In this document: in pieces, positions 1 to 64,000 of the stretch | Position numbering within the stretch: the first letter of the stretch is position 1 | How the letters are laid out: each line of letters opens with the position of its first letter | Assembly: GCA_026874595.1 (NCBI GenBank) | Contig: CM049315.1 | Coordinates: 67,093,916 to 67,157,915 of the forward strand | Source: Sipunculus nudus | Lineage: Eukaryota > Annelida > Sipuncula > Golfingiida > Sipunculidae | DNA: 64,000 bases | Direction of reading: 5' to 3' | Notes under the pieces: model-generated | Databases searched by the model: none | What the model was told of the DNA's origin: nothing | The model's input: only the letters and a program-made list of their open reading frames with translations | Program-made: the position numbers and the translations under genes

Positions 1-571
1 AGCTCAGCTGACTTTCAGTAATGCTGAGCTATAGTGATGGGTCATTGTCCTTCAACCGTCTTGCCGGCCGGCTGTCCGTTAGCAGGGCACAAATTGTAAC
101 TCTAAGGGCTAGGATCATGAACCCTGTGCAGTGTTAGAGGTCCATGAAAAATCTCCTTGGAAACCTGACATTAGATCTCTGTTACATATATTTTTCGAGC
201 TATATGGGCTCAGAATTACCCCCCAGAATAATTTAAAATTTGACACCAAAGCAGGGCACAAATCATAACCACTGGATCTAAAATGTACTTTTTAGCTCAG
301 CTGAAAAAAATTCTTTGTGAACCTTAAATAAGGTCATGGTGATCTATATTCTGCAAGCTGTGTTCTGGAAAGATCAATTTCACTGGTTGAACCAGCAGCA
401 AAGTTCAGTCATGCCTAGTATCACTTTTTTGCCCTGAACCATCAAGTAGTGTGCTTTATGCGTATAAATCTTCCAGCCCCTCCCCAAAATTTTAATCAAT
501 TTTCTTCTAAATAAAACAAGCCATTATCTCATGCTTATCAGCTGAGCGCTGTGACCCATGGGTCCTTTGTT
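1..571 (-). mobile_element. Helentron-like non-autonomous repeat (family A), cut by window start
   Basis: It starts AGCTCAGCTGACT at the window edge and ends CAGCTGAGCGCTGTGACCCA then TGGGTCCTTTGTT. The interior carries the family A unit (GGGCACAAATTGTAAC, GGTCCATGAAAAATCTCC, ACATTAGATCTCTGTTAC). In reverse orientation the family shows asymmetric terminal inverted repeats (GCTCAGCTG) and a terminal hairpin, features known from Helitron2/Helentron elements. The classification is inference. Confidence 0.65.
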
Positions 572-1096
572 TATGTTAATCCTTGACAGGTTTTCATGGT
601 TTCAAATTTGTCATATGTTACACATCTGTTAAAAAATGCAAAACTTGGCCTTTATGGATCACACCAAATCAGAGCCTTACATTCTATAAAATCAGGCAGA
701 TTATCTACAGTTGAAGGGCTGAATGTCATACAGTAATAGACAAAGGCAGCCAGTCCTGACAGGAATGCTCCAAGACATTTCATGTCTAATGAATTCTACT
801 GTGTGGTAATTAATCCTTAGATGCAAGTATTGACCAGGAAAAACTAATAACATCAAGGAACAGACAGGTGGTGCTACCACTATACTTCATATCAGACAGT
901 AGTTGAGGCCTTACTGAAGGCATTTTAGATGTTGCTGCCTTCTAGTGATAAGTTCCCTGATAACTTAGTGAGACATAAAATTATTGATGACATAAGCAGC
1001 CAAATTTGCAGCTAGACTATTTTAATTCAAATGTAATTTGGAAATAATCTTGCATATACTTTTCTACATGGTATGAAAAATTTGAAATATTTTTAG
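572..1096. other. RAD50 intron, no further feature
   Basis: Between the family A repeat and the first exon in the window. A+T-rich, with no exon-like frame bounded by splice sites matching the RAD50 segment expected upstream. Confidence 0.7.
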
Positions 1097-1187
1097 ATGG
1101 ACAAGAATCCATCTTCTCCATTTGTGATAGCCAGAACTTTGATGAGGGACTTCAGAGATTGCAGAAGAAGAAAGATAATCTGATGGA
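1097..1187 (+). CDS. RAD50: RAD50 exon: end of ascending coiled coil before the zinc hook
   Basis: The exon follows an acceptor ending TTTTTAG and is 91 bp, entering with two bases of a codon and leaving with two. The translation contains SICDSQNFDEGLQRLQKKK, which aligns with the segment before the hook in animal RAD50 (vertebrate pattern VCGSQDFESDLDRL). The donor is GA/GTGAGT. A stop (GAG TGA) occurs at once if this donor is not used. The donor and the last exon bases lie in a 63-bp tandem duplication, so a second identical donor sits 63 bp downstream. The preceding exon is not in the window. Confidence 0.9.
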
Positions 1188-1304
1188 GTGAGTTCTCATA
1201 CTTCATTCACAGCACTTCTCTGTTGATAGGCTCAGTATTATGCTGATGGAGTGAGTTCTCATACTTCAATCACAGCACTTCTCTATTGATAGGCTCAGTG
1301 TTAT
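1180..1304 (+). repeat. 63-bp tandem duplication spanning a RAD50 5' splice site
   Basis: CTGATGGAGTGAGTTCTCAT starts at 1180 and again at 1243, and the two copies stay similar over the whole unit with a few substitutions. Each copy carries the last eight exon bases and the donor GA/GTGAGT. The second donor sits in intron 63 bp downstream. Using it would put TGA in frame immediately. Confidence 0.95.
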
Positions 1305-1999
1305 TGTGATGGTGTTATTTGGTTATTGCAAGGTTCCCATATGCCTGAAATACCTTAATGTATTTTCAAGTCATTTAAAGCTCATGAATTTAGCTGATTT
1401 GAAAATTCCCTGGAAAAAGACCTTGAATTCCATTTTCATGGTGTAACTGCTCTCTAATGGCTGGTTATTTAAGACTTGATCTCATTATTTTTTTAAACTA
1501 GACTTATAAAAATGGGGAATAAGAAAATAGAAAATGAGCATGATAGGACAACTAAGGGAGGGAGGGCTAGTGAAGGAGGATGTGCCAAAAAATGGACTTT
1601 AAGATCTGAATTAATATCCTGGAAAAACATTTTAAAGACATTAAAAATGATAAAATTTTTGAGAACCCTATATGGTATTCATGAGAAATCATTGGTATAG
1701 ACAAATTTGTGTGAGACAGCAGGTTGGTGTGCGTCTCTGGTTCTGCTTGAATTCAATTACTCTAACCATATTTTTTCTTCCAGTTTGCATGTTTGATGAA
1801 TAAGTTAAATTTTTTAACTTGGTAGTTCAGGAAAAGAGGATAAACTTGTAAAAATAGTTGTTTTGTATACAGGTTCTATTATTTAAAAAAATGTACTTTA
1901 ATGAGTAGTAAAAAAATGTTGGCCGGATGAAATTATTTTTGAAGGTTTGTCATGAAAAAGACAGAATCTAAGAAATTTTATTTATGTATTTGTAAACAG
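1305..1999. other. RAD50 intron, nothing notable
   Basis: A+T-rich sequence. A 62-codon frame at 1512 is Lys-rich by composition and has no support as a gene. Confidence 0.7.
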
Positions 2000-2135
2000 T
2001 CAAAAGGGGGCTTTACTGGCATCTGAGCGCATGTTTACCAAGTACGTGAATAAGTTGCAGCGAGAGGACCCACCGTGCCCATTGTGTAATCGCTGCTTTG
2101 ATGACCAGAAGGAGGTCCAGGACCTGATATATGAC
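2000..2135 (+). CDS. RAD50: RAD50 zinc-hook exon (CPLC motif)
   Basis: A 136-bp exon entering with one base that completes a GAT codon from the previous exon. It reads into RMFTKYVNKLQREDPPCPLC and then NRCFDDQKEVQDLIYD. The CxxC sequence CPLC is the RAD50 zinc hook (CPVC in vertebrates), where two RAD50 molecules each give two cysteines to a shared zinc ion at the apex of the coiled coils. The acceptor is GTAAACAG; the donor GAC/GTAGGT leaves phase 0, and joining to the next exon gives the colinear match YD-LTQKLS to vertebrate SD-LQSKLR. The ATG at 2031 is an internal methionine, not a start. Confidence 0.97.
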
Positions 2136-3215
2136 GTAGGTGATGGGGAGGTCATTGTATTACGGTGGAATCCCACACTTGCGACCACCTATGAGACTGA
2201 CCAGAGTGGTCATAAATTAGGGGTGGTCTTAAATTAGGGGTGGCCCTAAGTTACCAGGATAGTATCTTTTGGACCAAAAGAAGTCACCATACACGGGTCC
2301 CCAGATCCATGCTCTCTTGTAAAGGAGGTCAGATTAGCCATGGGCTTTTGACCAGTTCTACTTTTAAAAGAGTTTACCATAAGTTATGGAAAAAGTTCTT
2401 TGACAGACACCCATATTGTGGGGTGGTGGCAAGAAGGGGTTCCACTGCCTTGAAAACAAGAGAAAACCCTGAAACTGAATTGGGACTTTTCAAAGAAAAA
2501 AGTCAAGTAATTTAATAAGTCAAATAATTCAAGTAAGGAATTTGATAGGTCCAAAGAGAATCTGGTCTATTTATGTTTTGTTTCAGGAGCAAACTGTATA
2601 CCCACTGGACGATTTGCTATTTAGCGTTGATATAGCTTAAATTAATTAATATCAGGGTAAACTCCACAGGAGTTTAGGTAAGGGGTTTATTTGGGACAGG
2701 GAGTTTCATTTTAATGAATTGCTTGAAACCTTTATAGTGGAAAAGTACACCCATAAATTATATTTTTAAATAGTGCGTCTTTGCAGATTTCAAGAACAAT
2801 AAAAGATTATCTGTAGAGCACTTAACCATTATTCTGAGTAAGTCTTTCAGTGACATTACAAGCATGACAAGAGGAGATGTGAAAAAACCCTCTGTAGCTG
2901 CAGGAACCTAAATGGTACTCAGCAAATGATCCTTGTAAAAGCCATAAAAAAATGCAGAAAAAACAATTGAAGCCTCAAAGTAAGATTATAGATTTTAAGA
3001 AACTGCAATGTACTATAAGCTCATCAAAAAAAAAACACTCTTAGTGTAACTGTCGCTATTTTAATTCATTTTACCTTTTGGTGTTAATTTAATGGCTAAT
3101 AAGAGCTGTTGATTGTATGTTATTCAGATCAAATCATTGCACTTCTGGTCAGTGTACTCTCTGCTGACAGTAGCACGTAGCAGTTTTATATATATATATA
3201 TATTCTTTGCTACAG
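2136..3215. other. RAD50 intron with a short tandem duplication
   Basis: The phrase AAATTAGGGGTGG repeats at about 2214 and 2231. Otherwise A+T-rich, with a TA run close to the downstream acceptor. No gene seen. Confidence 0.7.
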
Positions 3216-3329
3216 CTAACACAAAAGTTGTCAATGGTCCCAGAAAAAGTGGCAACAGCAGAAAAAGAATACACAGAAACAGAAACCAAGTATGTTTCCA
3301 TGATTCAGTTAAAGCCTACTCGTGAGAAG
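3216..3329 (+). CDS. RAD50: RAD50 exon: start of descending coiled coil
   Basis: A 38-codon, phase 0 to phase 0 exon with acceptor TTTGCTACAG and strong donor AAG/GTAAGT. The translation begins LTQKLSMVPEKVATAEKEY and ends QLKPTREK, matching the vertebrate segment LQSKLRLAPDKL that follows the hook. It is the first part of the returning antiparallel coiled coil. A TA microsatellite lies just upstream of the acceptor. The next exon is 33 kb away. Confidence 0.93.
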
Positions 3330-3478
3330 GTAAGTCCAACAGCCAGCAGGTCATACACATGGCTAATTGTTACACACATTAACTAGAGAGAACTCTGTGT
3401 GTGTGTCATTCTTTGGAGAAAAATAAAAAAAATGTATAATTTATTAAAATGTATAATTTATTAAATATATATATGGAT

Positions 3479-3860
3479 GAACATAGAAATAGTGAAACTG
3501 GTCACCTGTGACACACAAGTCAGATGTTCTACCGGCTTCGCTGTTAAAGCAAGCTTCACTACCAAGTCCAGAAGGTACACTTTTCTGTGCATGGTTACAT
3601 TTACCCCCCTCTCCAGGAATGTTCTGTCTCTAGAATGTGGGACTTTACCCCGGGGGTCACTCAAGTGATCTGGGTGGGGCATTATTCCACACCACCAACT
3701 CATCCCAAAGCTGCCACAGATGTAACAGGTGAACATAGAAATAGGGCCAAATGTTCATTCAAACCCGTTGCCTGTGACACACAGTCATATGTTCTACCGG
3801 CTTCACTAATAAAGGAAGCTTTACTAGCAACACCAATAGGAATGCTTCTTTGGACATGAT
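3479..3860. repeat. Two copies of a SINE-like segment, 252 bp apart
   Basis: GAACATAGAAATAG starts at 3479 and 3731. Both are followed by CCTGTGACACACA, TGTTCTACCGGCTTC and an AAGCTT-containing tail. The tail resembles the SINE-like unit at 35700-36215. It lies near the start of the 33-kb RAD50 intron. Confidence 0.6.
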
Positions 3861-6800
3861 TACATATAGCTTATACAAGGATTACCTCTAAAGTGTAGCC
3901 ATCAGTTTCTCTTGGTGTTTAATAACATTGAATTCTGCCACAAGATGCTTTGATTCCAAACAAAACAGATGGAGCACAAGCTGACAGAAATTAAAATCCT
4001 GCATGCTCAAATAGATCAGGCCCCATATATGACCAGCACTAACTTGCCTTAAGATGTGTTTCCATAAGTTTTTATGAGGATCAATAAATACGCAATATTT
4101 TGTAAACCAACAGAAAAAAAAGACTAGAGGGATGCAGGACCTCACTCTACAAAAATTGCCCCCCCCCCCCCCCCAAAAAATAATAAATTAGATAAAAAAA
4201 AAATGCTAGAGGCAAAGAATCAGTTTACTCTGTGTGATAATTCTTTTGAGATGACTAGTTTCTGATTTTGTGTTTAACATTTCTGAAAATCTTTTTATGC
4301 AGTAAAAGTCTGTTATTTCAAACATATTTGATTACTGGTATATTGAATTTAATTTGAGACAGTTGATGTATGGTGGCTTGTGTGCCCATTTGTATGTTTA
4401 ATGTTCATACTCTGTGAGTGAGACTCAGTTCTCTGATTCACAGTACAAGATGACTTTGAGTCAACGTGACCTCTTGTGCAAGGGGACAGTTCAAACACTT
4501 GTTGTGGGGCATTTAACATGTAAACACTTGTGGCAGTTATCTGTCTGCATTGTTGTATTTCTATTAGATGTGCATATTTGAATATGTGTTTTCATATTCG
4601 TAGACCTGAATCCATTTGTTGCTACAGTTGCTGGCCACTGATGTTGGTCTATTTTCCTGACAATACTTTAAAATTATTCACATTTATTCCCATGTTTGAT
4701 CTGTAATAGTAGCAGTGTAACCTAATTAATGAATCAAACCACAATTAAACTTATATAAACTAAAATATATTCTTTACTATCTCTCTGCTTTCCTAAATGG
4801 ACTAATATCTGATACTTTGCCTTTTTTGACAAAGAAAATTTGGATAATGACAGACTGAGCAAATTTTTATCACCTGATGAATAGTAAAAGATAAAAGAGA
4901 TTATTGCAGTGCAGAAGGATATATCTCAAGTATTGTTGTGTAGAATGATGTGAGGCTGCTTAAAAACTGTTTGAAAGCCAGGTGAGGAGTACAGTGAACC
5001 TGTAGACTTAGAACAGTACAATGATGGAAGTAGAGAGAAGCTGTAGAGTTAGTACAGTACAACTTTTACTTTCATCAAGCAATGTGATGCCAGGTATTCT
5101 GACTTATGAGTACCCAAGGGATGGCTGTTTAATACTATATTTTATGGGAAGTTTGTATGATATAGTAATTGCTCCAATATACTGTTACATGTATATATAT
5201 AAATATGGGCTTTATTCTTTTGTACATTTAAAGATCAAATAAATGGATGTTATGAAAATATTGTTAATTTATGTCAAAATATGAAAAGAGAGAATTAAAG
5301 ATGCTGATAGAGTTCAGATCTGCTGTGTCAGTAGTGTAAATGACAGTCACAGTATTTAAAAGGTATATATAATTATATATATAGGTAGTCTAGTAGATAA
5401 AACAAGTGCTTGTGATATGAGTCTATAGTCTATACAGGTATGAATTTATGGCATGGGCTGTGCAAGGTCTAGAATATCAAGTCTAGGCAGCTGACATTGT
5501 CGGTGAGACCAGTTGCCGAGACATTTCATATATAAAACCTGATCCACAGGCATCTTTTTCTATATAAAAAAAGGTTAATTTAAGAGCATGGAAGGAGAAA
5601 GGATGGTTAAAAATTTGGTTAATGATTTATTTATTTTCTTGTTTATAACAGATTCAAATAGTGTACAGTCTGCTATCTCTGCAAAATTTAGTAGTACTGT
5701 GCACTGTTAAAATTCATTGTTTACCATTTAAATGGATGACTGGTTTGATGACAGGTAATTAACTATACACCATCTCAACACTATCATACATGAAAAATGG
5801 GGAAACTAACACTACGAAAAAGGGGGATATATAACTCAGGGTTTTACAACCTTAATAATCCTTAGAAGGGCATCAAATTTCAAATGCAAGATTAAAGTAT
5901 TTAAAAGACAAGGAATCTTAGGAAAAGTGAAAAGGAAATAGAAAAAAAGCTGACTATGTATTTATCAGCGTTTTCATGATTAATACTTAAGAAAACATCC
6001 TGGTGACTGAAACAATTAAATACTTTATAGCTATATCCAGCAAAAACAAACATACTTAACATATCCCAGAAGTATGTTATGTTTTATCATTCCCTGGAAT
6101 TAATAAAAGACTGCCTTCAAGTATTATACAGACCAAGCAGAACTGTGTCAAAAATTATAAATCTAGTCCCTTCAGGTTTAATATGTAAAAAATCTTCTGA
6201 AGTGTATGATTAACTTAATTCTTCTGTTTTAATAATTCCCAAACACACAGTTTTAGACACAGGAGGGAAGTATAGGCAAATTTATGTTCAGCTGTGGATG
6301 AGGTACAACCCTGAGCCTTCACATGTCATTAATATTACAGTAACACATCTATGTTATAATTGATGGTGGGCACTCTGGACGTATGTCATGAAACTCCTCA
6401 GTAATCATGCCCCGGACATGCACATTAATCTTGATCTGTGATGAATTATTGCCAAGTGTTCTCTAATGAAGGTCATTTTCTTTATTTCTCCTTAAATCCA
6501 GAGATATCTCACATGTTTGAAGTGCAACCTGTCAGCAACTGCGATTGAGTATCAAAGGCAGAAAGCAGTTTGTAACTCTGATCAGCGCCTAAGGCCCTCC
6601 GTATCTTAACATTTTCTGAGACTCAAATATGTAATTACAAATGTTCAGTTGTTCTTGGAGCAACAAACAATTTGATTCTATCAATAAAGTAAGTAGTAAG
6701 TAGGGTTTGAAATAGACCTTTGTTTTATCTATTGCTTATCAATTCACAAATTATTTTTAGGCATGTTATGTTTAGCCAATCTTCACTATATTAATTGAAA

Positions 6801-8508
6801 GCACCATCTGTCATATTTGGAATAAAACTGGTTTTCAAGTCCAAAATAATGAATGGGTAGGAGAAACTAGTAACCATTAATGTTTAATTTGTGTTAAACT
6901 TTCTAGCCAAAAAGGCAAAGTCCGAAAAACTTCACAGAGTACTAAATATGAAGAGCAAAATTTCAAGCCTTTGAATTTAAATTTTTTCAATTTAAATATT
7001 TTATACTCCATTTTACCATCCTGTGTCAACTTCTTTTTTTCTTAAAAGTTTATATATTGCAGTAATTACTTAGAATTCTACATATGGAAGTGACAGCCTT
7101 ATATGGGTTGGTTGTTTAGCTGGCAGGGAGTGGGGGGTTGGAATAGTACATTTAGTTCAAGCTGCAGTCAGGTTCAACATTTCTCACAGATTTATCAAGC
7201 TCACACAAACATAACACTTTACAAAGCTTCATAGCAACTTTAATACCTACAACATCCGATTGAACATCGTCCAAGTGTTATTGACACGAGAAGACCTCAA
7301 CTACCCAATTATCTAATATAAATTACACTAAGGTTGCTGTACATAAACAGTGCAGAAAAGATCGAGGAAGCAATCTGTATCATATCTAACAAACATTAAC
7401 AGTTTCTGTGTTTTATGACAGTTTCAACATGAGATAGACTGTTGATGTTATCAGTGTATGTTGAAGTGTATATAAACATAGTGGCTATTGGTTCACCTTG
7501 TTTAGATACCATTGTATAGTGTTAAGTAGGTCTTTTGTATAAGTAAGTACCTTAACTACCTGTTAATTGACTTAGGGTAATGAACATATGCCAGAGTTTA
7601 AGATCACAGCTACAAAAATAGGTTGTCAACACAAGGATTAAAGCAGATTTGCATAATCCCTTGCCCTTAAACACACTCAAGTATGGCTTACTCACAAAAC
7701 TTCACTTGCAGTTAAATACCAGATTACCAGCTGTATAGTATTTAACAAGAACTTAAGTGTTTTAGACAATATTGAAGTTTCTGTTACAGTTAAATTCTAG
7801 ATTACTTTCTTTACTCTAATGAAGTAACATTCAGACTTATATACATTCCAGTGGCATATAACAAATGAGCCTTTAAGAGCTTATATAGTATGTTTATTAA
7901 GTCAACAGAATAATATGAACAAATGTTGGTGAGTAAACATGACCATATGTTTGCTTGTACAACAGTTGCATCAACAGATTATTAAAGTTTTGTAAATGCT
8001 GCTGTGTGCGAGGTATATATTAATAGTGTTGTTAAAAAATAATCATTCAACAGATTACCAGACTTTTGTTGCTTCAGTTCTAAATTATGTGATAAGCCAT
8101 GCCTGACAAGGCCTGTTCATATATAAAAACCCAGTGTCTGCTACCCCATGAGGGTATGAATGATTTTAACATGTCAGGCCTTATTAAACATTCAGCATTT
8201 GGAAGTGCAATCAGTGTACAAAGTATAAAATCAACAAATCTTGTTTGAGAATAATGTGTAACCATGTTGTTCTTTATCAGTATGCTATGTTTAATATTGT
8301 AAGGGTTTGTTAAAAGTACAGGCTTTACAAGTGTTAAATCATTCAAATTTCATTTGATCCTTCCAGGTCATACATATACATGTCATACTGTCAGGCTTTG
8401 TTTTTTTTATATCTCATGTAATATGTGATGTTATTAACTTGTTTGTGTCTGTAACTGCTTGTTAATATATTTTAGTGCATCATCATGATTATCATTAAAC
8501 ATTAACAT
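3861..8508. other. 33-kb RAD50 intron, 5' part: no gene seen
   Basis: A+T-rich sequence with homopolymers near 4160-4200 and scattered TA runs. No RAD50-like exon, RNA gene or clear repeat boundary was recognised. The part nearest 8508 would be the 3' untranslated and downstream region of the nested minus-strand ORF. Confidence 0.6.
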
Positions 8509-9804
8509 TTACAAGTTTCCCATGGAATACAAATCAGAATACTTGGAAGACAGGTGCTTGCTGTAGCTTTCTCGGAAACGTTTCATCTGTCTGACCAGTT
8601 GCCGTCTTCGTTTTGGTTGCTGGAACCTCTCTGTGGAATCTGTGTCACCAAAAATGTCCAGGATACATGGGGTTGATGGTGACTCTAAATCAGACGTGTT
8701 ACTTGGTGATGTTTCTATGGGGTTTAGTCCAGTATCTGGTTTCATGAAGGTGACACCCTGCTGACGTTTCAGGACTCGCTTTTTCGGCCGCACTGGAGTC
8801 TGTTCAGGCGACTTTGTGGTTCTCCAGCTTTCCATACCAGTGGCAAGGCTGCTAACACTGCACGTTTCAGAAGAGAATTCAGATTCTTGTTTTGTAGTTG
8901 GAGCAATTGTATCATCTGAGCGAAGAACAAACGCTTCAACATCAGGTATCACAAAGGTCTTGTTGAGGTAGGCTACCTCATCTTTGGTTGATTTTATATT
9001 TTTCTTTAGACTAGATTCTGTTCGCTTACCTTTGCAAGACATATCATCAGTGTCTGTTGTACCAGATGGTGGTCTGTTCATGTCTATGTCATAAGTGTCA
9101 CTCATGCAGCAAGTACAGCAGCTAATATCACTGAGGTAGTGAGATGCCTTAACACCTATATTGCCCGAAACAGATTTGTGGTTGGAGCTGTCTGATGAGT
9201 AGTTGACTGTGCTGGAGAGAGGCAGACAAATGTCAGAACCAGAGTACTGCTGACGGAGGTTACCCTCAGACACTTTTATGATACTGCTGATGTCTTGGGT
9301 GGTTTTCTTCTGTGGTGTGTCCAGTTTTACAATGAAACTGAAGTTAACGGTCTGGTCGGGTGGATGCTGTTCACTGAAGCTGTAATTGCTGTCTGAGAGT
9401 TCGGCGCTGGGAGCGTAATCCAGGGTTACTGTGTCCCAAACAGATGATACTGCAGTCGTATTATCAGTAATCTTTCTCATGTGACCCTTCCAGGCCAGCT
9501 GATTGGCTGCCACAGAGCGTACATTTTGTCGTACCAATGGGCGTGACTGGAAATCGGCATCACTGCCCTGGTACTTCATGCAAGTTTTTTTTGTTGATTC
9601 TCTAAAAGCCTTCGATACAGCTAATGACCTCATAGACTGCTTATTGATTCTCTTCCTTTGGGGAAAGGGCAAACACATGAAATTGCAGTTCCTCTTGCCA
9701 GTGGCATGGATGCTGTGCTGTGTCTCATGCTGCATCTGGCTGATTGTCTGGGGCTGATTCCTTGGCAACTCCATCTTTATCACTTCATTTAAGGTCAGCA
9801 CCTC
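8509..9804 (-). CDS. Nested antisense gene, terminal exon: Ser/Thr-rich protein of unknown family
   Basis: The longest open frame in the window, lying antisense in the 33-kb RAD50 intron. It stays open to a TAA at 8511-8509. The open frame extends a little upstream to 9813, but without an ATG: on the minus strand the sequence there is CTATCTTTTGGTACAG then GAGGTG, which looks like a 3' splice site, so this is probably the last exon. The first in-frame ATG is at 9774 (about 421 residues). The product is Ser/Thr-rich and mostly disordered-looking, with basic stretches PKKRVLKR and PKRRRQLVRQMKR near the C-terminus (nuclear-localisation-like), a SPSTP site and the hydrophobic-acidic patch CILDIFGDTD just before them, and a Cys cluster SCCTCCMSD mid-protein. 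I do not recognise the family. Base composition is clearly less A+T-rich than its flanks. An ATTAAA poly(A)-like signal lies on the minus strand at 8295-8290. Confidence 0.7.
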   Translation of the reverse strand, partial: EVLTLNEVIKMELPRNQPQTISQMQHETQHSIHATGKRNCNFMCLPFPQRKRINKQSMRSLAVSKAFRESTKKTCMKYQGSDADFQSRPLVRQNVRSVAANQLAWKGHMRKITDNTTAVSSVWDTVTLDYAPSAELSDSNYSFSEQHPPDQTVNFSFIVKLDTPQKKTTQDISSIIKVSEGNLRQQYSGSDICLPLSSTVNYSSDSSNHKSVSGNIGVKASHYLSDISCCTCCMSDTYDIDMNRPPSGTTDTDDMSCKGKRTESSLKKNIKSTKDEVAYLNKTFVIPDVEAFVLRSDDTIAPTTKQESEFSSETCSVSSLATGMESWRTTKSPEQTPVRPKKRVLKRQQGVTFMKPDTGLNPIETSPSNTSDLESPSTPCILDIFGDTDSTERFQQPKRRRQLVRQMKRFRESYSKHLSSKYSDLYSMGNL

Positions 9805-12800
9805 CTGTACCAAAAGATAGAAATTAAACTACATGTATTTACTTTTGACAAGACTTCAATTGATAGAAAAATAAATATTTGATTTTTACCAGGTGCTTTT
9901 TGCTGTTTTCAGTTGAATATCACCAAAGACTAGTGGTACTGTTAAAATTATTCAGGTGACTTTATACATTTAAATTTTACCATGACATTTTGTTCATTGT
10001 ATACAATGAAAATTTGAATTAAGAACCCTGTATAAATTAATCCTGGATGAGGAAACTGAGGTGATATTAACAAGTCATAAAACACATCAGACCAAACATG
10101 CAACTGTAATTTGGTTACAGTTACCCTATCTTTCTTAATTTGAACTTGGAACCAGTAACTTATTTAGTTGACTCTAATAGGCTTCTTGGCCATGTCCTAC
10201 CCCTTTTCAAAAAGTTCCAGGGTTAACAAAAGTAAACATGAAACATAACATGGTCATGGTCCATGGGAAAAAAAATATCCCAAACATGACCGTCTTTTGA
10301 CCAGTATCACAAATCAGCAATTCACACCACCAGCATACAGTGGACCGTTGATCAGTTAGCAGGTCAGTAATGTGTAAGAAGTTCTCAAATAATTTAGACA
10401 ATTTTTTTCTCTGTTTTAATAAAATAAATTTGATTAATCCTATTTTGCAGAACTCTTTCACATTGATAACCCCCCCCCCCCCCCCCCCAAAAAAAAAGAA
10501 AAGAAAATATGAATGATATTGAGGAATATTTTGAGTAATATATTGACTCTGTTTTTCCCTAATTAAAATATATAATAATATTAGAAATATGTGATTTATC
10601 AAATTAATATATTTTGAAAGATAGTTTGTGTATGTGGTATGTGGTTCCAGTTTAAGTTTCAGTTATTAATAAAAAATTGTCTTTAGAAAGTGGTACACTT
10701 GGTTAATGTTATGTAAGTGTGCTGTAATACCTAAACATTCTAATACTGACTCTGGATCAAGATCTCTTTTACCTTATGATAATGTAATAGAGAACTGCCA
10801 CCTAATTAAGTGTTAAAATGACTTTTTGTCTCTTACTATGCTGAATAAAGAAACCTCTGTGTGTGTTTTTCGATATATATATATTACCCTCAATGAAATA
10901 GTGCATCCTGAAGTAAATTGATCACTGCTCTTTTTTTTTGCTTTTGTTAAGTTATACTGTTTTACAAGTTAAAAAGAACCTACTGCAATAAAACCACTAA
11001 AATGATGCTAATGATAACGGTGAGAACTGAGACATAAACTGTCTGCAGCATTAGGTGAATGTTCTTACTTATTCTGGGATGGAATCCTCTTGTCAAATGC
11101 GGTATAGTTGTGAATTTCACACACTGTCACATGTAATGGCTCCCTACAGCAAGTGAGATGGTCACATACTCAAGGATTATAAAGTAAAGAGCTAGCTGTC
11201 TCTCCAGGACCTCCAGCTACCGGTCAACTACCAATAAGATGCCAGTACCCTGAGGGTGCCAAGTACAAACCCTATTACAAAGTGAGGTGCATGTCATGCT
11301 TGACTTATGGATATCATGGAGATCTTGTGATGCTCAGCAAAGTGTTAACAAGGGATTTACCAGGGTAACTGTATATCCTTTAATGCTGGGTTACCTGGCC
11401 AAGGTGTTTCTTATGCTTAAGCCACTCCTGGGACCCTCTTGTGTACATACCCATGGGTATGACAGAACTGTGATAGATCAACATTGTTTTACTAAATAGC
11501 CTACATCTGTGTACTGAGCTCTTGGTTATTCTGAGCAGTGATCAGGTGTAAAGAAGGTGATACCCCTCAGCATCCCGGCCTCATCCTTACATCAATAGTT
11601 TATGTATTGGCTCTTAGTGAACACAGAGTATGACCTGTGCCTTGTCTAACTTTCCTTTCATCTCTTTAACTTCTGTACGGTGCAGTTATTTGAGACGTTT
11701 CTATAGGTGTGTATCCGTGGTGTTACCACCGGTCTCCGGTTAATTGATTGTAATTGATACTGTGTGATCTTGTGAGTATTTGTTACCAAAACATGACCTG
11801 TTACACTGTACCTCATTTTGTGTCTAGGAGTATCAAATTTGCTCCCAGGATTACAGGAAACGATGACTAGTTTCCTTCTAATGTTATGAAGTTTTAGATG
11901 GTTATGCTATATGATTTCAAAGTTAGCTAGGTTTTATATGAAAGTGTATCAGAAAAAAACTGGGAGCATTATTTATTTCAAATGTTAAGAGTCAGTAATA
12001 GCTGAATTCATATTACTTTTAAGAAATTGAGTGATTTAAGGAAATTAAGAAATTTTGATTTTTTTTATTTCAGAGACTCACTTTTGCACACATATAACTT
12101 AAATCTGGTCATCTGGCTCAATCTTGTCTTTATTTATATAAATTTATAAGAAATTTGATAACACAAAACTAATTTTTACCAAAATATTTTACCTGTGGCA
12201 CATACCTATTTTCAAACATTATAAATGACTGATGCAAACTGTTTAATTCCTAACCACATAGACTTTAGCCAAATATCCATAAGCTGTACCAATTCTTCTG
12301 CTCTCTAGGCATTTCTTAAGCTTTGTACAGATTTCTGAATATCCTGAACTGCTCTATACAAATATTACTTTACATTTTCCAACTTTACTAGTACTATTCT
12401 AGAATGGCTACATCTTTTCTTGAACAGTGAGATAATTCTGAAATGAAAGGTTCAGTATGGTTTCTTTGTTTCTCTAGCTCTGTTTAATAAGTTTTACTTA
12501 GAAGTATATAACTCTGTGTAAGGTAAATCAGAGTACTTCCATAAGCAGTACGTGCCTTATTAACTCTAAATCAGACTATTGCCAGATTTATCCCTGTTGA
12601 TGGTCAGATATGGTTATTTGGGTGAATGGTTTGGAATGCAAGTTCAAACCAGGGGGAAGGGGGATTTTTGGTCCGCTGTAGACTCATGTAAAATCATGAT
12701 CCACATTCTGTCAAGATTTAAATCAAATTATAATATTATTTCATTTGTAGTACGCATATTCTCAGAATCAGTCGACCTTGCTTAAATTTAGCTTTGAAAA

Positions 12801-12827
12801 TATATATTCAGAAAACTATTAGCCCAA

Positions 12828-12828
<1 letters not shown>
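9805..12828. other. Upstream side of the nested antisense gene; no exon identified
   Basis: If the minus-strand ORF begins at a splice acceptor, its upstream exons should lie here or further right. No frame with convincing coding composition was found, and a 5' untranslated exon could not be recognised by eye. Confidence 0.5.
10471..10497. repeat. Poly-C/poly-A homopolymer runs
   Basis: A C run followed by an A run. Other C or G runs are at 4160-4175, 16131-16148, 23325-23353, 36987-36997, 39099-39121 and 39931-39950. Such runs generate spurious Gly- or Pro-rich frames. Confidence 0.95.

Positions 12829-12877
<49 letters not shown>
12829..12877. repeat. TA dinucleotide microsatellite
   Basis: A run of alternating TA adjoining the left end of the MITE at 12891. 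Similar TA runs occur at 14790-14825, 13640-13655 and, as a GT-then-AT compound, at 62868-62925. Confidence 0.95.
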
Positions 12878-12884
<7 letters not shown>

Positions 12885-12890
12885 TAGATA

Positions 12891-13639
12891 TGTCACAGTG
12901 GAGGTTACAATCCAGTTGGATTGGAATTTCCCCTAGGAGAGATCGCAACTGGGATAAATTTTACCCGCAGGTAAATATTGGGCCATAGCTATGAGATAAA
13001 TAAAACTTACCAATACCAGTTACTCATATTTCGTGTTTCTAAAATATTTTAATGTAATTTGTAATATAAAAATAATATAATATATAGCTAAGTAATTACT
13101 ATGTACATTAATATATTTATTATTGAAAACTAGATTTATATAAATATATACAGAACTATATACTAGTAAAAATGTATATATGGGCAACATAACTGCCATT
13201 TCATGAAATAGGCAATGTCACATTTTGGGCGTAACATATTAACAGATTCTTTAAACACAGTTTATTGTAAGAAATCTTTTGATGTGTATTTTTGAATGCA
13301 TTAACATTATACTTGTGTAAATCTTATCATTATTAAATCACTTTTCATTCAGACGTTTCCATGAATTTACATAATCATAAATTGTGACATGATATTCAGT
13401 AGGATTTAGATTTCTCCTAGTAGAGATTATGATTTCTACTAGACTCAAGCCAGTTGAGATCCCAATTGTGAGAGGATATTCAGTGGGATTTTAATTTCTC
13501 CTAGAAGAGATTATGTTAGTGATTTCCACTAGACAAGCCAGTGGAGATTCCAATTGTGATCTCTCCTAGGAGAGATCCCAATTGTGATCTCACCTAATGG
13601 AATTTCCAATCCCACTGGATTGTCATCTCCACTGTGACA
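12891..13639. mobile_element. TA-flanked inverted-repeat DNA element (MITE-like), 749 bp
   Basis: The ends are inverted repeats of about 41 bp starting TGTCACAGTGGAG (left) and ending CTCCACTGTGACA (right), with roughly five mismatches, each flanked by TA in a TA microsatellite. Inside are several related palindromic blocks of the type TTTCTCCTAGNAGAGAT. There is no transposase frame. TA target sites are typical of Tc1/mariner-pogo type elements. Confidence 0.85.
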
Positions 13640-13655
13640 TATATATATATATATA

Positions 13656-14364
13656 ATTGATGTTTAGAATAAACTCTGTTAGATCTGCTAAATATACTGT
13701 AATTGACTTTTTTGTTTACAAGGAACACAAAAATTTACTATATTTGTGAAATTGAAAAATCAGTTTTACTAAAGCCTTCTACTATTGGTATATCATGTAG
13801 GTTATCTGTTCATGTCTGTTACATCAAAAGGCAAGTGATTGATAATATAAAAATAACATATCTTTTATTTTATGTGTCAAGAATAAATAAGAAATACCAA
13901 TGACATAATAATTGTTATATATAATCTATAAAAATTTCATGTAAGTCCTTGAAAATTATACACCACTAATGTGAAGCCAACCACAGTAATGATAAAGTTT
14001 TAGTTACTAGTTTGAAGATTTTAAAATTTAAGGAAAATTTTCAGTTTTTAAGGAATACTATATATATATATTACATATCTCTACAAGTAAATTGTTAATA
14101 ATAATATCATACAAAATGCATACAAACATCAAGTATTTTTATATACTGTGCAATTATCATCTTATTTTTTTTAATTTTAAAGGTTTTTGATGATTTACAA
14201 ATGATTGTTTATGACCAAAAATGTAGCTGCTTTATGAAATAAGAGAAAAGAAAAACATATTTTACTGATCTATAAGAAAGTACAAATTAGGAAACACTGT
14301 CCATTGTACAAGATTCAACAGGTGTTGTATATTATATATATAGATTTGTAATTAACACCTCAGC
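13656..14364. other. Intronic A+T-rich sequence
   Basis: No gene, repeat family or structured element recognised between the MITE and the 388-bp duplication. Confidence 0.6.
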
Positions 14365-14752
14365 CTTACCTTCAGATGATATTTCTGTGTTATTGGGGTG
14401 GGTGATTCCTTTAATGTATGATCATTTACACAGCTAGTCCTGTGTCTCAGACACCAGAGAGAATGCTAGTCCTGTTTACCAAGCTTGCCACACGCACTGT
14501 TGTAATGATACAATGGGGTGCACTGTGAGAGTCAGAATGGCCCTTTGGGTAAAGTCAACAATATTTGTATCATTGGTTTTGTGATTTCAGCAATTAGAGT
14601 GTTAAACTGACAAAATTATAATAAAATGAGCCCCATCATGCGAGCAGCTCCTGGCTGATGGTTTGTTTTTGTTAATTACATCACTACCCTGCCCCTGTAC
14701 AATTAACGCCCTGACATGCCCCCAGGGGTATCATTCAGTTAACTGTCAACCA
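14365..14752. repeat. 388-bp direct duplication, copy 1
   Basis: Colinear with 16429-16816 at a constant offset of 2064 bp, with only about six substitutions and no indels. The left edge reads CTTACCTTCAGATG, which on the minus strand is an exon-like end CATCTGAAG/GTAAG. It lies upstream of the nested minus-strand ORF, so it could be one of two duplicated leader exons or promoters (inference). No open frame of note. Confidence 0.9.
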
Positions 14753-14785
14753 CAGATTATACAAAGTATAATTAATTTTTAAAAT

Positions 14786-14827
<42 letters not shown>

Positions 14828-16428
14828 AGAATTTTTTTATATATATAAACATAGAAAAACTGTATTTTTATTATTATCTCATAAAACAGTATGTTAATTT
14901 GTAGCATCAAGTTTTCTAAGAAATATAAGTTTAATTTAAAAAAAAAATAATGAAAAGATATTAAGATTTTGTCTCCATCCTCTGTTTTATTTTCCCACTG
15001 CTAACAGTATAATAATTTGATTATATGATCATAACTAACCAGTATTACTTTGTTTTCTAAAAGCTGCTCAGATGAATGAAGAAGGTTTGATTTTCACCAC
15101 TAATCGGTATTATTGAAATAGTTTTTCCCACCTTTGTCTCATTGTACTCAGTTTCATACATTATCCTTTTTCACTAATAGTTTACATCTTTCAAGATAAT
15201 CTTCGATAAAACTAAAGATTATTTATTTATCAGTGATTTAAAGACAATGGACCACAATTTATAATGACAAAAGTACTAATGCTCTAACATGTTGTATGTC
15301 ATCCCAAGGTTTATAGGTAAAATAATATGTATGCTTTTGTTGATAGGAAATAATAATAATAATATATTGAATCATATACACAAATAAGCCGAAAATCAAA
15401 GTCTTAATGCAAAACAAATCAATGCATTTATAACATGAAATTAGTAATAACTCAGCCTAATTCATTTTATGAAAAAATCATAAGTTTAAATATTAAAAAG
15501 AACACTTTATATCTGTAAGATAGAACAAAATTAAATTCCTACATTATCAAACTTTTGTGTTGATTATTTTAAATGTTTTTGTTAAATCCTTATGAATAAT
15601 ACTAACATTAAATAAGGCCAGTCAGTCAAGGTCCAAGTATGTGCACTCCTTAAATGCAAGTATATGTGAACAGTTTTTGAGCCTTACAGAAGCAGATGTT
15701 CAATTCCAAATTATAAAAATTAATGATATCATGAAATTAATATGTATTGATTAATGATATCCTGAGATGATGCTTGTATCATATATAAATGCATGGGCAG
15801 TCTTTAGAACAGACTGAAATGCCTTATATGATTACTGTGTTTGTCTATCAATTACATCCAATGTATTCAGTTGAACAGAACCATCCATCAAGAGTGGCAA
15901 TGCACAGAGATTAGGTTCATGTGAAATTTATATTACTGGCTTTCATGACAAGAGTAAGTAATTACACATATTTTGACAATAATATATTTAGTTTTATACA
16001 AACAAAAATAATCTCCAGTTAATATTATTTTCATGTTAAATTTCAGACATCCAACTTTTTATTTTTTTTTTCAATTAAATTTTCACAATTTAATTTACAA
16101 CATCAGACTTATCATCTTAACCAACCATTTGGGGGGGGGGGGGGGGGGAGAATGTTGTTGACAAATTTTTAGTGGGCTCCCACTTTCATAAATTATCATA
16201 TTGTGCCTTTAACTCTTTCTCATAAGGCAGCATATTGTTGTATATATGAAATTTATATAAATTAATTGTACATTTTGAACTTTGTTCATAATAAAATTAC
16301 AGTTAAGAAATCATTGGTGTAACAACATGCATGTCAGAATGACTGTTCAATAAGTCAAAGGCAATAATAAAAACACAAAATATGAATAACACAGATGGAA
16401 GATATATATAAATATTTCACATGGCAAG
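14753..16428. other. Intronic A+T-rich sequence between the duplicated segments
   Basis: Holds a TA microsatellite (14790-14825) and a G run (16131-16148), with no gene seen. This 1.68 kb is not itself duplicated. Confidence 0.6.
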
Positions 16429-16816
16429 CTTACCTTCAGATGATATTTCTGTGTTATTGGGGTGGGTGATTCCTTTAATGTATGATCATTTACACAGCTA
16501 GTCCTGTGTCTCAGACACCAGAGAGAATGCTAGTCCTGTTTACCAAGCTTGCCACACGCACTGTTGTAATGATACAATGGGGTGCACAGTGAGAGTCAGA
16601 ATGGTCCTTGGGGTAAAGTCAACCATATTTGTATCATTGCTTTTGTGATTTCAGCAATTAGAGTGTTAAACTGACAAAATTATAGTAAAATGAGCCCCAT
16701 CATGCGAGCAGCTCCTGGCTGATGGTTTGTTTTTGTTAATTACATCACTACCCTGCCCCTGTACAATTAACGCCCTGACATGCCCCCAGGGGTATCATTC
16801 AGTTAACTGTCAACCA
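16429..16816. repeat. 388-bp direct duplication, copy 2
   Basis: Second copy of the segment at 14365-14752, ending GTTAACTGTCAACCA in both. The flanks outside the 388 bp are unrelated. The boundaries show neither inverted repeats nor an obvious target-site duplication. The minus-strand donor CATCTGAAG/GTAAG is retained in this copy too. Confidence 0.9.
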
Positions 16817-17453
16817 ACGATCACAAGATGATCACAGTGGCAGGTGAACCCAAAACAAACTTGAAATTTAATTTTAAATGAATTGGATTGCTGACCCAGA
16901 ATTATCTTATCTAAAACTGTATCCCTGCAAGGGAATCAGTGAAGAAACAGATCCTCTATAAGTGGTGTTGATTCAGTTATAACAACAGAGAAACTGAACA
17001 CAGTACCCTTGCCAGGCTTATACTTTCATTTTGTGCAATTTCTATCTGGTGTGTTGGATATATATATCAGCTGTAAAACTGAAAAGCATATTTATTTTGC
17101 ATAATACCCCCATCTTATTTTGTACTATTTTGAATGCAGTTTTATTTTAAATCCTTTACATAATGATATCTGTTCATTATATTATGTTTTAAATGTATAT
17201 TTGATACAAATTATATCCTTCTGATTTCCACATTTGTGTGTTTGATAAATATTTTCTCATTACTGTTATATTTTCAGGTATTAATATCATAGGAGAGACC
17301 TAAAAACTAAATTTCTTCCCTCCTTTCATCTTATTTTTTTTCTTTACTTCCCTCCTTCTCTCCTTTTTCTTTCCTGAACTCTCTTCCTTCCATCCCTTTT
17401 CTTCTATCTTTCTTCCTTTCTTTCATCTTCTTTTTCCTTTACTTCCCTCCTTT
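16817..17453. other. Intronic sequence ending in a C/T tract
   Basis: A+T-rich to about 17300, then a pyrimidine tract (17310-17453) up to the family A repeat. No gene. Confidence 0.6.
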
Positions 17454-20400
17454 TTAGCTCAGCTGACTGAAAGTCATCGAGATATAGCGATCACTCTTTG
17501 TCCGTCGTCCGCCTGTCTGTCCGTTAACCAGGCATAAATCGTAATTGCAGGACCTAGAATCTTGTAACTTGGGATTCTGAGAGGTCCATGAAAAGTCTCC
17601 ATGGAAACCTGAAATTAGGTCTCTGTTACTTAAATCCTGCGAGCTATGGGGCCCCAAAGTACCCCCCAGAATAGTAAAAAATTTCATACAAAAACTTCAA
17701 TATCTCATTAACTACATCACTGATGGTCATGATTTTTGGCATACATATTGATCATGGAGTGTTCCATCAGTTTCTGCAGACTGGGGGCACCACCTGTATT
17801 TGTTCAGGTTTATTTTACGAATTTTCCTCTATTTTTGAGACCTTTGAAGATATGAACATCTGTTAACAGGGCACAAATTGTAACAACTGGACCTAGAATC
17901 TTCATTCTTGACACACAGGGAGAGACCCATGAAAAGTCTCCATAGAAACCTGAAATTAGGTCTCTGTTACCAATATCCTTTAAGCTGTATGGCTAAAAAA
18001 TACTCCCCAGAATAATGAAAAATTTGATACAAAAACTGCAGTATCTCAATAACTACAACACTGATGGTCATGATTTTTAGCTCAGCTGACTATAAGTCAT
18101 CTGAGCTATAGTCGTGGTCCATTGTCCGTCGTCCGTCCGTCTGTCCGTCCGTCCGTCCGTCCGTCCGTCCGTCCGTCCGTAGATGTGGCACGTTTTGAAA
18201 CCGTAAGACCTAGGAATCCAAAATTCAGCATAATGTTAGATGTCCCCAAGATCTCCTACCAAGCCAAAAACTGGGTCTTTGCGACTTCATTCCTTTGAAA
18301 AATTAAGGAAAAACCTCAATTTTTTATTAAAAACCTATTTTCACACTTTAGGACTGCCTAATATCAAAACCACTCATCTGTTTTTCCTCATATTTCCTAT
18401 AAATAATCCTCTATATAATTCCTATGTACATGCCAGAAATTAGGTCTGTATTATTTAATTTAAAAAAGTTATGGGCCCAAACATAATGCATTTTTTAAAT
18501 AATCAGGAAAGAAATTTTATCACTTAACACAAAACTTGTTAAAGCTAAGCACTTTTTTTCCAGTAATATTACTTTTATTAATCAAAATTAAATTGTATAC
18601 CCAAAATTAGATCAAAATCTTTTAAATTTTTTAAAATATTAGCAAAAATAAAAAATTGGTACCTTAAATTTTGCCCAACTTTGACCATGGCACGTTTTTT
18701 TGCTGTAACTGCTGTGGATTTAATTTTCACAGCATGTTTTTGTTAGCATTTCAACTGTTAACACCAAAAATTTGAAACCAGTTGATCAAAAACTGTAGAT
18801 TTTATTCAAGTTTTCAAGCACCATGTCACATATTGCTAGTGTTATGCAGTTTGCTAGAGCTCAGCTCCCGAGCTTCAGCTCTAAGTTCCTTAAATTTGGC
18901 ATACAGTTAGATTTCTCCAAAATCCCCTACCATGCCAAGAATTTGGTCACTAGGACTTAATTCCTTCAAGATATCAATGAAAAACTTAATTTTTCCATTA
19001 AAAACCCAATGTTACACTTTAAGACTGCCTAATATCAAAACCACTGATCTGACTTTGATCATATATAATATACATATTTTTCTATACATTCACTATGCAC
19101 ATGCCAGAAATGATGTCAGTATTGTGTATTTTTTTTAAGTTATGGGCCCAAACATAATGCACTTTGTAAAAAATCAAGAAATATATTTACTCCCTTAACA
19201 AGGGCATTGCTGAAGCTAGAGATTTTTTTTGTCAGGGATGTAACATTATTTAATCAAGATTCAATTGTATACCCAAAATTAGTTCTGAATTTTTCAAATT
19301 TTATAAGTTATTAGTATAAATATAAAATTAGTACCTTAAATTTTGCCCAACTGTGACCATGGCACGTTTGTTTCCCGTGAGCACTGTTGATATAATTTTC
19401 ATATCTTGCACACATAAGGATTTCAGCTTTTTAGTTTAGAAAGCTGAAAGAAATTTGCCAAATATTGTAGCTTTTATTAATGTTTTTTATGAGACCCTGT
19501 CAGACTTTGGCTCTCTCAAGCCCCTCTTGAGTCGCCTGTATGTTGACCTTGTTGACCTTTCATCAAATTATGCACGCTTGAGGGGAGAATCCAGGCAGCT
19601 GATGGCCAGCCACAGTTGATCCAGGTGTTCAACCAAACTCATCTAGTAGTTTTAACCAACAACATAACAATAAACAATAAATTAATAAATTTTTATTGGT
19701 TTTTAATAACAAATTAAAGAAAAATAGAAAAGGAATTTGTTAGTTTATAATAACAGGAAATTAACTTGCAGTTACTGATGATATAAGAATCTTGTATCGA
19801 TGGGTAGAATGTCACATATTCCAAATAACACCATGCAGTCACCTATGGCATTTTTCAGTTCATTTTTAATGATAAAGAAGTAAATCATATTATTCATTAC
19901 TAATCATTAAGGATTATATGAAGGAAATTAATGATAGACAAAGATGCAGTTGATAATATTAATCTAGATTCCTACTGTGTCTAGTGTGTACATTGATGTG
20001 AAATTAGTCCAAAATGAATTTTTTACAGTTATATTTTAATATAAATAAAAGCCATAAAACCAGGTACTTATGATCATTATTTAAATGTGTGAATTTTGTA
20101 TATTCTGGATTCTCAACATCATTGTTTGGTGAAAACTGAATAAATACCAGACGTGGTGCGAATACTTTGTAATTGTATTTAAATACGAATATGATTATGT
20201 ACTCCATTATAAAATTTCTTGCATAAAGAATGGGAATTCAGGTAAAAATGAAAGTATATGAATACTCGTGCAAATACTTTCAAAATGTATTCATGAATGC
20301 ATTCATGAATATATTCTTTAATATTATTTTAATAATCATATCAGTTATATTTCATTTTAAAAAATCATATGATTCTCTTATTATTTTTAATAAAAATTAT

Positions 20401-21375
20401 ATTTGGGACAATATTTGTAATTTTTTTAATAAATAGTTAAACTCTTATATTATATGTTCTGCTTATAAGTTATATGGCCAAGTCAAAATCTGTGTGACAG
20501 TAGTACTCCATTTGTTAATAAAATAAATGAAATCAATCCTCTTCCCTGTCTCCAAAGGTACTATCAAAATCATACATAAGCTAAACAACAACAACTCATA
20601 ATACAGCTTATATTTTTTACCACACAAAACCAGCATGTGCCTCATTTCTAAATAATATTTTTTTATTATATATAACAGCTGAGCGTCGTGACCCATAGGT
20701 CCCTTGTTGGTATACATATTGATCATGAGGTGTTCCATCAGGTTCTGCAGACTGGGTGCGCCACCTGTATTTTTTCCAAAGTTTTACCAATTTTTTTCTC
20801 TATTTTTGAGACCTTTAAAGATGTGGTTATCTGTCAACAGGGTACAAATCGTAACAACTGGACCTAGAATCTTCATTCTTGTCATGCAAGGAGGCCCATG
20901 AAAAGTGTCTGGGGAAACCTGAAATTAGGTCTCTGTTTCCCATATCCTTCAAGCTTTAGGACTCCGAAGTATCCCTCCGAATAATGGAAAATTTGATACA
21001 AAAGCTGAAGTATCTGAACAACTAATGCAGAGATCACCATGATTCTTTGCATGGATATTGATTTATGAAGTGTTTCATCTGTTTCTACAGACTGGTGGTG
21101 CCACCTATATTTTATTCAATTTATCCAATTTTTTTCTCTATTTTTGAGACCTTTAAAGATGTGGTTATCTGTCAACAGGGTACAAATCGTAACAACTGGA
21201 CCTAGAATCTTCATTCTTGTCATGCAAGGAGGCCCATGAAAAGTGTCTGGGGAAACCTGAAATTAGGTCTCTGTTACCCATATCCTTCAAGCTATAGTAT
21301 CTGAACAACTTATGCAGAGACCAGCATGATTCTTTGCATAGATATTGATCATTAAGTGTTTTTATTGTATCGCCA
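17454..21375 (-). mobile_element. Family A Helentron-like repeat, split by a family B element
   Basis: Begins TTAGCTCAGCTGACTGAAAG at 17454, runs to 18073, and resumes at about 20709 with GTATACATATTGATCATGAG, which continues the interrupted text. It contains partly degenerate tandem units of about 330 bp (CTGGACCTAGAATCTT, AAACCTGAAATTAGGTCTCT). The 3' boundary at about 21375 merges into family C sequence, so the end is approximate. Confidence 0.7.
18074..20708 (-). mobile_element. Family B Helentron-like repeat, full-length copy (2.6 kb)
   Basis: Left end TTTTAGCTCAGCTGACTATAAG with near-perfect hairpin partner AGTCATCTGAGCT; right end CAGCTGAGCGTCGTGACCCA then TAGGTCCCTTGTT. It is inserted in the T-tract of CATGATTTTTGG of the family A copy. 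The interior is A+T-rich, with the recurring phrase TTGCCCAACTNTGACCATGG and a GTCC tetranucleotide run at 18128-18181. Short frames inside are not conserved as proteins across copies. Confidence 0.8.
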
Positions 21376-21379
21376 AACA

Positions 21380-22330
21380 TAGTCTGGAGATACTATGGTT
21401 TAGGCACGGTTGCGCGGCCGCCGCCGCCGCCGAGATTTCTTTTGGACACAATAACTCAAAAAATATTTCAAGGATCTTTTTCAAACTTGACACATTTATA
21501 GATATAGGTGAGAGGACGAAGCCTATTTAAAATGGGGTCATGACCTCAACTAGGAGAGTGACCTTGACCTTGAATAGATTCATTTTTGGGGAAAATCACA
21601 CAAATTCTTAAATATCTCAAGAAATCTTTCATGGATTTATCCAAAAATCAAGTTGGACAAAGATCTTGGATAGTGATGTCATGTACCGGAAACTGGTGGT
21701 GCCACCTAGTATCCTTTTCTTGTTTTTGTGCCGTTTAATACCCCCATCATTGCTACTTGACAGTACTTTTAGCATCACAAGTCAAAAACTGATTGACAGA
21801 TTCTTTAATATTATGCATGTACATAGGTATGGGTTATGGGATGATGTATATTAAAATTGGGGTCATGACCTTTCCTTTGAGAGTGGCTTTGACCTTGAAT
21901 ATTACCATATATGGTGAAAATCATAAAATCATGAATATCTTAAAAAGGGATGCATGGATTGGTCCAAAAATCAAGTTGACGGAAGATCTTGGATAGTTTT
22001 GTCTTTTGCAGAAGATAGGTGGCGCCACCTGTTGTCCTTTTTTTGTTTTTTGCGCCTTTGAATACCCCATCATTGCCACTTGACAGTATATACTGTGAGC
22101 ATTATAAGTCAAACAGTAATGGACAGATTTCTTTCATGTTATGCATGTATATAGATATGGTTTATGGAATGAGGTATATTTAATTTTAAATTTAATTTAA
22201 AAATTTAATTTAATTAAAATTTTTTTTTTTTAATTTAATTTTTTTTTTTCAAATGTTGGATATTTTGGAATGCAGTTTTGGGGTCATGACCGTGACTATG
22301 AGAGTTACTCTATATTATTCTCAAACAAGT
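21380..22330. repeat. Family C repeat with GGTCATGACC and TGACCTTGA motifs
   Basis: Opens with a GC-rich GCGGCCGCCGCCGCCGCCGA run (21415-21434), then two or three units of about 320 bp containing ACTCAAAAAATATTTC, GGGGTCATGACC, AGAGTGACCTTGACCTTGAA, ACTTGACAGTA and GGTGGCGCCACCTGTTG. Related to 32994-34165. No coding content. Confidence 0.8.
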
Positions 22331-22654
22331 TACTCCAAACATACATATACAACTCAATACATCATTAAATATATACTTCTATTTATACATAACCTTTTAC
22401 ATAACAATTGCCTTCACTTTAAATATTCCTATATTTTGTACAAATGTTTCTCACATTCATTGCTAAAATACAAATACATCACATTATATCAACAAAATAC
22501 CACAAAACCTCATTTGTCTGGCGATACTATGGCACCAGCGGTGCCAAGAAATGTCTAGTTAGTTTCTGCAGACTGGTGGAGACACCTGTATTTTTCGATT
22601 TTTTACAAATTTTTTTCTACTATACTTTTGACCGGGTTCCACCTCTGCCGCCGT

Positions 22655-23165
22655 GGCCGCGTTCATTAAAATCCTATTTTCACACTTCAGGACTGCCTTA
22701 TATCAAAACCACTCATCTGTTTTTCCTCATATTTACCATAAATATTCTTCTATATAGTTCCTATGTACATGCCAGAAATTAAGTCTGTTAAGTATAAATT
22801 CTTTAAGTTATGGGCCCAAACATAATGGACTTTGTAAAAAATCAGGAAAAATATTTACTCACTTAACATGAAAAATTTTGAAACTAGAGTCTATTTTCCC
22901 AAGTATATAACTATGCTTAATTAAGATTCAATTGTTTACCCAAAATTAGATCTGAATTTTGTAAATTTTTTAAGTAATTAGCATAAAAATAAAATCAGTA
23001 CCTTAAATTTTGCCCAACTTTGACCATGGCACGTTTTTTTTCTGAAAGTACCATTGATTTAATTTTCACAGCATGTAAACATAAATATTTAATTTGTTTA
23101 AATCTGAAATTTGGAAGTAAAAGCTTGAAAATTAAGCTAGTTATTGATTTTTTTCTTGAGGCTCT
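22655..23165 (-). repeat. Family B fragment
   Basis: Matches the first quarter of family B from the phrase CACACTTCAGGACTGCCTTA through GACCATGGCACGTTTTTTTT, but lacks the AGCTCAGCTGACT end. It follows directly on a family D-like segment (GATACTATGGCACCAGCGGT at 22521). Confidence 0.75.
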
Positions 23166-24309
23166 ATTGTAGTCATTTGCTTTGATTACAGATTACAGAT
23201 GCAGGGTCCCACTCCAGGTCACTGGAACTCAGCAATGCCAGGGTTTCTGATTTGTTACAGTCACTGGGGGAGATCCCCTGCTGTGACAGGTGTACAGTTA
23301 TTCTCATATCACCACCCCAATCACCCCCCCCCCACCCCCTCCCCCCCCCCCCCTCAACCCAACCCACCAAGTGTTCACTGTATCTCCTTAATTGTAATGC
23401 TGTTTCCACTCTGATATGCAAAAACTTTCCTTGAAAAAGTAATTCAAGGTGTCATCCAGAAGATGCAATGTTGTGTAATGTACCATTTTTAAAGAATCAT
23501 TTTTCTTTTAAATGATTTTACCAATCATAATGGAACCCATCAGTGTGCTTAAATTATGATAAAATATGAAGCACATTATGGATAAATAAAGACACAATTA
23601 AAAATTGAGAAGTCTAAATCAAGTATTTTTTTAGATATTTATTGTTTTGCAGATTTAAAAGATATTTTTGTGGTAAAAAATAAATAAACATTTGTATGCA
23701 TGATATGGTGTTATCTGACAAGATTGGATTTATGATGATGCAATTGAGAATTGTGAATCAACTTTTATATTCAGATATATATGTTATATTGAAAATGTAT
23801 AGAAATATAAACTTAAATTAAAAAAAAAATTAATGTGATAAAAAAATGAGGATTTATTACAAACATTTGTTCATTATTTTCCTGCATCAGCAGAATTTGA
23901 GATAGGCTTTGTTTGCCATGTTTTATGTTGTTAATTAGTTATATTTCAACTGTATACATTTCATAAAAAAAACATATATTTAATAATATATATTATACAA
24001 AAAAAAAGATTCGATTGAACAAATGTGTAAACTACTGAAAAGTCAACAGTTAATCGAAAAGCCAACTAATGATCATGGTAATTGTACAGATCATTTGTTC
24101 ACAAACTGCTCACATGCTTCAGTTTCAACATTAGGAAACACATGGTCAGGTCACAAAATATTATTTGCAACAATTTCTTGCTCATCAATACAAACCAATC
24201 ATATAAACCAACCATGGCCTTTATTACCTCTTCCTCTTACACTTTCCATTTGATATTATTTTAGATTTTTACCTTCAAGGTTAACGTCAGCTGAGCACAG
24301 TGACTCAAG
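23166..24309. other. Intronic sequence with C-rich run
   Basis: A unique-looking segment. An interrupted C run at 23325-23353 is followed by A+T-rich sequence. No gene seen. Confidence 0.6.
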
Positions 24310-26174
24310 CACCATGTAACATATTGTTTACATCAAGCTAGTGTTATGCAGTTTGCAAGAGCTCAGCTCCCCAGCTTCAGCTCTAAGTTCCTTAAATTCG
24401 GCATACAGTTAGATGTCTCAAAAATCCCCTACCATGCCAAGAATTTGGTCACTAGGACTTAATACCTTCGAGATATTAATGAAAAACTTCATTTTTCCAT
24501 TAAAAACCCATTGTTACACTTCAAGACTGCCAAATATCAAAACCACTGATCTGACTTTAATCATAAATAATATACATATTTTTCAATCTCTATGCACATG
24601 CCAGAATGATGTCAGTATTGCGTAATTGTTTTAAGTTATGGGCCCAAACATAATGCACTTTGTAAAAAATCAAGAAATATATTTACTCCCTTAACAAGGG
24701 CATTGCTGAAGCTAGAGATTTTTTTGTCAGGGATGTAACATTATTTAATCAAGATTCAATTGAATACCCAAAATTAGTTCTTAATTTTTCAAATTTTATA
24801 AGTTATTAGTATAAATATTAAATTAGTACCTTAAATTTTGCCCAACTGTGACCATTGCACGTTTGTTTCACGTGAGCACTGTTGATATAATTTTCATATC
24901 ATGCACACATAAGGATTTCAGCTTAGAAAGCTGAAAGAAATTGGCCAAAAATTGTAGCTTTTATTAATGTTTTTTATGAGACCCTGTCAGACTTTGGCTC
25001 TCTCCAGCCCCTCTTGAATCACCTGTATTATGCATGCTTGAGGCGAGGCATACATGGAATCCAGGCAGCTTATGGCCAGCCACAGTTGATCCAGGTGTCC
25101 AACCCAACTCATCTAGTAGTTTTAACAAACAACATAACAATAAACAATAAATTAATAAATTTTTATTGGTTTTTAATAACAAATTAAAGAAAAATAGAAA
25201 AGGAATTTGTTAGTTTATAATAACAGGAAATTAACTTGCAGTTACTGATGATACAAGAATCTTGTATGGATGGGTAGAATGTCACGTATTCCAAATAACA
25301 CCATGCAGTCACCTATGGCATTTTTCAGTTCAATTTTAATGATAAAGAAGTAAATCATATTATTCATTACTAATCATTAGGGATCATATGAAGGAAATTT
25401 ATGATAGACAAAGATGCAGTTGATAATATTAATCTAGATTCCTACTGTGTCTAGTGTGTACATTGATGTGAAATAAGTCCAAAATGAATTTTTTACAGTT
25501 ATTTTTAATATAAATAAAAGCCATAAAACCAGGTACTTATGATCATTATTTAAATGTGTGAATTTTGTATATTCTGGATTCTCAACATCATTGTTTGGTG
25601 AAAACTGAATAAATACCAGACATGGTGCGAATATTTGTAATTGTATTTAAATACGAATATGATTATGTACTCCATTATAAAATTTCTTGCATAAAGAATG
25701 GGAATTCAGGTAAAAATGAAAGTATATGAATACTCGTGCAAATACTTTCAAAATGTATTCATGAATGCATTCATGAATATATTCTTTAATATTATTTTAA
25801 TAATCATTTCAGTTATATTTCATTTTACAAAATCATATGATTCTCTTATTATTTTTAATGAAAATTATATTTGGGACAATATTTGTATTTTTTTTTAATA
25901 AATAGTTAAACTCATATTATATGTTCTGCTTATAAGTTATTTGGCCAAGTCAAATCTGTGTGACAATAGTACTCCATTTGTTAATAAAATAAATGAAATC
26001 AATGCTCTTCCCTGTCTCCAAAGGAACTATCAAAATCATACATAAGCTAAACAACAACAACTCATAATACAGCTTATATTTATTACCACACAAAACCAGC
26101 ATGTACCTCATTTCTAAATAATATTTTTTTATCATATATAACAGCTGAGCGTCGTGACCCATAGGTCCCTTGTT
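24310..26174 (-). repeat. Family B copy, truncated at one end
   Basis: Corresponds to 18820-20708 with high identity, from CAAGCACCATGTAACATATT to the terminal GCGTCGTGACCCATAGGTCC. The hairpin-bearing end is missing. The junction on the left reads GTCAGCTGAGCACAGTGACT, a partial second terminus. Confidence 0.8.
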
Positions 26175-26715
26175 TCAAACTTACACCAATTATCGGGTCA
26201 CATGTGATCTGGTGCCTAACCAATTTGCATTGACCTCTGACCTTTCCTCTCTGCCCAGCGTCCTTTTGTGCGCCTGTTCCCACACATAAACCCTCCTATC
26301 TTGGGAACCGTTTGACCGATCAGGAAAAATGTTTTATACAAATGTAGCCCTTGGATAGCTTTATAACATACACAAAAATGCAACCATGTTTGCCCAGTGT
26401 CCATCTGTTCATCTGCCTTGGGTTAAAATCACTTATCTCTGCAGTGAATTGACTAATTCACATGAAATTCGTCATGCCTATACAATATCTGCCTAAAATT
26501 TTGCAGTTTTATACATCCTGGACAGCTTTCTTGATTTTATGACAGGTGGCGCCACCTACATTCTAGTTTACACTGCAGACATCCAAGCTCATATGCAACA
26601 CACCTCACTATTTCCCCTTGCCACTCAATCCATGCCTCACTTCACCCATTCCACTCTGATTTTGGCGGATACATGTAGTCGCTTGTCGACTACCTGTATT
26701 CTAGTTTTTAAAGTT
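26175..26715. repeat. Family E copy, single unit
   Basis: Contains ATCTTGGGAACCGTTTGACC, GACAGGTGGCGCCACCTACA and the same tail as the satellite at 42714-45505 (TGCCTCACTTCACCC, then GCTTGTCGACTACCTGTATT). It directly precedes the family B copy at 26724. Confidence 0.8.
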
Positions 26716-29025
26716 TACGCACTTTTTAGCTCAGCTGACAATAAGTCATCTGAGCTATAGTCGTGGTCCATTGTCCATCGTCTGTCTGTCTGTCCGGATG
26801 TCCATCCGTAAGACTGGCACGTTTCGACACCATTGGCCCCAAGAATCTGAAATTTGCCATACAGTTACATGTCCCAAAAATCTCCGACCATGCCGAAAAT
26901 TGGGTCAATAGGACTTTGTTCCTTCGAGATATTAAGGAAAAACCTCAATTTTTTATTAGAAATCTATTTTCACACTTCAGGACTGCCTAATATCAAAACT
27001 ACTCATAATGGACTTTGTAAAAATATCAGGAAAGATATTTGGTCACTTAAGACCAAAATTGTTAAAGGTAGGGACTTTTTTTCAGTAATACAACTTTAAT
27101 TGATCAAAATTTAATTGTATACCAAAAATTAGATCAAAATCTGTTAATTTTTTTTTAAATATTGGCAAAAATATAAAATTGGTACCTTAAATTTTGCCCA
27201 AGTTTGACCATGGCACGTTTTTTTCCTTTAAGTACTGTGGATTTAATTTTTCACAGCATGTTTTTGTTATCATTTTGTCTGTTAACACCAAACATTTGAA
27301 ACCAGTTGATCAGAAACTGTGGATTTTATTCAAGTTTTCAAGCACCATGTCAGATCAAGTTTACATCAAGCTAGTGTTGTGCAGTTTGCTAGAGCTCAGC
27401 TCCCCAGCTTCAGCTCTAAGATCCTTAAATTTAGCATACAGTTAGATGTCTCCAAAATCCCCTACCATGCCAAGAATTTTATCACTAGGACTTAATTCCT
27501 TCGAATTATTAATGAAAAAACTTTATTTTTTTATAGTTACACTGAAAGACTGCCTAATATCAAAACCAATGATCTGACTTTGATCATATATAATATACAT
27601 ATTTACTATACATTCGCTATGCACATGCCAGAAATGATGTCAGTATTGCGTAATTGTTTTAACTTATTGGCCCAAACAAAATGCACTTTTTAAAAAAATC
27701 AAGAAATATATTTACTCCCTTAACAAGAGGATTGCTGAAGCTAGAGATTTTTTGTCAGGGATGTAACATTATTTAATTAAGATTCAATTGAATTCCAAAA
27801 ATTAGATCTGAATTTTTCAAATTTTATAAGTTATTAGTATAAATATAAAATTAGTACCTTAAATTTTGCTCAATTTGACCATGGCATGTTTGTTTCCTGA
27901 GAGCACTGTTGATATAATTTTCATATCATGCACACATAAGGATTCATCTTTGTAGTTTAGAAAGCTGAAAGAAATTGGCCAAATATTGTAGCTTTTATTA
28001 ATGTTTATATGAGACAATGTCAGACCCAGGCTTAATCCAGCCCCTCTTCAGTCACCTGTATGTTGACCTAGTTGACCTTTCATCAGATTATGCATGCTTG
28101 AGCGAAGCATACACTGGGGCAGCTAGGCAGCTAATGCCCAGCCACAGTTGTTCCAGGTGTCCAACCCAACTCATCTAGTAGTTTTATTGAAGAACAACAT
28201 AACAATTAACAATATATTAATAATTTTGTATTGTTATTTTATAACAAATTATAGAAAAAATTAATAGAAAAGGAATTTGTTAGTTGATGAGTAACAGAAA
28301 ATTAACTTGCAGTTACTTATGATTAAAGAATCTTGTATGGATGGATAGAATGTCAATGTCAATGTTATTCGTAATAACACCATGCAGTCACCTATGGTAT
28401 TTTTCAGTGAAATTTTAATGATAAAAAAAAAATCATATTATTCATTTCTAATCATTAGGGATCATATGAAGGAAATTAATGATAGACAAAGATGCAGTTG
28501 ATAATATTAATCTAGATTCCTACTGTGTCTAGTGTGTAGATTGATGTGAAAGTAGTCCAAAGAGAATATATTATTCATTTTTTTTAAATATAAATAAAAG
28601 CCATAAAACTAGGTACTTATGATCATTATTTAAATTTGTGAATTTTGTATATTCTGGATTCTCAACATCTTTGTTTGGCTAAAACTGAATAAATACCAGA
28701 CATGGTGCGAATGCTTTGCAAATGTATTTGAATACGAATATAAATATGTATTGCATTAAAAAATTTTATTGCATAAGAATGGGAATTCAGGTAAAAATGA
28801 AAGTATTTGAATACCAGTGCAGATACTTTCCAAATGTATTCATGAATGCATTCATGAATATATTCTAAAATATTATTTCAATAATCATTTCAGTTATATT
28901 TTATTTTAAATAATCATATGATTTTCTTATTATTTTTTTTAATAAAAATTATATTGGCACAATATTTGTTATTAAATTTTAATAAATAGTTAAACTCTTT
29001 TATAATATGTGCTGCTTATAAGTTA

Positions 29026-30658
29026 CCGTAATGTCTACATCAGTTTGTATCCTTCATTAGTTCGCACACTATAAATTTCCTGAATCATATTTTTCTATAT
29101 TACATATATGAATTCGTACACCAACATACTGTGCCGATATTAGCTATTGCCGATGACTACCGGCGGTCCGTATGAACAGTAATTGTAGCTATGATTAAAA
29201 CGGCTTTGCATGCGGAGATGAATCAAATGTCTACGATGTTCACCTGATAACAACACATCTTTTTGTCTTAGTGCATGGCAGTAACATGATAATTTATCGG
29301 AACAATTTTATCAGATTTGCGACTTCATGTATGTAAACAGGAAAAACTGTCGCTTAACTGATACCGATGGGCCATCTTTGCTTCAGACTTGTTACAACAT
29401 GAATGTGATTTGAACAGTAGAATTTGAGGTAAAAAATGCGTTTTAATTGATAATATTTTGTTGACTTAATAATAGAATAAGGAGGATTTGTAAGTGGGAC
29501 AAAAATCACATTAGCTGATGATCATATACTAGTAATCCACTTGGTACAAACCTTGCACGGACCACTGATCACAGGCATGACCTGGTGCTACAAGACATCA
29601 AAGGTTAAATAGAGATCGTCAGAGTGCTTTGAACCGCAGCTACAAAGGATATACCGCTGTCTTTAAGAGTTTTTATTTGATAAATCCCGGTAATGTCCGT
29701 GAAATAATTTATTTTTCTTTCCCGCTGTATAAAACCTATTAGAATCTCCCAAATAAAAACTTCCTCGTGATTCATTGGATACTGTGGCCATTTGGTTAGA
29801 GGCGCATGAACAGTTTTAAGTGTGAACTATGTGACCCTAGTTCAAACCTATCAATTTTTCCCCCTTTAATGTTATTCCCCCATCCCAGTTTAAAAATATG
29901 ATAAACATATATTTTTTTCATTTATTTCTTTTCACTTAAATTACCAAACGGGTAAAATAAACATTTAATTTATTGAAATATATAAATAAATCTGGTGAGA
30001 TTACATATTCATGGCTGTACGCCGTGAGAGACCCCTGGCTAATGATGTTTTCCTAATGATGTCCAAACTGAAACACTTCAATGCTTGTTTGTTTACCAAT
30101 AATTTATTTGATGTGTAATATTAAGGTGATCAGTGACTCTTGTCAATTTTTTTTGCACCACAGCCGTGATCAAATAAATTTGTTAACATACTAATGAGGT
30201 ACAAATTTAACAGTTTGGGGTAATTAATTACTGAAGTTCTATTGCCGGTAGCAGGATTTTTAGCGATCTTTATGATCTTTTGTGCCGGTCTGTGGGTTAC
30301 GAATGTTAAGTTTGTTCCGGCCGTCAGTACAGGCCGTGCCGGTAACCCCCGACCGGCGCGGCTAAAACCCTGTATATTATATATATATATATAACGGTTT
30401 ATAAAATGCCAGTTACGGGATATATGGGATATCTTTTTCGTCACCAGCAGCGCTCACATATATTCCCGAACAAGTGTTAAATAATAATTAACATGAGAGT
30501 TGTCGTACATCCTCTTTTATCACCCATCGCGCCGGTTCTCAGGTGTCAAACGATCTTCTCTCCTGCAATATTCTAATTCTTCATATTTCACATATAATAA
30601 TTCACACACTGAGAAAAAAAATTATTTTGTCCTGTACAAATTCAAGTAGATATTACGG
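29026..30658. mobile_element. TA-flanked inverted-repeat element, 1.63 kb, nested in a Helentron-like repeat
   Basis: Left end CCGTAATGTCTAC and right end GTAGATATTACGG are inverted copies, each bordered by TA. Other copies of the host repeat read AAGTTATATGGCC without interruption at this point, so the insertion is exact and the TA is duplicated. The interior has no recognisable protein. The ends resemble pogo/Tigger-type termini (inference). Confidence 0.88.
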
Positions 30659-30858
30659 TATATGGCCAAGTCAAAATCTGTGTGACCATAGCACTCCATT
30701 TGTTAATAAAATAAATGAAATCAATCCTCTTCCTTGTCTCCAAAGATACTATCAAAATCATACATAAGCTAAACACCAACAACTCATAATAAAGCATATA
30801 TTTATTACCACACAAAACAAGCATGTGCCTCTTTCCCAATCATATTTTTTATCATATA

Positions 30859-31945
30859 CCATATTTATTCTAATTTGGCGACCACTTAAAAATAATTAAT
30901 TTTCTCAGAGGTCGAGATAATGGAGGATATTTGAAAATTATCTTCCTGCAGAATTTGCGGTGGTCGAGATTTTAGAGGCATTCGGTTTGATAACCTTCCT
31001 TAGAGACGCAGAGCCGCTCTGACACTCGAGCGGTCATATGAATTGAGTGATAATTTGGTCGTTTATAAGTTTGTTTTGTTAGCTTAACAGTATTTCCAAC
31101 AAACGGGCTTCCAACCGTCACATGAATTATACGGAGTCCGCAAATGATTAATCAAACTGAGCTCAATCACTTCACAAAATGATCACTACTTCGCGTATAG
31201 GTACGATCACTTGACATAGACGGCAACTCATGTAACTACCAGTTGTTTCAAGTTAACCCACCAGGCGGCGATATCGGCGGGCCGAAAAGGGACATGCGGC
31301 TGCACAGAAGTTGGAAGAAGATTTTATAAAAAATAACTGCCTAATATCAGATAACTTTTATTTGCATAATACCTAATAAATATAGGAAAGTAAAGGCGCG
31401 TTAAAATACATATGACCGGAAATGGTCCTAGCTCACGTGCCCTCGATCGGGCCCTGTATGGGACGCACTGTCACCCATCCAAAAACTAACCGGGGTCGTT
31501 TTAACTTAACTAAGATGACAGTTCCATCTGTGTCACAGTTGTTCCACCACGCGTGCTTTCGCGCATGTTGTAAATATTATTGCTAAATATCCCACGTGAC
31601 TTGCACAAGAGGCACGTGCGTACCAGGAATGGTACACAGTTTGCTTCGTCATGGACACCCATTTGGATCTTGAACGCATTATCAAGTTTATATATTATGA
31701 AAAACGCATCTTTGTATCTTCAAAAATTTTATCGGAAACAAGTTTGATGTGGATGCTCAGTGTAATAAGAATCTAGTCAGATACAAACTGCAGTGCCCGT
31801 GAGAGACGGAGGCATTTCACCTTAACATTGTCACCAGAAAACATCGTCGGCAGTCGCAAAATTAGAGTCATTTTAGAAATTATGCTTTCAAAATATTTTT
31901 TGGGGTCGAGAAATAAGAGGGATCGCCAAATTGGAATAAATACGG
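30859..31945. mobile_element. TA-flanked inverted-repeat element, 1.09 kb, nested in the same host repeat
   Basis: Left end CCATATTTATTCTAATTTGG and right end CCAAATTGGAATAAATACGG are inverted copies flanked by TA. Uninterrupted copies of the host repeat read TATCATATATAACAGCTGAG here, so the insertion created a TA duplication. No coding capacity was found. The termini look pogo/Tigger-like (inference). Confidence 0.9.
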
Positions 31946-32149
31946 TATAACAGCTGAGTGCTGTGACCAATGGGTCCCTTGTTCTCTATTTTTGAGATAT
32001 ATAAATACAGACACAATCTTGGCCTGTTGGTTAATCTGTTTGATGCTTCAGTTGAATGGGTATGTACTACCATTCTGATGATAAAATTTCCTTTTGCGAA
32101 TCTCTTCCCAGTCAGCTGAGCGTCATGACCCATGGGTCACTTGTTCATT

Positions 32150-32930
32150 CCTAAACTTTCTTTCTTCCATCCCTCCTCTCTGATCTTTCTTCCCTCCATT
32201 CGTCTTTTTCATTTCTTCCTTCCGTCCTTTTCTTTCCGTAACTTTCTTCCTTCCATCCCTTTTCTCTTCTTTCTTCCTTTCTTTCATCTTCTTTTTCCTT
32301 TACTTCCCTCATTTTCCTTTCCTAAACTTTCTTCCTTCCATCTCTTTTCTCTCTTATCTTTCTTCCCTCCATTCATCTTTTTCCTTTACTTCCCTCATTC
32401 CATCCTTTTCTTTCCTTAACATTCTTCCATCCATCTTTTTCTATCTTTCTTTCCTCCTTACATCCTTTTCTTTCCTCAAATTTCTTGTTTACATCCTGTT
32501 TTTTTTTTTCTAACTTTCTTCCCTCCTTTAATCTTCATTTTCCTTTACTGCCCTCCTTCCCTCGTTTTACTTAACTTTCTTCCTTCCATCCATTTCCTCC
32601 CTATTGTTTTCCCCCTCCATCTTTCCTTATTTTCTTTCTATATCTTTTCTCTCCTGTCCTTTATTCTGATCTTCCACCATCCATCCTTTCAAACCATTCT
32701 TTCTTCCATCTCTTTTCTTTGAAATATTCCTTTTTTTCTTTCAAACTTTTTCCTTTCTTTTCTTTATTTAGCTGATCCTCTTTCTTTACTTTGTTCTCTC
32801 TCTCCCTCTTTCCTCAATTTTCGTGCATTCTTTCCTCATTTCTCTCCATCATTTGACCTTTATGTACTTTCTTTTCTCTCTCTCTCTCTCTCAATTCCTT
32901 CATCTTTCAATCTTTATTATACGGCTGCTG
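32150..32930. repeat. Polypyrimidine (C/T) tract of about 780 bp
   Basis: The plus strand is almost wholly C and T, in TTCCTTCCATCC- and TTTCTTTCC-like phrases, ending in a CT dinucleotide run at 32877-32892. Similar shorter tracts occur at 17310-17455 and 34735-34925. Long strand-asymmetric tracts can form triplex DNA. The long plus-strand frame of Phe/Leu/Pro/Ser in it is compositional. Confidence 0.9.
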
Positions 32931-32993
32931 TGACCGGACGTATTATGGTAAACCCACAGTCTGTCCATCTGTCTTTCCATTAATTGTAGCCCC

Positions 32994-34165
32994 TGACAAA
33001 GTCGGGGCATACTATGTTTTCATACCGGTCCCGCCGCTGCCGCATATAAATCTTGTTGGCGCGATAACTCAAAAAATATTTCACGGATCTTTACCAAACT
33101 TGGTATATGTATAGATATGGGTGAGAGGACGAAGCCTATATAAAATGAGGTCATGACCTTGACTAGGAGAGTGTCCTTGGCCTTGAATAGGTCCAATGTT
33201 GGGGAAAATCACACAAATTCTTGAATATCTCAAGAAATCTTGCATGGATTGATCCCAAAATAAAATTGATGGAAGATCAGGGATGTCATATTCCAGAAAC
33301 TGGTGGCGCCACCTATTATTCTTTACTTGTTTTTGTGCCGTTTAATTCCCCCAAAATTGCTACTTGACAGTACTGTGAGCATTATAAGTCAAAAACTAAT
33401 GGACAGATTTTTTATATATTATGCATGTACATAGATATGGGTTATGGGATGATGTTTATTTAAATTGGGGTCATGACCTCTCCTATGAGAGTGGCCTTGA
33501 CCTTAAATATTGCCATATATGGTGAAAATCACACAAAATCATTAATATCTCAATAAGGGATGCAGTTATTGGTCCAAAAATCAACTTGACCAAAGATCTT
33601 GGTTAGTAATGTCATGTACCGGAAGCAGGTGGCCCCACCTGTTATTCTTTTACTTGTTTTTGTGCCGTTAAATACCCCCATCATTGTTTCATGACAGTAC
33701 TGTCAGCATTATAAGTCAAAAACTAATGGACAGATTTCTTTTAAATTATGCATATACATAGACATGGGTTATGGGATGATGTATATATAAATTGGGGTCA
33801 TGACCTTTCCTATAAGAGTGGCCTTGACCTTGAATATTGCCATATATGGTGAAAATCACACAAAATCATTAATTTAATATCTCAATAAGGGATGCATTGA
33901 TTGGTCCAAAAATCAACTTGACCGAAGATCTTGGATAGTGTTGTCATGTACCAGAAACTGGTAGCACCACCTGTTATTCTTTTACTTGTTTTTCTTGCCG
34001 TTTAAAAAACCCATCATTGCCACTTAACAGTACTGTGAGCATTATAAGTCAAAAACTAATGGACAGATTTCTTTTATATTATGCATATACATAGACATGG
34101 GTTAGGGGATGATGTATATTGAAATTGGGGTAGTGACCTTTTCTATGACAGTGACCTTTTCTATA
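32994..34165. repeat. Family C repeat, four tandem units of about 330 bp
   Basis: Units start near 33030, 33370, 33690 and 34030. Each has GGGTCATGACC, GTGGCCTTGACCTTGAA, CATATATGGTGAAAATCACA and TACTTGTTTTTGTGCCGTTTA. The head, from CCCCTGACAAAGTCGGGGCA (33001), forms a short inverted repeat CCCTGACAAAGTCGGGG. Confidence 0.82.
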
Positions 34166-34730
34166 AGCCTAGTCTCATATTAATTGTTGCTGAAGATTGC
34201 GGGGCCTATTCTTAAAGGGGGGGGGGGATTAATTGTCTGGGGATACTATGGCACCTGCGGTGCCAAGAAATATCTAGTTTTTAGTGTCCCCACGATAACT
34301 TCCCAGGGCTTGGATGGATTTTCACAGAACTCAACATACCTACTTTCCAATTGGTTATCTAGCCTGAGATTGATTATTGGCAAAATCTGTGCATATTTAA
34401 TGAGGTCAGAGGACATGAGGCTACTTTGTGGTGTCACTACAATAACTTCTCAGAAATATTATGGCTTTTGATCAAACTCAAAAGAAATATTAACCAATAT
34501 AATATCTCATGTAAGTTCAATTTCAGACAAAATCCATACATATTTAATATGGTCTGAGGCCACTAGACTTCAATGGTGCCCTGATGACTTACCAAAAATC
34601 TGATGGATTCATTAATCTCATTATAAATATTAACCAGTATGTTTCTCACCTCAATTTAAATCTTGGCAAAATTCATGCATATTGGTGTCAGAGGTCATAA
34701 GACAAGGTGGGCATATTGTGCACGTTTGTG
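34166..34730. repeat. Family D repeat
   Basis: Holds GGGGATACTATGGCACCTGC, GTGTCCCCACGATAACTTCC and successive paragraphs on the theme AATATTAACCAGTAT and GGTCAGAGG. Related fragments occur at 22510-22560 and 60858-61115 (GTGTCGCCCCAATAACTTGC). A G-run lies at 34218-34227. Confidence 0.6.
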
Positions 34731-34925
34731 GTGCTCTTGCTCTAACTTTCTCCATTCCTCCATTTCCATCCCATCTTTTCCTTCCATTCTTCCTTTCCTC
34801 ACGGACTTCTTCACTCCCATCTATCTATCTTTCAGAATTGTCGTCCTTCCATCCCTCCCCTTCTCTCTTTCTTTCCTTTTGTGCCCTTCATTCATTCATT
34901 CTTTACTTTCTTTGCTGCCCTTACT

Positions 34926-35699
34926 TTTTTTGGGACCCGACTTGAATAAATGGGTGCCCTATAGTAATCTCCCTGTCTATCCGTCTGTCCCTCCACAATT
35001 TTGTCGTCAGATGATAACTCCAAATTGGATTGACCAGTTGGTTTCAAACTTCACTTATATATACGGCCCATTACTAAAGTAAGATCCCTATTGATTTTGG
35101 GGTCACAAGGTCATTGTCACACAGCCCACACCTTTAAAAAGATAGTGGATGAATTAAAAGCCAAAGTTTTCATCCCTAATTTTCCACCTGTCACATATGG
35201 CTCACCTGCCAATAGAGGAAGAAATGTTTGACTTGAGGGTCAAATGTCAAGGGCACAAGGCCCACTGTTTTAAAAGATCTTGATTTCATTGCTTGGAGAA
35301 CATTTAAAGCTAAACTATTTGACCAAAACCTTCCATCTTTTATATATGGCTAACCTACTATATATAATAAAGAATAAAGAATACTTTAAATTTGAAGTCA
35401 CTGCACCAACTTGTGAAAAGTGTATGGATATATGTCAAGCAATGTTTCCACCAAAACCTTCAATCTTTCACATATGGCTCACCTACAAGTAGGGCAAGTA
35501 CCCTGTTCATTTTTACATCACAATGTCAAAGGTCGAGGTCGCAGTAAATGATCGCATTTTCGAGGTGGTTATCTAAGGGAGGTCTGGTATAAAGAGCAAA
35601 AAAAAGTATTGGGACAGTGAAAAAGTGGTCATTATTTTTTAGGTGGTCACTAAACGGAGGTAGCCATTAGGAGAGGTTTGACTGTTCGTGTATTACAAA
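34926..35699. other. Intronic degenerate repeat
   Basis: Several diverged paragraphs share the theme CACATATGGCTCACCTAC and AAGATC. GTGGTC/GAGGT motifs at 35560-35690 resemble the interior of the 185-bp MITE at 47667. No gene. Confidence 0.5.
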
Positions 35700-36215
35700 T
35701 GATCTGGATATGAATCCTGCGTTGGTGGTGTATGCTCTCTGGGGTTATGTTAAAAAGACAATTTGCCCAGGGGAAAACACTGGGCCGATCCGGGTTCAAA
35801 ACCATGTTGGTGGCAAACTAGTCGGGCGTACCAACCGCTTTGCTAGCAAAGCAAGCTTCCCTAGCGAGACAGTTTGGTCTGTTTTGTGTTTTTGGTTTGT
35901 GTCACCCTGTGGTCTGTTTTGTGTTTTTGGTTTGTGTCACCCTGTAACACACTTCCTCTTAAAGAACGTTCTGCTATCAGAACAAGACTATCCAAGAGGT
36001 CACACCTTCAGGGTGATCTTGATTCTGGGGCCACAAAGTTTGCCGTCACATCGGAAGAGCCCCCATTTTGTTACGAAGGTAAATTGCTCAGGGGAAAACA
36101 CTGGGCCGATCTAGGTTCGAACCCATGTTGGTGGCTCACAAGTCCGGCATACCAACTGCTTTGCTAGCAAAGCAAGCTTCCTAGTGAGACAGTTCGGTCT
36201 GCTTTTATGTCACCC
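35700..36215 (+). repeat. tRNA-derived SINE-like repeat, two units (period 321 bp)
   Basis: Each unit carries pol III promoter-like boxes: TTGCCCAGGGG and GGTTCAAAACC at 35763 and 35793, then TTGCTCAGGGG and GGTTCGAACCC at 36084 and 36114, with 30 bp between box starts. They are followed by CATGTTGGTGGC and CTAGCAAAGCAAGCTTCC. The second B box is a perfect consensus. A related tail (GCTGTTAAAGCAAGCTTCAC) occurs at 3540. No complete tRNA fold is apparent. Confidence 0.55.
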
Positions 36216-36338
36216 CGTAACAGGTTAACTCCTCTTTATTTTCCTATTTCAGATTTACAAGACCCATGATTAATGCAGATTGTGAGGCTGCCAGAACTGT
36301 ACTAAGTAATAATATTCATGATACTGGTTATATTTTAG

Positions 36339-36434
36339 ATATCTGAGTTGGAGCAGCATGACATCCCCCGTCTGAGGACTAGTATGAAGGAGGCGGAGCG
36401 TATGATTGAGAAGCTGAGGTCAGACATATCTGGG
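36339..36434 (+). CDS. RAD50: RAD50 exon: descending coiled coil, followed by duplicated donors
   Basis: A 32-codon phase 0 exon with acceptor ATATTTTAG. The translation starts ISELEQHDIPRLRTSMKEAE and ends MIEKLRSDISG, aligning with vertebrate DLKEKEIPELRNKL. The first usable donor is GGG/GTAAGA at 36435. The last 33 exon bases and the first intron bases are the founder of a seven-copy, 48-bp tandem array, so near-identical donors recur downstream. Splicing at the second donor would add 16 in-frame residues. I take the first donor as the default because it gives the colinear protein. Confidence 0.9.
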
Positions 36435-36725
36435 GTAAGACATGAGCAAATGATTGAGAAGCTGAGGTCAGACATATCAGGGGTAAGACATGAGCGTATG
36501 ATTGAGAAGCTGGTCAGGGGTAAGATGTGAGCATATGATTGAGAAGCTGAGGTCAGACATATCAGGGGTAAGACATGAGCGTATGATTGAGAAGCTGAGG
36601 TCAGACATATCAGGGGTAAGATGTGAGCATATGATTGAGAAGCTGAGGTCAGACATATCAGGGGTAAGATGTGAGCGCATGATTGAGAAGCTGAGGTCAG
36701 GCATATCAGTAGTAAGACGTGACTA
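36402..36725 (+). repeat. Seven-copy 48-bp array of RAD50 exon end plus 5' splice site
   Basis: ATGATTGAGAAGCTG recurs at 36402, 36450, 36498, 36535, 36583, 36631 and 36679. The period is 48 bp except for the third copy, which has lost 11 bp. Each unit holds 33 bases of exon-like sequence, a GTAAGA donor and 15 bp of intron. Read through in the RAD50 frame, copies 1 and 2 are open (16 residues per unit). The deletion in copy 3 shifts the frame into a TGA at 36528. Confidence 0.97.
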
Positions 36726-37213
36726 AACATATAACTGTTACCAGAGTTCTTGGTCTTTGGCTTATATTTATGTTACCAAGTGAATACTTGGTTGAAGTTT
36801 CAATGCAAATCAGTGGCATGAGTGGATTTATGCCTTTTAGCTCAACCAGATATGCATCCAGTGAGCTCATTTCCTGGCACAGCAGCACTGCCCTTCTATT
36901 GTCTGTCCTTAATTAGACTCCAGCCTTAGGAGGGAATGCTACAAAAAAGAAGAATGGTCTACATCTGTCCATCTATTCTTCAGTCCTCCCCCCCCCCCCC
37001 CTCTTTTATAAAATACCTCTATATCCCTTGCTTTTTTTACCGAATTTTGCATACATACTCATCAGATGAGGGACGTGCTGGTGGTCCCACCTCTGCACTA
37101 ATTTCTGCAATTCAAAATGGTATTTTCCACTTTCTTCTGGTAAGTCAATAAATAAGAAGACTTCAGCCTGCAACTCATATACAAAGATTCCTTGCAGCAA
37201 GGGTAATTGAATG
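36726..37213. other. RAD50 intron between donor array and hAT-like element
   Basis: Nothing recognised apart from a C run at 36987-36997. Confidence 0.6.
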
Positions 37214-37221
37214 AATACTAT

Positions 37222-37753
37222 CAGTGTTGTAGTCGAGTTCATGCCTGCCTAGTCAAAGTTTGAGTCCTTTAGGTTCAAGTCCCAAGTCCACTGTCCAAGT
37301 CCTTTAGAGCTCTAGTCCAATCAAAATCTTTATTCAAAACACTTTTGAATTGGATAGTCAAGATTACCATGAATATTTCTGGTTTTGTTTACACATACTT
37401 TTGCTTTGATGTTTAAATACATTTAGCTCTTCATTCAGGGATAAAACTGTGTATATACAGTCCTGAATGTTTTCGTAATCTGTGAATAGTTCACATATAC
37501 AAGTCTCTATATATGAGTTTGCTTCCCATCTGAAGGTCCTGGTTTATGTGACAGTCTTGTTCCCTGGGACTCCAGATTGACAGGGCTGACATCATGAGTC
37601 CTGACCTCCAAGTCCGAATACAAGTTGGAGTCCAGGATCTCCAAGTCCAAGTCCCTGAAAGTGAAAAAAGTGGACTCAAGCCCTGATTGGAGTCCAAGTC
37701 TGGACTCAAGTCCGGACTCTAGTCCAAGTCTGGACTCAGGTCGTACATCACTG
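37222..37753. mobile_element. hAT-like MITE with perfect 8-bp target-site duplication
   Basis: The element begins CAGTGTTGTAGTCGAG, ends CGTACATCACTG, and is flanked on both sides by AATACTAT (37214-37221 and 37754-37761). The interior is rich in AAGTCC/GGACTC motifs in both orientations, making short frames that are not genes. An 8-bp duplication with CAGTG ends is characteristic of the hAT superfamily. Confidence 0.9.
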
Positions 37754-38077
37754 AATACTATATTCAACTGAATTATTTTCAAAATGATGTTTCCACAGGA
37801 CGTTGAATAAATTTGACTGCTTTTGAAAATATCTGATTTTGCATTGTTGCTTATTTGGAGCAAAATCTTTTATATCTTTTTATCTCGTTACCACTGCAGT
37901 AATCATTATCAGATTTTCCAGGCACATTGAAATTTGGCAAATTAAAGTAAATTTCTCTTAGTAAAGGGGGGGGCTTAAACCCTACTCTGGATTATCCTCT
38001 GATCATATAAAGCAGCTGTTGTTATAGAACTCTCTAAGGTTTGTGTTGATAAACATTCTGTAAATTTGACTTGACAG

Positions 38078-38225
38078 AAAGAAGAGGATCTGACTGTTAC
38101 ACAGAGTGATCTAGAGACGGCCAAGGCCCTTCAGCCTGACATGGTTATGATTGACCGCGATCAGTATGAGCTGCGAAACTGTGAAAGAAGAATCATATCC
38201 CAGGCTGCAAAGATAACAGGCGGAG
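38078..38225 (+). CDS. RAD50: RAD50 exon: descending coiled coil
   Basis: A 148-bp exon entering at phase 0 and leaving one base over. It begins KEEDLTVTQSDLETAKALQ, continues through PDMVMIDRDQYELRNCERR and ends ISQAAKITGG. The last part matches vertebrate KIAQQAAKLQG, and the joined junction reads GGDSDRTIQQV against vertebrate GIDLDRTVQQV. The acceptor is CTTGACAG and the donor GGAG/GTATTG. Confidence 0.93.
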
Positions 38226-38289
38226 GTATTGGACAGAATTGTTAAATGGTCGGGGGTTTGTTGGATCTAAAATATTTATATTCAAAATA

Positions 38290-39121
38290 TAGATATGGTT
38301 TTTTAGCGAACCTGTGAGCTTATGTTTGGCGCAGCTTGGTCCGTCCGCCATCCGCCGTCCAGGGCTGGCTTTCCGCCTCCCATGGCTGTAAGTCAGAATC
38401 TGTCGGAGCTAGCAGCTCCAAATTACATGTAAGAATTCGTCACATGTGAAACTTGGTGCCCTGGAGCTTATTATTGGGTATCTGCATTAATTAAGATTTT
38501 TTAGAGAAAAAGCTTAAAAACCTTTAAAAATCTTCTTCTCTGAAACTGTCCAGCCAAATTGTCCAATATTTCACAGAAATGATCCCTGGAACAATCTCTC
38601 TCAAGTTTGTTCGAATGGTTCCAGTTCAGAGATTTTTGGCCAAGTTACAGGAGGTTGAACTTAGTCATCTGTCCAAAAAAGCACACTAAAATTAAAATCT
38701 CAAAAACGGCTGGAGCTATAATGACCAAATTTTATACCAATGTTTGTCACATATGTCATATCTGATTTTGAGGTATTGGTGGCGCCACCTACATTGATGT
38801 TTTTTACAAGCGAAAACGTAATTTTAAACTCTTCTAGCTTATACACTGATTTATGATGAAACTGTTCAGCTGATTGGTTTAAACTTTACAAGATTTATTC
38901 TATTGTAGGGTTCTGCCAGTTTTATAAGAATAGATTGGGTAAATACAGTTTTAAAAAAGCATTGTAGCCAATTGAAAAAGGCTTTCTGTATTTGAAAACA
39001 GATTTGACTTCATACTGAGTTTCAGCAGCCAAGTCAAGAGGTCACTCAGTACAAACAGATGGGGTCCAGACATCACCATGGCAACTGACCTGGCTCGGGG
39101 GGGGGGGGGGGGGGGGGGGGG
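38290..39121. repeat. Family F interspersed repeat ending in a poly-G run
   Basis: Starts TTTTTTAGCGAACCTGTGAG, has GTCCGTCCGCCATCCGCCGT, AGTTTGTTCGAATGGTTCCA and one GGTGGCGCCACC palindrome at 38778-38789. It ends in a G homopolymer at 39099-39121, where family A units start. No coding content. Confidence 0.6.
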
Positions 39122-39124
39122 TGT

Positions 39125-40995
39125 CTAGACAATGTAACCGCTGGACCTAGAACCTTGTAACTTGGGATTCTGAGAGGTCCATAGAAAATCTCCTTGGAAA
39201 CCAGAAATTAGGTCTCTGTTACCCATATCCTTCCAGCTATGGGGCCCCAAACTACCCCCCAGAAAAGTAAAAAATTTCAAACAAAAACTTCAATATCTCA
39301 TTAAATACTTGACTGATGGTCATGATTTTTGTCATACATATTGATCATGAGATGTTCCATCACTTCCTGCAGACTGGTGGCGCCACCTGTATCGTTCAAT
39401 TTTTTACGAATTATTTTCTCTATTTTTGAGACCTTTCAAAATGTAAACATCTGTTAACAAGGCACAAATTGTAACGACTGGACCTAGAATCTTCATTCTC
39501 GACACACTGAGAGACCTATGAAAAGTCTCCATGGAAACCAGAAATTAGGTCTCTGTTAACCATATCCTTCGAGCTATGGAGCCCCAAAGTACCCCCAAGA
39601 AAAGTAAAAAATTCATACAAAAACTTCAATATCTCATTAACTACTTGACTGATGGTCATGATTTGTGGCATAACTATTGATCATGAGATGTGTCATCTGT
39701 TCCTGCAGACTGGTGGCGCCACCTGTATCGTTCGATTTTTTACGATTTTTTTCCTCTATTTTTGAGACCTTTAAGGATGCTGTCATCTGTTAGCATGGCA
39801 CAAATCGTAACGACTGGACCTAGAATCTTCATTCTTGACACACTGAGAGGTCCATGAAAAATATCCTTGGAAACCAGAAATTAGGTCTCTGTTAACCATA
39901 TCCTTCGAGCTATGGGGCCCCAAAGTACACCCCCCCCCCCCCCCCCCCCGAGTAGTCAAAAATTTCATACAAAAACTTCAATATCTCAATAACTACATCA
40001 CTGATGGTCATGATTTTTGGCATACATATTGATTATGAAATGTTCCATCAGTTCCTGCAGACTTGTGGCGCCACCTGTATTGTTTGATTTTTTACGTTTT
40101 TTTCCTCTATTTTTGAGACCTTTAAGGATGTGTCATCTGTTAACGTGGCACAAATCATAACGACTGGACCTAGAATCTTCATTCTCGACACACTGAGAGA
40201 CCTATGAAAAGTCTCCATGGAAACCAAAATTAGGTCTCTGTTACCCATATTCTTCGAGCTATGGAGCCCTAAAGTACCCCCAAGAAAAGTAAAAAATTTC
40301 ATACAAAAACTTCAATATCTCATTAACTACTTGAATGATGGTCATGATTTGTGGCATAACTATTGATCATGAGATGTGTCATCTGTTCCTGCAGACTGGT
40401 GGCGCCACCTGTATCGTTCGCTTTTTTACGATATTTTCCTCTATTTTTGAGACCTTTAAGGATGCTGTCATCTGTTAGCATGGCACAAATAGTAACGACT
40501 GGACCTAGAATCTTCATTCTCAACACACTAGAAGACCTATGAAAAGTCTCCATGGAAACAGAAATTATGTCTCTGTTACCCATATCCTTCGAGCTATGGG
40601 GCCCATAAGTACCCCCCCAGAGTAGTCAAAAATTTCATACAAAAACTTCAATATCTCAATAACTACATAACTGATGGTCATGATTTTTGGCATACATATT
40701 GATTATGAGATGTTCCATCAGTCCCTGCAGACTGGTGGCGCCACCTATGTTATCTATCAAGAGGGTACAAATTGCAACAACTGGACCTAGAAACTTCATT
40801 CTTGTCATGCAAGGAGGCCCATGAAGAGTGCCTGTGGAAACTTGAAATTAGGTCTCTGTTACCCATATCCTTCAAGCTATAGGTCTCTGAAGTATCCCTC
40901 AGAATAGTGGACAATTTGATACAAAAGCTGAAGTATCTGAACAACTAATACGGAGATCATCATGATTCTTTGCATGGATATTGACCATTAAGTGT
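39125..40995 (-). repeat. Tandem family A units of about 336 bp
   Basis: GGACCTAGAA recurs near 39145, 39481, 39818, 40168, 40503 and 40785. Each unit carries GAAATTAGGTCTCTGTTA, a CCCC-rich stretch, ATGGTCATGATTT, a GGTGGCGCCACC-type palindrome and CTCTATTTTTGAGACCTTT. Long C and G runs (39099-39121, 39931-39950) mark the block. It is intron sequence with no coding content. Confidence 0.85.
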
Positions 40996-42713
40996 TTTTA
41001 GCTCAGCTGACTGTAAGTCATCTGAAGTATCCCTCAGAATAATGGACAATTTGATACAAAAGCTCAAGTATCTAAACAACTATTGCAGTGATCACCATGA
41101 TTCTTTGCATGGATATTGATCATGGAATGTGTCATCAGTTTCTGCAGTATGGTGGCACCACCTGTATTTTTTTTATTTTTACGAATTTTTTTCTCTATTT
41201 TTGAGACCTCATAAGATGCGGTCATCTGTTAACATGGCACAAATCGTACCAACTGGACCTAGAATCTTCTCTCTTGACATGCTGAGAGGCCCATGAAAAG
41301 TTTCCTTAAAAACTTGAAATTAGGTCTCTGTTACCCATAACCTCTGAGCTATGGGGCTCCGAAGTACCCCCCAGAATAATGGAAAATTTGATACAAAAGC
41401 TCAAGTATCTGAACAATTATTATATTGATCACCATGATTCTTTGCATGGATATTGAACATGAAATTTTTCATCAGTTTCTGCATTCTGGTGGCGCCACCT
41501 GTATTTTTTCAATTTTTAGCTCAGCTGACTGAAAGTCATCTGAGCTGTAGGGATCACCTTTTGTCCGTCGTCCGTCCGGCCATCCAGGCCTCTGTCTGTT
41601 AACAGGGCACAAATCGTAACCGCTAGACTGGGAATCTTCTTACTTGAAATCCTGGGAGGTCTATGGAAATTCTCCTTTTAAACCTGAAATTAGGTCACTG
41701 TGACCTATATTCTTCGACTTATGGGGTTCTGAAGTACCCCCCAGAATAATGCAAAATTTAATACAAAAGCTCAAGTATCTGAACAACTAATGCATTAATC
41801 ACCATGATTCTTTGCATGGATATTGATCATGGAGTGTTTCATCAATTTCTGGAGATTGGTGGCGCCACCTATATTTTTTTTATTTTTTACGATTTTTTTT
41901 CTCTACTTTTGTGATCTTTAAACATTTGGTCATCTGTAAACAGGGCACAAATCATAATGACTGGACCTAGAATCTTCTGTCCTTACCTCCAGGGAAGCCC
42001 ATAAAAGGTCTACATGGAAACCCGAAATAAGGTCCCTGTTACCCATATTCTGTGAGCCATGGGGCTCTGAAGTACCCCCCAGAATAAAGATTTGGTCATA
42101 TATTAACAGGGCACAAATCATAATGACTGGACCTAGAATCTTCTGTCCTCACCTCCAGGGAAGCCCATAAAAGGTCTACATGGAAACCCTAAATAAGGTC
42201 CCTGTTACCCATATCCTTCATGCTCTGGGGCTCCGAAGTACTCCCCAGAATAAAGACTTGGTCATCTGTTAACAGAGCACAAATTATAATGACTTGACCT
42301 AGATTCTCCTTTCTTGATATGCTGGGAGGCCCCTGAAATGTCTCCTTGTGCACCTGAAATTACATCTCTGTTACCCATATCCTTCATCCTATGCGGCTTT
42401 GAAATACCCCCCAGAATAAACATTTGGATTTGTTAACAGGGCACAAATCATAATAACTGGACCTAGAATTTTATTTTTTGACATGCTGGGAGACCCCTGA
42501 AAAGTCATCTTGTAAACCTTGAAAATAGGTGTCTGTTACCCATATCCTTCATGCTACAGAGCTCCATAGTACCCCAATGAATATTGGATGATTTTATACA
42601 AAAGGTCAAGTTTGGAAAAAGTATTTCATTCAAATTTGACATTCAGATGATAAAATTACTTTTGTCAATGTCTTCCTGGTCAGCTGAGCGTCATGACCCC
42701 TGGGTCACTTGTT
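40996..42713 (-). mobile_element. Two further family A Helentron-like copies in series
   Basis: A truncated copy starts TTTTTAGCTCAGCTGACTGT at 40996. A fuller copy starts TTTTTAGCTCAGCTGACTGA near 41514, inserted in the T-run of the first, and ends TCAGCTGAGCGTCATGACCC near 42690. The interior of the second holds shortened tandem units of about 180 bp (AACAGGGCACAAATCATAAT). Boundaries are approximate. Confidence 0.7.
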
Positions 42714-45505
42714 TGTGTCTGTTTCCACACATAAACCCACATATCTTGGGAACCGTTTGACCAATCAGGCTAAAAATTTTGCACAAATGTAGCCCTTTGA
42801 TAGCTTTAAAACATACACTAAAAATGGTGGCGCCACCTGCAACCATTTATGCACTTATCCACCTGAAATCCAAGCTCATATCTCGGGAACCGTTTGACCG
42901 ATAAGGCCAAAATTTTGCATGTGTATAGATCTCACATAGCTCTTCATCATAGGCAAAACTGGTGGTGCCACCTGCAACCATTTATGCACAGCATCCATCT
43001 GTTGAATTGCCTTGGGATAAAATCACTCATATCTCAGCAGTGGTTTGACTTTTCCACCTGAAATTTTGCAGGTATTTTACATCCTGGACAGCTTTCTCGA
43101 TTTAATGACAGGTGGCACCACCTACACTCACATTTACTCTGCAGACATCCAAGCTCATATCTCGGGAACCGTTTGACCGATTAGGCCAAAATTTTGCATG
43201 TGTATAGATCTCACATAGCTCTTCATCATAGGCAAAACTGGTGGTGCCACCTGCAACCATTTATGCACAGCGTCCATCTGTTCATCTGCCTTGGGATAAA
43301 ATCACTTATATCTCAGCAGTGGTTTGACTTATCCACCTGAAATTTTGCAGGTTTATACATCCTGGACAGCTTTCTCAATTTTATGACAGGTGGCGCCACC
43401 TACATTCACATTTACTCTGCAGACATCCAAGCTCATATCTCTGGAACAGTTTGACTGATTGGGCAAAAATTTTGCTTGTGTATAGATCTCACATAGCTCT
43501 TCATCATAGGCAAAACTGGTGGTGCCACCTGCAACCACTTATGCACAGCATCCATCTGTTGAACTGCCTTGGGATAAAACCACTCATATCTCAGCAGTGG
43601 TTTGACTTTTCCACCTGAAATTTTGCAGGTATTTTACATCCTGGACAGCTTTCTCGATTTAATGACAGGTGGCACCACCTACACTCACATTTACTCTGCA
43701 GACATCCAAGCTCATATCTCGGGAACCGTTTGACCGATTAGGCCAAAATTTTGCATGTGTATAGATCTCACATAGCTCTTCATCATAGGCAAAACTGGTG
43801 GTGCCACCTGCAACCATTTATGCACAGCGTCCATCTGTTCATCTGCCTTGGGATAAAATCACTTATATCTCAGCAGTGGTTTGACTTATCCACCTGAAAT
43901 TTTGCAGGTTTATACATCCTGGACAGCTTTCTCAATTTTATGACAGGTGGCGCCACCTACATTCACATTTACTCTGCAGACATCCAAGCTCATATCTCTG
44001 GAACAGTTTGACTGATTGGGCAAAAATTTTGCTTGTGTATAGATCTCACATAGCTCTTCATCATAGGCAAAACTGGTGGTGCCACCTGCAACCACTTATG
44101 CACAGCATCCATCTGTTGAACTGCCTTGGGATAAAACCACTCATATCTCAGCAGTGGTTTGACTTTTCCACCTGAAATTTTGCAGGTATTTTACATCCTT
44201 GACAGCTTTCTCAATTTTATGACAGGTGGCGCCACCTACATTCACATTTACTCTGCAGACATCCAAGCTCATATCTCGGGAACCGTTTGACCGATAAGGC
44301 CAAAATTTTGCATGTGTATAGATCTCACATAGCTCTTCATCATAGGCAAAACTGGTGGTGCCACCTGCAACCATTTATGCACAGCATCCATCTGTTGAAC
44401 TGCCTTGGGATAAAATCACTCATATCTCAGCAGTGGTTTGACTTTTCCACCTGAAATTTTGCAGGTATTTTACATCCTTGACAGCTTTCTCGATTTTATG
44501 ACAGGTGGCGCCACCTACTTTCACATTTACTCTGCAGACATCCAAGCTCATATCTCGGGAACCGTTTGACCGATTAGGCCAAAATTTTGCATGTGTATAT
44601 ATCTCACAGAGCTCTTCATCATAGGCAAAACTGGTGGTGCCACCTGCAACCATTTATGCACAGCGTCCATCTGTTCATCTGCCTTGGGATAAAATCACTC
44701 ATATCTCCGCAGTGGTTTGACTTATCCACCTGAAATTTTGCAGGTTTATACATCCTGGACAGCTTTCTCAATTTTATGACAGGTGGCGCCACCTACTTTC
44801 ACATTTACTCTGCAGACATCCAAGCTCATATCTCGGGAACAGTTTGACCGATTGGGCAAAAATTTTGCTTGTGTATAGATCTCACATAGCTCTTCATCAC
44901 AGGCAAATCTGGTGGTGCCACCTGCAACCATTTATGCACAGCGTCCATCTGTTCATCTGCCTTGGGATAAAATCACTCATATCTCAGCAGTGGTTTGACT
45001 TATCCACCTGAAATTTTGCAGGTTTATACATCCTGGACAGCTTTCTCGATTTTATGATAGGTGGCGCCACCTACATTCATGTTTACTCTGTAGACATCCA
45101 AGCTCATATCTCGGGAACCGTTTGACCGATTGAGCCAAAATTTTGCTTGTGTATAGATCTCAGATAGCTCTTCATCATAGGCAAAACTGGTGGTGCCACC
45201 TGCAACCACTTATGCACAGCATCAATCTGTTGAACTGCCTTGGGATAAAACCACTCATATCTCAGTAGTGGTTTGACTTATCCACCTGAATTTTGCAGGT
45301 TTATACATCCTGGACAATTTTCTTGATTTTATGACAGGTGGCACCACCTACATTCACGTTTAAGCTGCAGACATCCATGCTAATATGCAACACATCACGC
45401 TCTATTCCCCTTGCCACTTAATCCATGCCTCACTTCACCCGTCCCACTCTGATTTCTGCGGATACACATAGTGGCTTGTTGACTACCCATATTCTGGTTT
45501 TAAAA
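42714..45505. repeat. Family E satellite: 278-bp tandem units with a 557-bp higher-order repeat
   Basis: Units contain ATCTCGGGAACCGTTTGACC, CTCTTCATCATAGGCAAAAC, TGGTGGTGCCACCTGCAACC and GACAGGTGGCGCCACCTACA, repeating about every 278 bp. The block near 43003-43559 is repeated almost exactly at 43560-44116 (557 bp, two units). It ends with GGCTTGTTGACTACCCATAT near 45475. Minus-strand frames of 61-77 codons recur once per unit and are treated as by-products. Confidence 0.9.
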
Positions 45506-46073
45506 TGTCCTAGTCTGAAACTTGCAGGTCAGAAACATCCATTTTGCTGAAATCATAATGACTAAGGTAGATATGCAGGACTTAGGAGGATCAATATTAA
45601 ATTTTAAAAATAAACCTCCATTCATACTCCCAAACTTTGCACAGGTTCGCGTTAGGCCTGTAGGCCTTGTTTGGTAACTCAAGGAAGTCTAAAATCTTCC
45701 AGTGACATCTAAAGCCTTAGTTAGAGCATTTAATATAAACTTTTTAGATAATTTCATGATTTTACATTGTTTGTAGTGAAACATTTTAGACAAATCTGAC
45801 ATCAGATATGGCCACAGGGCTGCCATTTTTTGAGAAACTGGCAATTTAGGAGCCCTAATTGAGGACCTTAAGGGTCTCAAACTCTAGTTTATCTTGTTTA
45901 TAGAAAATATTGTCATTAAATTGGACCCAGCTTTGGTATAATTATTTAACACATCATACTTCAAATTGAGTCAGATGAGAATTGAGATATATATCTGATC
46001 AGTTATCATAAGTGATGTTTCCTCTTACACAGTTGTGGGAGCCTTAAATAGTTAATTTGTGTGCCTGTTTCAG
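45506..46073. other. RAD50 intron, unique sequence
   Basis: No repeat family or exon recognised between the family E satellite and the exon at 46074. Confidence 0.6.
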
Positions 46074-46131
46074 ACTCTGATAGAACAATACAACAAGTGA
46101 CTGATGAAAAAGAAGACATCCAAGGACAGCT
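46074..46131 (+). CDS. RAD50: RAD50 exon: short coiled-coil exon (DSDRTIQQV)
   Basis: A 58-bp exon with acceptor TGCCTGTTTCAG and donor CT/GTAAGT. With the preceding G it reads DSDRTIQQVTDEKEDIQGQL. The D-x-DRT-x-QQV block is among the best-conserved parts of the animal RAD50 coiled coil. Phase in and out fits both neighbours. The upstream intron is almost entirely repeats. Confidence 0.94.
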
Positions 46132-47258
46132 GTAAGTTATAAGATATAAGTACACACAAAAGCAGCTCCCTGGTGATAATATTGGCCAAGGCTATTGGCA
46201 CTACCGACGTGCAGATAAGAAGTACAATCCACGTGACAGCCTCTCCTATGATAATATAAAACCTAACAATATGGCTGGTAAATACCACCTTAGCATACTA
46301 CCTGAAAGTTGTAGGTGTTGGGTGATTTATGTAAACTTATTACTTACAGTTAAGACACATTCAGTGTATAAAACTGGAAAAGACATGGCCGGGCCAAACA
46401 CACGAATGTTCCTTGGCCAGCTGTCATGGCAGGTTTGTTTACCAATCTGGTGGAATGTTTATTTCTGTTCATATTTAAGTATTAAACTTTGCCAAGTAGT
46501 ATTAACTTTCACTAGTTAGGCTAAAGAAGAGGCTTAAAAATAGACTCAAAAATAGGCTAAAAAAGTTGGCATTAAAAAATTCTTTTAAAAATAGTCTTAA
46601 ATATCCCTAAAATCCTGTGTAACTTCAAGGCCTTGAAAAAGCTTGAATTAAGCTCTTTTTTTCAAATTTCTTTGAAATGAACTATAATGGCAGACCAAGA
46701 GGAAGGAGAGATACTTTAACCCGTTAGCAAAGATCTTACCTACACATAAAATAGTGAGTAAAAATATTAAATTGTGGGGAAATGAATCACTAAAAGGATT
46801 TAGGTAAGAGGCAATGAAAAAAAACCCTCAAAATATGAATTAATGTTTGTTTGGGGTAAAAACTTGATATTGAAGTTTTACAAAAAAAGAAGCATGAAAA
46901 CATTGTTCAGACAGGTCTTGCATTCTCCTGTCCAAGTTTGATAAGTTTTCCACTTTACTGTAAATACAAATTGATGTCTTGCATAAATGTAAAAATTCAT
47001 AAATGTAAAAGTTGCATAATTGTAAAAGTTTTATAACCCAATCTCTGAAAAGGTAAGCACTGCAAAATATCGGGTCAAACTAGGTTCAGTCAAAAGTCCT
47101 GTCATGCTCATATATAGTTATCACCTGTTGAAAGCTGTTATGTCAACCCCAGGTATGTTTAAGTCTCTTCACAGATCAAGATTTTACCATAATTTCAATT
47201 TAAAATTTGAAACTTTTACCTTTTAAACTTATAACATTTAAATCATATATTATTATAG
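46132..47258. other. RAD50 intron, no feature seen
   Basis: A+T-rich. An 82-codon plus-strand frame at 46271 has no splice or composition support. Confidence 0.6.
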
Positions 47259-47460
47259 AGATTCCATCAGTCGAAACTTAGAAAACAAAAGACAGAAGCT
47301 CAGCGATCACACAGATCGTATACAACGCCTCAAGACATCTGTGAACGCACTGACGGGAGACAAACTACAGATAGAGGGGGATCTACAGCAACAGTCCACC
47401 CTGAAAGATCGAAAAAATGAACTACATGCTCAAGTTACAACATTTCAGAGGGAAATCATG
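47259..47460 (+). CDS. RAD50: RAD50 exon: coiled coil
   Basis: A 202-bp exon. The acceptor is ATTATTATAG and the first base completes CTA. It reads DSISRNLENKRQKLSDHTDR, IQRLKTSVNALTGDKLQIEG, DLQQQSTLKDRKNELHAQVT and TFQREIM, matching vertebrate KIELNRKLIQDQ through LSTEVQSLYREI. The pattern is charged and heptad-like throughout, as expected for coiled coil. The donor ATG/GTATAG is weak but phase-correct. Confidence 0.95.
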
Positions 47461-47666
47461 GTATAGTAGTCTTTTGTAGAGAGTCCTCAGAGGTCAAATA
47501 AGCTTACTTATGATGGTCCATAGCCCAGAGCTTTCTGGCAGAATACTACAATGGTGAACATGTTCAGCTGTTTTGAAAATCAGAATCTGAAGGTAATTTA
47601 GTACTTTGGCCAAAAATACCTCCTTGAGAGTAGGGATGATATCTGGGTGATGTTTTAGATTTATTA

Positions 47667-47851
47667 CAGTAGTTTTCTAATTCACCTTTATGAGACCACC
47701 CATGGGACTAGCCAAAAGTGGTCTTAATTCGCATGTGGACTTATTAGGCAGCTCAGTTAGAACCAGTGTGAATGGTTTCAGTTCACTTAAGAGTGGTCTA
47801 AATAGACAGGTGGCCTTAATAGACAAGTGGTCTTAAAGACAGGTTCCACTG
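47667..47851. mobile_element. Short TA-flanked MITE, 185 bp
   Basis: The ends CAGTAG and CCACTG are flanked by TA. The right end, reversed, reads CAGTGGAACCTGTCTTTAAG, the widespread pogo/Tigger-like CAGTGGAACCT terminus. The interior repeats GGTCTTAA/GTGGTC blocks. It lies in the RAD50 intron after the exon ending at 47460. Confidence 0.75.
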
Positions 47852-48662
47852 TATTTGGTTTCATTTGGGATGAGGTCGGTCAGTGCATATCAAGTGGGCT
47901 GGAGAATACAGATTGCATCATTGGATTTGTCTCTCCATTTAGAACGATTTGTAAGCCAGTTTGTCTGAAGATGGGTTTGCTGGTGTAGGGGGTCATACAG
48001 AATATTTTGAAAACTGGTACCCCTGACAAGGATGCCCAAGTTATGCTGGTTTGCAAAACCTCTGGAGAAAATTTCTCAAAAAGATGATGATTGGACTAAC
48101 CATGAATTCTATGTGACCTTAATCTCATATTCATTCAGTAAATAATCCAAAGCAGTTGCGAGCAACCAATCAAGTTACCCTTGGCAATGTGAACAGTCAG
48201 CCCCCTGACATGCACAATTTGCAGAACACTTAGTGTGCACAGTAACCCTGTCTGTACATTTTTCTAGGATATTTTTTATACAAAGGAGATCATATAAAAA
48301 GTTGCAGGAGCTATTCTGCCGACTGCTGAGTGAATAATATCTTAACTTGCACTGAATCCGCTTGAGACAAATAATCTAAAATATGGCAAAACAATTTGCT
48401 ATATTGTGATATATTCATCACTGGAGAACAAAGATATAGAACAAAGATTCAAGCTGATAACATCGTCAATTCAACGTCTTATGTGACCGACCATTGTGAT
48501 ATCACTGTTGTCCTATAAGTCGCGAGCAGACATGAAAACCTTCTGTGTAGGAGCTTTTGGGGTTCATTAGCATAATTAGGTCAAAGAGGTGGAGCATAAG
48601 TGCTGTGGTGGTTAGGTCAGTTGTCTTTGAAAATTTACTGTTAGTTCTTTTGCCATTAAAAG
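47852..48662. other. RAD50 intron, no feature seen
   Basis: Sequence after the 185-bp MITE, with no exon or repeat boundary recognised. Confidence 0.6.
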
Positions 48663-48773
48663 GAAGCCAGAGAGCAGCTGAAGCCTCTACAAGCCCGCAT
48701 GCATAAACTTCGAGCAGAAAGAGAGAAAATATCAGAAGAAAAGGATGAGCGCTTTGAACAGGACAGAAAAAAG
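48663..48773 (+). CDS. RAD50: RAD50 exon: coiled coil
   Basis: A 37-codon phase 0 exon with acceptor CATTAAAAG and donor AAG/GTGAGT. It reads EAREQLKPLQARMHKLRAER then EKISEEKDERFEQDRKK. The opening matches vertebrate [22 protein letters not shown]. The polypyrimidine tract before the acceptor is interrupted by A residues, but no better site keeps the frame. Confidence 0.93.
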
Positions 48774-49789
48774 GTGAGTGTGAAATTAGTCCTGTTGTTA
48801 ATGATTCTCCCGAGATAGCAGTTCACTGGATGCAGAGGTTGTCCTTATATTGGAGTGTTGATATGTTTAAGTCAAAATTCATGTCACTGACATAAAGGTA
48901 TTGGTTTAAAATATATATGAAATGGCTTGGTACTACGAGAAATAACTGTTTAATTGACAAGAGTATGGAGAGTTTGAATACCACTTACCAGGTTGTAGCA
49001 GGAAGAATAATTTATTGATCAGTTACATTTCCTGAAACTTGCATCTTTTGACCTTTTATAAATCTTGCAGTCTTGATTCCAAATATGACATAGAGCACCT
49101 GCCTGTACTTTCAGGGATTATGGTTTTATCCATCATGCAATCATTATTTGTTTATGTTGGTTTTGATAGTGCAGTTGAGATCCCTTGAAACAAAAATTTA
49201 CATTTTGTCTTTATAGAGCAGTGAAGTCAAAGAGCTGGCTAAGAATATAAGCAGGATCCAGGAAGAGGTGGAAAGGTGAGTAAACCATTTGTCCTGTGAA
49301 ATTATTTATGCACAAACATTAGATAGACAGTAAAACCTGAAAAATAGTTTAATATATTTTTAAGTATAGGTCCATTGCCAGTTTGTGACTGCTTATTGAA
49401 TGGGAGTGAAGGTAACCTTATGATAATAATGATATGTCATTTGAAGCCTTCTAGATTTTAGGTTTTTCACAGTGCTACGAATAATCAAGCAGTCATAACC
49501 TGTTGTTAAGACATTAAACCAAATGTCTCAAGTCATATCAAGGTTTCACCAATTTGCCTTAAGGCTCTGGTACAATCAGACCATGGACCTAGTACTCTGT
49601 AGACCACAATAACCACCAGGCTGCTTCGTACCAAGCATAAAAAAATTTACAACTGTTTTTTTCCCTGTTAGAAAATAGTTTGTATACATTATTATCTTAT
49701 AAGGTATACGGCTTGAAGATCAAGTCTCTAGTTTAAGGCAATAATTCAAGTTTTTACTGCAAAGGTCTTGACTTGTCTTTGAATTACAG
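48774..49789. other. RAD50 introns either side of the 59-bp exon
   Basis: Two introns, 48774-49216 and 49276-49789 (the exon at 49217-49275 is listed separately). No repeat or gene recognised in either. Confidence 0.6.
49217..49275 (+). CDS. RAD50: RAD50 exon: coiled coil
   Basis: A 59-bp exon leaving two bases over. It reads SSEVKELAKNISRIQEEVER, aligning with vertebrate LNDIKEKVKNIHGYMKDIE. The acceptor is TGTCTTTATAG and the donor AAAG/GTGAGT. The final AG completes AGG with the first base of the next exon, giving RYINDGKDE. Confidence 0.93.
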
Positions 49790-49937
49790 GTACATAAATG
49801 ATGGCAAGGATGAAGAAATTGTAGAAACTAAAACACGTATGAAACGAGCAAAAGTCAAACTACAGGAGGTACAAGACAGTTTGAAACAGGTCCAAGAAAG
49901 TATCGACAAAATCAAGGAGGATCTAGCCACACAACAG
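49790..49937 (+). CDS. RAD50: RAD50 exon: YINDGKDE coiled-coil block
   Basis: A 148-bp exon with acceptor GAATTACAG and donor CAACAG/GTAAGC. After the shared arginine it reads YINDGKDEEIVETKTRMKRA and ends QESIDKIKEDLATQQ, matching vertebrate YIQDGKDDYKKQKE and RQDIDTQK. A TA-flanked inverted-repeat element starts only 18 bp beyond the donor. Confidence 0.95.
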
Positions 49938-49955
49938 GTAAGCCCTAAAGCAATA

Positions 49956-51057
49956 CTGTTTTCCCCATAGATAATCCGCACCCGTAGATAATCCGCACCC
50001 CTATTCAGAGCTACAATTTCTGGGGAAAAACCTGTATACCTGTGTATAATACGCAGCTAGATTCTGACAAAATCCTGAATGCTGCAAATTGTTTTTGTGG
50101 TGGTCATTGAATATCCGCTCTCTTCGTGGGTGTGACTTTGTCAGTCAACACAAGTCTCTAAGCAGAAGATCATATTACTTGAATTAGCAAATTGTCTATT
50201 CTCCTCCAATTGTTAAGTGTAAAAAGGGGGATTGTGCCTGGACCGCCATTAACCAGGTATTGCAACACTTGTATTAAGCGTCACCAATGCAAGGCCGTTC
50301 GTGTCCAAGAAAAGGGGTCGTACAAATGTGTTTTAATAAAATATCATCCCCATTCTAACAAAAAAAACAGCAATGATAATTCTTAGTTACAGAATGTATA
50401 CAAAAACACAGGTCTCCTTTGATGTTAATCAAAGGGAAGCTTTCCATCATGTCTGGTAACAAACTGTGACGAGCGTGTCATAAGGAGAACTACTCGCACG
50501 GCACCCTAGTTAGCCAATTAATGCTAATCATAGAACAAACAGTCTTCATTAACTCAACACTGGCTCAAGTTGTTTAAATAGTCATTAGTGTATCACGGAA
50601 CATTTCCCACGGACAAGGACTGACAGGTGCAGGTATATCAGGTAGAAACGATCCCCTTTTGTGATTTAACACCACATGTAAAAATATGCCGCAGCGCCAT
50701 CAGCCGACATACATTGACATCAAAGGAGGTCAGCCAAGCAATATACCATCATGCATATTTCACAACGGCGATCTTCTGTTGTAAGCCATACTTAAGATGT
50801 ATTTTAATTATCTGAAATGAAAAAAAGTGAATCAAATCAATAATTATGTTGTTTTAATGCAAAATTTGTACAAGTAAAGTAAGTATACACTTTGTTTACA
50901 TAAAATCCTTTATTATGGCTCATCATCGGCTCACCGTATGAAGTTCAACCTGACTGAAAAAAAGTTTGGAAATTATGTCTCCATGTATAATACGCACCAG
51001 GGTTTTTTATTTTGATTCTAAGATGAAAAAAATGCGGATTATCTATGGGGAAAACGG
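49956..51057. mobile_element. TA-flanked inverted-repeat element, 1.1 kb, beside a RAD50 donor
   Basis: Left end CTGTTTTCCCCATAGATAAT and right end ATTATCTATGGGGAAAACGG are inverted copies flanked by TA. Motifs of the type GTATAATACGCA recur inside near both ends. No transposase is seen. It begins 18 bp after the donor at 49938 and its right edge abuts the 34-bp minisatellite. Confidence 0.9.
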
Positions 51058-51060
51058 TAT

Positions 51061-54000
51061 ACAGCAACATTTGGTGTAGTACAGGAAGCAATACACAGAT
51101 ACAGATGGTGTAGTACATGAAGCAGTACACAGCTACAGATGGTGAAGTACAGGGAGCAATACACAGCTACATATAGTGTAGTACAGGAACCAATACACAG
51201 CTACAGATGGTGTAGTACAGGGAGCAATACACAGCTACAAATGGTATAGTACAGGGAGCAATACACAGCTACAGATGGTGTAGTACAGGGAACAATACAC
51301 AGCTACAGATAGTGTAGTACAGGGAACAATACAAAGCTACAGATGGTGTAGTACAGGAAGCAATACACAGTTACAGATGGTGTAGTACAGGAAGCAATAC
51401 ACAACTACAGATGGTGTAGTACAGGAAACAAAACAAAGCTACAGATGGTGTAGTACAGGAAGCAATACACAGTTACAGATGGTGTAGTACAGGGAGCAAT
51501 ACACAGCTACAGATGGTGTGTTACAGGAAGTAGTACACAGGTACAGATGGTGTAGTACAGGGAGCAATACACAGCTACAGATGGTGTGTTACAGGAAGCA
51601 GTACACAGCTACAGATGGTATAGTACAGGAAGCAATGCACAGCTACAGATGGTGTAGTACAGGGAGCAATACACAGCTACAGATGGTGTAGTACAGGGAG
51701 CAATACACAGCTACAGATGGTGTGTTACAGGAAGTAGTACACAGGTACAGATGGTGTAGTACAGGAAGCAGTACACAGCTACAGATGGTATAGTACAGGA
51801 AGCAATACACAGTTACAGATGGTGTAGTACAGGAAGCAATACACAGTTACAGATGGTGTAGTACAGGAAGCAATACACAGCTACAGATGGTGTAGTACAG
51901 GGAGCAATACACAGCTACAGATGGTGTGTTACAGGAAGCAGTACACAGCTACAGATGGTATAGTACAGGAAGCAATGCACAGCTACAGATGGTGTAGTAC
52001 AGGGAGCAATACACAGCTACAGATGGTGTAGTACAGGGAGCAATACACAGCTACAGATGGTGTGTTACAGGAAGTAGTACACAGGTACAGATGGTGTAGT
52101 ACAGGAAGCAATACACAGCTGCAGATGGTGTAGTACAGGGAGCAATACACAGCTACAGATGGTGTGTTACAGGAAGTAGTACCCAGGTACAGATGGTGTA
52201 GTACAGGAAGAAATACACAGCTACAGATGGTGTAGTACAGGAAGCAATACACAGCTACAGATGGTGTAGTACAGGGAGCAATACACAGCTACAGATGGTG
52301 TGTTACAGGAAGCAGTACACAGCTACAGATGGTATAGTACAGGAAGCAATACACAGCTACAGATGGTGTAGTACAGGGAGCAATACACAGCTACAGATGG
52401 TGTGTTACAGGAAGCAGTACACAGCTACAGATGGTGTGTTACAGGAAGCAGTACACAGCTACAGATGATGTAGTACAGGAAGCAATACACAGCTGTAGAT
52501 GGTGTAGTATAGGAAGCAATGCACAGCTTGAGATGGTGTAGTACAGGGAGCAGTACACAGCTACAGATGGTGTAGTACAGGGAACAATACACAGCTGCAG
52601 ATAGTGTAGTACAGGGAACAATACAAAGCTACAGATGGTGTAGTACAGGGAACAATACACAGCTGCAGAAAGTGTAGTACAGGGAGCAATACACAGCTAC
52701 AGATGGTGTAGTACAGGGAGCAATACACAGCTACAGATGGTGTAGTACAGGGAACAATACACAGCTGCAGATAGTGTAGTACAGGGAACAATACACAGCT
52801 ACAGATGGTGTGTTACAGGAAGCAATACACAGCTGTAGATGATGTAGTACAGGAAGCAATGCACAGCTACAGATGGTGTGTTACAGGAAGCAGTACACAG
52901 CTACAGATGGTGTGTTACAGGAAGCAGTACACAGCTACAGATGGTGTAGTACAGGGAGCAATACACAGCTACAGATGGTGTAGTACAGGAAGCAATACAC
53001 AGCTGCAGATAGTGTAGTACAGGGAGCAATACACAGCTACAGATGGTGTAGTACAGGAAGCAATACACAGCTGCAGATAGTGTAGTACAGGGAGCAATAC
53101 ACAGCTACAGATAGTGTAGTACAGGAAGCAATACACAGCTGGAGATGATGTAGTACAGGAAGCAATACACAGCTACAGATGGTGTGTTACAGGAAGCAGT
53201 ACACAGCTACAGATGGTGTGTTACAGGAAGCAGTACACAGCTACAGATGGTGTAGTACAGGGAGCAATACACAGCTACAGATGGTGTAGTACAGGAAGCA
53301 ATACACAGCTGCAGATAGTGTAGTACAGGGAGCAATACACAGCTACAGATGGTGTAGTACAGCAAGCAATACACAGCTGCAGATAGTGTAGTACAGGGAG
53401 CAATACACAGCTACAGATGGTGTAGTACAGGAAGCAATACACAGCTGCAGATAGTGTAGTACAGGAAGCAATACACAGCTGTAGATGATGTAGTACAGGG
53501 AGCAATACACAGCTACAGATGGTGTAGTACAGGAAGCAATACACAGCTGCAGATAGTGTAGTACAGGAAGCAATACACAGCTGTAGATGATGTAGTACAG
53601 GAAGCAATGCACAGCTACAGATGCCGTAGTACAGGGAGCAATACACAGCTACAGATGGTGTAGTACAGGGAGCAAAACACAGCTACAGATGGTGTGTTAC
53701 AGGAAGTAGTACACAGGTACAGATGGTGTAGTACAGGAAGCAATACACAGCTGCAGATGGTGTAGTACAGGGAGCAATACACAGCTACAGATGGTGTAGT
53801 ACAGGGAGCAATACACAGCTACAAATGGTATAGTACAGGGAGCATTACACAGCTACAGATGGTGTAGTACAGGGAACAATACACAGCTACAGATAGTGTA
53901 GTACAGGGAACAATACAAAGCTACAGATGGTGTAGTACAGGAAGCAATACACAGTTACAGATGGTGTAGTACAGGAAGCAATACACAACTACAGATGGTG

Positions 54001-54216
54001 TAGTACAGGAAACAATACAAAGCTACAGATGGTGTAGTACAGGAAGCAATACACAGTTACAGATGGTGTAGTACAGGGAGCAATACACAGCTACAGATGG
54101 TGTGTTACAGGAAGTAGTACACAGGTACAGATGATGTAGTACAGGAAGCAATACACAGCTACAGATGGTGTAGTACAGGAAGCAATACACAGCTGTAGAT
54201 GGTGTAGTATAGGAAA
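51061..54216. repeat. 34-bp minisatellite array, about 90 copies
   Basis: Head-to-tail units of the type ACAGCTACAGATGGTGTAGT followed by ACAGGGAGCAATAC, with recurring variants (GGGAGC/GGAAGC, GTAGTA/GTGTTA, CTACAG/CTGCAG/CTGTAG). Variant units occur in repeated blocks, which implies higher-order duplication. It lies in the RAD50 intron between the exons at 49790 and 55511. Long open frames on the minus strand are an artefact of the period (three units make 34 codons without stops). Confidence 0.97.
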
Positions 54217-55120
54217 TCCTGCATAGGTTTTCTTTCAAGACAACATCAGCCCTTCTCTTAGTGGTAGTTATTGCTTGTAAAATCATGTTTAATGTTTAGA
54301 AGAAAAAAATGATCGGTGGTTGATTATAAATCAGTTAATATACATACCTACATATAAATGTGAAATCCACTGTATAGAATTAAACCTAAAATATTGACCA
54401 AGTATATTGAGTCTAACTTTTCACCATGTTGAAAGGTCGAGGTAGTGGCTGTGTTCTTGACACTTGTTTGGCTTTACTAGGTTAGGTTTTTATGCTGTTT
54501 GCTAATTTGTGTCTTGCTTTTCTTGTATCTTTTACAGGATTAGAATATTTTTTTATTGATAATATGACATCCTTGCATGTGCATGCATAATTGTTTGTGA
54601 TCAATTATGCAAATATGCCAACAAATTAACAGTTATGAAAGAATATGACTATTCATCAATATAATCAATTGGCACACCACTACATTGTCCGTAAGGGCAC
54701 AAATTTAACAGGTATTGCTCGAAGCTGCTACCTTGATACCCATATAAATGTGTATAAGATCTCCTTTGAGATATAAAATTAGATGATGTTGACCTATTTC
54801 TGCTAGCTGTAGGGTTAAAAAACATTGTTTGTTCCTTTGCATTAAAGCACAACATTGAATTAAGTGACTCATTCCAGTATATATCCCTGTCCTCATTAAA
54901 CAAGCCCAACCAGTTCAATGAAACTGTGTGTGACAGTTGCAAAATATCCTCACTGGCCTAGAGTTTCTTTATATAATCACTTGTTGGCACAGACAGGTGG
55001 AATAGAAATTATAACTTGACTGCACTCAGCACTCAAGCTTGATATATCTCCATAACTGCTACTTAAATATATTATTTAAGTCTTCATAAAATACTCGCCT
55101 CACCCAGAGGTTATACACTT
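54217..55120. other. RAD50 intron after the minisatellite
   Basis: No gene recognised. Minus-strand frames near 54649-54942 lack support, although their composition is less repetitive than the array. Confidence 0.5.
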
Positions 55121-55366
55121 CCAGGGTAGGCACAGAGCAAAGAACTGGAATCAGATCAATGAGAGTGTGGTATTGCATTGTGTATCCAGCTCCAAATTTG
55201 AAACATGCAACTCCCACTCTTGTGGGTCCAATTCTTGGCCCTGTGGTAGAACTGGTTAGACAGATGAGAGTGTGTCGCATATTTAAAAATTTAGAGCTGG
55301 ATGCACAGTGCAATACCACGCTCACATTGGTTTGATCACAATTCTTTGCTCTGTGCACACCCTGGT
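55121..55366. repeat. Imperfect inverted repeat (fold-back), arms about 80 bp
   Basis: The left arm (about 55121-55207) contains CACAGAGCAAAGAACTGG and GTGGTATTGCATTGTG. The right arm (about 55277-55366) contains the reverse complement with scattered mismatches (CAGTGCAATACCAC, ATTCTTTGCTCTGTG). The central spacer is about 70 bp. It could form a long hairpin in the RAD50 pre-mRNA or be a fold-back element. Confidence 0.85.
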
Positions 55367-55510
55367 GTTCTTACCCAGAAAGTCTTACTATACAAAGCAG
55401 GGTTTACAAGGAGAGGGATCTGGGACAACTGCAGTTTATAACCACTGCATGATAAGCATAACCTGAATTATCACATGGTATTTTGTCTGAAAATATTCCC
55501 TTTTTAACAG

Positions 55511-55684
55511 GTCAAAGAGAGAGATCTTCAGGATAATTTGACTTTGAGAACAAAAGAAGCAGAGATTGAGAAAAAGGATGAACAGATCGTGACAGAACAG
55601 GAGAAACTAGGTGGGCTGGACCCGTCACGACTGGAGAGGGATCGTATGAAGCTGAGAGACGAGCAGGATAAACTACAGAAAGAG
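55511..55684 (+). CDS. RAD50: RAD50 exon: DLQDNLTLR block
   Basis: A 58-codon phase 0 exon with acceptor CCTTTTTAACAG and donor AAAGAG/GTATCA. It reads VKERDLQDNLTLRTKEAEIE, then KKDEQIVTEQEKLGGLDPSR and LERDRMKLRDEQDKLQKE. The block DLQDNLTLR is nearly invariant in RAD50 (vertebrate WLQDNLTLRKRNEEL). The exon follows a 5.6-kb intron that holds the 34-bp minisatellite. Confidence 0.96.
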
Positions 55685-57108
55685 GTATCATGGTCAGGTC
55701 ACATGATCATATATTTTTATCACATGACTTTACACTTCTGACTTTCCTGGAATGTTTTCAGGCCTGTGCTTTCTTTTAGCTTTTATCTGCTTTCTGCTTA
55801 TAACCAAGGGAGCTATGATGAATGCTGGGGACCCTTGTGATTAAGACCTGAGGCAGGGGTCTTTGAGTTGCGAATCAATCAAACAGAATGCAAATACACA
55901 GTGTCAGGATTGTTCAAATGGAATGCAAAAACACAGTGACAGGATAAAAGTCAATTTCCCTAACCATTACAGCCAACTGTCCCATTATTGTCCCTCGCTT
56001 CCATGGAATGGGGAACGTATGATTTGGGTTTGTCTGTCTGTCCCTCTGTCTGTCTAGCTGTCCCTCTGTCTGTCTGTCAGGTTCGTTTCTGTGAGATAAC
56101 TTTCTTAAATATTATCTGATTTCATTCAGATTTGGGTCAGTGATTGCTCTCATGCATACCTTTGGTTGGGATTGGTTTTGGAGTGTCTATCTGAAAAATA
56201 ATTCTCTCCAGCTAAAACACAAAATTATAAAATTTTGGTCAAATTTCTCAGTGTTTTAGTTTTTATGTCAGCCTGCAGATGTCTCCACATGTCATAGTGG
56301 ATTTTGGTACTTTAAAAACTCTCAAAGTTTTTATGTTTGCCTACAGATGTCTCTACATGTCATAGTTATCCACTTATCATAATTTTAGTTGCTTATCAAG
56401 CACTAGCTGATAGACCCGTAATACTGGGCTTGTTACCAGGGTTGGGGAGATTTATTAACTGAGATGAGCAATGTTGGCTCATTTTTTTATTCTAAAAGTT
56501 AACAGAAAATATAGGTTTTCAATGGGAAACTATCTCCATAAGATATGTATAAACATTATGGCACGACTGCAGAATAACTCACGCACTGCTCTGAAGGAAC
56601 TCTCTGAGGCACAACACTTCTGTGAACAGAAAAAGTTTCTATGTACAGCTGCTTGTATCTTAATTTTGCCACTTACTTTCAAATTACATGAATCCTGAAC
56701 GTCATACCGTCCATTCGTATAAACTCATAACCTGGTGGGGACAGTGTGTGAGTGATCCTGCAGTCGCTCCAATATTTTTAACATTTATTTTGTCGGGCTG
56801 TCCTCCTGGCAAGAAATTTATACCCCGAAATGTTTACCTTGATGACCTGGTCAGTGATGGTGTTGACATTGCGAATCGGAATGAGACGGGGGGGCATTCA
56901 GGTTTTCGATGATATTTGATTGGATTCTATTGGTGGACGTATAAAGATTAGGTTGATGTGAGAAACACATGAAAAATTTATTAAATGTACGTTGCAAGGA
57001 AACTGCTCCTGAAGAAAGAAACAGAATTATTCATACCTCATAAGTAGCAGTAGCAGACCCAACGGGACTCCATGCAGAGGGTCCGTATTCATTTTCAACC
57101 GCCGCAAT
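55685..57108. other. RAD50 intron with diverged repeats
   Basis: A GTCTGTC-rich patch at 56030-56080 and GATGTCTCTACATGTCATAG repeated with changes near 56280 and 56346 suggest degenerate interspersed repeat. No gene supported. Confidence 0.5.
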
Positions 57109-59722
57109 TTTTAGCTCAGCTGACTATAAGTCATCTGAGCTATAGTCGTGGTCCATGGTCCGTCGTCCGTCCGTCTGTCTTGCCGTCCGTCCGTCCGCCC
57201 ATCCGTAGATGTGGCACCTTTTGAAACCGTAAGACCTAGGAATCCAAAATTCTGCATAATGTTAGATGTCCCATAGATCTCCTACCAAGCCGAAAACTGG
57301 GTCTTTGCAACTTCGTTCCTTTGAGAAATTAAGGAAAAACCTCAATTTTTGATTAAAAACCTATTTTCACACTTCAGGACTGCCTAATATCAAAACCAGT
57401 CATCTGTTTTTCCTCATATTTACCATAAATATTCTTCTATATAGTTCCTATTTACATGCCAGAAATTATGTCTGTATTATTTAATTTAAAAAAGTTATGG
57501 GCCCAAACATAATGCATTTTGTAAAAATTCAGGAAAGATATTTGCTCACTTAACACAAAAAATGTTAAAGCTGTGGACCTTTTTTCCAGTAATATTACTT
57601 TAATTAATCAAAATTAAATTGTATACCCAAAAAATTAGATAATAATCTTTTAATTTTTTTAAAATATTAATAAAAATAAAAAATTGGTACCTTAAATTTT
57701 GCCCAAATTTGACCATGGCACGTTTTTTCCTGTAAGTACTGTGGATTTAATTTTCACAGCATGTTTTTGTTAGCATTTCAACTGTTAACACCAAAAATTT
57801 GAAACCAGTTGATCAAAAACTGTAGGTTTTATTCCAGTTTTCAAGCACCATGTAACATATTGTTTACATCAAGCTAGATTTATGCAGTTTGCAAGAGCTC
57901 AGCTCCCCAGCTTCAGCTCTAAGTTCCTTAAATTTGGCATACAGTTAGATGACTCCAAAATCCCCTACCATGCCAAGAATTTGGTCACTAGGACTTAATA
58001 CCTTTGAGATATTAATGAAAAACTCCATTTTTCCATTAAAAACCCATTGTTACACTTCAAGACTGTCAAATATCAAAACCACTGATCTGACTTTAATCAT
58101 AAATAATATACATATTTTTCAATCTCTATGCACATGCCAGAATGATGTCAGTATTGCGTAATTGTTTTAAGTTATGGGCCCAAACATAATGCACTTTGTA
58201 AAAAATCAAGAAATATATTTACTCCCTTAACAAGGGCATTGCTGAAGCTAGAGATTTTTTTGTCAGGGATGTAACATTATTTAATCAAGATTCAATTGAA
58301 TACCCAAAATTAGTTCTGAATTTTTCAAATTTTATAAGTTATTAGTATAAAAATAAAATTAGTACCTTAAATTTTGCCCAACTGTGACCATGGCACGTTT
58401 GTTTCCCGTGAGCACTGTTGATATAATTTTCATATCATGCACACATAAGGATTTCAGCTTTTTAGTTTAGAAAGCTGAAAGAAATTGGCCAAAATTTGTA
58501 GCTTTTATTAATGTTTTTTATGAGACCCTGTCAGACTTTGGCTCTCTCCAGCCCCTCTTAAGTCTACTGTATTATGCATGCTTGAGGCAAGCATACACAG
58601 AATCCAGGCAGCTTATGGCCAGCCACAGTTGATCCAGGTGTCCAACCCAACTCATCTAGTAGTTTTAACCAACAACATAACAATAAACAATAAATTAATA
58701 AATTTTTATTGGATTTAATAACAAATTAAAGAAAAATTGAAAAGGAATTTGTTAGTTTATAATAACAGGAAATTAACTTGCAGTTACTGATGATATAAGA
58801 ATCTTGTATCAATGGGTAGAATGTCACGTATTCCAAATAACACCATGCAGTCACCTATGGCATTTTTCAGTTCAATTTTAATGATAAAGAAGGAAATCAT
58901 ATTATTCATTACTAATCATTAGGGATCTTATGAAGGAAATTAATGATAGACAAAGATGCAGTTGATAATATTAATCTAGATTCCTACTGTGTCTAGTGTG
59001 TACATTGATGTGAAATTAGTCCAAAATGAATTTTTTACAGTTATTTTTTAATATAAATAAAAGCCATAAAACCAAGTACTTATGATCATTATTTAAATGT
59101 GTGAATTTTGTATATTCTGGATTCTCAAAATCATTGTTTGGAGGAAACTGAATAAATACCAGACATGGTGCGAATACTTTGTAATTGTATTTAAATACGA
59201 ATATGATTATGTACTCCATTATAAAATTTCTTGCATAAAGAATGGGAATTCAGGTAAAAATGAAAGTATATGAATACTCGTGCAAATACTTTAAAAATGT
59301 ATTCATGAATGCATTCATGAATATATTCTTTCATATTATTTTAATAATCATTTCAGTTATAGTTCATTTTAAAAAATCATATGATTCTCTTAATATTTTT
59401 AATAAAAATTATATTTGGGACAATATTTGTAATTTTTTTTTAATAAATAGTTAAACTCTTATATTATATGTTCTGCTTATAAGTTATATGGCCAAGTCAA
59501 AATCTGTGTGACAATAGTACTCCATTTGTTAATAAAATAAATGAAATCAATCCTCTTCCCTGTCTCCAAAGGAACTATCAAAATCATACATAAGCTAAAC
59601 AACAACAACTCATAATACAGCTTATATTTATTACCACACAAAACCAGCATGTACCTCATTTCTAAATAATATTTTTTTATCGTATATAACAGCTGAGCGT
59701 CGTGACCCATAGGTCCCTTGTT
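57109..59722 (-). mobile_element. Family B Helentron-like repeat, full-length copy
   Basis: Left end TTTTTAGCTCAGCTGACTAT with hairpin; right end AGCTGAGCGTCGTGACCCAT then AGGTCCCTTGTT. Very similar throughout to 18074-20708, including the GTCC-rich stretch near 57160 and the block GGGAATTCAGGTAAAAATGA. It sits in the RAD50 intron after the exon ending at 55684, in the same orientation as the other copies. Confidence 0.82.
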
Positions 59723-60010
59723 TTTTCCTCATATCAGACAAATTTTGAGGCCTGACACCCAAGACACCACTCCACCCCATCCCACTCCACGCAGTTTGTG
59801 AAATTGGAACCTTGAATTAGGTTTTGTCATTATTCCACCTGGGTTGAACTCTCCATTTCATAAAGCGGGAAACATGTTTTTCTCTTTTACTGATCACGCA
59901 CGTGGGTGAAAGCCTCCTTTAAATGAAAAGACCCCACAGGCTCAAATCCCTCATTGAAAGCAAGCGTTATTCATATGAACAATAGTAGTGTTTGAGGTTG
60001 AAAGACCACA

Positions 60011-60072
60011 ATGCATGCGTTCCGGTCATTGCCGAAGGCAGTTCAGCTGTGCTCGGTCTTACCTCTGTGCAA
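60011..60072 (+). CDS. Possible first coding exon of an unidentified gene (weak)
   Basis: ATG at 60011 opens a 21-codon frame starting MHAFRSLPKAVQL and running to TGCAA/GTAAGT, a strong donor. The peptide is basic, hydrophobic and lacks acidic residues, like a mitochondrial presequence. The local sequence is less A+T-rich than its surroundings, and an upstream CACGTG-like motif is visible near 59898. No downstream exon was identified, and the frame stops (TAA) if unspliced. It may be a retrocopied 5' fragment or chance. Confidence 0.2.
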
Positions 60073-60325
60073 GTAAGTAAAACCAGAAAAATCACTCAAA
60101 ATTATATGTACATTAAAAATTATTTATTCTCATATCACCTATGTCACTGCGTGCATATTAACCTTTAAAATGATGTAAGGCACACTATTGTACACAACGC
60201 GGTTTTAGAAAACATTGCGAACAGACATGAACCGAATTCCTTTTATAAGTTTTAGATGAAAAACAACAAGAGCCCAAAGCAGGGGCACATTAATTCCATG
60301 AATTTGCTTGTTTATATTGTTTTAG

Positions 60326-60343
60326 GAAATATTTGAAATTAAG
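60326..60343 (+). CDS. RAD50: Putative 18-nt RAD50 microexon
   Basis: Directly joining the exons ending at 55684 and starting at 60548 is in frame but leaves the protein about seven residues shorter than vertebrate RAD50 here (EENIDNIKRNHNLALGR). In the intron, an unusually good acceptor (TTTATATTGTTTTAG) is followed after 18 bases by AAG/GTAGCC. The bases encode EIFEIK, phase 0 both sides, resembling the vertebrate ENIDNIK segment in position and pattern. RNA evidence would be needed, and a chance match is possible. Confidence 0.45.
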
Positions 60344-60547
60344 GTAGCCTGGAAACACTTTTCTCAGAGTGCCAGTTATATTGTGTACTTTGGAGTTGAG
60401 GAGTTCTGGTAGGTACAACTACTACAAGTGAAATAAGTGTACCGTAAAGCCTAATCATAGATAATCATACTGCACTATGAATCCTTCAATCTTCCTTTTT
60501 ATCACCAGCATACAACTACCGGAGTTATAATTATGGTTTACTTCCAG

Positions 60548-60673
60548 AAACATACTGCTGATGGGCGCAAGACAACTCTTCAAGAACAGATTGCTAGCAA
60601 GCGAAGAGAACTACGAGACCCAATGTATGCCACAGCAGAAAAAGATTACAGAGACAAATTGATTGCTCTAAGG
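60548..60673 (+). CDS. RAD50: RAD50 exon: end of descending coiled coil
   Basis: A 42-codon phase 0 exon with acceptor TTTACTTCCAG and donor AGG/GTTAGT. It reads KHTADGRKTTLQEQIASKRR, then ELRDPMYATAEKDYRDKLIA and LR, matching vertebrate GRQKGYEEEI and [20 protein letters not shown]. The R-E-L-R-(E/D)-P block precedes the return into the ATPase head. Confidence 0.95.
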
Positions 60674-61489
60674 GTTAGTGCATTGTTTATTTGTTTGACA
60701 TTACCTCTTTATAGTATTTGTTAAAAATAGAACAATAGTTGACATGTTATGATAAGCCATCTTTGTTACCAGGTTATCTCAGCTATGGGAATTGATATCT
60801 TCTTAGAGTTGTGATGGTGGATAAAATATTTTTAGTCATTAATGTATTCAGGTAACAGTAGTGTCCATTCGTACATGTCTGTCTGTGAACCTTTGGTGTC
60901 GCCCCAATAACTTGCCAGGAATTCTAAGGATTTTCACTGTGAATATTTGTCCATGAATTGTCTCGCCTGGTTCTTTTCTCATAAAAATCTCTGCGTATTC
61001 TTTGATATCAGAGGTCTTCAGACTCCTTTGTCTTGTCACTGCTATAACTTGCTGAGGAATAAGATGGATTTTCATGGTGAATATTAACCAATGAGGTATC
61101 TGACCTAAGTTTGATTTGCAACAAAAGCTGCACATGTTAAATAAAGTCAGCTGTCAGAGAGACTGGCAGCAAGTGTATTGCAGTACTCTTGTTATTATTT
61201 GTTTAGTGTTTACATTGTTTTACTATAATTTAAAACTTTAACTTTGAATCAAATTAAAGTGCTTGTAATCTAACTTGCATCTTATATCTTATTATCCCTT
61301 CACAACTAACTATTGATTTGAGGTCATGTTTTGCAAGCTCAAGGTCACAGAACGGCCCTCCTGATTTTCAAACTGTAATACACCCAGTCTTATTATGCTC
61401 CATTGTGAGGGAATGCTCTGTTTTGTGGTCCTCGTGTTTTATGTTTCATCTTGTAATATTCATAATGTTCCTTCTGTGTGTCTTTTCAG
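60674..61489. other. RAD50 intron with a family D-like fragment
   Basis: Family D-like text lies at about 60858-61115. The rest is unrecognised, with no exon between the flanking phase 0 exons. Confidence 0.6.
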
Positions 61490-61542
61490 ACCACAGAAAT
61501 AGCCAGCAGTGACTTAGAAAAGTACTACAAGGCACTTGACAG
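61490..61542 (+). CDS. RAD50: RAD50 exon: TTE-YYKALD block
   Basis: A 53-bp exon with acceptor TGTGTCTTTTCAG and donor AG/GTAAAG. It reads TTEIASSDLEKYYKALD plus a split codon, against vertebrate TTELVNKDLDIYYKTLDQ. The next exon completes the split codon and gives S-AIM, matching vertebrate QAIM. Confidence 0.95.
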
Positions 61543-61973
61543 GTAAAGGATATATTTTAGAAATTATTCTGTTGATGGCGCCATGTACAAGTTTACGACA
61601 GTTAAAAAATAGGAAGGTGGTTCTTTGTATTATACAGTGGTAACATTTTAACTGACAACATGTCATACCTGAACGGCTGGAGTTTATAGTTTACAGATAA
61701 ATTTGTCAAAAAAGGATCATCATGAATGCAGTGATTTGGATCATAACATTTTCTAAACAGAACCAAACCAATTATTCTCATTGTCATGCAGATGAGTTAA
61801 AACAACTTTAGTTGTCATGTTGACATTTACCATAGTTTCAACAGTGAATTTGGTTGTAATGGTAACCTTTATTGTTTTTATGACTTTTATTGAAATAGAG
61901 ATCTATGTATAATAAGAGGGCACATCTAGTTAAGTTGTCATGGTGATTTTGGTTGTCACGGTGTCATCCACAG

Positions 61974-62059
61974 TGCCATCATGAGGTACCACAGATGTAA
62001 GATGGAGGAACTGAATAAGATCATCAGGGAGCGCTGGAGAAACACGTACAAGGGGAATG
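61974..62059 (+). CDS. RAD50: RAD50 exon: entry to C-terminal ATPase lobe (KMEELNKII)
   Basis: An 86-bp exon with acceptor CATCCACAG and donor AATG/GTGGGT. It reads AIMRYHRCKMEELNKIIRER then WRNTYKGN, against vertebrate [39 protein letters not shown] is a hallmark of RAD50. It leaves one G that, with an AC or AT start, makes the Asp of the expected D-I-x-x-I-x-I segment. The next exon was not found intact in the window; its start appears only as duplicated copies at 63131-63278. Confidence 0.96.
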
Positions 62060-62214
62060 GTGGGTGTAACAGTAATACTTATATTTATAAAAGGGTGCCA
62101 CATATATCTGTGGAATTATTTAATAATAATAATAATATTTTATTTTATATAGCGTAAAAATCCACAGAGTGCTCTAAAACTGTGTACAAATGATACGAAT
62201 AAACATAAAATACA

Positions 62215-62572
62215 CAACTATTAATCTAAAAAGTATCCCTGAACACAATAAAAGTCTCTTTTTGTACTAAAAGAATGTATGAATAAGATTGGTTTTAATT
62301 TACTCCTAAACTGAGAGTAACTGGACATGGCTGTCAAGAATGCTGGAAGACCATTCCACATTTTTGGCCTGCCATTCTGCACAATAGTTGATTTAGTGAA
62401 AGGAACATTCCATGATATTGATAATTTCACTCATTGTTCAACTGGCAGCCAGTGAAGAGAGTACAGAACTGGTTTTATGTGTTCAGATCTTGATTTCCCT
62501 GTGAGAATTCCAGCTGCCACATTCTGAATACACTGCAGGTGATTCAGTGGAATAGATGTTGCACAGCATAAA
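62215..62572 (-). pseudogene. Non-LTR retrotransposon fragment: C-terminal end of reverse transcriptase
   Basis: On the minus strand the frame reads LNHLQCIQNVAAGILTGK then HIKPVLYSLHWLPVEQ, a stop, and KMWNGLPAFLTAMSSYSQFR and SKLKPILF. These are the family's conserved LQ-(R)-VQN-AAR, HI-PVL-LHWLPV and WN-LP-(x)n-F-KLK-LF signatures from the end of CR1/L2/Jockey-like LINE ORF2. Roughly 60-70 residues normally lying between the two blocks are missing, so this is an internally deleted dead copy. It is followed toward lower coordinates by an ATT/AAT-rich stretch. Confidence 0.8.
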
Positions 62573-62869
62573 AGCAAGTTGCAGTACTCTAACTAAGTCA
62601 TTATAAATGGTTGAATGACAGATTTGTCTATTTACTTAAATCTGAACTGTTTGATGAGTATATATTTTGAGTGTACATTTTGACCAGGCTGTTATAAATC
62701 TTCTCCTTGTAGATAGGAACTCCTATAAAGTGAAGTAAAATACTTTGTATATATACAGTTATAAATTGGAACCTTTTGTTAATCATATATACACTTAACA
62801 ACCAGAATGACAAATAACAACACCAGTTATCACACAGATATACACACAAATTTATTCCATAAAAATGAA

Positions 62870-62924
<55 letters not shown>

Positions 62925-63114
62925 GCACACACCATTGGTGCTCATCCCATTTCTTGTTATATATCGACTTTAAAGGAAATCTTGAAAATTTAATATTTTG
63001 CTAAAGGACCAGTTCCATCTAAGATTTTGTAACAGCTACATTCAATCTTTGGTCAGGTAGATTCAGGCAAAATCGGCACATGTTATCAGATTGTTTTAAT
63101 CAATGTACAAAATG
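62573..63114. other. RAD50 intron between the LINE fragment and the acceptor array
   Basis: Contains the GT/AT compound microsatellite at 62868-62925. No further feature seen. Confidence 0.6.
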
Positions 63115-63278
63115 TTAATGTGTATTTTAGACAAAGATACCATTGAGATCATTTTGTGTGTTTTAGACAAAGATACCATAGAGATCATTTTGTATATTTT
63201 AGACAAAGATACCATAGAGATCATTTTGTGTGTTATAGATATAGATACCATAGAGATCATTTTGTGTTTATAGACATA
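63115..63278 (+). repeat. 36-bp array of a RAD50-like 3' splice site and exon start
   Basis: Copies of (A)TTTTAG or (T)TATAG followed by ACAAAGATACCATAGAGATC begin after the AG at 63131, 63167, 63203, 63239 and 63274 (periods 36, 36, 36 and 35). With the G left by the exon ending at 62059, the copies read D-K-D-T-I-E-I, and the fourth reads D-I-D-T-I-E-I, the pattern expected next in RAD50. The fifth copy stops after ACATA, where another repeat begins. No copy continues into the rest of the expected exon. Confidence 0.9.
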
Positions 63279-64000
63279 CCATAAAATCTCCACTTAAAAC
63301 CGCGGTTTAATCAAGAAATTAAAAATCTTGAAATCAGGTTGTTTTCCTGAAAGCACTGTGCGGTTTTTACTAGTAGGGTTTCCTGAATAACTTCCCGGCA
63401 GACATCATTTTTGGGCCGGCGAGGGGGCGATAATATGGCGATTTTCGAAGGCCGCACATAGCAGCAGTCTCGCATGCATGGGAGCCGTGTGTAAATTTAT
63501 TATTTATGATTATTTGTTATTTTTAAATTAAATGTTGCTGATTATCTATCGTGCGATGTATAAATTGTTATAAAAATCTTGGTAATCATCACCAAATAAT
63601 ACGTTTATAACACCCCTACTGTGAGACAGCGATTTTCGAAGGCCGCACATAGCAGCAGTCTCGCATGCATGGGAGCCGTGTGTAAATTTATTATTTATGA
63701 TTATTTGTTATTTTTAAATTAAATGTTGCTGATTATCTATCGTGCGATGTATAAATTGTTATAAAAATCTTGGTAATCGTCACCAAAATAATACGTTTAT
63801 AACACCCCTACTGTAAGAAAGCGGCCCACTTCGTTGGGCATTGTCAAGCAAAATTGAAATAAATGCCTACTTTAAACCCATTTGCGGCATTATTTAGCAA
63901 AGATTATTTGTTTGAAACATAAAATGAATAAAAAACTGAGTCATAAAGGGTCGCACAATGGCGGACGTTCGTTTTAAAATTAAGATTGAGTGCCGCCATG
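63279..64000. mobile_element. TA-flanked element, left part only, inserted in the acceptor array
   Basis: It starts CCATAAAATCTCCACTTAAA immediately after a TA, the same end architecture (TA then CC-(A/G)-T) as the two elements at 29026 and 30859. It interrupts the fifth copy of the RAD50 acceptor repeat between ACATA and the expected GATACC. The right end is not in the window, so classification is inference. It contains a 191-bp tandem duplication. Confidence 0.55.
63438..63822. repeat. 191-bp tandem direct duplication
   Basis: GCGATTTTCGAAGGCCGCAC starts at 63438 and again at 63629. The copies remain nearly identical through the segment ending AACACCCCTACTG. The unit has a GC-rich head with CpG sites (GGCCGCACATAGCAGCAG) and an A+T-rich tail. 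It lies inside the presumed element starting at 63279. Confidence 0.93.

Follow-up and report, generated by a model that had tools for sequence, protein, structure and literature searches.

A probable minisatellite straddling the splice donor of a RAD50 exon in Sipunculus nudus and similar arrays at other splice sites of the genome

The analysed stretch, referred to as the window, comprises 64,000 nucleotides of the Sipunculus nudus assembly GCA_026874595.1 (contig CM049315.1, positions 67,093,916 to 67,157,915, forward strand) and carries part of one RAD50 gene. The RAD50 identity proposed in a preliminary description of this DNA was confirmed by the model TIGR00606, which matches the locus exon by exon over model positions 2 to 1296, with gaps, and by the CxxC zinc hook, present as CPLC in the hook exon. 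In total, 30 exons of the gene were placed, some with approximate ends; at least some exons, including the first, are absent from this set. The exons of the window needed here are the following (window positions, numbering of this report):

1097..1187, + strand: RAD50 exon E17, the donor of which is also duplicated
2000..2135, + strand: RAD50 zinc-hook exon (CPLC)
3216..3329, + strand: RAD50 exon E19, followed by a 33-kb intron
36339..36434, + strand: RAD50 exon E20, 96 nt, ISELEQHDIPRLRTSMKEAERMIEKLRSDISG
38078..38225, + strand: RAD50 exon E21, next after E20

Exon E20 (36339-36434) is in phase with its neighbour exons, and E21 starts at position 38078. The five exons around the array described below can be joined without a stop; some exons elsewhere in the gene were not located. 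The 33-kb intron occupies positions 3330-36338, between E19, which comes after the zinc-hook exon, and E20. RAD50 introns of the window contain two further long repeats, namely a 278-bp unit in about 9 copies (42868-45386) and a 34-bp unit in about 93 copies (51061-54215).

At the 3' end of E20, tandem-repeat and motif analysis delimited an array that includes the splice donor:

36396..36720, + strand: seven-copy array straddling the E20 splice donor
Copy starts, + strand: 36396, 36444, 36492 (37 bp), 36529, 36577, 36625, 36673

Tandem Repeats Finder (TRF) reported the array at 36396-36722 with a period of 48, 7.0 copies and a score of 465. The copies lie head to tail with lengths of 48, 48, 37, 48, 48, 48 and 48 bp, so that TRF and the copy-by-copy positions agree with the seven copies at 48 bp, one of them of 37 bp, noticed originally. 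The division of the unit into 33 exon and 15 intron bases did not hold. The array starts six bases earlier than first noted: the exon already contains GAGCGT before ATGATTGAG, and the unit thus consists of about 39 exon and 9 intron bases, a division which is our reading and is ambiguous by about 2 bp. Not counting gaps, any two copies differ at between 1 and 6 bases. An alternating pattern common to copies 2-3 and 4-5 suggests that the array may have grown partly in pairs. The net loss of 11 bp in copy 3 is most simply read as two losses of 2 bp and 9 bp, or as one 11-bp loss together with one substitution. Allowing up to two mismatches, a 23-base core of the unit was matched six times in the 1.43-Gb assembly, in each case inside the E20 array, and its reversed control was not matched in the same assembly. 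Moreover, E20 with the array, used as a DNA query with very common words skipped, matched only this place. The array is not a chance match.

Each copy carries a candidate splice donor:

36435..36440, + strand: donor 1, GGG/GTAAGA, ancestral, U1 duplex -9.2 kcal/mol
36483..36488, + strand: donor 2, same as donor 1; extends E20 by 48 nt in the open frame and adds the 16 residues VRHEQMIEKLRSDISG
36520..36525, + strand: donor 3, same as donor 1; +85 nt, frame shifted
36528..36530, + strand: TGA, first in-frame stop of extended E20
36568..36717, + strand: donors 4-7 (GT at 36568, 36616, 36664 and 36712), frame shifted and past the stop

The donor-strength scoring suggested for all seven sites was carried out. 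Donors 1-6 all read GGG/GTAAGA over nine bases and pair equally with U1 (-9.2 kcal/mol), whereas donor 7, GTA/GTAAGA, is weaker (-4.5). Since donors 1-6 tie both in U1 pairing and in the donor matrix, strength makes no choice among them. Among 26 RAD50 donors, donor 1 ranks 9th by this matrix, built from the 25 other donors of the gene and hence from few sites, and 12th by U1 pairing. RNA accessibility predictions did not single out donor 1, and their values varied with the stretch folded; in the local folding model donor 1 was the least open (0.019 compared with up to 0.073). Accessibility was therefore dropped as a guide to donor choice, being fold-dependent and not highest for donor 1.

Translation through the neighbouring exons showed that the five-exon join is open with donors 1 and 2 only, as had been predicted for these two, and that donors 3-7 each give stops. 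The open frame does extend over copies 1 and 2 as described, and in addition over most of copy 3. It is ended at copy 3, as proposed; the first in-frame stop is the TGA at 36528-36530.

These results bear on the original proposal of two RAD50 isoforms, one spliced from donor 1 and the other, longer by 16 residues, from donor 2; the insert would lie some 90 residues past the zinc hook. The identity of the two donors over nine bases and the openness of the +48 form through the neighbouring exons speak for such isoforms, and donor 2 is, furthermore, the only extra donor that is in frame and open among 76 in six arrays of this genome. However, a period that is divisible by three and free of stops would not be rare by chance. 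Furthermore, the a/d pattern of heptads is clear in E20 (best register 4.38, next 1.91), and the insert favours a register two positions away from it; the heptad signal of E21 is weak (0.95 compared with a best of 1.07). As 16 is not a whole number of heptads, the insert would be expected to disturb the coiled coil.

Comparison with homologues bears on the same proposal. The join of E20 to E21 by donor 1 aligns without gaps to human RAD50 residues 741-818 (9q9h chain A, E 4.4e-8). Two more RAD50-like loci were found in the assembly, paralogue b on the window's contig (C10:66.704-66.751 Mb) and paralogue c on another (C16:19.345-19.435 Mb); in alignments, they are closer to each other than to the RAD50 gene of the window. 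A total of three RAD50 loci seems unusual for an animal; a literature search on RAD50 copies in molluscs gave nothing pertinent among the matches listed. The exon corresponding to E20 measures 96 nt in both paralogues, and no local copies were detected at its border when this site was scanned in b and c. Among the three RAD50 loci, the E20 array thus belongs to the window gene alone. The gap-free alignment with human RAD50 and the 96-nt, array-free exons of b and c identify donor 1 as the ancestral donor, which gives the ancestral exon length and protein. The 16-residue insert is absent from the homologues compared, i.e., human RAD50 and paralogues b and c. Given the ancestral length produced by donor 1, the lack of the insert in b and c and the register offset by two positions, a RAD50 isoform series is not supported. 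Joint use of donors 1 and 2 as an isoform source appears improbable, and any 16-residue form is probably noise. In b and c, the E20 counterpart is followed by an apparent GC-AG intron with the donor AAG/GCACGT, common to both.

In order to place the E20 array in context, tandem arrays were compared with exons in the RAD50 gene, in paralogues b and c and in three extra gene regions, namely XPB and two XPD-like genes, one on C3 and the other on C10 (18, 7 and 7 exon matches). The names RAD50, XPB and XPD-like rest on the NCBIfam models TIGR00606, TIGR00603 and TIGR00604; rad25 and rad3 were presumed to be XPB and XPD. XPB matches occur at one locus, besides one single-frame match on contig C105. 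The C3 gene was covered over 7 of its 15 matched stretches; family matches on C4 and C7 as well as DNA polymerase matches were left out of the survey. By tblastn, 22 of 31 exons were found in b and 18 of 31 in c; these and the E20 counterpart are the exons scanned in the paralogues. Besides the E20 array, the following arrays lie across splice sites:

RAD50 exon E3, donor array: 25 bp x 9.0
RAD50 exon E7, donor array: 62 bp x 1.9
1180..1312, + strand: RAD50 exon E17, donor array with two GGA/GTGAGT donors, 63 bp x 2.1
RAD50 exon E12, acceptor array: 57 bp x 15.3
RAD50 exon E29, acceptor array: 36 bp x 19.5
Paralogue b exon E2 (L001-L005 joined, local 3323-6285, reverse), acceptor array: 43 bp x 68.9
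XPB (C13 near 9,067,214, L026 within L025-L027, local 17688-18946), donor array starting in the exon end: 29 bp x 43.4
XPD-like gene on C3 (L031-L033 joined, local 12666-13810, reverse), donor array: 43 bp x 27.2

Six such arrays were thus found among the 30 placed exons of the RAD50 gene. When the gene was scanned separately for 24-mers with a copy no more than 1.5 kb away, the same borders were flagged, 6 of 59 (four donors and two acceptors), all with copies on the intron side. With the arrays in paralogue b, XPB and the C3 gene, the total comes to nine splice-site-straddling arrays in six loci, with eight different periods, on three contigs. By motif, 39 AAG/GTR donors were counted in the XPB array, 23 CAG/GTNW donors in the C3 array and 17 copies of CAG/AGTATC in the paralogue b array, where three flagged AGs were taken as one acceptor; copies of the XPB and C3 arrays without the motif are missed by this count. 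No flagged border was observed among the 18 exons found in paralogue c, although 43% of its 24-mers are copied, and the XPD-like gene on C10 showed no splice-site array at its 7 exon matches. A flagged XPB donor at local position 14759 was set aside because it follows stops, and flagged C3 acceptors at 13769-13803 were set aside as the far end of an array already counted. Competing donors at one exon of a repair gene had been expected to be unusual; this does not hold for the present genome, where arrays across a splice site were found at five more exons of RAD50 and in three additional genes.

The six donor arrays contain 76 extra donors (8, 1, 1, 6, 38 and 22), one of which, donor 2 of the E20 array, is in frame and open; the extension belonging to the extra E17 donor, for instance, contains a stop. 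All 22 extra acceptors counted by motif in the E12 and E29 arrays (14 and 8) run into stops. As nearly all extra sites tested lead to a frameshift or a stop, they must normally be skipped. That extra donors in the sister arrays are normally useless also counts against the use of donor 2 as a source of isoforms.

The number and diversity of the arrays also weigh on two further explanations. The use of donors 3-6 in part of the transcripts could lead to a stop and destruction of the message, so that copy number would tune the RAD50 level. The stops obtained with donors 3-7 agree with such a dosage brake, and in human CBS more repeats were reported with lower activity in the accessible part of PMC5188458. 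However, the eight other arrays would each have to act as brakes as well, which is not economical, and only a slim chance is given to this explanation. Alternatively, the assembler might have inserted or multiplied the E20 copies. The copies differ by substitutions and one has its own deletion, the array is short at 325 bp, and nine such arrays with eight periods occur on three contigs, all of which makes an assembly artefact very improbable.

Based on these results, the E20 array is quite probably a minisatellite straddling a splice site, with donor 1 used and the spare donors tolerated, and an example of a kind that recurs in this genome. According to the proposed course of events, a founding segment across the 3' end of E20, comprising about 39 exon and 9 intron bases with the donor, would have been tandemly duplicated and expanded into the intron in the manner of a minisatellite. 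Splicing would take donor 1, the copy adjoining the exon core, and the other donors would be removed with the intron, leaving message and protein unchanged. More generally, tolerance of such arrays would follow from use of the site nearest the exon core, which is the first donor in a donor array and the last acceptor in an acceptor array. Judged from the sequence alone, donor 1 would be used nearly always and the spare copies would be close to neutral. The array is probably of little consequence for RAD50.

For the genes carrying these arrays to function, splicing must nearly always take the first donor or the last acceptor. In the XPB array, U1 pairing is stronger for four of the extra donors than for the first donor (-10.0 compared with -6.8), and it would have to be position, not strength, that settles the choice. 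Hence, closeness to the exon core is inferred to govern site choice here. In the text accessible for a designed library, the first donor was predominantly used when both tandem donors were consensus (PMC6783452), which agrees with a first-donor rule. In contrast, the intron-proximal one of comparable donors was described as favoured in the accessible parts of PMC6002489, with the reason given there as not known, and of PMC5585400, the latter for DOK7. Both are in tension with the rule; in the E20 array, an intron-proximal choice would give a stop-containing RAD50. A further point against the tolerated-minisatellite reading is that two more RAD50-like genes exist, so that loss of the window copy might be tolerated, although, in most stretches shared with b and c, the highest score against the RAD50 model is that of the window gene.

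The closest known system is the 31-bp variable number tandem repeat (VNTR) at the exon 13-intron 13 border of human CBS, given as c.1444_1467+7(16_21) in the accessible part of PMC2630376; as read here, this notation describes 16-21 copies of a unit made up of 24 bases of exon and 7 of intron. Like the CBS repeat so described, the E20 unit straddles a 5' splice site, runs head to tail and multiplies the donor; its first copy spans the end of the exon and the remaining ones are intronic. The two differ in gene, in sequence, which is unrelated, and in copy number (16-21 compared with seven). Moreover, CBS has copy-number alleles with a reported effect on activity (PMC5188458, as far as its accessible text goes), whereas the RAD50 array is known from one assembly and, unlike in CBS, arrays of the same kind recur at several borders of RAD50. 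With alternative 5' splice sites (A5E), as outlined in the accessible text of PMC2423196, the E20 border shares at least two candidate donors, of which donor 2 keeps the frame; unlike those described there, the E20 sites arose as tandem duplicates, and the extra ones are candidate donors only. Ordinary intronic minisatellites resemble the array in tandem growth, stepwise differences between copies and a mostly intronic position, but coding sequence and a splice site form part of the E20 founding unit. In the literature searched on splice-site competition and on repeats at, or duplication of, splice sites, CBS was the only border array recognised, and no report of such arrays recurring across the exons of one gene was found. 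For a repeat-containing gene, new donors are described in PMC6692358, the accessible text of which does not place them inside the repeat.

Recurrence raises the further possibility that splice sites are preferred starts of short-period tandem duplication in this genome; essential genes would then carry arrays with as many as about 40 donors, or with acceptors by the dozen, and use only the site nearest the exon core. In the RAD50 gene, 24.7% of intronic 24-mers but 2.8% of those in exon interiors have a near copy within 1.5 kb. Compared with the intronic value, 6 of 59 RAD50 borders with copies is no excess at borders. Paralogue c, copy-rich and without a flagged border, also counts against a preference. 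When founders were placed at random, nine straddling arrays were observed against 5.5 expected for all periods (P 0.11); for the loci other than the window gene, this test took border numbers of 43, 35, 35, 14 and 14, uncurated values equal to double the number of exons found or one below that. For periods of 12-100, a cut chosen after the nine arrays were known, eight of 78 arrays straddle a splice site against 1.5 expected (P 1.5e-4). The E12 array had been listed at a 227-bp multiple of its unit and was thus outside the 12-100 list; entered at its 57-bp unit, it raised the result to 9 of 79 against 1.5 expected (P 2.9e-5). Genome-wide, triple AGGTAAG with gaps of 15-45 was counted 2781 times, compared with 1100 times for the reversed motif, a count dominated by few large arrays: by eye, among the first 100 places listed for each motif, 5 compared with 4 distinct arrays occur in the first 7.57 Mb of C1. 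The three tests disagree. Tandem growth may thus prefer splice sites, a possibility suggested only after the post hoc period cut. A general preference with use of the innermost site is regarded as doubtful.

The recurrence of splice-site minisatellites is the more interesting result compared with the RAD50 isoform reading. How a choice is made between near-identical splice sites is unsettled, the accessible parts of the two reports cited above favouring the first donor (PMC6783452) and the intron-proximal one (PMC6002489). Arrays of 7 to about 40 donors test this choice directly, because nearly every other choice gives a stop or a frameshift. If splice sites were indeed preferred starts of tandem growth, this would represent a new mutational bias and would provide a natural genome-wide experiment separating position from strength in splice-site choice. 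Through such growth, the length of a repeat could also come to adjust the output of a gene, as has been reported in human CBS.

In addition, smaller contigs of the assembly gave matches to further protein families. Long single-frame haem-copper oxidase matches lie on contigs such as C60-C62, C66, C72, C74, C75, C89 and C123, helicase matches on C95 and C105, and DNA polymerase B matches on C106. The match on C123 is read here as a cbb3-type oxidase subunit, and these small contigs apparently stem from bacteria or from other non-host sources.
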